DNA from: a virus
Virus record (IMG/VR): IMGVR_UViG_3300027763_000132
Span: 1-36,238 of that record
Length of the DNA: 36,238 bases
Direction: 5' to 3' (one strand)
Below the pieces are notes generated by a model. That model saw only the letters and a program-made list of their open reading frames with translations, was not told where the DNA came from and did no database searches. Of the stretch, positions 1 to 36,238 are shown one piece after another (positions within the stretch are counted from its first letter, which is position 1; the number at the start of each line of letters is the position of its first letter). A program made the translations under genes and the position numbers.

Positions 1-81
1 ACTTTTGACGGCGAGCCTGTTGTTGTTAGTGAACAATTGTTGGTTAAACTTCGGTCATTTACCGAAAGAAGGAGATTTTAA
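1..81 (+). CDS. 3' end of adhesin-like structural protein (rest at 33892-36192)
   Basis: This is the second copy of the last 26 codons and TAA stop (79-81) of the gene at 33892-36192, seen here because of the contig overlap. It encodes the C-terminus ending in SFTERRRF. The stop overlaps the next gene's ATG by one base (TAATG at 79-83). It is not a separate gene. Confidence 0.93.
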   Translation, partial: TFDGEPVVVSEQLLVKLRSFTERRRF

Positions 82-127
82 TGGCTATCAACCTAAAAGC
101 AATTACCTCTACGATGGGGTATCAGCA
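1..127. repeat. Terminal redundancy of a circular contig (left copy)
   Basis: Bases 1-127 are identical to bases 36112-36238. The copy carries the last 26 codons plus stop of the 766-aa adhesin gene and the first codons of the next gene, so the two ends join within coding sequence without disruption. A 127-base overlap with no sequence feature of its own is what assemblers leave when a circular or circularly permuted genome is closed. It is read here as an assembly overlap, not as a biological terminal repeat. Confidence 0.95.
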
Positions 128-386
128 AATCACTAGCTTGAGTTCTTCAACTGCGTTGACCGTCCCACAAAGAAATCAAAGCGGTTTGTCTGGTACTCCT
201 AGCATTGCAATCATTACACCCGAAACACAAGCTGTGCGTTGGCGTGATGATGGTGTTGCTCCTACCACATCGGTTGGTATGCCATTGGCTGCTGGTGTCA
301 CTTTGCAGTATGACGGTGACTTATCGCAAATTCGTTTTATTGAGCAAACAGCAGGCGCAAAGCTCAATATTACCTACTACTCATAA
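81..386 (+). CDS. Small virion-associated protein, hypothetical
   Basis: This 101-aa protein begins at an ATG overlapping the upstream stop codon, with a strong AAGGAG ribosome binding site about 8 bases upstream. It is rich in Ser, Thr and small residues, has no signal peptide or membrane helix, and looks beta-rich. Its place between an adhesin-like gene and the scaffold/coat block suggests a minor structural protein. I recognise no family for which a function can be stated. Confidence 0.75.
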   Translation: MAINLKAITSTMGYQQITSLSSSTALTVPQRNQSGLSGTPSIAIITPETQAVRWRDDGVAPTTSVGMPLAAGVTLQYDGDLSQIRFIEQTAGAKLNITYYS

Positions 387-395
387 GGTGAAAAC

Positions 396-884
396 ATGAA
401 CATCTCTAATGACGCGCCAGCATTGAACTACGTTGAGTATTTTACTAAGCAATTGCCTGTTGACCTAGCAAACATGGCGGCTTTGCGTGATGAATTGGCA
501 ATTCGCCAAGGCGCATTGTCTGCTGTTCAAGACACATTAACAGACCGAGCCGCCGCCGCCGCCCAGCTTAAATCTGCACAAGCCGAAGCCGCCGCTATTT
601 TGGCAAAAGCAGAAGCAGAAGCAGAAGCCACTAAAATCAAAATGGCAGAACTTGAAGCCTTTGAAAAATCATTAGATGACCAAGTAAAAGCCTTTGGTGC
701 ATCAAGCAAAACGCGCGAAGCTACATTGACTAGCCGCGAAAAAACCGTTGAAGCGCGTAATGCTGTTCTAGAACAAACTCAAACTAACCTGACTGCATTG
801 GCAGCTAAGTTGGCAGCAGATCAATCTGCGCTTGATGCCCGTATTAAAACTTTCCAAGACAAAGTTGCCGCATTAAGTGCATAA
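396..884 (+). CDS. Coiled-coil structural or assembly protein
   Basis: This 162-aa protein is dominated by a long Ala/Glu/Lys-rich coiled coil from about residue 25 to the end, with runs of AEAEAEA and heptad-like leucines. It follows an AAGGTG Shine-Dalgarno sequence. It lies directly upstream of the scaffold and coat genes, so a role in head assembly or as a minor internal protein is likely. No catalytic motif is visible. A 13-base palindrome (GTGCAT-A-ATGCAC, 877-889) spans its stop codon. Confidence 0.75.
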   Translation: MNISNDAPALNYVEYFTKQLPVDLANMAALRDELAIRQGALSAVQDTLTDRAAAAAQLKSAQAEAAAILAKAEAEAEATKIKMAELEAFEKSLDDQVKAFGASSKTREATLTSREKTVEARNAVLEQTQTNLTALAAKLAADQSALDARIKTFQDKVAALSA

Positions 885-935
885 TGCACACAAACTGTAC
901 TGGTGCAGAACATCAGGGAATCTTAGGATTCAAAA

Positions 936-1724
936 ATGACTGAAGAAGTCCAAAACCTAGCGGAAGTTGACTCCGCGCCATCTCCTGAAGTGACGACCAC
1001 TCCTGAGAATGTAGAACAAAAGTCGGTAGTTGCTGATGAAAGCACCGATCAGTCTGTTGAGGAAAAGAAATACTCGCAAGCTGATATTGATGCAATGATT
1101 GGCAAACGCCTCGCAAGAGAGCAACGTAAGTGGGAACGTGAACAAGCGCAACGATCTGTTGAAAGACAAGTCGTGCCAAGTGAGATTCCAACGCCAGACC
1201 AGTTTCAATCTCCTAATGACTATGCGGAGTTCATCCGTTTAGAGGCAGATAAGCTAGTCCAGCAACGGGAAGCCGCAAAGCAACAGTCGCAAGTTCTAGA
1301 GAGCTATCAAGAGCGTGAAGAGATGGCGCGGGATAAATATGATGACTTTGAACAAGTTGCATATAACCCTAACCTACCGATTACAAACGTGATGGCAGAG
1401 ACGATTCAACATTCAGAAATTGGCCCTGAGTTAGCTTACTATCTCGGAACCAACCCAAAGGATGCGGAACGTATTTCTCGTTTATCGCCTTTCATGCAAG
1501 CAAAAGAGATTGGCAAGATTGAGGCTAAGTTAGCTGATAACCCGCCAATTAAAAAAACGACTTCTGCACCAGCACCGATTTCGCCTGTTACAGCAAGAAC
1601 CACTGGTTCACCAGCCTTAGACACTACGGACCCGCGCTCTATCAAGAGCATGACAACTTCGCAGTGGATTGAAGCTGAACGCTTACGACAGACAAAGAAG
1701 TGGGAAGCGCAGCGCAACCGCTAA
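936..1724 (+). CDS. Capsid scaffolding protein
   Basis: This 262-aa, highly charged protein has an acidic, low-complexity N-terminus (about residues 1-45), a KYSQADIDAMIGKRLAREQ-type helix (about 45-65), a central Glu/Gln-rich coiled coil, and a basic C-terminal helix ending in WEAQRNR. That acidic-start, basic-tail architecture and the position just upstream of the coat gene are typical of phage scaffolds, which direct procapsid assembly through a basic C-terminus that binds coat and then leave the shell. An AGGA ribosome binding site precedes the ATG. Assignment rests on architecture and context. Confidence 0.8.
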   Translation: MTEEVQNLAEVDSAPSPEVTTTPENVEQKSVVADESTDQSVEEKKYSQADIDAMIGKRLAREQRKWEREQAQRSVERQVVPSEIPTPDQFQSPNDYAEFIRLEADKLVQQREAAKQQSQVLESYQEREEMARDKYDDFEQVAYNPNLPITNVMAETIQHSEIGPELAYYLGTNPKDAERISRLSPFMQAKEIGKIEAKLADNPPIKKTTSAPAPISPVTARTTGSPALDTTDPRSIKSMTTSQWIEAERLRQTKKWEAQRNR

Positions 1725-1742
1725 TTTTTTTAAAGGACCAAA

Positions 1743-2951
1743 ATGTCTAATAGCATCTTAACCATTGACATGATCACCCGTAAGGCTCTCGAAATTCTTG
1801 AGAACAATCTAGTGATCACCCGTAACGTGAACCGCCAGTACGATGACAGCTTTGCTGTTGAAGGCGCAAAAATCGGTTCTACATTGCGTATCCGTTTGCC
1901 CGACCGCGCTCTGGTAACTGACGGAGCCGCCTTGCAAGTGCAAGATGACAACGAACAGTTCACAACTCTGAGCGTTGCTTCTCAAAAGCACATCGGTGTT
2001 AACTTCACATCTGCTGAATTGACCATGCAATTGGATGATTTCGCAGAGCGTGTGTTGAAGCCTCGTATTAGCCAATTGGCATCTTCTATTGATGCTGATG
2101 TTGCTAACTGCTTTAAGAGCATTGGTAACACCGTTGGTACACCTGGCACTACACCAGCCACTTCTTTGGTTCTGTTGCAAGCTCAACAAAAACTGAACGA
2201 AAACGCTGCCGTGATGTCTCCACGTTACGCTACCGTCAACCCAGCTGCTAACGCAGGTTTGGTTGAAGGCATGAAAGGTCTGTTCAACCCAACAGACACT
2301 ATCAGCAAGCAGTTCAAAAACGGCATGATGGGTGTGGGCGTGTTGGGCTTTGAAGAAGTCAATATGTCTCAGTCTATCAAGCAGTTCACTACTGGTTCGC
2401 GTACCGCTACTGGTGGTACTTTGTCTGCCGCTGTGACTACTGAAGGCGCAACAACTATCGCTATCACAGGCGCTGGTAACGCTGGCACTATCAAGATCGG
2501 TGACGTTTTCACTGTTGCTGATTGCTACGCTGTGAACCCACAAACCCGTGAATCCACTGGTTCGTTGTTCCAGTTCGTTGCAACTGCCGATGTGACCTTG
2601 AACGGTTCTGGCGCTGGTAACGTGACTGTTGCTGCTATGTACTCTGCTGGTAACGCTTTGGCTACCGTGGACGTTTTGCCACAAAGCGGTAAGGCTGTTG
2701 TGTTCGTTGGTACAGCATCAACTCAGTACCCACAAAACTTGGTGTACCACAAAGATGCGATCACCTTCGCTACTGCCGACTTGCTGTTGCCACAAGGCGT
2801 GGACATGGCTTCTCGCGCTGTTCACAACGGTATTAGCTTGCGTGTTGTGCGTCAGTACGACATCAACAACGACCGTCTGCCTTGCCGTATTGACGTTCTT
2901 TATGGCTTCAGCACTATTCGCCCACAAATGGCTTGCCGCCTCTGGGGTTAA
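1743..2951 (+). CDS. Major capsid protein, P22 coat (gp5)-like
   Basis: This 402-aa protein forms the icosahedral shell. The N-terminus (ITRKALEILENNLVITRNVN, then a VEGAKIGSTLRIRLP segment around residue 40) is the signature start of the P22 coat-protein family, and the length is close to P22 gp5 (430 aa). The central Gly/Thr/Ala-rich stretch (about 220-330) could be the inserted surface domain typical of this family. It follows the scaffold with an AAAGGA ribosome binding site and is followed by a UUCG-loop hairpin. Codon use looks biased to frequent codons, as expected for a highly expressed gene. Confidence 0.92.
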   Translation: MSNSILTIDMITRKALEILENNLVITRNVNRQYDDSFAVEGAKIGSTLRIRLPDRALVTDGAALQVQDDNEQFTTLSVASQKHIGVNFTSAELTMQLDDFAERVLKPRISQLASSIDADVANCFKSIGNTVGTPGTTPATSLVLLQAQQKLNENAAVMSPRYATVNPAANAGLVEGMKGLFNPTDTISKQFKNGMMGVGVLGFEEVNMSQSIKQFTTGSRTATGGTLSAAVTTEGATTIAITGAGNAGTIKIGDVFTVADCYAVNPQTRESTGSLFQFVATADVTLNGSGAGNVTVAAMYSAGNALATVDVLPQSGKAVVFVGTASTQYPQNLVYHKDAITFATADLLLPQGVDMASRAVHNGISLRVVRQYDINNDRLPCRIDVLYGFSTIRPQMACRLWG

Positions 2952-2958
2952 TTGAAAT

Positions 2959-2980
2959 GGGGCTTCGGCCCCGTTCTTTG
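2959..2980 (+). terminator. UUCG-tetraloop hairpin with U-rich tail after the coat gene
   Basis: GGGGC (2959-2963), TTCG loop, GCCCC (2968-2972), then GTTCTTTGTTT. The stem is 5 bp capped by a very stable cUUCGg tetraloop. It lies between the coat stop and the next ribosome binding site. It may terminate partially or protect the coat mRNA 3' end. Confidence 0.75.
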
Positions 2981-3006
2981 TTTCATCTTTTTTAAGGAAA
3001 TTTATC

Positions 3007-3414
3007 ATGGCACTCCCAAACGGCGCAGGCGGCTATCAAGTCGGTGCAGGTAACCGCACAGAAACTATCATGGGCGCAATGGCTGCTCCTCAAACAGCTA
3101 CTGCTACTGCAACTTTGACCGCAGCTCAAATCGTTAACCAGATGTTGGTGGCTAACCCCTCTACATCTGCTGCGACATACACGCTGCCTCTAGGTACTGC
3201 AATCGACACCGCAATTCCTAACGCTATTGTTGGTAGCACTTTTGACTTGTCAATCGTGAACATCGGCACTAGCTCTGGCGCAGTGACTTTGGCTGTTAAC
3301 ACTGGTGTGACCGATGGCGGCAACGCTTTGGTTGCTATCGCTGTAACAACCAGCCAAATCTTCCGTTTCCGTAAGACTGGTGACGGTACTTACGTTGTGT
3401 ATCGCCTCGGCTAA
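3007..3414 (+). CDS. Small head-associated structural protein (possible decoration protein)
   Basis: This 135-aa protein is rich in Ala, Thr, Val and Gly, with alternating hydrophobic residues that suggest a beta-sandwich. It has a C-terminal FRFRKTGDGTYVVYRL segment of a kind I know from many phage structural proteins. It has its own AAGGA ribosome binding site and lies between two UUCG hairpins directly after the coat gene, where capsid decoration or head fibre proteins are often encoded. The function is inferred from position and composition only. Confidence 0.7.
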   Translation: MALPNGAGGYQVGAGNRTETIMGAMAAPQTATATATLTAAQIVNQMLVANPSTSAATYTLPLGTAIDTAIPNAIVGSTFDLSIVNIGTSSGAVTLAVNTGVTDGGNALVAIAVTTSQIFRFRKTGDGTYVVYRLG

Positions 3415-3421
3415 ATCTAAA

Positions 3422-3443
3422 GGGGGCTTCGGCCCCCATTTTT
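3422..3443 (+). terminator. UUCG-tetraloop hairpin after the 135-aa head gene
   Basis: GGGGGC (3422-3427), TTCG loop, GCCCCC (3432-3437), then ATTTTTAAAA. The stem is a perfect 6 bp followed by a U-run, which is a good intrinsic terminator. The next gene's ribosome binding site (AAAAGGA) starts at once after the tail. Confidence 0.82.
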
Positions 3444-3457
3444 AAAAGGATTAGAAA

Positions 3458-3919
3458 ATGGGTAATACTAGATCAATTGGCGTTGCGTACAGCGACCAAG
3501 ATATTGATGGCGGCACTATTGGTGCTGTTACTCCTTCAACCGTGGTTGGAACTACCGTTTACGCTACAACCGAAATTGGCTATACCGCAGCGGGACAAGG
3601 TGCTGTGACGCAATTGACAAGTAAATCGACAGGCGTGACTTTAAACAAGTCTGCTGGTCGTATTACGATGCATGATGCGGCATTGGCAGGAAGCGCTGCT
3701 GTGTCATTTATCTTGACTAACAGCACAATTTCAGCCAATGACACAATCATTGTTTGCGTTTCTAGCAACACTACTGGTAGCGCGGCGGGAGCTTACACCA
3801 CTTACGTTTCGTATTTGGCTGCTGGTTCTGCTTTGATTACGTTGCGAAATTTGACTACTGCCACTTCATACTCTGAAGCTGTCATCATCAACTTTTCCAT
3901 CATTCACGGCGCAAGCTAA
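3458..3919 (+). CDS. Beta-rich virion structural protein
   Basis: This 153-aa protein has a segment around residues 55-75 (TSKSTGVTLNKSAGRITM) and a later SFILTNSTISANDTIIV segment. Both recur in many phage head- or tail-associated beta-sandwich proteins. The start (SIGVAYSDQDIDGGTIG) is also typical of that group. There is no signal peptide or enzymatic motif. It is flanked by UUCG hairpins on both sides, like its neighbour. It probably decorates the capsid or forms a small fibre. Confidence 0.72.
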   Translation: MGNTRSIGVAYSDQDIDGGTIGAVTPSTVVGTTVYATTEIGYTAAGQGAVTQLTSKSTGVTLNKSAGRITMHDAALAGSAAVSFILTNSTISANDTIIVCVSSNTTGSAAGAYTTYVSYLAAGSALITLRNLTTATSYSEAVIINFSIIHGAS

Positions 3920-3926
3920 CCTAAAC

Positions 3927-3946
3927 GGGGCTTCGGCCCTGTTTTA
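3927..3946 (+). terminator. UUCG-tetraloop hairpin after the 153-aa structural gene
   Basis: GGGGC (3927-3931), TTCG loop, GCCCT (3936-3940, last pair G-U), then GTTTTAAAGG. It is the third consecutive hairpin of the same design in this head-gene block, slightly degenerate in its closing pair. Confidence 0.7.
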
Positions 3947-3956
3947 AAGGATTCTC

Positions 3957-4142
3957 ATGAGTGTGATTTACATGAAGCACGAAGTTCATGGGGCTAAAGT
4001 TGCCACTATGGAACTTGAAGCCATTGCTGATGAAGCAAATGGATGGGTGCGCTATACTCTAGACACACCTGTTGAAGAGGTGGCTCCTATCAACGTGCTG
4101 GAAGTAAAACGCCGTAGAAAAGTGACTACTGAAGAGGTCTAA
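3957..4142 (+). CDS. Small conserved head-module protein, unknown
   Basis: This 61-aa protein (starting SVIYMKHEVHGAKVATME) ends in a basic patch (KRRRKV). It has an AAAGGA ribosome binding site, and its stop is 2 bases before the gp4-like gene. Small proteins with this MKHxVHGxKVA start are recalled in related podovirus-like genomes between coat and head-completion genes. The function is unknown. It may be a head or connector accessory protein. Confidence 0.7.
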   Translation: MSVIYMKHEVHGAKVATMELEAIADEANGWVRYTLDTPVEEVAPINVLEVKRRRKVTTEEV

Positions 4143-4144
4143 GC

Positions 4145-4861
4145 ATGGCTACATATACAGCGGGTGACCAGATCAATCGGGCCTTGCGTCTGTTGGGTGT
4201 GCTTGCCGAAGGTGAGACTCCATCTGCTTCCATGTCGCAAGATGCGCTAATGTCCTTGAATCAGATGATTGATTCGTGGAATACAGAACGCCTTTCCGTA
4301 TTTTGTACCCAAGACCAAACTTTTACTTGGCCTGCTGGTGAATACATCCGCACACTTGGCCCGTCAGGTAACTTTGTGGGCTTACGCCCTGTCTTGTTGG
4401 ATGACGCGACTTACTACCGCGACCCAAGCACTAACGTGTCTTATGGTATTAAGTTCATCAACCAACAACAATACAACGGCATTGCGGTTAAAACAGTCAC
4501 TAGCACTTACCCGCAAGTAATCTTTGTGAACATGGGGTATCCAGACATAACAATGTCTATTTACCCTCGCCCAACACGGGACTTGGAATGGCACTTTGTT
4601 AGTGTCCAAGAATTAGATCAACCAGCCACTTTGGTGACTGAGATTCTTTTCCCGCCTGGCTATCTGAGAGCGTTCACATACAACCTAGCAATGGAAATTG
4701 CGCCTGAGTACGGCATTGAGCCATCTCCTCAAGTGCAACGTATTGCCATGACATCTAAGCGCAATCTGAAGCGCATCAACAACCCTGATGATGTGATGTC
4801 CATGCCTTACGCAATTGTGGCAACCCGTCAGCGTTTTAATATCTATGCGGGTAACTACTGA
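4145..4861 (+). CDS. Head-completion / tail accessory factor, P22 gp4-like
   Basis: This 238-aa protein matches the P22 gp4 group in its start (TAGDQINRALRLLGVLAEGE, then LNQMIDSWNTERLSVF at about 40-55) and in its place immediately before a gp10-like gene. In P22, gp4 binds under the portal ring after packaging and is the first plug that holds the DNA in. It is longer than P22 gp4 (166 aa), as is common in distant relatives. The stop overlaps the next start (TGATG). Confidence 0.85.
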   Translation: MATYTAGDQINRALRLLGVLAEGETPSASMSQDALMSLNQMIDSWNTERLSVFCTQDQTFTWPAGEYIRTLGPSGNFVGLRPVLLDDATYYRDPSTNVSYGIKFINQQQYNGIAVKTVTSTYPQVIFVNMGYPDITMSIYPRPTRDLEWHFVSVQELDQPATLVTEILFPPGYLRAFTYNLAMEIAPEYGIEPSPQVQRIAMTSKRNLKRINNPDDVMSMPYAIVATRQRFNIYAGNY

Positions 4862-6303
4862 TGGATTCCCCAATCCTTGGTTCTTCCTATGTGGCTCGTA
4901 GCGTTAACGCTGCGGATAGTCGCATGGTTAATTTGTTTCCAGAGATTGTCCCTGAAGCGGGTAAAGAACCAGCGTTTTTGTCTCGTTGCCCTGGCCTTCA
5001 GCGCAAATCATCCATTGGAGATGGTCCAATCCGTGGGTTGTGGAAAGTCAACGACATCATGTATGCGGTGTCAGGAGACACGTTTTACAAGGTTGAAACG
5101 TATGGTCGCACTCGTTTAAAGGGTACGGCTATTGGAACAGTTACAGGCACTGGTCCTGTTTCTATGTCTGATAACGGCACTCAGATTTTCATTGCTTGCA
5201 ACCCAGATGGGTTTATCTACAACACAAGCACAGAAGTCTTTGCTGAGATCACCGACCCTGACTTCGCTGGCGCGGTAACGGTTGGCTACATTGATGGTTA
5301 CTTTGTGTTCAACGAACCCAACAGTTCTCGGTTCTGGGTGACTCAGTTGCTTGACGGTACTTCGGTAGACCCATTAGATTTTGCAAGCGCAGAAGGCGAC
5401 CCTGATAACTTAGTTTCTTTGATCGTAGACCATCGAGAAATCTGGTTGTTTGGCACTAACTCAACTGAAGTTTGGTATGACGCAGGAACCGCAGATTTTC
5501 CTTTGCAGAGAATCCAAGGTGCGTTTAATGAAATTGGTTGTGCCGCGCCTTACTCTGTGGCAAAGGTAGATAACTCTGTTTTCTGGCTAGGCTCTGATGC
5601 CCGTGGTCGCGGTATTGTTTACCGTAACAATGGCTACAAAGGTCAGCGCGTATCAACCCATGCTGTTGAGTGGCAAATCCAACAATACACAGATATTTCT
5701 GATGCGTTGGCATACACCTACCAACAAGATGGACACGCTTTCTATGTGTTGATCTTCCCTACCGCTAACACGACTTGGGTTTATGACGCATCTACACAAG
5801 CGTGGCATGAACGTGCGGGTTGGGACAATGGAGATTTCACCCGCCACCGATCTAACTGCCAAGTGGTCTACAACAATGAAATCATTGTGGGTGACTACGA
5901 AAACGGCAATTTGTATGCGTTTGACCTAGAAGATTACACAGATAACGGAGACATCCAAAAGTGGCTTCGTTCGTGGAGAGCATTGCCAACAGGCACTAAC
6001 GACCTAAAGCGCACATCTCAACACACATTGCAGATTGATTGTGAGGCTGGTGTTGGCATAGACACAGGCCAAGGTAGCGACCCGCAGATGATGTTGCGCT
6101 GGTCTGATGATGGTGGTCATACTTGGTCTAACGAACATTGGATGTCAATGGGCAGAATCGGCGAGTATTACAACCGCGCATTTGCTAGACGCATGGGCAT
6201 GACGCTAAAGTTGCGTGACCGTGTATATGAATTGTCAGGCACAGACCCTGTGAAAATTACAATCATGGGCGCACAACTTAACGTAACGCCTACCAATGCT
6301 TGA
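4861..6303 (+). CDS. Packaged DNA stabilisation protein, P22 gp10-like tail hub
   Basis: This 480-aa protein is nearly the length of P22 gp10 (472 aa). The N-terminus (LGSSYVARSVNAADSRMVNL, a second half PGLQRKSSIGDGPIRGL) and a beta-propeller-like series of short strands with Trp/Tyr repeats (about 60-400) fit the family. It binds below gp4 to seal the portal and forms the tail hub. It overlaps both neighbours by a few bases, which suggests translational coupling. Confidence 0.87.
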   Translation: MDSPILGSSYVARSVNAADSRMVNLFPEIVPEAGKEPAFLSRCPGLQRKSSIGDGPIRGLWKVNDIMYAVSGDTFYKVETYGRTRLKGTAIGTVTGTGPVSMSDNGTQIFIACNPDGFIYNTSTEVFAEITDPDFAGAVTVGYIDGYFVFNEPNSSRFWVTQLLDGTSVDPLDFASAEGDPDNLVSLIVDHREIWLFGTNSTEVWYDAGTADFPLQRIQGAFNEIGCAAPYSVAKVDNSVFWLGSDARGRGIVYRNNGYKGQRVSTHAVEWQIQQYTDISDALAYTYQQDGHAFYVLIFPTANTTWVYDASTQAWHERAGWDNGDFTRHRSNCQVVYNNEIIVGDYENGNLYAFDLEDYTDNGDIQKWLRSWRALPTGTNDLKRTSQHTLQIDCEAGVGIDTGQGSDPQMMLRWSDDGGHTWSNEHWMSMGRIGEYYNRAFARRMGMTLKLRDRVYELSGTDPVKITIMGAQLNVTPTNA

Positions 6304-6880
6304 CGCATCTAACACCAGAATTCCATCTTCACGGGTTCCCGTGGTGGATTCCCTTGGTCAGCTTATGGAGCGTTCTTGGTATCGGTTTTTCACAAACCTA
6401 TACAACTATTTTTTGACGTTGCCATTTGGGTCTTTTTCAGACACAACAAACCAGACTGCCGCAGCCAACACGCCTACCGCAATCACGTTTAACACAACTG
6501 GTGTAACACGAAACACTACAGTAGGAACCCCAACATCTCGGATTGTGTTTAACGCTGAAGGTCTGACAACAGTAACAGCTAGTTTGCAATTCACTAACGC
6601 CACAGCGACTGAAGATGCTGTTTATGTTTGGTTGCGTAAGAATGGCGTTGATACTACCGCCACAGCCAGCACAATTACTGTTCCCAAAAAAGTAGGTGCA
6701 GTTGACGGGGCGGCTATTTTGACGGTCAATTTCTTTGAGGAATATGCCGCTGGTGACTATCTTCAGTTGTACTGGCTAACCGTTAGTGGCTCGGCTCAAC
6801 TAACAACCATTGCCGCTACTACATCTCCTGCCAAGCCAGCATCCCCAAGTGTGGTGCTAACTGTAAGCCAGATCATATGA
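6296..6880 (+). CDS. Tail-associated structural protein, beta-rich C-terminus
   Basis: This 194-aa protein overlaps the gp10-like gene by 8 bases. Its N-terminus (RIPSSRVPVVDSLGQLMERSWYRFF, about 8-32) is an attachment-type helix seen in many podovirus-like tail proteins. The rest is a Thr/Val-rich beta sandwich (about 55-194) with a TATEDAVYVWLRKNGVD segment like those of fibre or TNF-like virion domains. It probably attaches to the tail hub. The exact role is not known. Confidence 0.7.
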   Translation: MLDASNTRIPSSRVPVVDSLGQLMERSWYRFFTNLYNYFLTLPFGSFSDTTNQTAAANTPTAITFNTTGVTRNTTVGTPTSRIVFNAEGLTTVTASLQFTNATATEDAVYVWLRKNGVDTTATASTITVPKKVGAVDGAAILTVNFFEEYAAGDYLQLYWLTVSGSAQLTTIAATTSPAKPASPSVVLTVSQII

Positions 6881-6895
6881 AATGGTTAATTAGCC

Positions 6896-7267
6896 ATGAA
6901 ATTAACCGATGATGTCTGGAACGTGATAAAAACCTACCTGCATGACAGGATGGGGTTTAACGCAACGCAAGAAACGCGCAAATGGATGGAAAAGAACTTA
7001 GAAATTACGCCTTTTGATGGAGGCGCTTTTGTGGCAAGTGGTAATGAGTTTGATTTGTTTGTTGTTCCTGAGAAGCGGTGTAGATGGAGCGTTAGGGGAG
7101 ATGGGATAAATTTTCTTAACAAAATGTCAAAGCTACACGATACAATGGTTGTAAGAATTTATGAAGACAATAAGCCGTCACTGCGATTGGCAAAGGGTTT
7201 CGGTTTTAAAGAAGTCAGTCGTAATCACGGCGTAATTCGATTGGAGAATTCATCATGGGCAAGGTAG
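6896..7267 (+). CDS. Acetyltransferase-fold virion-module protein
   Basis: This 123-aa protein has a GNAT-like end: NKPSLRLAKGFGFKEV (about residues 93-108) resembles the terminal acetyl-CoA motif of GNAT enzymes. Phage proteins of this size with a degraded acetyltransferase fold occur beside ejection-protein genes (T7 gp13 is the known comparison). No clear R/QxxGxG/A acetyl-CoA loop is visible, so catalytic activity is doubtful. The 3' end overlaps the injection protein gene by 13 bases. Confidence 0.6.
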   Translation: MKLTDDVWNVIKTYLHDRMGFNATQETRKWMEKNLEITPFDGGAFVASGNEFDLFVVPEKRCRWSVRGDGINFLNKMSKLHDTMVVRIYEDNKPSLRLAKGFGFKEVSRNHGVIRLENSSWAR

Positions 7268-8223
7268 TAGAAAAAGTTGGTGATATTGGGCAAGGCGCAA
7301 TCAACGCTGTTGGCGACCTTGGCGCTGGCATTGACCGCACCGTCCGTGATGTAGTACCAGGCGGCTGGACAACCGCAGCTTTGTTAGCTGGTGGGTATTA
7401 TTACGCACCTGAAATTGGTGCGTATGTAAATTCATCAGGCGCTACGGTTCCTGCGTCTCAAGTTGTTGGAGGTGCTAATGCTGCTGGTGCTGGTGCTGCT
7501 AGTGCTGCTGGTGCTACTGGTGCTACTGGTGCTGGTATGTCCAACTACCTGATTCCTGCAACTATGGCTGGTAGCTCGCTGTTGGGAGCTACCGCAGCCA
7601 CTAGCGCAGCAAGAACGCAAGCTGATGCCGCAAATCGTGCCGCACAACTTCAGCAAAATCAATTTGAACGACAAATTGAATTGCAAGCGCCTTATCGCCA
7701 AGCGGGAGAACGCGCCCTTGGTAAACTTGAATTGGCTTCTGAGTACACCCCGTTTGGGATGGACCAGTTTCAACAAGACCCAGGTTATGCTTTTCGTTTA
7801 AAAGAAGGTCAAAAAGCACTTGAACAATCTGCGGCGGCGCGTGGAGGCTTGATTTCTGGTAACGCTTTAAGAGCCGCCACCCGTTACGGTCAAGAAATGG
7901 GTTCGCAAGAATACACCAATGCTTTTAACCGTTACCAAACCGAGCGCAACGCACGCCTAAATCCTTTGCAATCATTGGCTGGTGTTGGTCAAAGTTCAGT
8001 TAATCAAATTGGCGCGGCTGGTCAAAATTATGCCAACAATGCTGGTCAAGCCATTGGCGCGGCTGGTCAAGCAACAGCGTCTGGATACATGGGCGTGGCA
8101 AATGCTGCCAACCAAGGCTTCAACCAATATTTAAACTACACCCAAAACCAAGCAACCAATAACTTGCTGCAACAAGCGTTGCGTAATCAAGGCAACAGGT
8201 CTAACCCAGTTTATGATTATTAA
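7255..8223 (+). CDS. DNA transfer / injection protein (internal virion protein)
   Basis: This 322-aa protein starts with an amphipathic, Gly-rich region (about 1-60). An Ala/Gly-rich low-complexity stretch follows (75-100, from a GCTGGT-type repeat around 7478-7540), then an FERQIELQAPYRQAGERALG helix (about 142-161), the segment QDPGYAFRLKEGQKALEQS, and RGGLISGNALRAA. That central block is characteristic of phage DNA-transfer proteins related to P22 gp7/gp20-type ejection proteins. It is expected inside the virion and released through the envelope. The C-terminus carries IGAAGQ repeats (an 18-base direct repeat at 8008-8025 and 8053-8070). Confidence 0.8.
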   Translation: MGKVVEKVGDIGQGAINAVGDLGAGIDRTVRDVVPGGWTTAALLAGGYYYAPEIGAYVNSSGATVPASQVVGGANAAGAGAASAAGATGATGAGMSNYLIPATMAGSSLLGATAATSAARTQADAANRAAQLQQNQFERQIELQAPYRQAGERALGKLELASEYTPFGMDQFQQDPGYAFRLKEGQKALEQSAAARGGLISGNALRAATRYGQEMGSQEYTNAFNRYQTERNARLNPLQSLAGVGQSSVNQIGAAGQNYANNAGQAIGAAGQATASGYMGVANAANQGFNQYLNYTQNQATNNLLQQALRNQGNRSNPVYDY

Positions 8224-8232
8224 GGGATAAAT

Positions 8233-9693
8233 ATGGCACTCGTTGACCCAAACATTGCAATGGGGTTCAGACCAACACAGTTTGAACAGCGCAATCCATT
8301 GCAGGAATACGCACAAATTCAGCAACTCCAAACTTCGCAATTGCAAAACCAGTTGGCTCGTCAGCAAATGGAGCAAGAGCAAGGCGTAATTGACTATTTA
8401 AATAGGGCAGATTTGTCAACACCATCTGGTGTTTCAGGTTTAAGCAAATTTGGCAAAACTGGTTTAGGTTACCAAAAGTTACTTACTGAACAACAAACAA
8501 ATGAGTTGAAGCGTCAAGAACTGAAAGGCAAAGTGCGTGATCAGCAAATGACTGCTCTTGGTACTGGCTTAACTTCTGTTTTAAACGACCCTTCTGACTC
8601 TAGCTTAACAGCGGCTTTTGATCGTTTAGACGCAACGGGCGTTGATACTACACGTTTTCGCCAAAGCCTTTTGTCTGAGCCTGATCTTGCAAAACGTAAA
8701 GCAGTTATCACGCAGTATGTGACTTCAAATCCAGAAGGTCGCCAAGCCTTAACCTTTGTACAGCCAAAGCCTGAAAAATTTGATTTAAATGGAAAGATTG
8801 TTGTTATAGACACAAACCCCAACAGTCCAACATATAAACAACAAGTTCAAGAATTTGAAAAGACTGCAACGATTGCTGATAAATTTGCGCGTGAAAAGTT
8901 TAATTGGGAAAAAGCCAATCCTGGCTTTGAACTTAGAGAAACTGAAGACGGAAATGTTGTTGGTGTAAACAAACGTACATTGCAAGCATTTCCTGTAATG
9001 ATGGGTGGTGCTGCGCCTGTTGCTCCTGCAACTCCTGTAGACGGTAGCCCTAGAGTTCCTGCTAACAATCTAGCCCCAACGCCAGCAAATGTTAATAGAT
9101 TAACACCAGCAAGCTCACAAGTAATCCCAGGCATGAATAGCGTGTTAGACCAACGTGCGCCTGCTGCTCCTGTGGCGACTACAACACCACAAATGCCACA
9201 AGCTGGTATGCCATTAAAAGGTGCGCGCAAAGAAGCGCCAGCTAAATTTAATGACACGGATATGCAATTGGCTGGATTGGCTGGTTCACTCAAAGAATTT
9301 AAAGACGAAGTTGGCAAGAATTTGACTACAGGTGCTAAATTTTTACCATCTGGTGCAGATACAGCTAGGATGCAAGCTAAGTACACATCTTTGTTGATGG
9401 GTGTGAAAGACTTGTACACGCTTGGCGCGTTGGCTGGTCCTGACATGGCAATTATTGAATCTCAACTTACAAACCCTGCTTCTTGGTCTGGAAAGTTCAC
9501 GACCAAAAAAGGTTTTGAAGAGCAAATTCAAGTCATTGAAGATATGCTAAAGCGTAGCGCAACAAACGTAGAAAACACTTATGGTCGCACACCTAAAGCC
9601 ACTAGAGAAGCCCTTAAAGGATTGCCAAGCGGTGGTTCTGGCGGTTTTGCTGGTGCAACAGCAGACAACCCACTTGGCTTGCCAGGAAGGTAA
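8233..9693 (+). CDS. Probable ejection / internal virion protein
   Basis: This 486-aa protein begins with a Gln-rich coiled coil (about residues 15-50, QIQQLQTSQLQNQLARQQME), then mixed helices. A Pro/Ala-rich linker lies around 265-340, followed by a helical C-terminal domain and a Gly-rich tail. It sits between the injection protein and another large helical protein, the place where podoviruses encode the proteins injected with the DNA. No enzymatic motif, such as a transglycosylase motif, was recognised. Confidence 0.72.
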   Translation: MALVDPNIAMGFRPTQFEQRNPLQEYAQIQQLQTSQLQNQLARQQMEQEQGVIDYLNRADLSTPSGVSGLSKFGKTGLGYQKLLTEQQTNELKRQELKGKVRDQQMTALGTGLTSVLNDPSDSSLTAAFDRLDATGVDTTRFRQSLLSEPDLAKRKAVITQYVTSNPEGRQALTFVQPKPEKFDLNGKIVVIDTNPNSPTYKQQVQEFEKTATIADKFAREKFNWEKANPGFELRETEDGNVVGVNKRTLQAFPVMMGGAAPVAPATPVDGSPRVPANNLAPTPANVNRLTPASSQVIPGMNSVLDQRAPAAPVATTTPQMPQAGMPLKGARKEAPAKFNDTDMQLAGLAGSLKEFKDEVGKNLTTGAKFLPSGADTARMQAKYTSLLMGVKDLYTLGALAGPDMAIIESQLTNPASWSGKFTTKKGFEEQIQVIEDMLKRSATNVENTYGRTPKATREALKGLPSGGSGGFAGATADNPLGLPGR

Positions 9694-9695
9694 TT

Positions 9696-11576
9696 ATGGC
9701 TACGCTTGTTGAGTTTCGCTCTAAATATCCTCAATATAACGATATGCCAGACTTGGCATTGGCTAACTCTTTGCATGAAAAGTTTTATGCAGATATGCCA
9801 AAGGCTGACTTTTTTAAATCTGTTGCTTTAAGTCCTGCCGCGCTGATTCCTGACAACGAAAAGATGATCACTTTGCCAAAGAGCATGACTCCTGTGGCAA
9901 AGACAGAACCATCAATGCAAGATCGTATTATGGGCGTGATTGAAACTCCATTGGCGCTTGGCGCTACTTTGGGCGGCGGTTTAATTTCACCTATTGTCGG
10001 TGTTGTTGGTTCTTTAGCCAGCGGGAAGTATGGTACACAAGAGGGCGTTCGTGCTGGTCAAGAAGCCATGAAGTCGGTGCAATATCAACCGCGCACACAA
10101 ACAGCTAGAGAGGCTTTAGGTGCTGTTGGTGAATTCTTACAGCCATTGTCAGCATTGCCACCAACCCTTGGCGCAACTGGTACAAGCCTCAACGCTTTGG
10201 CTGTCCCTGCTATGCAACAAACAGGTGCAATGGCTCGTCAAACATCTGTGCCAGCCGCTAATGCTTTGGCTAAAGTTGTTCAGCGTGAGCAAGCCCCTTC
10301 AATGCAAGGAATGGGCGCTGCTCAGACATCTGAACAATTGATGCGTGAAGAAAGATTTAACCGTTTTGGAATTCCTACCTTAAAGGGTGAACGAACAAAA
10401 GATTTGGCACAACAACAATTTGAATCTGAGGTTCAAAGAGGCGCATTGACTGGTATTTCCGAAGATACTAAAACCAAATTAACTGAAAAAATGCGTGGGT
10501 TTAAGGTTGGTCAAAAAGAGGCCATTCTTAATCAATTTGAGCGCATGACTGAAGAAGTGGGCGGCACAGTTGATCGCACAACGCCTCGCGCAGTTGGTAA
10601 TATTGTTGACAAAACAATAAGCGATCTATACACCAAAAAGTTTGACAATTACAAAGCGCTTTACAAGAAAGCAGATGATTCAGGCGAAACTTTAGAGCAA
10701 GTTCCTTACCAAGCCTTGCTTGATTACATTGGAACAAAAAGCACTACACGCCGTGAAAAGTTAGACCCAATTTTGAATGATGTGGCTGAATTGTTAGCCA
10801 TGAATGACCCGCAAAACACGGGGACTATTTCAATTCGTAATTTGGAAGACATTTTTCAAGTGGTTGGAACTGCCAAAGATTCGCCAAGTGCTAAACCATT
10901 AAAAGACTTAATTACGCAAATTGGTGATGGTGCTGGCGGAAAGTTGTATCAAGAAGCTCGTCAAGCCAGAACACAACTGGCTAAAGAGTTTGAAGATGTA
11001 TCTCGCGTTGACAAATTGCTAGGCACTAAGGCGGGTTATAAAGACCGCCGAGTTGCATTAGATGACGTTTACAACCATGTTGTCGTTGATGGTTCTTTAG
11101 AAGAAATGAGAACTGTAACTCAACTGCTTAAAAAAGGCGGTCCAGAAGGGCAGCAAGCATACAAAGAATTGCAAGGCTATACCATACAGCGCATGAAAGA
11201 TTTGTTGCTTAAAAAAGGTGACGAAACTGACGCTATCTTGTTAAACAATTTTAATAATTTTGTTACTCAACTTGATCGAGAAGACAAATTAGCTTATATG
11301 TTTGGCAAAACTGGCAGAGACACACTTCTTGATTTGCGACAAACTATTAAAGATGTAATGGTCAAAGAGCCAGGCGCTGTAAACTATCCCAACACTGGTG
11401 GTGTTGTTTTGCGTGGTTTAGAAACATTGCTGAAATTACCAGTAAAAGTTCCTGGCTCAAAGACAGCAGCGGAATGGGCGCGTGAAAGACAATACACTAA
11501 ACAACTTGAAGAAGCCCTAAAACAACCAAATAAACTAGCGCCTACGCAAGGTTCTAAGAATTCTCTTGCCCCATAA
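9696..11576 (+). CDS. Large internal virion / ejection protein
   Basis: This 626-aa protein starts with FRSKYPQYNDMPDLALANSL and HEKFYADMPKADFF (about 7-42), an N-terminal motif recalled from injected and polyvalent phage proteins. A hydrophobic Gly/Ala-rich segment (about 86-110, LALGATLGGGLISPIVGVVG) could insert in a membrane. The remaining 450 residues are charged and helical. It follows two other probable ejection genes and precedes the tail fibre gene. The role is inferred from N-terminus and context. Confidence 0.72.
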   Translation: MATLVEFRSKYPQYNDMPDLALANSLHEKFYADMPKADFFKSVALSPAALIPDNEKMITLPKSMTPVAKTEPSMQDRIMGVIETPLALGATLGGGLISPIVGVVGSLASGKYGTQEGVRAGQEAMKSVQYQPRTQTAREALGAVGEFLQPLSALPPTLGATGTSLNALAVPAMQQTGAMARQTSVPAANALAKVVQREQAPSMQGMGAAQTSEQLMREERFNRFGIPTLKGERTKDLAQQQFESEVQRGALTGISEDTKTKLTEKMRGFKVGQKEAILNQFERMTEEVGGTVDRTTPRAVGNIVDKTISDLYTKKFDNYKALYKKADDSGETLEQVPYQALLDYIGTKSTTRREKLDPILNDVAELLAMNDPQNTGTISIRNLEDIFQVVGTAKDSPSAKPLKDLITQIGDGAGGKLYQEARQARTQLAKEFEDVSRVDKLLGTKAGYKDRRVALDDVYNHVVVDGSLEEMRTVTQLLKKGGPEGQQAYKELQGYTIQRMKDLLLKKGDETDAILLNNFNNFVTQLDREDKLAYMFGKTGRDTLLDLRQTIKDVMVKEPGAVNYPNTGGVVLRGLETLLKLPVKVPGSKTAAEWARERQYTKQLEEALKQPNKLAPTQGSKNSLAP

Positions 11577-11593
11577 TGTCTCAAGGATAAAAA

Positions 11594-12346
11594 ATGGCAT
11601 CACTATCACCCACCCCTAAACTACAGTTCTTCGGGACTGATGGTTTGCCACTTGTTGGCGGTAAGTTGTACACCTATGCGGCTGGCACAACTACGCCATT
11701 GGCTACATATGTAGATCACACAGGCACGACGACCAACACCAACCCTGTTATCTTGGATTCCAATGGGCAGGCAAACGTGTGGTTGCCTGAGACAACTAGC
11801 TTTAAGTACATCCTCAAAACAGCCGCTGAAACAACGCTGTACACGGTTGACTATGTGTCAATCCCGCTGACGACCAACTCGTTTGCTTCGCCCCCTGCCA
11901 TTGGTACAGGCACACCAAACTCTGCAACATTCACGACTCTGAATGTTACTGGCGCGGCGATCTTTGAAAGTACCGCTGACTTTACTGAAGACACAACCTT
12001 TGACGCTGACGTTGACATTGCTGGCAAGCTCACGCTGTCAGGCACAGGCGCAGCCAAACTAAACGTAGGCACAACTGCCCAACGCCCCGCTTCACCTGTG
12101 GATGGCGATATTCGTTACAACACTAGCAATTTGAGATACGAAGGCTACAGTAACGGCGCATGGGGTCAGTTGGGTGGTGGTGCAACTGGTGGTGGTACAG
12201 ATCAGGTGTTTAACTTGAACAGCAAAACCGTCAATACAAGTTACACGTTCCCCACAAACTTCAACGCAAACTCTGTCGGCCCTATCACCATTGTTGGCGG
12301 CGCTACAGTTACCCTTCCTAGCGGTAGCCGTTGGGTTGTTCTTTAA
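11594..12346 (+). CDS. Tail fibre / receptor-binding protein with head-binding domain
   Basis: This 250-aa protein has a widely shared phage N-terminal domain (about residues 1-95): PTPKLQFFGTDGLPLVGGKL, then YAAGTTTPLATY and a NPVILDSNGQANVWLPE segment. This domain is known to attach fibres or tailspikes to the virion. The C-terminal part (about 95-250) is a Thr/Gly-rich repeat region that includes a QRPASPVDGDIRYNTSN segment common in fibres. It lacks a large receptor-binding domain, so the following paralogues may supply distal parts. Confidence 0.8.
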   Translation: MASLSPTPKLQFFGTDGLPLVGGKLYTYAAGTTTPLATYVDHTGTTTNTNPVILDSNGQANVWLPETTSFKYILKTAAETTLYTVDYVSIPLTTNSFASPPAIGTGTPNSATFTTLNVTGAAIFESTADFTEDTTFDADVDIAGKLTLSGTGAAKLNVGTTAQRPASPVDGDIRYNTSNLRYEGYSNGAWGQLGGGATGGGTDQVFNLNSKTVNTSYTFPTNFNANSVGPITIVGGATVTLPSGSRWVVL

Positions 12347-12355
12347 GGAAAAATT

Positions 12356-12940
12356 ATGTCTCTTGTTTTAACAGGCTCAACTAGCGGAAGTTGTACGCTA
12401 CAAGAACAAGCTGTGGCGGGAACGACTACGCTTACTCTGCCGACTATCACAGGTACTGTTGGTATCTTAGTTAGTGGTACGTCTGTTGCGTCTACTTCTG
12501 GCACAAGCATTGACTTTACTAGCATTCCTGCTGGCGTAAGGCGCATCACCGTTATGTTTAATGGTGTAAGTACAACTGGCACTTCACCACCCCAGATTCA
12601 AATTGGCTCAGGTAGCGTAACAACTTCTGGCTATCTTGGCTCAAATACTTTTCTTAACGCTACGATTGTTGGAGGCGCAAACTTTACAACTGGTTTTGGT
12701 ATTGGTGTTAGCGTTAGTTTGTGGAGCGCGGCTACTGTTTTTCACGGAACAATTGTTTTAACTTTACAAACTGGAAATACTTGGGTGTGTAATGGAAACA
12801 ATGGAACGTCTAACGCAGTAGGCACATATTTAACAAACGGTTCTCTTGCACTTGGCGGGACTCTTGACCGTGTACGCATCACAACCGCAGGCGGTACAGA
12901 AACATTTGACGCTGGTTCTATTAACATTCTTTACGAGTAA
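12356..12940 (+). CDS. Tail fibre-like paralogue 1
   Basis: This 194-aa, beta-rich protein is the first of three related genes. Residues 44-58 (VASTSGTSIDFTSIP), then RRITVMFNGVS, and the C-terminal LGGTLDRVRITTAGG and TFDAGSINILYE segments recur in the genes at 13101 and 13694. It resembles the small beta-sandwich domains at phage fibre tips or decoration proteins. It begins after an AAGGA ribosome binding site, 10 bases after the fibre gene. It probably forms a trimeric or multimeric distal element. Confidence 0.72.
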   Translation: MSLVLTGSTSGSCTLQEQAVAGTTTLTLPTITGTVGILVSGTSVASTSGTSIDFTSIPAGVRRITVMFNGVSTTGTSPPQIQIGSGSVTTSGYLGSNTFLNATIVGGANFTTGFGIGVSVSLWSAATVFHGTIVLTLQTGNTWVCNGNNGTSNAVGTYLTNGSLALGGTLDRVRITTAGGTETFDAGSINILYE

Positions 12941-12945
12941 ACATC

Positions 12946-13101
12946 ATGCCTACAAAAATCATTGTTGATCTTGCAACTGGTCAAGTTACTGAAGTTGAAC
13001 TTGAAGGCGCTGAGTTGGAGGCGTACAACGCTTCGTTGGCGGCTCAAGTTGTTGCACCACCCGCTGAAGTTGTTGCACCACCTGCTGAAGAGGCTAAATA
13101 A
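12946..13101 (+). CDS. 51-aa acidic protein between fibre paralogues
   Basis: ATG at 12946, TAA at 13099-13101. The 51 residues begin MPTKIIVDLATGQVTEVELE. The C-terminus is a tandem duplication (13048-13068 and 13069-13089) encoding VVAPPAE twice. The stop overlaps the ATG of the next fibre paralogue by one base (TAATG), which supports it as a real translated gene. Similar short proteins starting with an xVDxxTGxVxE segment occur beside fibre genes in phages. It could be a small chaperone or linker, but no function is known. Confidence 0.65.
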   Translation: MPTKIIVDLATGQVTEVELEGAELEAYNASLAAQVVAPPAEVVAPPAEEAK

Positions 13102-13691
13102 TGTCTGTCATCATCAACGCATCAACAACGTCTGGTTTAACCCAGACTGCTGACAACAGCGGAACGCTAGAACTACAAAGCAACGGCACGACTAAGTTAA
13201 CTGTTAGCTCTACTGGCGCTTACGGTCAATTGATTTCTGGTACTGCTGTTGCTTCAACAAGCGGTACGTCTATTGACTTTACAAGCATCCCTTCATGGGT
13301 CAAACGTATCACCGTAATGTTAAATGGGGTTAGCACAAGTAGCACAAGTGCTTTGCTAATTCAAGTTGGCTCTAGCTCTGTATCAACTTCGGGTTATACA
13401 TCAGTATCCCAAAACGTAAGCACAGGAACATCGTCATCGGCTGGTTTTTTGTTAAATGGTTCATCAGCAGCCGCACAAACTTACACTTCAGTAGTTCCAA
13501 TCTGTTTGGTTAGTTCTAATACTTGGGTGACTAGCGGCGTACTTGGTATCGGGTCAACGGCTACTAACATTACAACTTTTTCAGGTTCTAGTCCTGCATT
13601 GGGTGGCGCTCTTGATCGAGTTCGCATAACGACTGTCAACGGCACAGACACTTTTGACGCTGGTTCAATCAACATTCTTTACGAGGGCTAA
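13101..13691 (+). CDS. Tail fibre-like paralogue 2
   Basis: This 196-aa protein is paralogous to the products at 12356 and 13694 over its body and C-terminus. Shared blocks are SGTAVASTSGTSIDFTSIP (residues 46-64), SWVKRITVM, LGGALDRVRITTVNGTDTF and DAGSINILYE. The first 40 residues are different: a TSGLTQTADNSGTLELQSNG segment typical of the start of phage beta-helix fibre modules. The N-terminus is therefore modular while the sandwich domain is duplicated. It starts on the stop of the 51-aa gene and is 2 bases from the next paralogue. Confidence 0.72.
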   Translation: MSVIINASTTSGLTQTADNSGTLELQSNGTTKLTVSSTGAYGQLISGTAVASTSGTSIDFTSIPSWVKRITVMLNGVSTSSTSALLIQVGSSSVSTSGYTSVSQNVSTGTSSSAGFLLNGSSAAAQTYTSVVPICLVSSNTWVTSGVLGIGSTATNITTFSGSSPALGGALDRVRITTVNGTDTFDAGSINILYEG

Positions 13692-13693
13692 TC

Positions 13694-14218
13694 ATGTCAA
13701 CAATTATTGATGGCTCCGCAAGCGTCACGATTAATTCAGGTGCTGTTCTAGGCATTACGTCTGGCACAGCCGTAGCATCCACATCAGGCACTAGCATTGA
13801 TTTTACGTCTATCCCTTCTTGGGTGAAACGCATCACTGTGATGTTTAATTCCGTGTCAACAAACGGCTCAAGTATTCTTCAAGTTCAACTTGGTTCTGGT
13901 TCTATTGATGCAACGTCATACACTGGCTCTGCAACAAATATTGACAATGCTATTGGTGGTACTGCTAACTCTACTGGTTTTTTATTGTCTGATGCAAACA
14001 GCGCAGCAAGTACCATGATGGGTATAGCCACAATTGCGTTGTTAGGAAGCAATATTTGGATTTTTAGTTCAAATGGCACATTAGGTTCAGCCGCACAAAG
14101 TAATACTGTTGGTGCAGGCGTTAAGACGCTTTCAGGCACTCTTGACCGTTTACGCATCACTACAGTAAACGGAACCGACACCTTTGACGCTGGTAGCATA
14201 AATATCTTGTATGAGTGA
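13694..14218 (+). CDS. Tail fibre-like paralogue 3
   Basis: This 174-aa protein is the shortest of the three paralogues. Its N-terminus is cut to about 20 residues before the shared SGTAVASTSGTSIDFTSIP block (residues 23-41). It keeps the SWVKRITVMF, LSGTLDRLRITTVNGTDTF and DAGSINILYE segments. The middle third differs most among the copies, as expected if that part forms exposed loops. It overlaps the following membrane protein gene by 8 bases. Confidence 0.72.
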   Translation: MSTIIDGSASVTINSGAVLGITSGTAVASTSGTSIDFTSIPSWVKRITVMFNSVSTNGSSILQVQLGSGSIDATSYTGSATNIDNAIGGTANSTGFLLSDANSAASTMMGIATIALLGSNIWIFSSNGTLGSAAQSNTVGAGVKTLSGTLDRLRITTVNGTDTFDAGSINILYE

Positions 14219-14408
14219 TTCTGTGGAAACAAAGTTGGCGGTGCATGAAGCCATCTGTGCCGAGCGTTACAGCCGCATAGATGACCAGCTTACGTCTGGC
14301 GAAAAGCGCATGACCAAGATTGAATACCTGCTGTATGTGGTGATCTTGGCTGTGCTACTTGGCCCAGGCGTGGCGGCTGAGTTCATCAAGAAGTTGTTAG
14401 GCATCTAA
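14211..14408 (+). CDS. Small single-span membrane protein at the start of the lysis cassette
   Basis: This 65-aa protein has a charged N-terminal half (about 1-37) and one hydrophobic segment YLLYVVILAVLLGPGVAAEF (about 40-59), then a short basic tail. It overlaps the third fibre paralogue by 8 bases and stands first in a run of membrane proteins that ends in an endolysin. The orientation and charge fit a small holin or pinholin-type accessory, but single-span proteins are hard to assign. Confidence 0.68.
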   Translation: MSDSVETKLAVHEAICAERYSRIDDQLTSGEKRMTKIEYLLYVVILAVLLGPGVAAEFIKKLLGI

Positions 14409-14410
14409 AT

Positions 14411-15133
14411 GTGGACCCAATCAGTCTCCTTCTTATGGCACAGAGTGCGGTTGGGGCTATCAGGGCTGGTTGTCAAATGCTTTCAGAAGGTAAGGCAGAA
14501 ATTGGCAAGTTTAAAGAGCAAATCAAAGGGGGCGTAGCAGATGCAAAAGCAATCTTCAAAGAAGTCACAGGCATCTGGGGGTGGATTCAGTCTCTGTTCT
14601 CCACTGAGCAAGCCAAACCAAAACAATTGGCCCTTCCTACTTCAGAAGCAAAACCAAACGCCAAGCCTGTTGCAAAAGCAAAACAAGAGTTAAGTTTTGA
14701 GGAATTCCAAGCAAGAGCCGTACACGACATTTGCGAGAACCTTAAAATTTACTTTGAGGCTATGCGCCAGCTAAAAGCGCATTGTCGGGAACTTGAACAA
14801 CAAGCCCTTGTGACCGAGCGAGTTGCCGACAGCGCGATTGATCGTATTGAAATGGAATGGCAAATGAACCAACTTTCTGCCCAACTAAAACAATCCATGA
14901 TCTACGGAACGCCAGAATCATTGGGGCTAGGCGCTTTGTACCAAGAGTTTTTGGTCAAACATGGCGAAATCCTAGAAGAGCAGGAAGTTGCTAGAGCGTT
15001 AAAAGCAAAGAAATTAAGAGACAACGCATGGCGACAAGAACACCGCAACCAAATTCTGATCGCCAAGGCAACTTACGCAGTGGCAGTAGCAATGGGGTTC
15101 CTTCAACTGATTGGAATGTATTTCACTCTATGA
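14411..15133 (+). CDS. Helical membrane-associated protein of the lysis cassette
   Basis: This 240-aa protein starts with GTG at 14411, 2 bases after the previous stop. An N-terminal amphipathic region (PISLLLMAQSAVGAIRAGCQ), a WGWIQSLF segment (about 57-64) and a Lys/Ala/Pro-rich linker (70-95) are followed by a long coiled coil (about 95-215) and a C-terminal hydrophobic helix (TYAVAVAMGFLQLIGMYFTL, residues 221-240). It is probably tail-anchored. Similar proteins stand upstream of holins in other phages, but I know of no proven function. It may be a spanin-like or lysis-timing protein. Confidence 0.65.
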   Translation: MDPISLLLMAQSAVGAIRAGCQMLSEGKAEIGKFKEQIKGGVADAKAIFKEVTGIWGWIQSLFSTEQAKPKQLALPTSEAKPNAKPVAKAKQELSFEEFQARAVHDICENLKIYFEAMRQLKAHCRELEQQALVTERVADSAIDRIEMEWQMNQLSAQLKQSMIYGTPESLGLGALYQEFLVKHGEILEEQEVARALKAKKLRDNAWRQEHRNQILIAKATYAVAVAMGFLQLIGMYFTL

Positions 15134-15309
15134 AGGAATTTTGGTTTTGGGTAGCTATCGTAACGCTAATCATCTTTTGCTTGATGGGGTTGTCGCTTGC
15201 CATAATCCATGTCAACAAACAAATTCGAGAGCTTGAAGTTTTAATAACTAGACTTGAAGAAAAAAACCGCAAACAACAACTTTTACTAAAGAAATACTAC
15301 GATGAATGA
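15130..15309 (+). CDS. 59-aa membrane protein with coiled coil, spanin- or holin-like
   Basis: The start is taken as the ATG at 15130 because it forms an ATGA overlap with the previous stop. A longer upstream in-frame start at 15028 would only read the preceding gene in another frame. One N-terminal transmembrane helix (residues about 4-26, FWFWVAIVTLIIFCLMGLSL) precedes a charged coiled coil (27-59). This arrangement resembles an inner-membrane spanin, but it is shorter than usual. It overlaps the next gene by 8 bases. Confidence 0.65.
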   Translation: MKEFWFWVAIVTLIIFCLMGLSLAIIHVNKQIRELEVLITRLEEKNRKQQLLLKKYYDE

Positions 15310-15799
15310 TCTACTCAATCTTCTCAAGGGTATTGCGCCTACTCTTGCAACTGCTGTTGCTGGTCCTCTTGGGGGCGCTGCCGTATCTGCCATTGCTAAT
15401 CGGCTTGGTGTTGGAGACAGCGTAGAAGCGGTCGCCAAAGCCATTGCAGGCGACCCAGCAGCCGCAGCCAAACTGCAAAAGTTAGAACTTGAATATGCCA
15501 AGCTAGATATGGCGAACACCGCCGATGCGCGGGACATGAACAGCAAAATTCAAGAATCTGCCAATGCTGCATGGATTGCAAAGAACGCCGCCTACATCCT
15601 TGACTTTGCAATTGTGAGCGCAACCATTATCATGACTTGGATTGTGTTTTTTAAAGGCGTGCCTTCTGAAAACAAAGAGATTGCTTACATGGCTATTGGT
15701 TCGCTAATTACCATGTGCGGTACTGTTCTTAACTTCCATCGTGGTTCGTCTGCTGGTAGCAAATCCAAAACTGAAGAAATGATGAGAACAATCAAATGA
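15302..15799 (+). CDS. Holin, 3TM family-like
   Basis: This 165-aa protein has an N-terminal hydrophobic Ala/Gly segment (about 8-33), a helical charged middle (40-95), and two strong membrane helices (about 97-117 and 128-146), followed by a basic tail. That layout matches the phage putative 3TM holin family. The endolysin start overlaps its stop (ATGA at 15796-15799), the usual holin-endolysin coupling. It would form membrane lesions that let the muralytic enzyme reach the cell wall. Confidence 0.78.
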   Translation: MNDLLNLLKGIAPTLATAVAGPLGGAAVSAIANRLGVGDSVEAVAKAIAGDPAAAAKLQKLELEYAKLDMANTADARDMNSKIQESANAAWIAKNAAYILDFAIVSATIIMTWIVFFKGVPSENKEIAYMAIGSLITMCGTVLNFHRGSSAGSKSKTEEMMRTIK

Positions 15800-16224
15800 A
15801 CTTAACGCCACACTTTACTCTTGAAGAACTTACGCACACCGACCACCGTGAGTTTGACAACACGCCCAATGATGCTGAACTAGCTAACCTAGTGCGTCTA
15901 GCTGACTTCTTAGAGCAGGTTAAAGCTGTTTTAGGTGGCAAGCCAATCATGATTAATTCTGCTTTCAGGTCTAAGCAGGTGAACGATGCTGTTGGCTCTA
16001 AAGACACAAGCCAGCACCGCATCGGTTGTGCTGCCGACATTCGTGTGCCAAGCATGACACCAGACCAAGTTGTGAAAGCCATCATTGCCGCTGGTATTGG
16101 CTACGATCAAGTAATCCGTGAGTTTGATCGCTGGACACACATTAGTGTTCCAAATACTGAAGACACAGCGCCTCGCAAACAAGCGTTAATTATTGATAAA
16201 GCTGGCACCCGCGCTTATTCATAA
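15796..16224 (+). CDS. Endolysin, M15 family zinc peptidase
   Basis: This 142-aa protein is a single-domain peptidase of the M15 D-Ala-D-Ala carboxypeptidase type (Peptidase_M15_3-like). The zinc site is visible: His74 and Asp81 in SQHRIGCAAD (residues 72-81), and His115 in the WTHI motif (113-116). It starts FTLEELTHTDH, as usual for this group. It would cut peptidoglycan cross-links or stem peptides. No signal peptide is visible, so export depends on the holin encoded immediately upstream. Confidence 0.9.
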   Translation: MNLTPHFTLEELTHTDHREFDNTPNDAELANLVRLADFLEQVKAVLGGKPIMINSAFRSKQVNDAVGSKDTSQHRIGCAADIRVPSMTPDQVVKAIIAAGIGYDQVIREFDRWTHISVPNTEDTAPRKQALIIDKAGTRAYS

Positions 16225-16255
16225 ATAATTCATACTGCCAACGTCTAATGCGCTT

Positions 16256-16678
16256 ATGAAAATTAAGCGCGTAGACATTCGCCATTCTCAAATACAGAAT
16301 GAATTGTCGGTACTTCAAAAGAAGTGCTTACCTTTTGATGCGCCTTACAACACAAACTTAGGGTACTGGTGGATAACGTATGACGCATTTAATTTGCCGT
16401 GTGCTTTTGCAGGTCTTGTTTGTTCTGTGCGCTGGTCTAACGTGGGTTATTTGTGTCGTGCAGGCGTGTTACCTAGTCATCGTGGACACGGCTTACAGAA
16501 AAAACTTATTCGAGCGCGAGTTAGGCAAGCCAGAGCATTAGGCTGGAACTGGCTAATTACTGATACATACCAAAATCCTGCATCTTCTAACAGCTTGATT
16601 GCCACAGGCTTTAAATTGTTTGAGCCATCTAACCCTTGGGGTGCTAACGGCACTCTTTACTGGAGACTGAAGCTATGA
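16256..16678 (+). CDS. GNAT family N-acetyltransferase
   Basis: This 140-aa protein shows the GNAT acetyl-CoA motif A, AGVLPSHRGHGLQKKLI (about residues 69-85), with the R-G-H-G loop at 76-79. It ends the fold with the NPASSNSLIATGFKLF segment (about 107-122). The substrate is unknown. It could modify a host protein, a toxin or a small molecule. It lies between the endolysin and a metallophosphoesterase, overlapping the latter by 4 bases (ATGA). No clear Shine-Dalgarno precedes the ATG. Confidence 0.82.
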   Translation: MKIKRVDIRHSQIQNELSVLQKKCLPFDAPYNTNLGYWWITYDAFNLPCAFAGLVCSVRWSNVGYLCRAGVLPSHRGHGLQKKLIRARVRQARALGWNWLITDTYQNPASSNSLIATGFKLFEPSNPWGANGTLYWRLKL

Positions 16679-17838
16679 AGTTTGATGCTCAATTAGCAAG
16701 CTATGCAACGGTGCGTGAACTTGAATATCTTGAGGCTTTAGAAAAGTATGGAAGCGTTAGACAAGTTGCCATCCAGTTAAATGTTGATAGAAAATCTGTC
16801 CGTAAAGCTATTGATCGGCTTAAAAAACGAGCCGCAATAAGTGGCTATAGCCCTGAGCATGACATGGTTCACCCCGTACCAGACGGGTTTAAAGTACGCG
16901 GTGTCTCTACCTACTACAACAATGATGGCAAGGCTGTTGGTCAATGGGTGAAGTCTGGCATTGACGATACACGCCAGCAAGAGATCATCAAAGAAATTGT
17001 TGACGGGATGTGTGAGCAAGTGCCTCGCGCAGATGTGACTATTCCTCCAATTGGAACATCGGATAACCTTTGCACAGTTTACACGCTGACCGACAGTCAT
17101 GTTGGTATGTTGGCGTGGCATAAAGAGGGCGGTGAAGATTGGGATTTAAGCATTGCTGAACGTACCCTTGTAGGTTGCTTTGAGCAGATGGTACAAAGTT
17201 CGCCAAACGCCTCAATATGTGTTGTTGCACAGTTGGGAGACTTCCTTCACTATGATTCTGCGCTGTCTGCTGTAACACCACAAAGCGGGCATAGCTTAGA
17301 CGCTGATGGGCGTATGCCAAAAATGGTTAAAACCGCCATTCGTATCTTGCGTACAGTTGTTGCTAAGGCGCTTGAGAAACACCAAAAAGTGGTACTACTT
17401 TTAGCAGAAGGTAATCACGACATTTCTAGTTCGGTTTGGCTTCGTGCCATGTTCCAAGCCTTGTATGAAAACGAGCCGCGCATACAAGTAATTGATAGTG
17501 AGCTACCTTATTACGTTTACCAACACGGCGAGACAATGCTGGCTTGGCATCATGGGCATTTGTCAAAAAACAACGCTTTGCCAATTCTTTTTGCTTCACA
17601 GTTTCCTAAAGTTTGGGGCAACACAAAAAAACGATACGCCCATGTTGGACACCGCCATCACGTTGAGGAAAAAGAACACAGCGGCATGACCGTTATCCAA
17701 CATTCAACCTTAGCGGCAAGAGATGCTTATGCTGCCCGTGGTGGCTGGATGAGTGAGCGCCATGTAACCAGCATTACCTATTCAGATAAGTTTGGTCAAG
17801 TAGCAAGAAATACTGTCACCCCAGAAATGCTTTCTTAA
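16675..17838 (+). CDS. Winged-HTH plus calcineurin-like metallophosphoesterase
   Basis: This 387-aa two-domain protein has an N-terminal helix-turn-helix (about residues 20-52, YGSVRQVAIQLNVDRKSVRK). A calcineurin-like phosphoesterase domain (about 130-380) follows, with D140-x-H142 (TDSHVG), G188-D189, G246-N247-H248-D249, H292-H293-G294-H295 and G325-H-R-H-H329. The metal-binding motifs appear intact. Fusion to a DNA-binding domain suggests action on DNA, for instance as a nuclease in recombination or genome end processing. The substrate is not shown by the sequence. Confidence 0.85.
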   Translation: MKFDAQLASYATVRELEYLEALEKYGSVRQVAIQLNVDRKSVRKAIDRLKKRAAISGYSPEHDMVHPVPDGFKVRGVSTYYNNDGKAVGQWVKSGIDDTRQQEIIKEIVDGMCEQVPRADVTIPPIGTSDNLCTVYTLTDSHVGMLAWHKEGGEDWDLSIAERTLVGCFEQMVQSSPNASICVVAQLGDFLHYDSALSAVTPQSGHSLDADGRMPKMVKTAIRILRTVVAKALEKHQKVVLLLAEGNHDISSSVWLRAMFQALYENEPRIQVIDSELPYYVYQHGETMLAWHHGHLSKNNALPILFASQFPKVWGNTKKRYAHVGHRHHVEEKEHSGMTVIQHSTLAARDAYAARGGWMSERHVTSITYSDKFGQVARNTVTPEMLS

Positions 17839-17868
17839 TTTGTCACACACTTGTGGCAAGATTTCATC

Positions 17869-17890
17869 ACAGCAATAGGGCTGTTTTTTT
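17869..17890 (+). terminator. Weak intrinsic terminator after the metallophosphoesterase gene
   Basis: ACAGC (17869-17873) can pair with GCTGT (17880-17884), leaving a 6-base loop and followed by a run of T to 17890. The stem is only 5 bp, so termination would be partial. The ribosome binding site of the acidic protein (GGAG) follows at once. Confidence 0.4.
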
Positions 17891-17899
17891 GGAGTTGCC

Positions 17900-18139
17900 A
17901 TGTATAAAGTAGAGATTGACATTTCGGCTTGGGGCGGTGATGAAAAGGTTGTTATTGAGACTAACGACTTTGACAAAGTTCAAATCATTCAAGAATTCAT
18001 TGACTTACAAATGGAAAATGGTTGGGCTGCTGACTACGAAATGGTTGTAGAACTTGACGAAGAAGACGAAGAAGACGAAGAAGACGAAGACGAGCCAGCA
18101 ACCGTCTCCACCTACGTTGTCACTAAGATTGAAGATTAA
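17900..18139 (+). CDS. Small acidic protein with Glu/Asp repeat
   Basis: This 79-aa protein has a folded-looking first half (MYKVEIDISAWGGDEKVVIE, then a helix to about residue 50). A run of EEDEEDEEDEDE (about 54-65) follows, encoded by a tandem 9-base GAAGAAGAC-type repeat (about 18056-18095), then a short beta-like end. It is the last rightward gene before the convergent terminator. Highly acidic small phage proteins can mimic DNA, but nothing here proves that. The repeat length may vary by slippage. Confidence 0.7.
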   Translation: MYKVEIDISAWGGDEKVVIETNDFDKVQIIQEFIDLQMENGWAADYEMVVELDEEDEEDEEDEDEPATVSTYVVTKIED

Positions 18140-18330
18140 TCATTTTTAAACCTTCCCGATTTGTCACGGTTATTGTGCTTCGGGAAGGTTTTTATTTGTT
18201 CATGTACATCTAGAAAGTAATCTAGGTTTGTACTTTCGTGTTTAATCTTTAACCTTGGCAATATCCTTTTTACCAGTTTTTTTTCTGGTTTAGGCCAAGG
18301 CGCACCTGGCACTAAAACTGTTTTTACCAT
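18136..18330 (-). CDS. 64-aa basic protein, last gene of the leftward operon
   Basis: This Lys/Arg/Pro-rich protein (MVKTVLVPGAPWPKPEKKLV at the start, KSGRFKND at the end) has no recognised domain. A GGTG sequence 7 bases before the ATG could act as a ribosome binding site. Its stop overlaps the stop of the convergent acidic gene, and its 3' codons form the terminator stem. The RDKSGRF ending resembles short DNA-binding tails. The function is unknown and coding status is moderately supported. Confidence 0.55.
   Translation of the reverse strand: MVKTVLVPGAPWPKPEKKLVKRILPRLKIKHESTNLDYFLDVHEQIKTFPKHNNRDKSGRFKND
18148..18200 (+). terminator. Strong intrinsic terminator between convergent operons
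   Basis: AAACCTTCCCGA (18148-18159) and TCGGGAAGGTTT (18180-18191) form a perfect 12-bp stem with a 20-base loop, followed by TTATTTGTT. The U-rich side lies to the right, so it ends rightward (late) transcription. The hairpin lies inside the last codons of the leftward gene 18136-18330, so the same bases also encode that protein's C-terminus. Confidence 0.82.
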
Positions 18331-18387
18331 GTTGTCACCAATGTAACTATAAGAACTAGCCCCGCCAAGATGTGCATATCTGTTATT

Positions 18388-18684
18388 TCAAACATCTGTT
18401 TCCCCGATCATTCTTTTTGTAGTAAACAAGTCTTTATGCTGTGGATGTTTTGCTTTCCACAACCTAGCATAAAACGCAATGTAGTCGTTGCTGATCTTAA
18501 AGTCATCACCCGTGGTAACAATGTTTGTTTCCCACCTAATCCTGTTGATGATTAGCCAATGACTAATGCGTGTTCGGCCTTTGTTGACAGCTTCGTAAGC
18601 AAAGCGCTCAAACAACTGCCAGACATGAGGGTTTGCTTTGTGCCATTCCCACCAAGCCTCTTTTTTCTCTTGAAATGTTTTCAT
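18388..18684 (-). CDS. Conserved phage protein of unknown function
   Basis: This 98-aa protein is rich in aromatic residues (WWEWHKANPHVWQLFERFA, residues 11-29; IRWETNIVTTGDDFKISND, about 48-66; YARLWKAKHPQH, 71-82). I recall this pattern (NPHVWxLFExFA, then IRW and TGDDFKI) as a recurrent small phage protein, often near recombination or replication genes, with no known function. It lies 67 bases downstream of the SSB-like gene in the same leftward operon. No good Shine-Dalgarno precedes the ATG. Confidence 0.78.
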   Translation of the reverse strand: MKTFQEKKEAWWEWHKANPHVWQLFERFAYEAVNKGRTRISHWLIINRIRWETNIVTTGDDFKISNDYIAFYARLWKAKHPQHKDLFTTKRMIGETDV

Positions 18685-18751
18685 ATTGGTACATAAAAGG
18701 TGGGGCTACTCGCCATTGGCAACTGCAAATTGCTGACTTTCACCCCGTTGT

Positions 18752-18985
18752 TTAGAAATCTATATCGTCAAACTCTTGTTTCTTAGGCTTTTGATCGCCT
18801 TCTTTGGGGGTGAAAAGGTACGCCCACCCTTCCCAACCGCCCTCAACCAAAGGCACTTGGTCAAGTTTAAGCATCGGACCTTTCTTAGTCTCAATGACGC
18901 TGCCGATACGTTGGTAACGCACTTTCTCTTGTCCGTCTTTCTGATACGTTCCTGCGCGAACAGTCACTTCATAGATTGTTGCCAT
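18752..18985 (-). CDS. Single-stranded DNA-binding protein-like
   Basis: This 77-aa protein has a beta-rich core (MATIYEVTVRAGTYQKDGQE, then RYQRIGSVIETKKGPMLKLD) and a hydrophilic linker. It ends in an acidic tip, DDIDF, that resembles the DDIPF protein-interaction tail of SSB. Phage proteins of this design are encoded with annealing proteins and exonucleases. It overlaps the upstream YqaJ gene by 17 bases. It probably coats single strands during recombination or replication. The OB fold itself is inferred. Confidence 0.65.
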   Translation of the reverse strand: MATIYEVTVRAGTYQKDGQEKVRYQRIGSVIETKKGPMLKLDQVPLVEGGWEGWAYLFTPKEGDQKPKKQEFDDIDF

Positions 18986-19601
18986 GTTTTTCTTTCAATT
19001 CGTTAAGTTTCATAATTTTGCCATCCAGTTCGGTCAGGAATTGGACAACTTCTTTCTCCAACATTTGAATGTAAGCATCGTCACGGGGTACGCGCTTTAC
19101 AAACAACTGAAGTCCATCTGACATTCGTGGGTCGAATGACACGAAGTCTGCCCATTTTCTGCCCGTACACGCGAGCTGCCAGGCGATCTGCGTCAAATAT
19201 TTGTTAGGCACAGTTTGGCTCAAAAGCGTATCAATATGTGTGGCTGTGTTTGGACATTTTATTTCCAAAACGCCATCATCACTTACCAAGCCATCAGGAG
19301 AAGCGCCAGCCTGCTCAATTGTTGGATGGGTAATCATGGCAACTTCGTCAACTAAAACGTCAGCATGGGCTTCGTATGCCGCCCTAGCTAGTGGTTCAGT
19401 CTCAGTACCCCATTGCATAGCTGCATTGGTAAACGACTCCCCAACTGTGCCTGTCATGCGCTCACAGACCAACTGAGCCATGTAGTTTTCACGGCTTGTT
19501 GAGTAACCCGTTTTAGTCTTGGCGATAACGTCAGCAACCCGTGAGGCAGTTACTTTGCCAAGCCGCTGTGCAAACCATTCTGGCGAACCTTGCTCAATCA
19601 T
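18969..19601 (-). CDS. YqaJ-family viral recombinase / lambda-type exonuclease
   Basis: This 210-aa protein shows GSPEWFAQRLGKVTASR (residues 5-21) and the PD-(D/E)xK nuclease core: GASPDG (99-104) with Asp103, and LEIKCP (112-117) with Glu113 and Lys115. It would resect double-stranded ends to expose single strands for the ERF annealing protein encoded just upstream. Its ATG overlaps the ERF stop (ATGA at 19601-19598), which implies coupled translation of the pair. The length fits the family. Confidence 0.9.
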   Translation of the reverse strand: MIEQGSPEWFAQRLGKVTASRVADVIAKTKTGYSTSRENYMAQLVCERMTGTVGESFTNAAMQWGTETEPLARAAYEAHADVLVDEVAMITHPTIEQAGASPDGLVSDDGVLEIKCPNTATHIDTLLSQTVPNKYLTQIAWQLACTGRKWADFVSFDPRMSDGLQLFVKRVPRDDAYIQMLEKEVVQFLTELDGKIMKLNELKEKHGNNL

Positions 19602-20152
19602 GATAGTGCCGCTTTCTTTTCGTCTTTAGCTGCAATAATTTTCTTTTGCCAATTAGCGTCTGTGCCGCAAGCCTTGTACGCTAACTGGTACGCTTTTTTC
19701 AATGAATCTTCATCAGTAGCGTCTTGGATTGCTAACAGGTGATCTGCCATTAAGTTGGAATCCACAGTAGTCTTTGCTGGTCGTGTAGCTGCATTGCCAT
19801 CATCATCTTCAGGGGCAATGCCGCAAGCCGCCATCAAGCTGTAGCGTCTAGCGTATGTCAGCGCCGAGCCATAACCTTGTGGGTCTTGTTTACTAGCAGG
19901 AACTTGCAAGATGCCACATTCAAGCATTTCGCCTGATTCGTGAATAAACACAGTCTCAATCATGATGCCTGTTGAACAGTCGTAACACTTCTGAATCATG
20001 GCAATTCCGTTATCGTTTAAAGCGTCTATGACGGCCTCAACGCAAGCGGATAGGTCAGCATATCGGCTACGGAAATGCGGGTTTGTAGCGGTCTTTAAAG
20101 CAGGGCCAAAGGCTTTCTGTGCTTTGACCAAGGCGGTGGCAATTTGTTTCAT
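19598..20152 (-). CDS. ERF-family single-strand annealing protein
   Basis: This 184-aa protein belongs to the ERF superfamily (P22 essential recombination function). The family block is visible: FRSRYADL (27-34) and DPQGYGSALTYARRYSLMAA (90-109), followed by the acidic EDDDGN. It anneals complementary single strands in phage recombination. The ATG at 20152 is chosen over a TTG at 20164 because it forms an ATGA overlap with the stop of the 42-aa gene upstream. The C-terminal third (about 125-184) is a helical variable domain. Confidence 0.9.
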   Translation of the reverse strand: MKQIATALVKAQKAFGPALKTATNPHFRSRYADLSACVEAVIDALNDNGIAMIQKCYDCSTGIMIETVFIHESGEMLECGILQVPASKQDPQGYGSALTYARRYSLMAACGIAPEDDDGNAATRPAKTTVDSNLMADHLLAIQDATDEDSLKKAYQLAYKACGTDANWQKKIIAAKDEKKAALS

Positions 20153-20277
20153 AGTCCTGTCCAAATCAAAATGAATACGGTGAAGGCGGCAACAACATAA
20201 AGAACACGCAAGACGCGCTCATGCAATGGTTGTTTTGGGGTTGTGAGTTCGGGGTAAAAAGTGCGTTTGGGTTTCAT
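20149..20277 (-). CDS. 42-aa single-span membrane microprotein in the recombination operon
   Basis: ATG at 20277-20275, TGA at 20151-20149. The sequence begins MKPKRTFYPELTTPKQPLHE. A basic N-terminus is followed by a hydrophobic helix VLYVVAAFTVFILIWTGL (residues 25-42) that runs to the end, so it is tail-anchored. Both ends form ATGA overlaps, with the 72-aa gene upstream and with the ERF gene downstream, which supports real translation. The function is unknown. A membrane protein in an early recombination operon could act in exclusion or host takeover. Confidence 0.68.
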   Translation of the reverse strand: MKPKRTFYPELTTPKQPLHERVLRVLYVVAAFTVFILIWTGL

Positions 20278-20492
20278 GTTTGCTCCATCATTTCGTTTGC
20301 CAAGTTAGTCATACGCATAGACTCTGTGGGATTGAGATCGTATGTGATGTTGTACAAGCTATCAGCAAGAAAAACAAAAGCATCATTTGGGTCATCAAAA
20401 GCGACAATGACAGCGCGGTTCATGCCGCTGAAATTTACGCTAGTAAAGATTTGATGTGCAAACTGATCGGGGAAGATGTAAGTGCGTTTCAT
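20274..20492 (-). CDS. 72-aa first gene of the leftward early operon, unknown
   Basis: This protein (MKRTYIFPDQFAHQIFTSVN at the start, NLANEMMEQT at the end) is mildly acidic with a beta-alpha look and no known motif. Its stop overlaps the ATG of the membrane microprotein (ATGA). AGGAAAC before the ATG is a fair ribosome binding site. Being first after the divergent operator, it would be made very early. Host-takeover or anti-defence proteins are often found there, but nothing specific is seen. Rightward ORFs in the same place look like shadows. Confidence 0.7.
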   Translation of the reverse strand: MKRTYIFPDQFAHQIFTSVNFSGMNRAVIVAFDDPNDAFVFLADSLYNITYDLNPTESMRMTNLANEMMEQT

Positions 20493-20638
20493 AAAGTTTC
20501 CTAAGTTACCGCTTGCATTGCGCTACGGGATGACTGAAGTGTATAGCAATTTATACAAGAAATCCATTCACACATAAAAAAAGTGAAAAAAACTGCTATA
20601 TGTTGTATTTTTGTCGAATTATCTATACAATGCAACGA
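20493..20638. promoter_or_regulatory. Divergent early control region
   Basis: This noncoding AT-rich stretch separates the leftward recombination operon from the rightward Cro-like gene. It holds a palindromic operator (20540-20557), an inverted pair TTGTAT/ATACAA (20603-20608 and 20625-20630), an extended -10-like TGCTATATG (20594-20602) and a TATACA -10-like box (20624-20629). Leftward, the palindrome itself carries TATAAA/TATACA -10-like strings. No strong -35 boxes are visible, so promoter positions are approximate. Confidence 0.65.
20540..20557. promoter_or_regulatory. Palindromic operator
   Basis: TGTATA-GCAATT-TATACA is a perfect 6+6 inverted repeat with a 6-base centre. It overlaps the likely leftward -10 region, as an operator for the adjacent Cro-like repressor would. 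The half-site TATACAA (20552-20558) recurs at 20624-20630. Confidence 0.65.
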
Positions 20639-20806
20639 ATGGACATTGAACAGATTATCAGAAACGCAGGCTCACAGAGTGAGCTTGCTAGGTTGTTGGG
20701 TGTGACTAGGGGCGCTGTTTGGATATGGAAGCGGGATGGCTTGCCTAAGTCTAGAATTTGGCAGTTGAAGTTGTTGAAACCTGAATGGTTTAAGGAGCAA
20801 TCATGA
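20639..20806 (+). CDS. Cro-like / YdaS-like HTH transcriptional regulator
   Basis: This 55-aa protein (from the ATG at 20639) consists of one helix-turn-helix: IIRNAGSQSELARLLGVTRG, AVWIWKRDGLPKSRIWQLK, ending in LKPEWF. This is the standard size and ending of small phage Cro proteins. ATGs at 20630 and an upstream extension to 20600 are alternatives. The extension would read through the operator, so it is unlikely. No Shine-Dalgarno is seen, and a -10-like TATACA at 20624-20629 would give a nearly leaderless mRNA. It probably represses one or both divergent promoters. Confidence 0.82.
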   Translation: MDIEQIIRNAGSQSELARLLGVTRGAVWIWKRDGLPKSRIWQLKLLKPEWFKEQS

Positions 20807-21090
20807 GTTACGCACAAATTGAAATGGAGATTGTTCGCCAGGTAGAGGCAACTCGCGGCATTGACGACAGCATTGACTTTGATCTTGAAGCCATTGAAGA
20901 CTACATGGAATCGTTGGCTTGGTTCAATGAACAAGACAGCCCAGACAAGATGGCAAAGATGATTGGCTGGATTGGCATATCGTTGATTAGCATTTGCGCG
21001 ACATTGGATGTAAATTTTGTAGAATGTTTGGAACTTGCCCACAAGGAAAGTGAAAGTAACCAAGAACCGTTTGATAATGACGATTCCTAA
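20803..21090 (+). CDS. 95-aa acidic protein downstream of Cro, unknown
   Basis: It overlaps the Cro-like gene by ATGA. It is acidic and mostly helical, with a C-terminal disordered acidic tail (SESNQEPFDNDDS). The helix AKMIGWIGISLISICATLDV followed by NFVECLELAH faintly recalls the last helices of MazG-type pyrophosphohydrolases, but the EExxE metal motif is not clear. A CII-type regulator position is suggested by the location after Cro, but no HTH is visible. The function is unknown. Confidence 0.7.
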   Translation: MSYAQIEMEIVRQVEATRGIDDSIDFDLEAIEDYMESLAWFNEQDSPDKMAKMIGWIGISLISICATLDVNFVECLELAHKESESNQEPFDNDDS

Positions 21091-21126
21091 GTTATAATGT
21101 TTTGAAACGAGGCTAGGTGCGAAGTC

Positions 21127-21231
21127 ATGAGCGCACCGAAAAGAGTTACCCCTTCTCCTGCCAAAGTTTCTTTATCAAAGGGGCTGTTAAAAAGCGGGCT
21201 ATATGCACTACTACCAGCATCACATTGGTGA
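21127..21231 (+). CDS. Possible 34-aa leader peptide before the replication gene
   Basis: ATG at 21127, TGA at 21229-21231. The sequence begins MSAPKRVTPSPAKVSLSKGL and is basic. It fills the only gap (21091-21202) in this tight operon and overlaps the replication gene start by 29 bases. That gene's ATG at 21203 has no good ribosome binding site, so coupling to a short upstream ORF is possible. There is no homologue I recognise, and it could be chance. Confidence 0.3.
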   Translation: MSAPKRVTPSPAKVSLSKGLLKSGLYALLPASHW

Positions 21232-21997
21232 CTTCATCAAGGACACATCGTTCTTGACAAACGAAGAAGTCGGCATTTATTTAAAACTTCTGTGGCTTTA
21301 TTACGACACAGAACAACCATTGCCAAACGCAATGTTTGAACTTTCCATGAAAGTCAATGCGCGTGATCAACAAGATGCATTGGCTGGACTTCTTGAAATG
21401 TTTTTTAAATTAGAAGACAACGAATGGCATCACACACGTTGCGACAAAGAAATTAAGCATTACCACCAACAGCTAGACACAGCTTCTAAAGCTGGAAAAG
21501 CATCAGCGGCTAAACGGGCGTTGAACAAGAATCCAACGGGCGTTGAACGGTCGTTAGAGTTACGTTCAACAGACGTTCAACCAACCAATAACCAAGAACC
21601 AATAACCATTAACCAAGAACCAAAGGTTAAGACGCAGCGCGGGTCGCGCTTACCAAAAGATTGGATTTGTGAAAATTCTTGGGCTGAATGGGCAAGGAAA
21701 GAAAGACCAGACCTAAACATTACTAAGGTGGCTGAATCTTTTTATGACTACTGGATTGCCAAACCTGGTGCTGGTGGTGTGAAATTGAATTGGGAAGCTA
21801 CATGGCGTAATTGGGTTCGCAGTCAATCAACACCTAAGACTTTTGCCAACAAATACGATGTAGCGCACATCACTACTCCACCACCGCCAAATCAAGACGC
21901 TGCTTTGCGGAAGATTGAGGAAGACCGAAAGAAGGCTGTGCCGCCATCATTGGAGACATTGGCTAAATTGGCAGAATTAAGAAAGAAGGTGGTATGA
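21203..21997 (+). CDS. Replication initiation protein with DUF1376 domain
   Basis: This 264-aa protein has the DUF1376 N-terminal domain (about residues 2-85): YYQHHIGDFIKDTSFLTNEE, then YLKLLWLYYDTEQPLP. A Thr/Asn/Gln-rich linker (105-145) precedes a C-terminal domain (about 148-212, LPKDW ... LNWEATWRNWVRSQ) like those of phage replication O/DnaT-type proteins. It is expected to bind the origin and recruit the host helicase and replisome, which fits the lack of phage polymerase. Its stop overlaps the methyltransferase start. Confidence 0.8.
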   Translation: MHYYQHHIGDFIKDTSFLTNEEVGIYLKLLWLYYDTEQPLPNAMFELSMKVNARDQQDALAGLLEMFFKLEDNEWHHTRCDKEIKHYHQQLDTASKAGKASAAKRALNKNPTGVERSLELRSTDVQPTNNQEPITINQEPKVKTQRGSRLPKDWICENSWAEWARKERPDLNITKVAESFYDYWIAKPGAGGVKLNWEATWRNWVRSQSTPKTFANKYDVAHITTPPPPNQDAALRKIEEDRKKAVPPSLETLAKLAELRKKVV

Positions 21998-22851
21998 ATG
22001 AGCTGGCTTTATTCGCAGGCGCTGGTGGAGGAATACTTGGGGGAAAACTTCTCGGATGGCGAACAGTCTGCGCCGTTGAATGGGAACCCTATCCAGCAAG
22101 CGTATTGTGCGCCCGACAAAATGACGGTTTTCTCCCGCCTTTCCCGATTTGGGATGATGTTCAAACCTTTGACGGAAAGCCGTGGAGAGGAATTGTTGAC
22201 GTTGTATCGGGGGGTTTTCCTTGCCAGGACATATCAGCCGCAGGAAAAGGGGCAGGAATTGACGGAGAACGAAGCGGAATGTGGGGAGAAATGGCACGCA
22301 TCATTTACGAAGTACGACCCAGATATGCGTTTGTGGAAAACTCACCAATGCTCACTTCTAGGGGACTTGGAAGAGTTCTCGGAGACTTGGCCTCAATGGG
22401 GTTTGATGCGCGATGGGGAGTGTTGGGAGCAGCGGATGTTGGAGCAAACCATCAGAGGGACAGAATCTGGATTGTCGGAAAGGCTGCCAACTCCACAAGC
22501 GTCAGATCACATAAGCAAGCCAACCAGTGCGTCATGGAAAGCAAAGGGGGGAATAAATTTCAGTCTGGGCAATCCAGAAATACAAGCGAAATGGCCTACT
22601 CCCGTGAAATCGGATTACGCAGCAAGAAGGCCGAGCAAAGGATGGAGGGGAACATCGGATTTGCCAAGTGTGGTATGGACAGAGACTGGTGGGCGAGAGA
22701 ACCCGAATCTATCTCCCGCACAACTCAACGCGAGGTGGGTGGAGTGGCTGATGGGATGGCCTCTAGGGTGGACGAAATTAAAGCCCTTGGAAATGGACAA
22801 GTCCCATTGTGCGCCGCAACAGCATGGAGAATCCTAAGTGAACTACTTTGA
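21994..22851 (+). CDS. DNA (cytosine-5)-methyltransferase
   Basis: This 285-aa protein has the C5 motifs in order: motif I FAGAGGGILGG (7-17), motif IV GGFPCQDIS (73-81) with the catalytic Cys77, motif VI VENSP (114-118; ENS in place of the usual ENV), motif VIII NHQRDRIW (152-159), and motif X GNGQVPLCAATAW (266-278). The target-recognition region between VIII and X is short (about 160-260). It methylates cytosine in a specific site, probably to evade host restriction. No cognate endonuclease is present. A second long ORF lies inside it in the +1 frame. Confidence 0.9.
   Translation: MNELALFAGAGGGILGGKLLGWRTVCAVEWEPYPASVLCARQNDGFLPPFPIWDDVQTFDGKPWRGIVDVVSGGFPCQDISAAGKGAGIDGERSGMWGEMARIIYEVRPRYAFVENSPMLTSRGLGRVLGDLASMGFDARWGVLGAADVGANHQRDRIWIVGKAANSTSVRSHKQANQCVMESKGGNKFQSGQSRNTSEMAYSREIGLRSKKAEQRMEGNIGFAKCGMDRDWWAREPESISRTTQREVGGVADGMASRVDEIKALGNGQVPLCAATAWRILSELL
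21998..22837 (+). CDS. 279-aa overprinted protein nested in the methyltransferase gene (+1 frame)
   Basis: ATG at 21998, four bases after the methyltransferase ATG, sharing its AAGAAGG ribosome binding site. It runs open for 279 codons to a TAA at 22835-22837. Features are SWLYSQALVEEYLGENFSDG at the start, LTESRGEELLTLYRG (about 59-73), LPTPQASD and WPTPVKSDY (about 161-210), and a Trp-rich end, NARWVEWLMGWPLGWTKLK. I recall closely similar proteins in phages and Burkholderiales, often mislabelled as methyltransferase. The next gene's GTG follows its stop with no gap (TAAGTG). The function is unknown; a partner or regulator of the methyltransferase is possible. Confidence 0.72.
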   Translation: MSWLYSQALVEEYLGENFSDGEQSAPLNGNPIQQAYCAPDKMTVFSRLSRFGMMFKPLTESRGEELLTLYRGVFLARTYQPQEKGQELTENEAECGEKWHASFTKYDPDMRLWKTHQCSLLGDLEEFSETWPQWGLMRDGECWEQRMLEQTIRGTESGLSERLPTPQASDHISKPTSASWKAKGGINFSLGNPEIQAKWPTPVKSDYAARRPSKGWRGTSDLPSVVWTETGGRENPNLSPAQLNARWVEWLMGWPLGWTKLKPLEMDKSHCAPQQHGES

Positions 22852-23041
22852 AGCCCACAAAATACTTGACCAAGTTCGTGATAATGTGTCTTATAATATA
22901 GACACGATTAACAAGGCTTTGGAACTAACAGGTGACTTGGACATTGGAGACAGCGAGGGAGATGCAAATCCAGCATCTTTTAAGTATGGCTCGCAAGCCT
23001 GGCTGGATAGCCTATGCCAAGGCAAGGTCAGAGGAACTTGA
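22838..23041 (+). CDS. 67-aa hypothetical protein
   Basis: It starts with GTG at 22838, immediately after the stop of the nested ORF, and overlaps the methyltransferase 3' end by 14 bases. The sequence (MNYFEAHKILDQVRDNVSYN, then INKALELTGDLD) is helical at first and acidic, with no known motif. Its start position favours termination-reinitiation from the nested frame. Part of its 3' half is overlapped by the next small ORF. Confidence 0.62.
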   Translation: MNYFEAHKILDQVRDNVSYNIDTINKALELTGDLDIGDSEGDANPASFKYGSQAWLDSLCQGKVRGT

Positions 23042-23105
23042 AAAAGAAGACTTGTTTAAAGGTATCACCGATGAAGTGCGTAAGCGCTTAAAGGAGAAAT
23101 CATGA
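22962..23105 (+). CDS. 47-aa basic microprotein
   Basis: ATG at 22962 preceded by AGGG, or an internal ATG at 22986 (39 aa). Stop TGA at 23103-23105. The sequence ends LFKGITDEVRKRLKEKS, a basic helix. It overlaps the 67-aa gene in another frame and forms an ATGA overlap with the next gene, so it is likely translated. It fills what would otherwise be a gap between 23042 and 23101. The function is unknown. Confidence 0.55.
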   Translation: MQIQHLLSMARKPGWIAYAKARSEELEKEDLFKGITDEVRKRLKEKS

Positions 23106-23305
23106 ACACGAAATTGAATCAAGCATTTGCTGAATTGGACTATGAACAGTCGCCTGAAGAAATACAGCGCGTCATTGATGTTTTAAACGCTACAGAAAAA
23201 GCGTGGTTAAACATGACTCAAGCTGATTACGACAGGCTGATTTGGGATGATGAGCGCCAAGCCATTCAGCGTGTTGAATATGAAATGAATGGCGTAGACG
23301 AATGA
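23102..23305 (+). CDS. 67-aa hypothetical protein
   Basis: This acidic, helical protein (MNTKLNQAFAELDYEQSPEE, then IQRVIDVLNATEKAW) has a fair AAAGGAG ribosome binding site (about 23091-23097). It is chained by ATGA overlaps on both sides. No motif is recognised. Such small helical proteins are common in the early regions of phages and may bind host factors. Confidence 0.68.
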   Translation: MNTKLNQAFAELDYEQSPEEIQRVIDVLNATEKAWLNMTQADYDRLIWDDERQAIQRVEYEMNGVDE

Positions 23306-23481
23306 TATTGGCTTTTGACATTTGTCGTTGCAATGGCGTAAAAGAAAACGAAAGTTTGATCACGCCTTGCGTTACTTGTGTCAGGGTGTTGCAAAACCAA
23401 CCTAGTGGACCAAGATCGCCTTGGTTTACTGAGCCGCCTCTGAAAGATGGAAAGTGTGTGTACGTTGTACACATACATTGA
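23302..23481 (+). CDS. 59-aa Cys-rich protein, possible zinc binder
   Basis: ATG at 23302 overlaps the previous stop (ATGA), and TGA is at 23479-23481. The sequence (MILAFDICRCNGVKENESLI, then TPCVTCVRVL) contains a CRC pair and a CVTC pair spaced to bind a metal ion, then a further Cys near the C-terminus (DGKCVYVVHIH). Small phage proteins with this layout occur in early operons, with unknown function. Its last codons overlap the -35 box of the promoter that follows. Confidence 0.65.
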   Translation: MILAFDICRCNGVKENESLITPCVTCVRVLQNQPSGPRSPWFTEPPLKDGKCVYVVHIH

Positions 23482-23506
23482 TACAAAACCCATAGATTTG
23501 TATAGA
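23478..23506 (+). promoter_or_regulatory. Sigma-70-type promoter for the microprotein cluster
   Basis: TTGATA (23478-23483), a 17-base spacer, then TATAGA (23501-23506). This is the best -35/-10 pair seen in the window. A TTGTATA string (23498-23504) overlaps the -10, and ATACAA (23481-23486) with TTGTAT (23498-23503) form an inverted pair like those in the Cro region. It would drive genes from 23521 onward. Confidence 0.6.
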
Positions 23507-23520
23507 TATAGGAACACAAA

Positions 23521-23625
23521 ATGAATTGGCCTTTCCCACCATATCCACCAACCCCGTGGACTAAAGCACAAGAGCAAGCGTACCAACAAGCGCAACGCGC
23601 ACAACTGCCAGAGGCTCCGCTATGA
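23521..23625 (+). CDS. 34-aa Pro-rich microprotein
   Basis: ATG at 23521, with AGGA 7 bases upstream, directly after the promoter. The sequence (MNWPFPPYPPTPWTKAQEQA, ending QLPEAPL) is Pro- and Trp-rich in its first half and helical in its second. The stop overlaps the next start (ATGA). This good ribosome binding site and coupling support translation. The function is unknown. Confidence 0.55.
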   Translation: MNWPFPPYPPTPWTKAQEQAYQQAQRAQLPEAPL

Positions 23626-24032
23626 GTAAAGAAGCAATGAAGCTGGCGCTTGAGGCGTTAAAACAAATGCAAGCAAAGGCTAATTTTGAATGTTGGAATC
23701 TTGAAATTTGTGATAAAGCCATCAAAGCCCTAGAAGAAGCACTAGCCAAGCAAGAGCAGGGCGAACACTACAAAGGTGTGATTGAAGGCGTGCAAAAGCT
23801 CTTCGATGACAAGCGCAAACCAAAGCAAGAGCAGGGTGAGCCTGTGGCGTGGGATTTAAAAGATGTAACTGATGCTTACAAACTCGGAGCAAAGTCACAA
23901 CAACGCACATGGGTTGGGCTGACGGATGAGGAACTAGAACCGTTATGCAAAGAATGGAGAGTTTTGTTCGGGAGTTGGACACAGGAGTTTGCCAAAGCCA
24001 TCGAAGCCAAACTCAAGGAAAAGAACACATGA
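23622..24032 (+). CDS. Helical phage protein with LALEALE-type repeats
   Basis: This 136-aa protein starts MSKEAMKLALEALKQMQAKA, contains AIKALEEALAKQEQGE (about 34-49) and a second KQEQGE (about 68-73), and then WVGLTDEEL (about 97-105). The two KQEQGE segments come from a direct repeat of AAGCAAGAGCAGGG (around 23748 and 23823). Proteins with this KLALEALE ... EQGEPVAW ... GLTDEE layout are common in phages of proteobacteria and vary by repeat number. No function is established. Confidence 0.72.
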   Translation: MSKEAMKLALEALKQMQAKANFECWNLEICDKAIKALEEALAKQEQGEHYKGVIEGVQKLFDDKRKPKQEQGEPVAWDLKDVTDAYKLGAKSQQRTWVGLTDEELEPLCKEWRVLFGSWTQEFAKAIEAKLKEKNT

Positions 24033-24325
24033 GCGGCGGACACTATGACTACGCGCAATACCGAATCAACGAGATTGCAGATGCAATTCAGCAGGTTATC
24101 TATCACAACGGTTCAACCGAAACAGACGAGTATGGATATGCAATGGGCCATCAATTCAGCCTAGAGACCATTGAGGAGTTCAAGAAGGGTCTCGCAATCC
24201 TGCAACAAGCGTTTGTGTATGCCCACCGTATGGACTGGCTACTATCGGGCGACGATGGTGAGAACAGTTTTCACAAACGACTAGCACACGACTTGGCCAA
24301 GATTAAGGAGGACGGCCATGATTGA
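24029..24325 (+). CDS. Conserved phage protein, MSGGHYDY type
   Basis: The ATG at 24029 is chosen because it overlaps the previous stop (ATGA). A longer ORF from 23945 would run inside the preceding gene. The resulting 98-aa protein starts MSGGHYDYAQYRINEIADAI and has a helical bundle look with LLSGDDGE near the end (about 72-79). I recall the SGGHxxYxxYRI start as a widespread phage protein of unknown function. Confidence 0.75.
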   Translation: MSGGHYDYAQYRINEIADAIQQVIYHNGSTETDEYGYAMGHQFSLETIEEFKKGLAILQQAFVYAHRMDWLLSGDDGENSFHKRLAHDLAKIKEDGHD

Positions 24326-24419
24326 AAATGTTGCAGGAATCATTGTTTTGTTTGGATTAGGCGCTTTTGCGGTGTTTTTAGTTATAGCCATCATCATTTA
24401 CATGAGCATTGAAGAATGA
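24318..24419 (+). CDS. 33-aa single-span membrane microprotein
   Basis: ATG at 24318 with a strong AAGGAGGA ribosome binding site (24306-24313). TGA is at 24417-24419. The sequence begins MIENVAGIIVLFGLGAFAVF. Nearly the whole protein (about residues 5-28) is one hydrophobic helix, with an acidic end (SIEE). It overlaps genes on both sides. It may be a membrane regulator or superinfection factor, but only the topology is visible. Confidence 0.6.
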   Translation: MIENVAGIIVLFGLGAFAVFLVIAIIIYMSIEE

Positions 24420-24682
24420 GAAGGGCTGCGCGGGTAGACGCAAACCAAGAACAAATCGTTAGTGCTTTACGCGCTGCTGGCGCTTATGTTTGGATTATTG
24501 GGCTACCTGTTGACCTTTTAGTGGGTTACAAGGGGCATACATTCCTTGTGGAAGTCAAAGATGGGTCTAAAAAGCGTTTAACGAAGCTACAAGAGGGTTT
24601 TTTTGAAGGTTGGACTGGTAGTACCCTTTGCAGGATTGATGGCCCTGAAGCGGCTTTACGGATGATCGGTGTGGTTAAGTGA
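24416..24682 (+). CDS. VRR-NUC-like nuclease
   Basis: This 88-aa protein shows a compact PD-(D/E)xK core of the VRR-NUC type: early helix VDANQEQIVSALRAAGAYVW (7-26), then PVDLLVG (31-37) with Asp33 and VEVKDG (45-50) with Glu46 and Lys48, and a following basic patch KKRLTKLQEGFF. These phage enzymes are thought to cut branched or end structures in DNA. It overlaps genes on both sides (ATGA, GTGA), in a run with NinB and an HNH-like gene. Confidence 0.82.
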   Translation: MRRAARVDANQEQIVSALRAAGAYVWIIGLPVDLLVGYKGHTFLVEVKDGSKKRLTKLQEGFFEGWTGSTLCRIDGPEAALRMIGVVK

Positions 24683-25095
24683 GATACGACCTTGACAACC
24701 CACAACAAGCCACAGCGTTAATGCTGAATCTTTGGCCTAAAGTTAAAGAGGCGTTATCTGCTGGTCAAAAGATGACCATTGAAATTAAGCCTGCTAGTAA
24801 AAGTCGTGACCAAGAGCGCAAATATCACGCAATTCTGAGAGACATTGCCGAGCAATCTCAGCACATGGGGTCGGTTTGGGATGCAGACGATTGGAAACGG
24901 CTATTGGTTTGGCAGTATTGCAAGGAAAAAGCAATAGATTCTGGCAAGGTCGTGCCAAGTTTAGACATGACGGGCGTTGTTCAGTTGGGACAGCAGACAA
25001 GAAAGTTTACAAAAGAGCAGGCAAGTGAGTTCGTGGACTTTTTGACGGCGTGGTGTGCAGAACATGGAGTAACGCTAAATGACGGCAATTCCTAA
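24679..25095 (+). CDS. ninB: NinB-family recombination protein
   Basis: This 138-aa protein starts at GTG 24679, overlapping the previous stop. The family pattern is visible: KMTIEIKPASKSRDQERKYH (about 30-49), AILRDIAEQ, then WDADDWKRLLVW and FTKEQASEFVDFLTAWCAEH. NinB (lambda Orf) binds single-stranded DNA and assists recombinases that load at SSB-coated gaps. It fits the ERF/YqaJ set encoded on the other strand. The length is close to the usual 140-150 aa. Confidence 0.85.
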   Translation: MRYDLDNPQQATALMLNLWPKVKEALSAGQKMTIEIKPASKSRDQERKYHAILRDIAEQSQHMGSVWDADDWKRLLVWQYCKEKAIDSGKVVPSLDMTGVVQLGQQTRKFTKEQASEFVDFLTAWCAEHGVTLNDGNS

Positions 25096-25384
25096 GTTTA
25101 GCTACTTGAGAAGCAAAGCACACCTAAAGAACGTAGCAAGCCTAGCCTGTCAGAACTGTGGGATTGAAGGACAGACACAAGCAGCACACTCAAACTGGGC
25201 AGAACATGGAAAGGGAAGAGGAATTAAGGCAAGCGATGAGTTCGTAGCTGCCTTATGTCAGACTTGCCATGCAGAACTAGACCAAGGTCAACATCTAAGC
25301 AAAGATCAGAGAAGGCAATTATGGGAAGCAGCGTTTGAGAGAACAAAGGAAAAACTGAGGGAAGAGAACAAGTGGATTTCGTAG
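25079..25384 (+). CDS. HNH-like zinc-binding nuclease
   Basis: This 101-aa protein has two Cys pairs, C24-x2-C27 and C60-x2-C63-H64, and a central AAHSNW (residues 35-40) with His37, followed by HAELDQG (64-70). The layout CxxC ... H ... CxxCH is that of phage HNH-type proteins (DUF1364/NinG-neighbourhood group). It may cut DNA or branched intermediates. It overlaps NinB by 17 bases. The family assignment is by motif only. Confidence 0.72.
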   Translation: MTAIPKFSYLRSKAHLKNVASLACQNCGIEGQTQAAHSNWAEHGKGRGIKASDEFVAALCQTCHAELDQGQHLSKDQRRQLWEAAFERTKEKLREENKWIS

Positions 25385-25479
25385 AAGCCGTTAAGCCAGC
25401 AATCGAGGATGTTGAAGTAAGGAATTTTCTGGCTTTCTGCCTTACGTTAGAACGACCAAATCGAGGCTTCTACACTTAA
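25372..25479 (+). CDS. Possible 35-aa small protein
   Basis: GTG at 25372, TAA at 25477-25479. The sequence begins MDFVEAVKPAIEDVEVRNFL and ends RGFYT. A GGGAAGAG sequence lies upstream, and it overlaps the HNH-like gene by 13 bases, in line with the style of this operon. It reads like a structured helix rather than a random frame. It could also be noncoding. Confidence 0.42.
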   Translation: MDFVEAVKPAIEDVEVRNFLAFCLTLERPNRGFYT

Positions 25480-25594
25480 TGAAAAAGCATTAGTCTCGGA
25501 GAAGCTATCTCTACTATTCCTATAGGGTAAGACACAAGCATAGATAGGATAGACAACATGACTATTGGCGACAGCAAGAAAAGAGGTGACAATA
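25480..25594. other. Gap before the packaging genes
   Basis: This short gap holds no clear gene. A 16-codon ORF (ATG 25558, stop 25608) and two near-copies of an ATAGG(G/A)TA(A)GACA string (around 25522 and 25545) are all that is visible. The latter could be a weak regulator or promoter element. No convincing -35/-10 pair is present. Confidence 0.35.
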
Positions 25595-25678
25595 ATGAAA
25601 ACCAATAAAATCAAGGGTTTAAGCACTTTTCGGCAAGAAATTGGATTATTACGCACACGCGCATGGGGTAATGAATGA
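25595..25678 (+). CDS. 27-aa basic peptide upstream of the terminase small subunit
   Basis: ATG at 25595 with GAGGTG 6 bases upstream, which is a good ribosome binding site. TGA is at 25676-25678. The sequence starts MKTNKIKGLSTFRQEIGLLR. Its stop overlaps the TerS start (ATGAATGA region), so its translation could couple to TerS. There is no domain. Either a leader peptide or a small protein. Confidence 0.5.
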   Translation: MKTNKIKGLSTFRQEIGLLRTRAWGNE

Positions 25679-26220
25679 AAAACGCAGTTGATTACATACC
25701 TGAAAGTATCGAATCGGAGAAGCCTGAGAAATTGCCTCGCATTTTGAAGATGGGAAGGCCAATGCTCTACCCGATCACCAACCCTATCTGGAAGCAAATA
25801 GCTGAAGGCATTAGCGCAGGCAAGAGCTTGACTAGCGTCTTGAAGGCTGAAGGAATGCCAAGCTACTCGATGGCTAGGCACATGATCACGCATAGTGTTG
25901 AGTTCCGCGCTATGTATGAGAAAGCCGTGGAAGACAGGGCAGACAAGCTGGCAGAGGAGATCATTGAGCTATCAGATGCAGAGATGCCTGAAGGCTTGAG
26001 AGGACCAGAAGCTAGTGCTTGGGTACAACAGAAGCGCTTACAGGTGGATGCTAGAAAGTGGGTAGCCAGTAAGCTAAAGCCAAGGACATATGGCGATAAG
26101 ATAGATGTGAGTGTGACTGACGCTAGGATTAGTGTCATTGACGCTATCACAGAGGCGCAATCAAGGGTAACATTCGACAAAGCTAGTGTCACAGATGTCA
26201 CTCCAAAAGACCCTGAATGA
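25675..26220 (+). CDS. Terminase small subunit
   Basis: This 181-aa protein has an N-terminal helix-turn-helix region (about 38-75: WKQIAEGISAGKSLTSVLKA, then MPSYSMARHMI), a central acidic helical hairpin, and the segment LQVDARKWVASKLKPRTYGD (about 122-141), which is typical of phage TerS proteins. It would recognise the packaging site and load TerL. The gene is followed by a G-rich tract and a large insertion-like gene before TerL, not by TerL directly. Confidence 0.82.
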   Translation: MKNAVDYIPESIESEKPEKLPRILKMGRPMLYPITNPIWKQIAEGISAGKSLTSVLKAEGMPSYSMARHMITHSVEFRAMYEKAVEDRADKLAEEIIELSDAEMPEGLRGPEASAWVQQKRLQVDARKWVASKLKPRTYGDKIDVSVTDARISVIDAITEAQSRVTFDKASVTDVTPKDPE

Positions 26221-26247
26221 CCCGATTACCCGCCCACCTTTGACCGA

Positions 26248-26273
26248 GGGGGAGGGGGTAGGGCCGAGGGGGG
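26248..26273 (+). other. G-quadruplex-type G-tract
   Basis: Four G-runs of 5, 5, 3 and 6 (26248-26252, 26254-26258, 26261-26263, 26268-26273), with loops of 1, 2 and 4 bases. This satisfies the usual G3+N1-7 quadruplex rule on the + strand. It lies 28 bases after the TerS stop in an otherwise AT-rich genome, and CCGAGGGGG occurs twice within it. Confidence 0.7.
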
Positions 26274-26299
26274 AAAGGTCACAGTAACGGTGGACCCGT

Positions 26300-26368
26300 G
26301 AACAAAATTTATTTTTTTGGAATAAAAAAGCCAAATCAAGTTAACTCACGAACAAAATTTATTTTTTT
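26300..26368 (+). repeat. AT-rich direct repeat before the polyvalent gene
   Basis: The 19-mer GAACAAAATTTATTTTTTT is present at 26300-26318 and 26350-26368, exactly 50 bases apart. The second copy runs directly into the ATG at 26369 with no Shine-Dalgarno between. It may be a promoter, a U-rich ribosome entry element, or the trace of a small duplication. Confidence 0.8.
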
Positions 26369-28669
26369 ATGCCAATAAACAATTCGCTAACACCTGCAGG
26401 CCAAAACGAACTTGGAGCCGCCTTTGGTTATTACCCTAGTATGGGTAGGCGTAGGCTACAAGACCCTGTAGGGGCGACTGAAGTGCCTTTACAGATGCTT
26501 AGGGGTAGGGTAGCGGGTACGTTGGGATTGCCTTCTGATGTGTTGAATGTGGTCAGAAGCCCTATGCCGATGGAGATGTTTGGGGATGTTGATTACAGCC
26601 AGCAGAAACTTCTACCTTACGGGACTAGTCAGTTACTCAAGGAGTTGCCGTTAGCGCCTACATCTAGGGTTGGTGAGGTAGCGGGGGAAATTGGTTCGGT
26701 TGCGCCGATGACACCGATGGAGGCGTTACAGGCTGCTCGGTTGGCTCGTCAAACTGCAATGGCTGGTGGTCGGGTAGCAAAGCAGGGCGCTCGATTGGTT
26801 GGAGAAGAGTTCAATGCCGCAATGATGGGTCAGAGGCCAAACACGCTTCTTGGTGCTATTACGCCAAAGCCTATGTTTGCGGCAGAGCCTAATGCGAACC
26901 TGTTGGCAACAAGTGTTGGCAAAGAAAGGGCTGCTGTTTCGCCACTTGGTTTCTATAGTGCTGTAGAGCAACAATCGTTAAATATTCCGAGAAAACAAGG
27001 AACGGGCGCGTCTTTCTTGAATGATCTGATGAAGGGTCAAGATGTCAAGAAATATGAAATTGAGGCTATGGGGTTGGAAGACTTCCTAAAAGGCAAAACC
27101 AATGTGACCCGTCAAGAGGTGCAAGACTTTATTGCTAACAACCGCATAAATTTACAAGAGCGCCAATTGGGGGCAACTGTTACACCAGACCCAATAGGAA
27201 TAGCCAAACGAGAAGAAATATTTAATAAATACAACCCACAAATACAGGCTTTGGAAAGCGAATATTCTAAATTTAACAGGGCTTTAGATGAGCAAACAAT
27301 GGTTGCTAGAGATAATTTTGCCAATGCTCATGCCAGACTAAACACTCAGGGATATACGCCTACGGCACAAGATTACGAGGCTTACAACTTAGCAGAAGCA
27401 AAGTTACAACAAATTCGTTCTACTCCTCGCAGTATGAGTGACTTTCAGCAAAAGTCAGAAGAATTGAGAAACATGAGAGATACAGAGGCAAACGCGGCTT
27501 ATGTAGTCCCAGAACCAACGCCTACTAAATACGAAAAATATCAATTGCCAGGTGGTGAGAACTACCGCGAAATATTGTTAAAACTGCCACCAACCGAAAA
27601 TGTTGTACAGCAATGGATAGTTTATAGACCTAATGGTGCATCTATTGGTGGATATTCATCAGAAGAATATGCTAAACGAGCTGCACAAGAAGTAGGCGGT
27701 ACTTACAAACAAGGCGAATCATTAAGAGGCGAGGCTGGTTACAGATCAAGCCATTGGAGTGACCCTAATGTTTTAGCCCACATGAGGGTTAATGATCGAG
27801 TAGACGCACAAGGCAAAAAAATGTTACTGATTGAAGAAGTGCAATCAGATTGGCATCAGGCGGGACGGGAAAAAGGATATGCAAGTCCTGCTGATAAAAA
27901 AGCATTAGAAAATGAATTAAATAATGTTGCTAAAGAAAGAAACGATTTGGTAGCCGAACTTTCTAAATACGAACAGCAAAATGGCTTTTTGTCGCTTGAA
28001 ATGCAACAAAGATGGGATAAATTTAAAGAAAAAGAAGATTTGCTTAAACAAAAAAACAAAGACTTTTCAAGCCAACCACCAGACGCACCATTTAAAGATA
28101 CTTGGCATCAACTAGCTCTAAAAAGAGCAATTAAGGAAGCTGTGGACAAAGGCTATGACAGGATTGGCTTAACTACTGGGGCGCAACAAGCATCAAGATA
28201 TGACCTTGCAAAATCAGTTGATTACATTGATTACAAAACATTAGGTCATGGCGAAAATGCTAAATATTCATTAGGAATTGTTGATAAAAATCAACAAGGC
28301 ATAGATTTGCCAAAAGAATATTACACCGCTAAAGAGCTACCCGAAATAGTTGGAAAAGAAATTGCTGACAAAATTATTAAAGGCGAAGGTCAATCTGGCG
28401 GTGGACGCATGACATTAAGAGGCGTTGATCTACAAGTTGGCGGCGAAGGCATGAAAAAATATTACGATGAGATATACCCCAACTTTTTAAACAAATTTGG
28501 CAAAAAGTATGGCGCTCAAGTAGGTGAAACGCGCATTAAAACTGGTCGCGGAGTGCCAGGCGGTGAACCAATACGCTATTTAGACATTACCCCAGAAATG
28601 CGTGATGCCGTTAAAAAAGGTCAGCCACTAGCATCTATTACAAACCAACTTGCAAACTCTTTGGCCTAA
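26369..28669 (+). CDS. Large polyvalent-type protein between TerS and TerL
   Basis: This 766-aa protein starts PINNSLTPAGQNELGAAFGY, with a segment LRGRVAGTLGLPSDVLNVVR (about 45-64) typical of injected phage proteins. After a coiled central region (about 270-380) comes a conserved C-terminal domain (about 400-755): LIEEVQSDWHQAGREKGY, LALKRAIKEAVDKGYDRIGL, GGEGMKKYYDEIYPNFLNKF, then RYLDITPEMRD. I recall that domain from large polyvalent phage proteins. Its activity is unknown. It may enter the host with the DNA. The C-terminal half looks more AT-rich than the first. No Shine-Dalgarno precedes the ATG. Confidence 0.72.
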   Translation: MPINNSLTPAGQNELGAAFGYYPSMGRRRLQDPVGATEVPLQMLRGRVAGTLGLPSDVLNVVRSPMPMEMFGDVDYSQQKLLPYGTSQLLKELPLAPTSRVGEVAGEIGSVAPMTPMEALQAARLARQTAMAGGRVAKQGARLVGEEFNAAMMGQRPNTLLGAITPKPMFAAEPNANLLATSVGKERAAVSPLGFYSAVEQQSLNIPRKQGTGASFLNDLMKGQDVKKYEIEAMGLEDFLKGKTNVTRQEVQDFIANNRINLQERQLGATVTPDPIGIAKREEIFNKYNPQIQALESEYSKFNRALDEQTMVARDNFANAHARLNTQGYTPTAQDYEAYNLAEAKLQQIRSTPRSMSDFQQKSEELRNMRDTEANAAYVVPEPTPTKYEKYQLPGGENYREILLKLPPTENVVQQWIVYRPNGASIGGYSSEEYAKRAAQEVGGTYKQGESLRGEAGYRSSHWSDPNVLAHMRVNDRVDAQGKKMLLIEEVQSDWHQAGREKGYASPADKKALENELNNVAKERNDLVAELSKYEQQNGFLSLEMQQRWDKFKEKEDLLKQKNKDFSSQPPDAPFKDTWHQLALKRAIKEAVDKGYDRIGLTTGAQQASRYDLAKSVDYIDYKTLGHGENAKYSLGIVDKNQQGIDLPKEYYTAKELPEIVGKEIADKIIKGEGQSGGGRMTLRGVDLQVGGEGMKKYYDEIYPNFLNKFGKKYGAQVGETRIKTGRGVPGGEPIRYLDITPEMRDAVKKGQPLASITNQLANSLA

Positions 28670-28673
28670 ATAA

Positions 28674-30197
28674 ATGCAAACTCCAATCTACAAGTCAGAA
28701 GAAGAACAAAAGCTAATGGTTGAACTGTGGTCGCCTGCAATTGCAGACGATCCCGAAGCGTTCGTGTTGTTTGCTTTCCCTTGGGGGCAGAAAAACACAC
28801 CCTTGGCTAACTTTAGCGGTCCAAGAAAGTGGCAACGCGAAGTCTTGCGAGACATCACCGCCCACATTAAGAAGCAAAAAGGGCTGATTGACTACGAAAC
28901 CATCCGCATGGCTGTCTCGTCTGGTCGCGGTATCGGCAAGTCAGCTCTGGTTTCTTGGCTCATTCTTTGGATGCTGACCACAAGGATTGGCGGCTCGGTC
29001 GTGGTAAGTGCTAACAGCGAGAACCAATTGCGCTCGGTCACATGGGCTGAATTGACAAAATGGGCAGCAATGCTTATCAATAGTCATTGGTGGGAGATTT
29101 CAGCGACAAAGTTAGTACCCGCACAATGGCTAACCGAGTTGGTAGAGCGTGATTTGAAGAAGGGAACACGTTATTGGGCGTGTGAAGGCAAGCTCTGGAG
29201 TGCTGAAAACCCTGATTCTTATGCGGGTGTCCACAACCAAGATGGCATGATGCTTATTTTTGATGAATCTAGCGGTATTCCTAACCCAATCTGGGAAGTG
29301 GGCGCTGGATTCTTTACAGAAAACACACCAGACCGCTATTGGTTTGCGTTTTCCAACCCCCGTAGGAACGAAGGCTACTTCTTTGAGTGCTTTCACGCTA
29401 AACGGGACTTTTGGACATCAAAAATCGTTGACGCTCGGACTGTTGAGGACACAGACAAATCAATTTATGAGCAAATCATTGCTGAATACGGAGAAGATTC
29501 AAGCCAAGCCAAGGTTGAAGTCTACGGAGAGTTCCCATCTGCGGGTGAAGACCAGTTTATCTCCCCAATGATTGTGGATGACGCAATGAAACGCCCCAAA
29601 TGGAAAGACCTAACCGCCCCAATCGTGGTGGGGGTTGACCCTGCAAGGGGTGGTGCTGACTCTACGGTCATTGCTGTCAGACAAGGCAGAGATATTGTGG
29701 CGATCAAGCGATATAAGGGCGAAGACACAATGGAGATTGTGGGTCGCGTCATTGATGCCATTGAAGAATTCAAACCTACCCTGACGGTCATTGATGAGGG
29801 TGGCTTGGGTTACGGGATATTAGATCGACTGAACGAACAGCGATACAAAGTAAGGGGCGTGAACTTTGGAAACAAGGCAAAACAGCCACAAGCCTTTGGA
29901 AATAAACGCGCTGAGATGTGGAACGACATGAGGAACTGGCTAAAATCTGCTAGTATTCCGCAAGACAGACAGTTGAAGGCAGACCTGACGGGTCCGACAA
30001 AGAAGCCTAACTCGTCTGGGACTATATTTTTGGAAGGCAAAAAAGAGATGAAGGCTCGTGGCTTGGCTTCTCCTGACGCAGCGGATGCAATCGCTGTGAC
30101 GTTTGCTTTCCCTGTGGCGCATCGTTCGTACACAGAAGTGGCTCGGCGCATTGTGACTGAACGCAGTGCGGTATCTAGTGGTTGGATGGGGGCTTAA
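28674..30197 (+). CDS. Terminase large subunit
   Basis: This 507-aa protein is near the P22 TerL length (499 aa). The ATPase domain has Walker A SSGRGIGKS (82-90) and Walker B MLIFDE (193-198). The nuclease domain has VVGVDPARGGAD (318-329) with Asp322, TVIDEGG (371-377) with Asp374, and SPDAADAIAV (466-475). It pumps DNA into the procapsid and cuts the concatemer. The ATG comes 4 bases after the polyvalent gene. Confidence 0.93.
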   Translation: MQTPIYKSEEEQKLMVELWSPAIADDPEAFVLFAFPWGQKNTPLANFSGPRKWQREVLRDITAHIKKQKGLIDYETIRMAVSSGRGIGKSALVSWLILWMLTTRIGGSVVVSANSENQLRSVTWAELTKWAAMLINSHWWEISATKLVPAQWLTELVERDLKKGTRYWACEGKLWSAENPDSYAGVHNQDGMMLIFDESSGIPNPIWEVGAGFFTENTPDRYWFAFSNPRRNEGYFFECFHAKRDFWTSKIVDARTVEDTDKSIYEQIIAEYGEDSSQAKVEVYGEFPSAGEDQFISPMIVDDAMKRPKWKDLTAPIVVGVDPARGGADSTVIAVRQGRDIVAIKRYKGEDTMEIVGRVIDAIEEFKPTLTVIDEGGLGYGILDRLNEQRYKVRGVNFGNKAKQPQAFGNKRAEMWNDMRNWLKSASIPQDRQLKADLTGPTKKPNSSGTIFLEGKKEMKARGLASPDAADAIAVTFAFPVAHRSYTEVARRIVTERSAVSSGWMGA

Positions 30198-30198
30198 C

Positions 30199-30351
30199 AT
30201 GGCAACAAAACAAGGTTTGTACGCAAATATTCACGCTAAACAAGAGCGCATTGCTGCTAGCAGTAAAGAGAAGATGAGAAAGCCTGGCACTGCTGGCGCT
30301 CCTACCGCCAAAGCATTCAAAGAATCTGCCAAAACAGCAAAGAAAAAATAA
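30199..30351 (+). CDS. 50-aa basic protein after TerL
   Basis: The ATG at 30199 is preferred over an upstream in-frame ATG at 30166 that lies within TerL. The sequence (MATKQGLYANIHAKQERIAA, then KMRKPGTAGAPTAKAFKESA) is a small basic protein that I recall next to terminase or portal genes in many phages. There is no known function. It is one base beyond the TerL stop and preceded by a GGGGG stretch. Confidence 0.75.
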   Translation: MATKQGLYANIHAKQERIAASSKEKMRKPGTAGAPTAKAFKESAKTAKKK

Positions 30352-30352
30352 T

Positions 30353-30487
30353 ATGCCTTTGAAAAAATCACCAAGCAAAGAAGCATTCAAATCAAATGTG
30401 AAAGCTGAGATCAAGGCTGGCAAACCTGTCAAGCAAAGTGTCGCAATTGCGTATGCAGTAAAGCGGGAAGCCGCCAAGAAAAAATGA
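30353..30487 (+). CDS. 44-aa basic protein, DUF6496-like
   Basis: ATG at 30353, TGA at 30485-30487. The sequence (MPLKKSPSKEAFKSNVKAEI, then AGKPVKQSVAIAYAVKREAA) matches the pattern of short basic phage proteins with a GKPxKQxVAIAY motif (about 23-34). It overlaps the next gene by ATGA. The role is unknown. It may bind DNA or the capsid. Confidence 0.72.
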   Translation: MPLKKSPSKEAFKSNVKAEIKAGKPVKQSVAIAYAVKREAAKKK

Positions 30488-30729
30488 CCCTTAAAGCACT
30501 AAAAGACTGCGTTATCATTGAGCGCGATGTAGAAAAGCATGAGTTATTTGTGCTTCCCGCTGGCGACCCAATGGAAACAGGCGTTGTCGTAGCCATTGGC
30601 CCTGACTGCAAAGACATTAAAGTGGGCGACCATCTGTATTTTGGCGTTGCACAAGAATTTAAACATGAGAACAAGCAATATCTTGTTATGCGTGAGCCTC
30701 ATGTAACTGGAGTTTTAGAACATGGCTGA
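30484..30729 (+). CDS. GroES-like co-chaperonin
   Basis: This 81-aa protein shows the Cpn10 fold pattern: LKALKDCVIIERD at the start, a short mobile-loop region around 20-30 (ELFVLPAGDP), GVVVAIGPDCKDIKVGDHLYFG (about 33-54), and a YLVMREPHVTGVLE end (about 66-79). It is shorter than GroES (about 95 aa). Phage co-chaperonins (T4 gp31 is the classic case) replace GroES with GroEL in capsid folding. Its place directly before the portal and in the head operon fits that. Confidence 0.78.
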   Translation: MTLKALKDCVIIERDVEKHELFVLPAGDPMETGVVVAIGPDCKDIKVGDHLYFGVAQEFKHENKQYLVMREPHVTGVLEHG

Positions 30730-32929
30730 TTACACAGGAATTGCCGCCGCAGGCGCGGTATCTAACGGCGGCGGCAAAGCCAATAGTTCATCCGATGTCT
30801 TGGCAACAGCGCGTAGCCGCCTAGACCAAGCAATCTCTGCTCTATCCGAAAGCCGTGAAGACGAAATTGACGATCTGCGCTTTTATGCTGGTTCACCAGA
30901 CAACCAATGGCAATGGCCTGCTGACGTTTTAGCCACTCGCGGTGCGGTTCAAGGCCAAACCATCAATGCTCGACCTTGTTTGACCATTAACAAACTGCCC
31001 CAACACGTTCGCCAAGTGACGAATGATCAGCGGCAGAACCGACCAGGCGCTAAAGTCATTCCCGTTGACGATAACGCTGACGTTGAGGTTGCCGATATTT
31101 TCAACGGCATGATTCGCCATATTGAGTACATTTCTGACGCTGATGTGGCGTATGACACAGCTTGCGAGAACCAAGTTGCCTATGGTGAGGGCTATATCCG
31201 CATCTTGACTGAGTATTGCGACCCTGCTTCGTTCAATCAAGACATCAAGATTGGTCGGATTCGTAATTCTTTCTCGGTCTACATGGACCCGCTGATTCAA
31301 GACCCAACTGGCGCAGACGCTAAGTGGTGCTTTATTACTGAGGACATCCCCAAAGCGCAGTATGAGCGTGAATATCCCAATTCAGCACCGATTTCTACTT
31401 TGCAATCCTTGGGTGTGGGTGATCAGTCAATCAGTAACTGGTTGAATGAAAACACCATCCGTATCGCTGATTACTACTACGTTGACTACGAAAAGCGCAC
31501 ATTGAACCTGTACCCAGGCAACATTACTGCCTTTGAAGGCTCAATGGAAGACAAGCAACTCAAAGTCTTGTACGGTAAACCTAAGAACAAGCGTATTGTT
31601 CAAGACCCCAAAGTCAAATATTGCAAGATCAACGGATATGAAATTCTTGAAGAAGCAGAATGGGCGGGTAAGTGGATTCCTGTCGTTCGTATCGTAGGAA
31701 ACGAATTTGAAGTTGACGGGCGTTTGTACGTTTCGGGTTTGGTGCGTAACGCCAAAGATGCCCAACGTATGTACAACTACTGGGTTTCTCAAGAAGCAGA
31801 GATGCTGGCTCTTGCGCCCAAAGCTCCGTTCATTGGTTATGGCGGTCAGTTTGAAGGCTATGAAGAAAAGTGGAAGACAGCCAACACCAACAACTGGCCT
31901 TACCTAGAGGTAAACCCTGACGTTACCGATGGTCAAGGCGCTGTGCTGCCCTTGCCACAACGCGCACAACCGCCAATGGCTTCTAGCGGTCTGCTTCAAG
32001 CCAAGGCTGGTGCATCGGAAGACATCAAATCCACAACGGGTCAATACAACGCCTCGTTGGGCATGGGGTCAAATGAGCGTTCTGGTAGAGCTATCCTTGC
32101 GCGTCAGCGTGAAGGTGATGTTGGAACATACCATTATGGTGACAACTTAGCCCGTGGCGTTCGTCACATTGCCCGTCAGTTGATTGACTTGATTCCCAAA
32201 ATCTACGACACAGAGCGCATTGCGCGTGTGATCGGTGAGGATGGCGAAACAAAGATGGCAAAGATCAACCCTGACCAACAAGAGCCAGTTAAGAAAATTG
32301 TGGATGAAATGGGCGTTGTGATTGAGAAAATCTACAACCCTAGCGTTGGTAAGTACGATGTCGTGGCGACAACAGGGCCAGGCTACGCTACTAAACGCCA
32401 AGAAGCATTGGAAGCTATGGCTCAACTGCTTCAGGGTAATCCCCAACTGTGGACTGTGGCGGGTGATCTGTTCGTCAAGAACATGGATTGGCCTGGCGCA
32501 CAAGAAATGTCTGAACGCTTCAAGAAGACAATTGACCCACAGATTCTTGCTAGTAACGACAAGTCTCCTGAATTGCAAGCGGCTGAACAACAAATTCAGG
32601 CAATGGGTCAAGAGATGGAAGCCATGCACTCAATGATTAACCATGTTGGTAAGTCTATTGAAGTTCAAGAAATGCAACGCAAAGACTACGAAGCGCAAGT
32701 CAAAGCATTTGAAGCAGAGACTAAGCGCCTTGCGGTTGTGCAGGCAAGTATGTCGCCAGACCAAATCCAAGATATTGTTTTGGGTACGGTTCACGGAATG
32801 ATCACATCGGGCGACTTGATGGCAGATATGCCAAGCCAAGACATTGATGTTGGCATGGAAGAAATGCCACAAGAAATGCCCCAAGAAATGCAACAAGGAA
32901 TGTTGCCAGAACAAGGAATCCCACAATGA
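30722..32929 (+). CDS. Portal protein, P22 gp1-like
   Basis: This 735-aa protein is close to the P22 portal (725 aa). The N-terminal third carries ALSESREDEIDDLRFYAGSP, NQWQWPADV, RPCLTINKLPQHVRQVTND and QRQNRPG (about 40-108), which is typical of P22-type portals. A helical C-terminus ends in a Met/Gln/Glu-rich repeat (EEMPQEMPQEM). It forms the dodecameric ring through which DNA passes. It overlaps the GroES-like gene by 8 bases. Confidence 0.92.
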   Translation: MADYTGIAAAGAVSNGGGKANSSSDVLATARSRLDQAISALSESREDEIDDLRFYAGSPDNQWQWPADVLATRGAVQGQTINARPCLTINKLPQHVRQVTNDQRQNRPGAKVIPVDDNADVEVADIFNGMIRHIEYISDADVAYDTACENQVAYGEGYIRILTEYCDPASFNQDIKIGRIRNSFSVYMDPLIQDPTGADAKWCFITEDIPKAQYEREYPNSAPISTLQSLGVGDQSISNWLNENTIRIADYYYVDYEKRTLNLYPGNITAFEGSMEDKQLKVLYGKPKNKRIVQDPKVKYCKINGYEILEEAEWAGKWIPVVRIVGNEFEVDGRLYVSGLVRNAKDAQRMYNYWVSQEAEMLALAPKAPFIGYGGQFEGYEEKWKTANTNNWPYLEVNPDVTDGQGAVLPLPQRAQPPMASSGLLQAKAGASEDIKSTTGQYNASLGMGSNERSGRAILARQREGDVGTYHYGDNLARGVRHIARQLIDLIPKIYDTERIARVIGEDGETKMAKINPDQQEPVKKIVDEMGVVIEKIYNPSVGKYDVVATTGPGYATKRQEALEAMAQLLQGNPQLWTVAGDLFVKNMDWPGAQEMSERFKKTIDPQILASNDKSPELQAAEQQIQAMGQEMEAMHSMINHVGKSIEVQEMQRKDYEAQVKAFEAETKRLAVVQASMSPDQIQDIVLGTVHGMITSGDLMADMPSQDIDVGMEEMPQEMPQEMQQGMLPEQGIPQ

Positions 32930-33288
32930 ACGCTTCGCAATTTTTAGGTCTTCTTTTCTTGGGTCGCAATGTGGCTCATTCCGTTCACTTGAACACTCGT
33001 AGCTTTTCTAAGCACATGGCTTTGAACACGTTTTACGACAAAATCATTGACCATGCTGACGCATTTGCAGAAGCCTACCAAGGGCGACACGGCCTAATTG
33101 GTGGCATAGCAATCCCTGCAACCAAGAAGACCGCCAACATCATTGAGTTTCTACAAGGTCAACTTGATGAGATAGAAAAAGGTCGCTATGAAATTTGCGA
33201 CAAAGAAGACTCTTCGTTGCAACAGTTGATTGACAACATTGTTGAGTTGTATTTGACAACCTTGTACAAACTTCGCTTCTTGGCATAA
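32926..33288 (+). CDS. DUF5856-like helical phage protein
   Basis: This 120-aa protein has the FLGRNVAHSVHLNTRSFSKH (about 11-30) and ALNTFYDKIIDHADAFAEAY (32-51) segments recalled for the DUF5856 family, which looks like a four-helix, ferritin-like bundle. His and Glu residues are spaced along the helices, but a metal site cannot be proven. It overlaps the portal stop (ATGA). The function is unknown, but conservation near portal genes suggests a structural or host-contact role. Confidence 0.75.
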   Translation: MNASQFLGLLFLGRNVAHSVHLNTRSFSKHMALNTFYDKIIDHADAFAEAYQGRHGLIGGIAIPATKKTANIIEFLQGQLDEIEKGRYEICDKEDSSLQQLIDNIVELYLTTLYKLRFLA

Positions 33289-33296
33289 GGATTATC

Positions 33297-33695
33297 ATGG
33301 CAACCTATAACAAATTTCAGCCTGCAATTGAGAGCTTATTTGAAGGCATCAATTCAGGCTCAGATTCATGGGTGATCAAGTTAGCCACAGCGGTAAACCA
33401 AGCCGCAGGCACGATCACAGAAGTTGCAAACGGTAACGGCTATACCACTGGCGGTAACGCTGCCAGCACAACAAGCGCATCCCAAACTGGCGGTACGTTT
33501 AAGTTGGTGTTGGCAAGCCCTACTGTATGGACAGCTTCTGGCGCTGGTTTTACGTTTCAGTACGCAATTTTGACCGACTCAACCACTAGCACAAACGTGG
33601 CGTATTGGGATTACGGCTCAAGCCAAGCTGTAGCGGCAGGCGAAACAGTTACTGTAACTTTAGACGGCACTAACGGTGTCTTCCAAGCAACATGA
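33297..33695 (+). CDS. Small virion structural protein
   Basis: This 132-aa protein starts TYNKFQPAIESLFEGINSGS and ends in beta-rich YWDYGSSQAVAAGETVTVTL. Both ends occur in a common family of phage structural proteins near portal and capsid genes. It is rich in Thr/Ser/Gly and has an AAGGA ribosome binding site. It overlaps the next gene by ATGA. It probably is a minor capsid or fibre-base component, but the exact role is not known. Confidence 0.72.
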   Translation: MATYNKFQPAIESLFEGINSGSDSWVIKLATAVNQAAGTITEVANGNGYTTGGNAASTTSASQTGGTFKLVLASPTVWTASGAGFTFQYAILTDSTTSTNVAYWDYGSSQAVAAGETVTVTLDGTNGVFQAT

Positions 33696-33889
33696 AGATT
33701 GATTTCTCATTTGATACACAGTACGGCAAGTTTGCTGATGCTATTGTTTTTCCTGATGACCACACACTCACAGACGCTGAGATTGAAGCTATGAAGCAAC
33801 AGCGACTAGACAACTGGATTGCCGCAGTAACTACGCCATTTGATGTTATTGATGTTGAAGTAACTGACGTTACGCCATCTGAGGAGTAA
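33692..33889 (+). CDS. 65-aa acidic protein
   Basis: This acidic protein (MKIDFSFDTQYGKFADAIVF, then HTLTDAEIEAMKQQRLDNWI) has a beta-start and a helix, ending in VTDVTPSEE. It is translationally coupled to the gene before by ATGA, and its stop is 2 bases from the adhesin-like gene. Similar short proteins accompany fibre genes in other phages. It might be an assembly factor. The function is unknown. Confidence 0.68.
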   Translation: MKIDFSFDTQYGKFADAIVFPDDHTLTDAEIEAMKQQRLDNWIAAVTTPFDVIDVEVTDVTPSEE

Positions 33890-33891
33890 GC

Positions 33892-36192
33892 ATGGCTGAT
33901 AGGTATTGGGTTGGCGGAACAGGTACTTGGAGTTCAACAAGCACTGCAAGATGGTCTGCAACATCAGGCGGGGCTACTGGCGCATCTGTTCCTACTGCCG
34001 CAGATAACGTATTCTTTGATGCTAACTCAAACGTAGGGACGGGCGCATTTACAGTAACAATGTCAAATTCGCCAAGGGTCTGTAACAACTTCACAGCGTC
34101 AGGTCTTGATGGAACAATGACCCTTGCAGGTACAAGTATTGGTTTGACAGTATCAGGAAGTCTTACATTTCAAGCTACTAATTTTACTCGTACCTATACA
34201 GGCACAACAACATTTGCCGCCACCACAACTGGTAAAACTATAACAACCAACGGAAAAACGCTTACAGGAGGTGTTACCTTTACCGGTTCTGGCGGTGGTT
34301 GGACATTAGGTAGCGCATTAGATTGTGGAAGTGGCACTATTTCACATCTTTATGGAACATTTGATACTGGAGGCTATGCTGTTACTGCTGGAAGTCTTCT
34401 TTCTAATAGCAGTATTACACGAACTTTAAATTTAAATAATTCAACTATTATATTAAGCGCAACAAGTAGCGCCCTTGTACTTTCTGGTGGAAATCTTACA
34501 TTTAATGCGGGAACTTCCTCAATAAATTTGACAAACGCTAATATCTTTAATAATAGTGAATCTGTTACATTTTATGATTTAACTATATATTCTGCAACAA
34601 TCGTATCATTTAGCGGCGCAAATACATTCAATCGGTTAACTATTACTGCTAATAACACTAATACAACCTTTTCAAGTTCAAATACAATTAACATTTTAAG
34701 ATCAATTAACTCTTCTTCTAATATTTCTAATTTTATTTTTAACGCAAATCAAACAATCAACAAGTTTGAACTAGGCAGCTCTAACTCGGACCTCAGCGCT
34801 AATCGTATAATGCTTCGCTCTAATTCTATTGGTACTCAGCGTTCGATAGCAATGACAAGCGGCTCTTTACTAGACAACGTTGATTTTAGAGATATTGCTA
34901 TAACGGGAACTACGCTATCTGGAATAAGACTAGGAGACTGTAAAGGAAATAGCGGCATTACTTTTGATGCCCCAAAAACTGTTTATTATGCTAACACAGT
35001 TACTGGAAATTGGTCGGACAATGCTTGGGTGTCCACCCCTGGAGGCTTGGCAGACTCTACTCAATTCCCACTAGCTCAAGATACAGCCGTATTCCAAGCA
35101 AGCCCAAACCCCACATCGGGTGCAACGGTAACTATTAGCGCCAACTACAATATTGGTACAATAGATATGTCATTGAGAACGCCAGTTGGTGTAATAACTA
35201 ACAATATGACGTTAGCAATGGGTTCAACTCAACCAGCAATTTATGGCAATTGGACTAACGGTACTAGCACAACTATAACTGGCGCATCAACTCTAACTTT
35301 TGCGGGTCGCCAAACACAAACTATAACATCGGCTGGAATAACATTTCCCGTAAATATTACTATATCTAATGTAAACACTACTGTCCGTATTGTCGGTAAT
35401 TTGACTGCTGGTAACTATTTAACTTTAAATGACAGCACTTTGAATTTAAATGGTTACACGGCTAGTTCTGCATACTTTGAGGCAAACGGGTCGCCAAATT
35501 TAACTTTTAATGGTGGCACATTACAATTTACGGCGGGTTTTGAGGCTTCTTTTAGTGGGTTGACTACAACTCAGGGGTCTAGCGCAGGAAAAATTGTAGC
35601 AGGGGGTTCTAGCCCTACTTTTAATGGCGGTGGTCGCATATACAATTGCACATTAGAAATTTCTTCTTCTATAGGAATAAACGGCTCAAATACATTTACA
35701 AATATTACTAATACTGTAACGCCTGTAAGCATTTATTTTGAATATAATACGACCAATACATTTACAAACTGGAATGTAAACGGAACAGCTGGAAATCTAG
35801 TAACTCTGGACTCATCTGATGGTTCAGCTAGTTTTTCTCTCTCAAAAGCAAGCGGAATTGTAAGTTCAGATTACTTAAATATTAATCATTCAGATGCTAT
35901 TGGAGGCGCTGCATGGTACGCAGGAACTCACTCAATAAAAGACGGCGCTACTTCAGGATGGATACTTACTGCTCCTCCTGGCGGGAATTACACAATCTCG
36001 GCAGACAACGGAACCTATGCTGTGACAGGCCAATCTGCTACACTTTTACGAAACAAGGTCTTGTCTGGCGGTTACGGGCTGTATACTTTGACGGGTCAGG
36101 ATGCGATAATCACTTTTGACGGCGAGCCTGTTGTTGTTAGTGAACAATTGTTGGTTAAACTTCGGTCATTTACCGAAAGAAGGAGATTTTAA
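33892..36192 (+). CDS. Adhesin-like beta-helix structural protein
   Basis: This 766-aa protein starts MADRYWVGGTGTWSSTSTAR and repeats a related motif around residue 370 (NTVTGNWSDNAWVSTPGGLA), two copies of a xGxWSxxxxW module that I recall at the start of phage adhesins. Most of the protein is Thr/Ser/Asn-rich with short strand repeats, consistent with a beta-helix. The C-terminus (about 698-741) has a GNYTISADNGTYAVTGQ-type repeat. The middle is very AT-rich relative to neighbouring head genes, suggesting acquired sequence. It may be a surface or host-binding fibre. Confidence 0.75.
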   Translation: MADRYWVGGTGTWSSTSTARWSATSGGATGASVPTAADNVFFDANSNVGTGAFTVTMSNSPRVCNNFTASGLDGTMTLAGTSIGLTVSGSLTFQATNFTRTYTGTTTFAATTTGKTITTNGKTLTGGVTFTGSGGGWTLGSALDCGSGTISHLYGTFDTGGYAVTAGSLLSNSSITRTLNLNNSTIILSATSSALVLSGGNLTFNAGTSSINLTNANIFNNSESVTFYDLTIYSATIVSFSGANTFNRLTITANNTNTTFSSSNTINILRSINSSSNISNFIFNANQTINKFELGSSNSDLSANRIMLRSNSIGTQRSIAMTSGSLLDNVDFRDIAITGTTLSGIRLGDCKGNSGITFDAPKTVYYANTVTGNWSDNAWVSTPGGLADSTQFPLAQDTAVFQASPNPTSGATVTISANYNIGTIDMSLRTPVGVITNNMTLAMGSTQPAIYGNWTNGTSTTITGASTLTFAGRQTQTITSAGITFPVNITISNVNTTVRIVGNLTAGNYLTLNDSTLNLNGYTASSAYFEANGSPNLTFNGGTLQFTAGFEASFSGLTTTQGSSAGKIVAGGSSPTFNGGGRIYNCTLEISSSIGINGSNTFTNITNTVTPVSIYFEYNTTNTFTNWNVNGTAGNLVTLDSSDGSASFSLSKASGIVSSDYLNINHSDAIGGAAWYAGTHSIKDGATSGWILTAPPGGNYTISADNGTYAVTGQSATLLRNKVLSGGYGLYTLTGQDAIITFDGEPVVVSEQLLVKLRSFTERRRF

Positions 36193-36238
36193 TGGCTATC
36201 AACCTAAAAGCAATTACCTCTACGATGGGGTATCAGCA
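36112..36238. repeat. Terminal redundancy of a circular contig (right copy)
   Basis: This is the exact copy of bases 1-127. It carries the 3' end of the adhesin gene and the first 47 bases of the 101-aa gene. It closes the circle at 36,111 bp. Confidence 0.95.
36192..36238 (+). CDS. 5' fragment of the 101-aa virion protein gene (full copy at 81-386)
   Basis: This is the start of the same gene as 81-386, cut by the contig end after 15 complete codons (MAINLKAITSTMGYQ) and two bases. It is present only because of the overlap between contig ends. Confidence 0.95.
   Translation, partial: MAINLKAITSTMGYQ

Follow-up and report, generated by a model that had tools for sequence, protein, structure and literature searches.

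Tandem genes of a P22-like podovirus as likely fibre-tip paralogues with ordered N-terminal sockets and exchangeable middles

The window, by which we mean the whole 36,238-base stretch analysed here, is a genome piece of a P22-like podovirus with portal (PF16510), coat (PF11651), M15 peptidase, ERF and YqaJ genes; the same virus is present in another record (L004, 100% identity over 5,700 bases). A tip module lies after a fibre gene and before the lysis genes. The gene order is P0005, copy 1, a 51-residue gene, copy 2, copy 3 and a 65-residue gene, all on the plus strand, tightly spaced and in places overlapping in an operon-like arrangement. P0005 (11594–12346, 250 residues) is the upstream fibre protein and matches phrog_26190, phrog_745 and the tail-fibre family phrog_5342. 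Its N-terminal part is conserved and common to the fibres of relatives: residues 1–95 are 99% identical in L167 and L191, despite different downstream tips. P0005 probably forms the base of this fibre module. Positions 33892–36192, with which the record ends, encode a repeat-rich protein of 766 residues that matches no PHROG or Pfam family and may be a further fibre or surface protein.

Copies 1–3 are intact tandem genes with a C-terminal domain of about 150 residues in common and with N termini that differ. Copy 1 (12356–12940, 194 residues) combines an N terminus of type A with a tip domain at 12470–12937, copy 2 (13101–13691, 196 residues) type B with a domain at 13233–13685, and copy 3 (13694–14218, 174 residues) type C with a domain at 13757–14215. 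The domain is built from a conserved head (STSGTSIDFTSIP...RITVM), a hypervariable middle (12562–12862, 13322–13613 and 13850–14152 in copies 1, 2 and 3, respectively) and a conserved tail (...DAGSINILYE); STSGTSIDFTSIP is present in all three copies, and all three terminate in TFDAGSINILYE. The initial annotation, which described three adjacent fibre-like genes with shared blocks and divergent N termini and middles, was right in both coordinates and reading frames. Copies 2 and 3 are 54% and 51% identical to copy 1. With copy 2 as reference, copy 3 matches at E = 2e-44 and copy 1 at E = 3e-39, so the similarity among the copies is not due to chance. At the DNA level, the constant parts form two families of direct repeats, the tail one 112 nt and the head one 108 nt long; both have three copies, at 64–75% identity. 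All three proteins match PHROG 29482, a family of unknown function (copy 1, E = 1.6e-9; copy 2, E = 4.2e-9; copy 3, E = 5.8e-12), at about profile positions 317–474 of 477, and none has a Pfam match at E ≤ 1. What the copies have in common with this family is its C-terminal part; the profile is 477 positions long, whereas here the domain sits in short tandem genes.

Between copies 1 and 2 lies the 51-residue gene (12946–13101), whose stop codon overlaps the ATG of copy 2. The initial annotation had this gene as an insertion carrying an internal duplication. Its presence and its repeat are confirmed, but homologues adjoin the domain genes in many relatives: in 131 loci the family has 132 homologues, which often lie between domain copies or behind them, and the order domain–small gene–domain is frequent. 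Homologues also occur in loci without a complete domain copy. The gene is thus a regular companion of the domain genes and no insertion. Two 21-nt repeats at 13042–13083 encode VVAPPAE twice, within the short low-complexity tail of the protein. This tail differs in the two closest relatives, which suggests slippage at the repeats; the repeat itself is a minor feature. The gene of the window has no Pfam or PHROG match, one relative matches phrog_5784 (unknown function), and relatives with other fibres carry different small genes at this position. From its position, we would guess that it encodes a fibre-assembly helper. A second small gene (14211–14408, 65 residues) shares 8 nt with the end of copy 3 and closes the exchangeable module.

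A scan of viral contigs for the tip domain returned at least 565 confirmed relatives. A profile search of 84 loci counted one domain copy in 44, two in 23, three in 16 and four in 1, numbers that are lower bounds as many loci end at contig ends. Loci anchored on P0005 that extend 3.5 kb or more downstream number 50, counting the window; 21 of them had no copy, 19 had one, 8 had two and 2 had three. The copy-number change among relatives that had been anticipated is thus present, at 0–4 domain copies per locus, although all multi-copy examples come from metagenomic contigs, in which assembly chimeras are possible. Neighbouring copies are usually spaced by 8 to 175 bases. Isolates with the domain (Rhizobium phages, Pseudomonas phage AH02 and Pelagibacter phage HTVC019P) carry it once per record; the AH02 protein is annotated as a major tropism determinant and some isolate records as tail fibre, and in AH02 and RHph_N2 the domain forms the C-terminal end of a longer fibre-like protein. 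Bacterial genomes yielded only 13 relatives of the domain, mostly in metagenome-assembled genomes.

The module is also replaced as a whole. In L191, L221, L222 and L224, positions 11990–14211 give way to a different, longer fibre and another small gene; the replacement set in L191 and L224 is a long fibre with an assembly-like gene. Directly downstream, the 286 bases from 14211 to 14496 are 94–95% identical in DNA to L221, L222 and L224, though the preceding fibre genes differ, and outside this segment these loci are mostly about 75–80% identical to the window. This edge is a sharp module boundary and probably a recombination joint. These observations bear on the idea that the copies are decoration proteins, or minor structural proteins of another kind, with no part in receptor recognition. 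Their short N termini and the lack of a Pfam family would suit such a role, which we nevertheless regard as improbable given the location between fibre and lysis genes, the swap of the whole module for a long fibre and assembly-like gene in L191 and L224, and the fusion of the domain to longer fibre-like proteins in isolates.

Copies 1 and 3 were modelled with AlphaFold2 from alignments of 59–67 sequences (copy 1, pLDDT 86 and pTM 0.77; copy 3, pLDDT 87 and pTM 0.81). Both models contain eleven domain strands in the same order and of similar lengths; unrelated folds, which would have spoken against the initial reading, are not predicted. Alignments to solved structures were mostly with legume lectins, galectins and GH32 C-terminal sandwiches, at Z scores of 6.7–7.8, below the trust level of Z 8, and with r.m.s.d. 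values of mostly 3–4 over about 105–135 residues. Foldseek gave no PDB hit at E ≤ 0.001, and the sequence search for solved relatives gave one chance-level match only. In a viral structure library, many uncharacterised phage proteins matched, with a best TM score of about 0.8. The models point to a concanavalin/galectin-like β-sandwich, lectin-like here denoting a fold class and not a function; C-type lectins are absent from the structure matches listed, though the domain could yet have a C-type fold. Mean entropy is 0.94 bits up to residue 75, 2.54 for residues 76–142 and 0.57 from residue 146 on, so that variability falls on the strands and loops in the middle of the domain, while its first and last strands are constant. 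We also looked for an alternation of variable residues along strands, as for one exposed sheet face; odd/even differences were only weak and the pattern was not clear.

Comparison with the two closest relatives, L087 (the same contig as L167) and L088 (the same contig as L168), locates the changes precisely. Both are 93% identical to the window over 7.9–8.7 kb upstream. Identity ends at 12561–12573, resumes at 12863–12872, continues to 13321, ends, and resumes at 13614 (L087). The middle of copy 1 has no blastn match to the closest relative, with flanks that are 93% (upstream) and 85% (downstream) identical in DNA; the middle of copy 2, between 13321 and 13614, has no match to the counterpart copy of L087/L167, and that of copy 3 none to the copy 3 position of this contig. 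Every middle has been replaced and every joint between middles kept. Copy 1 of L088 is itself a mosaic with respect to L087: up to the RITVM codons it resembles copy 1 (about 90%), through the middle copy 3 (about 97% in DNA) and in the last codons copy 1 once more. The two switch points fall inside RITVM and inside DTFDAG, both in conserved blocks. An assembly error would have to involve two switches, as the L088 contig runs on into the small gene and copy 2.

We compared 299 domain copies, a non-random set of best hits from several scans in which a bias towards similar N termini, not towards swaps, is expected. The background identity of middles has a median of 27%, and the 249 pairs with N termini at least 90% identical have the same median, 96% of them below 40%. 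Conversely, N termini are unrelated (below 45%) in 29 of the 42 pairs whose middles reach 60% identity. Middles at least 75% identical on unrelated N termini form about 12 separate groups, as counted from the pair table, including L027/L375 (100%), L303/L326 (97%), L067/L073 (96%), L269 and L280/L270 (94%) and L087/L088 (92%); L269 and L280 carry the same arrangement, and its being seen twice speaks against an assembly chimera. The window takes part as well: its copy 2 middle is 80% identical to that of copy 2 of L018, whose N terminus is of another, unrelated type and whose DNA match to the window is confined to the fibre region. With type labels shuffled, 306 same-type pairs would be expected at a middle identity of at least 0.35 and 302 are seen; at 0.5 or above, 8 are seen against 3.4 expected, an excess indicating that recent history is partly vertical. 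Across the 299 copies, middles are independent of N termini. Alternatively, diversifying selection acting on point mutations and small indels might make the middles diverge fast, with no exchange of cassettes. That account would equally produce the 27% background of most copies, and synonymous sites of the blocks are indeed near saturation; it is unlikely in view of the 75–100% identical middles on unrelated N termini and of the abrupt jumps in DNA identity inside the blocks.

The three copies of this genome carry no such recent trace. They agree at 31 (33%) of 93 4-fold degenerate positions in the constant blocks, where chance would give 28%, and their longest exact DNA match is 15 nt. With synonymous sites near chance and exact matches this short, we reject recent gene conversion among them. 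The proposal that the copies recombine with one another as a reservoir for change is thus borne out in relatives, in which middles move between copy positions with base-level breakpoints, and finds no support as recent conversion in this genome. Exchange must be occasional, and other phages can be the partners. The constant blocks are kept as protein and not as DNA sites. We considered DNA-level recombination sites within the blocks and rejected them: 4-fold agreement is 0.38 when different loci are compared and 0.45 inside a locus, the chance value being 0.28, and a common codon usage can account for this.

Two genes on the minus strand could supply the recombination activity, an ERF single-strand annealing protein (19598–20164; PF04404, E = 3.3e-21), possibly the agent that recombines diverged sequences, and a YqaJ-like exonuclease (18969–19601; PF09588, E = 5.8e-32), its possible partner. 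ERF-type recombinases accept diverged DNA, as with phage D3 ERF, which is about as efficient as lambda Red on 78% identical substrates (PMC3945230), so a role of ERF in the exchange of middles is plausible; at 64–75% identity, the blocks are somewhat beyond the divergence range of that work (PMC3945230). In the same genome, two long open reading frames on one strand, 21994–22851 and 21998–22837 (both plus), overlap almost fully in different frames; the first hit for one frame is to C5 cytosine methylases (PF00145, E = 1e-30), while the second frame has matches to phrog_26627 and, at E = 1e-25, to PHROG 1008 'DNA methyltransferase', an apparent case of about 840 bases of dual coding.

A hypervariable domain between constant ends, with one isolate relative annotated as major tropism determinant, also calls to mind a dedicated diversity system, either a diversity-generating retroelement (DGR) or a site-specific inversion (shufflon). 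We consider this highly improbable. The record, which is possibly a fragment, has no match to a reverse transcriptase (RVT_1) or to a serine (PF00239) or tyrosine (PF00589) recombinase; moreover, the copies are all direct and their blocks are conserved as protein rather than as DNA sites. DGR-targeted receptor-binding proteins and tentaclins resemble the present genes in having a lectin-like domain with concentrated variability and, sometimes, two target genes (PMC10743442). They differ in their C-type lectin fold and retroelement-driven mutation (PMC10743442).

The N termini follow a different rule from the middles. Type A leads, B or B2 follows, and C or D comes last, an order that 75 of the 76 typed pairs obey; the types were assigned by simple hand-written patterns, which left 113 copies untyped. 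Fixed order together with interchangeable middles suggests that the N terminus sets the place and the middle sets the target, although the order could also come from common descent of the cluster. In the relative L169 (L169:6763-7578), only the type C copy is kept, and the positions of copies 1 and 2 hold two different genes, short and adhesin-like, that have AWVNFNGTGTVAIR in common; these slots may thus be open to other tip families. The initial annotation had raised a mixed fibre tip as one option. In that reading, the three proteins would form a heterotrimer in which combinations, not single copies, set specificity. Adjacent or overlapping genes, a common fold and constant ends that could form a trimer interface are compatible with it. 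We find it rather unlikely, with N-terminal parts that differ, an order that is fixed, many relatives that are single-copy and isolates that carry one copy; differing N termini in conserved order are more readily explained by separate docking positions than by one trimer with random mixing.

We consider it likely that the three genes encode paralogous tip proteins of the tail-fibre module, with ordered sockets and an exchangeable receptor-binding tip. They would be the receptor-binding proteins of a P22-like podovirus fibre, each with a type-specific N-terminal piece serving as the socket for a given place and a lectin-like β-sandwich in which the first and last strands stay constant and the middle strands and loops provide the variable recognition surface. 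The N terminus would attach and the middle would recognise. Recombination within the two constant blocks would swap the middle, between copies and between phages, while sockets and order stay, and the phage could display up to three different tips simultaneously, each renewable from a shared pool. Tip location, sugar binding, separate docking sites and a role of the phage's own ERF and YqaJ are what we infer within this model. As in modular receptor-binding proteins, these putative ones lie in a fibre module, are exchanged as a module and have an N terminus separable from the variable middle.

T-even gp38 adhesins are, to our knowledge, encoded by one gene per phage and not by tandem paralogues. 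Like the domain described here, they alternate constant motifs with hypervariable segments that are reshuffled into chimeras, but they have glycine-rich motifs and a polyglycine sandwich, different in sequence and fold (PMC6630733); the copies show no Pfam match at E ≤ 1, and their constant blocks are not glycine-rich runs. The branched tail-spike complex of Ackermannviridae, TSP1–TSP4 (PMC11414711), is similar in its clustered receptor-binding genes, its conserved, position-specific N-terminal docking parts, its variable recognition parts (C-terminal in TSPs) and its chimeras formed by recombination between genes (PMC11414711). TSPs are large spikes with XD/TD docking domains, whereas here the proteins have 174–196 residues and a predicted β-sandwich tip, none of the three copies has an XD/TD domain (no Pfam match), and variability is confined to an internal part that a constant C-terminal end follows. 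Smug et al. 2023, on domain shuffling in phage receptor-binding proteins (PMC10684548), and Mizuno et al. 2014, on metaviromic islands (PMC3909814), concern the general phenomenon that few parts of phage proteins are as mosaic and as variable as recognition domains; the available text of these papers has no account of this domain family, of sockets in fixed order or of movement from one tandem paralogue to another. Modular, recombining receptor-binding proteins are already well known (PMC10684548, PMC11414711, PMC6630733, PMC3909814). A literature search for the head and tail motifs returned nothing, and the novelty seems to lie in the way a common unnamed lectin-like domain is combined with tandem short genes, with sockets in a set order and with an internal core that moves between those sockets.

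Exchange of tip cores probably lets these viruses change the surface structures that they recognise and, if true, would explain the differing fibre regions of otherwise 93% identical phages. More tentatively, a widespread group of uncultured phages may permanently carry several tip genes whose sockets have a fixed order, may move a small recognition core from socket to socket by homologous recombination in the domain's constant ends, and may in this way renew several specificities in parallel without a retroelement or site-specific recombinase. If true, a role and a mechanism would be assigned to a very common unnamed domain that has no Pfam family, and a small, well-bounded unit would become available for testing how phages gain and lose receptors. 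Annotation of uncultured phages would also be aided, with host links drawn from tip cores rather than from whole fibre genes.

Follow-up and report, generated by a model that had tools for sequence, protein, structure and literature searches.

An exchangeable gene slot between terS and terL of P22-like freshwater viruses encodes proteins that share a terminal motif with putative ejection proteins

What does a 766-residue protein do when its gene separates the small (TerS) and large (TerL) terminase genes, which are normally adjacent or nearly so? We addressed this question in IMG/VR virus record IMGVR_UViG_3300027763_000132, a record of 36,238 bases, and we refer to this whole stretch as the window. 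A preliminary description made from the sequence alone had placed an open reading frame (ORF) of 766 codons at 26369-28669, between TerS and TerL, and the ORF is present as described, with TerL starting 4 nt past its stop. The window carries a direct terminal repeat of 127 bases (1-127 and 36112-36238) and is therefore probably a complete circular assembly. The terminal repeat of a related genome (G003) is also 127 bases long, so this length likely reflects the assembler's word length in circular complete assemblies. Pfam and PHROG profiles identified a P22-like head and tail set consisting of scaffold, coat, head-tail adaptor, head closure, DNA-ejection protein, portal, and TerL, and the ejection-type module comprises three genes (Table 1). 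Ejection proteins 2 and 3 were assigned by position and had no Pfam family match. The viruses that carry the slot are a group of freshwater viruses of bacteria within a P22-like podovirus lineage, and two scans of genome contigs for prophage or host copies found none.

Table 1. Coordinates of the slot gene, its parts, and associated genes in the window
Feature	Position	Strand	Basis
Scaffolding protein	936..1724	+	phrog_8865 2.7e-31
DNA-ejection protein 1	7255..8223	+	phrog_598 'DNA ejection' 2.6e-37
Putative ejection protein 2, tag internal	8233..9693	+	position
Tandem tag in putative ejection protein 2, residues 278-292	9064..9108	+	motif search
Putative ejection protein 3, tag at end	9696..11576	+	position
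Tandem tag at extreme C terminus of putative ejection protein 3, residues 612-626	11529..11573	+	motif search
TerS, Sf6-type small terminase, left border of slot	25675..26220	+	PF20901 Sf6_terminase 1.1e-28; phrog_1482 5.9e-32
Slot (cargo) gene, 766 aa	26369..28669	+	ORF; homologues in 171 IMG/VR stretches
Tandem tag N-x-L-[AT]-P ... N-x-L, residues 4-15 of cargo protein	26378..26413	+	motif search
Leader, residues 1-170, common to slot proteins of other body classes	26369..26878	+	sequence comparison, model
Body B1, residues 186-766, AT-rich, predicted discontinuous GNAT-like fold	26924..28666	+	composition, model
First long helical (coiled-coil-like) insert, residues 275-377	27191..27499	+	model
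Second helical insert, residues 507-567	27887..28069	+	model
TerL, right border of slot	28674..30197	+	phrog_2 5.2e-45
P22-like portal protein	30722..32929	+	PF16510 5.5e-177

Three other regions of the window stood out. A phage-encoded GroES-like co-chaperonin gene (PF00166; 30484-30729) lies immediately upstream of the portal gene, and a tandem paralogue array at 12356-14218 consists of three adjacent genes (194, 196, and 174 aa), each of which matches the C-terminal part of phrog_29482. Another ORF of exactly 766 aa (33892-36192) has a repeat-like composition and is partly AT-rich (34.0-34.7 kb); Pfam and PHROG gave no match to it, and its first ~120 residues are similar to a protein of locus L129. 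Its length, equal to that of the slot ORF, seems to be a coincidence.

The slot gene has two parts, a leader with a GC content of 0.527 and a body with a GC content of 0.401, compared to 0.455 for the genome. A composition scan along the gene showed GC falling from about nt 26900 (residue ~177), and this break near residues 170 to 186 is the seam between leader and body. The second half is thus AT-rich, as had been described, yet 7.7% of the genome's 540-nt windows are equally low in GC, and AT-richness is therefore not unique to the slot gene. Leader GC exceeded body GC in 37 of 43 slot genes from the relatives described below, with class B2 as the exception on average. The label "polyvalent-type" given to the protein held in part. 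The C-terminal part (residues 458 to 757) matched positions 1806 to 2104 of the 2,564-position profile phrog_7348 (1.5e-20) and also a 2,387-aa Dolichospermum phage protein (tblastn, 8e-43), so it does match large phage polyvalent proteins, but no Pfam polyvalent (LPD) domain was found on the window slot protein even at an E value of 1. Pfam and NCBIfam gave no family for this protein, and a sequence-profile search against the PDB gave no relative.

We assembled two sets of IMG/VR loci, the best 80 of at least 594 TerL relatives and the best 80 of 171 stretches with slot-gene homologues. Among the loci of the first set in which both TerS and TerL were recognized (n = 41), the gap was occupied by a gene in 31 and empty in 10 (L090, L102, L109, L113, L115, L118, L122, L123, L125, and L126), with empty gaps of 104 to 390 nt; the body type of the window was present in just 5 of the 41 (L008, L025, L091, L093, and L129). 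In phage DSL-LC05, whose TerL is 72% identical to that of the window, TerS and TerL overlap by 1 nt. Excluding proteins shorter than 300 aa, and after L133, L134, L138, L140, L146, L155, L157, and L165 had been dropped by hand (long ORF away from TerL, or no long ORF), we obtained 43 distinct gap proteins. Their bodies formed 10 classes and their leaders 6 clusters, and the largest of these clusters was combined with 8 of the body classes. In the 903 pairs of these proteins, 88 had the leader in common and not the body (<12% covered), and 31 had the body in common and not the leader (<20% covered). Examples were L093 and L095, with leaders 95% identical and unrelated bodies, and L096 and L105, with bodies 95% identical and unrelated leaders. 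Mapping slot content onto a TerL tree (86 rows, 55 of them labelled) required at least 26 state changes and 7 switches between empty and full.

The closest relatives showed the same exchange at the nucleotide level. In L089 (genome G009; TerL 99% identical to that of the window), homology ran through TerS and the leader to residue ~123, was lost, and returned at the start of TerL. The break relative to the window lay at residue ~137 in L235 (TerL 99% identical), with a short patch at residues 161 to 175, and at residue ~174 in L231 (TerL 98% identical, partial). Behind these related leaders, at TerL identities of 98 to 99%, were a class B4 body in L089, a class B5 body in L231, and in L235 a body matching no other class. 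The L089 body has LPD23 and a HELQHA segment, and LPD23, ART-PolyVal-like, and GNAT-like segments occur in other slot bodies. Near relatives therefore either lack a gene in the gap or follow a related leader with another body. The point at which homology breaks off coincides with the composition change, and both findings bear out the earlier suggestion of acquisition or domain swap. Relatives with the gene as a fixed part of the packaging module and with even composition were looked for and not found. A fixed packaging gene is ruled out by the empty slots and swapped bodies; the gap between TerS and TerL is a recurrent exchangeable slot that accepts many unrelated bodies, and leaders can be exchanged as well.

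A comparison of the window with L010, which has a related body, gave synonymous divergence (dS) of 0.61 for the body, 1.72 for the leader, and 2.12 for TerL. Since dS of the body is below that of both the leader and TerL, the body was probably exchanged after the two lineages parted. The body dN/dS of 0.21 indicates that it is under purifying selection.

The whole-protein structural model had a pLDDT of 68.5, with a poorly defined leader that was mostly helical or of low confidence, and a body-only model (residues 186 to 766, 59 sequences) reached 78.5. Foldseek searches with the models found no PDB match at an E value of ≤0.001. Weak acyltransferase rows first raised the suspicion of a GNAT fold, which we followed up with the second model of the body, and support for it stayed modest. 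In VIA, the best non-helical rows were the ICL2 acetyl-CoA domain (Z 9.7; 146 aligned, 3.7 Å), Rv1916 (Z 9.3; 152 of 162 residues), and NatD (Z 8.3), all of which we take to be acyl-CoA-binding GNAT-like folds. The alignment range covers the whole body, within which the two long helical inserts lie. Helical rows also reached Z 8 to 9, and the GNAT match is therefore a lead and not proof. Matches in BFVD carried the names "Large polyvalent protein associated domain" and "ART-PolyVal-like," and no acetyltransferase family of Pfam or NCBIfam matched the window slot protein. The most probable identity of the window body on these models is an acyltransferase resembling GNATs, with two inserted helical segments. 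GNATs do occur in polyvalent proteins, according to the part of PMC5512222 that we consulted.

Body B1 is found at several positions. In the best 80 of the 171 B1 loci, the gene lay directly upstream of a window-type TerL in 11 and upstream of another TerL in 43 (54 in total), between TerL and portal in 11 (2 of which have TerL cut off), immediately after ejection-type genes in 10, and before another gene family in 4; 1 was unplaced. A distant homologue, gp34 of Pelagibacter phage HTVC028P, is directly beside a gene annotated as encoding an internal virion protein. Judged from these gene neighborhoods, the body type tracks virion and packaging genes and not one locus.

The slot protein of the window begins with MPINNSLTPAGQNEL. 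Of the putative ejection proteins in this genome, the last ends with NKLAPTQGSKNSLAP and the second contains NNLAPTPANVNRLTP. These sequences share a tandem tag of the form N-x-L-[AT]-P. All five matches to N.L[AT]P in the window fell within the slot protein and putative ejection proteins 2 and 3, compared to a mean of 0.26 in shuffled proteomes. Across the window and 12 relatives, the motif had 35 occurrences in 20,524 aa of slot and putative ejection proteins and 4 in the remaining 114,147 aa, and 23 letter-permuted motifs gave at most 7 matches in the slot and putative ejection proteins. These counts include related copies, and Fisher tests on them overstate the significance. The four outside matches were in small tagged genes of G009 and G003, the TerS of G004, and a w6296 homologue of G010. 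The motif is thus shared between the two kinds of protein and is specific to them. Codons differ between motif copies within one genome, which indicates that selection acts on the protein.

A looser tandem pattern (N-x-L twice within the first 32 residues) was present in 5 of 555 other ORFs but in 40 of the 43 slot proteins, the latter count being favored by a rule that sought N..L and shifted 6 of the 43 N termini to an internal Met (L096, L103, L106, L112, L114, and L139); L092, which starts within its leader, was scored as a miss. The slot copies were mostly N-x-L-[AT]-P, and the leaders of G004 and G007 had the tandem without the strict N.L[AT]P. Two of the five other ORFs were small genes of the same region (150 aa in G009/L089 and the 192-aa type in G003/L092). 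At the other partner, N.[LM][AT]P occurred within the last 45 residues of 47 of 58 distinct tails of last-ejection-protein homologues, near relatives included, against a shuffled mean of 0.28. A tagged ejection protein was present in 10 of 10 genomes with a tandem-bearing leader and in 0 of 6 genomes with B1 behind another leader and ejection genes assigned, a co-occurrence confounded by descent because the tagged genomes form one TerL lineage. In G006, the slot is empty and the tag is kept in an ejection protein, and therefore the tag does not need cargo.

Further small genes near TerL had the strict motif at an end (L116, L132, L135, L141, and L146). Small genes starting with N-x-L-[AT]-P were seen at L089:7791-8243, L092:3730-4308, L116:1814-2239, L132:674-1258, L141:693-1346, and L146:5149-5553; these tag-first genes, mostly next to TerL, are possibly additional cargo families. 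A second tail motif, [KR][IV][DE][LIV]-x-[GN]-[MF], ends putative ejection proteins of tagged and untagged phages (G001:14212-16050, G003:19002-20717, G009:7645-9552, and G017:25508-27544) and occurred in 4 of 1,301 ORFs. In 11 genomes lacking the N-x-L-[AT]-P tag, we compared the terminal words of cargo proteins with those of the other proteins, and for most genomes sharing was near the shuffled level. The test relies on 6-mers with a single mismatch allowed and copes poorly with a degenerate tag, which is why it yields little in the window too. By eye, the untagged genomes G021, G022, and G026 (L069, L078, and L034) had a GLLFGG word near the N terminus of both the B1 protein and the second ejection-type protein, and in G025 (L064), the cargo protein and its upstream neighbor had near-identical N termini. 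These similarities, which are not significant overall, are possibly other tags.

Based on these results, we consider it reasonably probable that the slot protein is an effector that is loaded into the virion and ejected, built of an address-tagged leader and an interchangeable body. We infer its loading, ejection, enzymatic activity, and target, with the motif and the gene neighborhood of the homologues as the basis for injection. The tandem N-x-L-[AT]-P would dock on the same factor as the ejection proteins, be it scaffold, portal, or the ejection complex, and docking would load the slot protein into the procapsid along with the ejection proteins. It would then leave together with the DNA at ejection, after which the body would modify a target early in the newly entered host cell. 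Recombination between the leader and the start of terL would replace bodies and so produce the fast turnover. In P22, the scaffold is required for incorporation of the ejection (E) proteins, and the N-terminal parts of gp7 and gp20 are sufficient for assembly, as described in the section of PMC8402733 available to us. A scaffold site is therefore our first guess for the tag receptor, which makes the scaffolding protein of the window a candidate. More tentatively, the tandem motif might be a lineage-specific capsid or ejectosome address code, such that any protein bearing it terminally would be loaded and injected, and the terS/terL slot an effector socket, with other lineages using other tags for the same body.

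The strongest rival to this reading, which we consider unlikely, is that the slot protein is the product of an intracellular moron, made late and acting in the same cell against superinfecting phages or host defense without ever entering the virion, with the gap as a tolerated landing site. A dispensable and variable gene with AT-rich bodies, and with the leader richer in GC than the body in nearly all slot genes, is what a moron would look like. However, a moron does not account for a leader motif that is common to the putative ejection proteins and found nearly nowhere else, or for B1 homologues that immediately follow ejection-type genes (10 loci among the best 80 of 171) or sit beside the internal virion protein gene of HTVC028P.

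The virion-loaded effector also has to be weighed against two readings in which the motif itself is not a docking tag. In one, the motif is a functionless relic, either because the leaders derive from the tail of an ejection gene or because leaders and tail both go back to one linker. A shared origin is conceivable, given that B1 genes of other lineages sit immediately after ejection-type genes. However, the copies differ in their codons, and in six leader clusters as well as in several unrelated small genes the motif has kept its terminal position, which makes a relic improbable. Alternatively, the motif might be cut during head maturation. Its terminal position fits a processing site, as does cleavage of the P22 gp7 N terminus by the host protease OpdA (stated in the consulted part of PMC8402733). 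However, the motif is the last residue run in several ejection tails, where a cut would remove little, and there is no head protease among the annotated genes, so we regard processing as quite improbable. That the slot protein assists TerS and TerL, and owes its position to this, is highly improbable, since 10 of the 41 loci have no gene there, the bodies are unrelated, and 26 of the B1 loci (best 80 of 171) lie elsewhere than upstream of a TerL, where the other 54 are found.

An ejected, tagged effector would resemble several known systems. Polyvalent proteins, as presented in the part of Iyer et al. 2017 (PMC5512222) that we consulted, likewise have body domains common to giant phage proteins and lie in a late or packaging gene neighborhood, and injection with the DNA has been proposed for them. 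The window protein shares the homologous domain in large phage proteins (phrog_7348, the 2,387-aa protein, and the BFVD matches), and its gene lies in such a neighborhood. Unlike polyvalent proteins, slot proteins usually have one or two domains and a short exchangeable leader, are encoded between terS and terL, and bear a terminal tag common to ejection proteins that this part of the paper does not mention for polyvalent proteins. The window body has one predicted fold, and the slot proteins of L119 and L121 have two segments, ART-like and GNAT-like, below Pfam cutoffs.

The MuF polymorphic toxins of temperate phages, in the portion of PMC5576092 at hand, also combine a conserved N-terminal region with a variable C-terminal effector in the DNA packaging module, and phage delivery has been proposed for them as we propose it here. 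Slot proteins have the same layout of a variable C-terminal effector behind a conserved N-terminal part. However, MuF toxin genes lie just downstream of the portal gene, whereas the slot gene lies between TerS and TerL in a P22-like podovirus and its leader is replaceable. The Pfam MuF domain (PF04233/PF06152) was absent from the window protein (E ≤ 1) and from 20 other slot proteins (E ≤ 0.1).

T4 internal proteins offer a parallel in how the signal would work, a short N-terminal sequence on dispensable head proteins, and the N-terminal ten residues of IpIII suffice as a capsid targeting sequence. The slot tag differs from it in sequence, in being also at the C terminus of a putative ejection protein, and in having no processing protease among the genes annotated here (T4 as described in the consulted part of PMC8402733). 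The P22 E proteins gp7, gp16, and gp20 correspond to the window in the P22-like head genes and the three-gene ejection module, but the accessible parts of PMC8402733 and PMC8954989 describe for them no common signal and no cargo slot. We found no account of a terS/terL slot or of a tag common to ejection proteins in the literature searched, which was mostly titles and the beginnings of abstracts.

The presence of one tag on an exchangeable slot protein and on ejection proteins suggests a plug-in system by which varied enzymes would reach the host cell. For P22, how ejection proteins assemble into the virion is in some respects poorly understood, according to the part of PMC8402733 that we consulted, and a motif found on putative ejection proteins and on a rapidly exchanged cargo gene is a concrete, testable candidate for a signal. 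If this reading is correct, injected effectors would be predictable from sequence alone by finding the tag, the occurrence of unrelated bodies in one slot would be explained, and the slot would provide a natural catalogue of early-infection effectors. It would also be a natural experiment, in which closely related phages differ in the effector that they carry.
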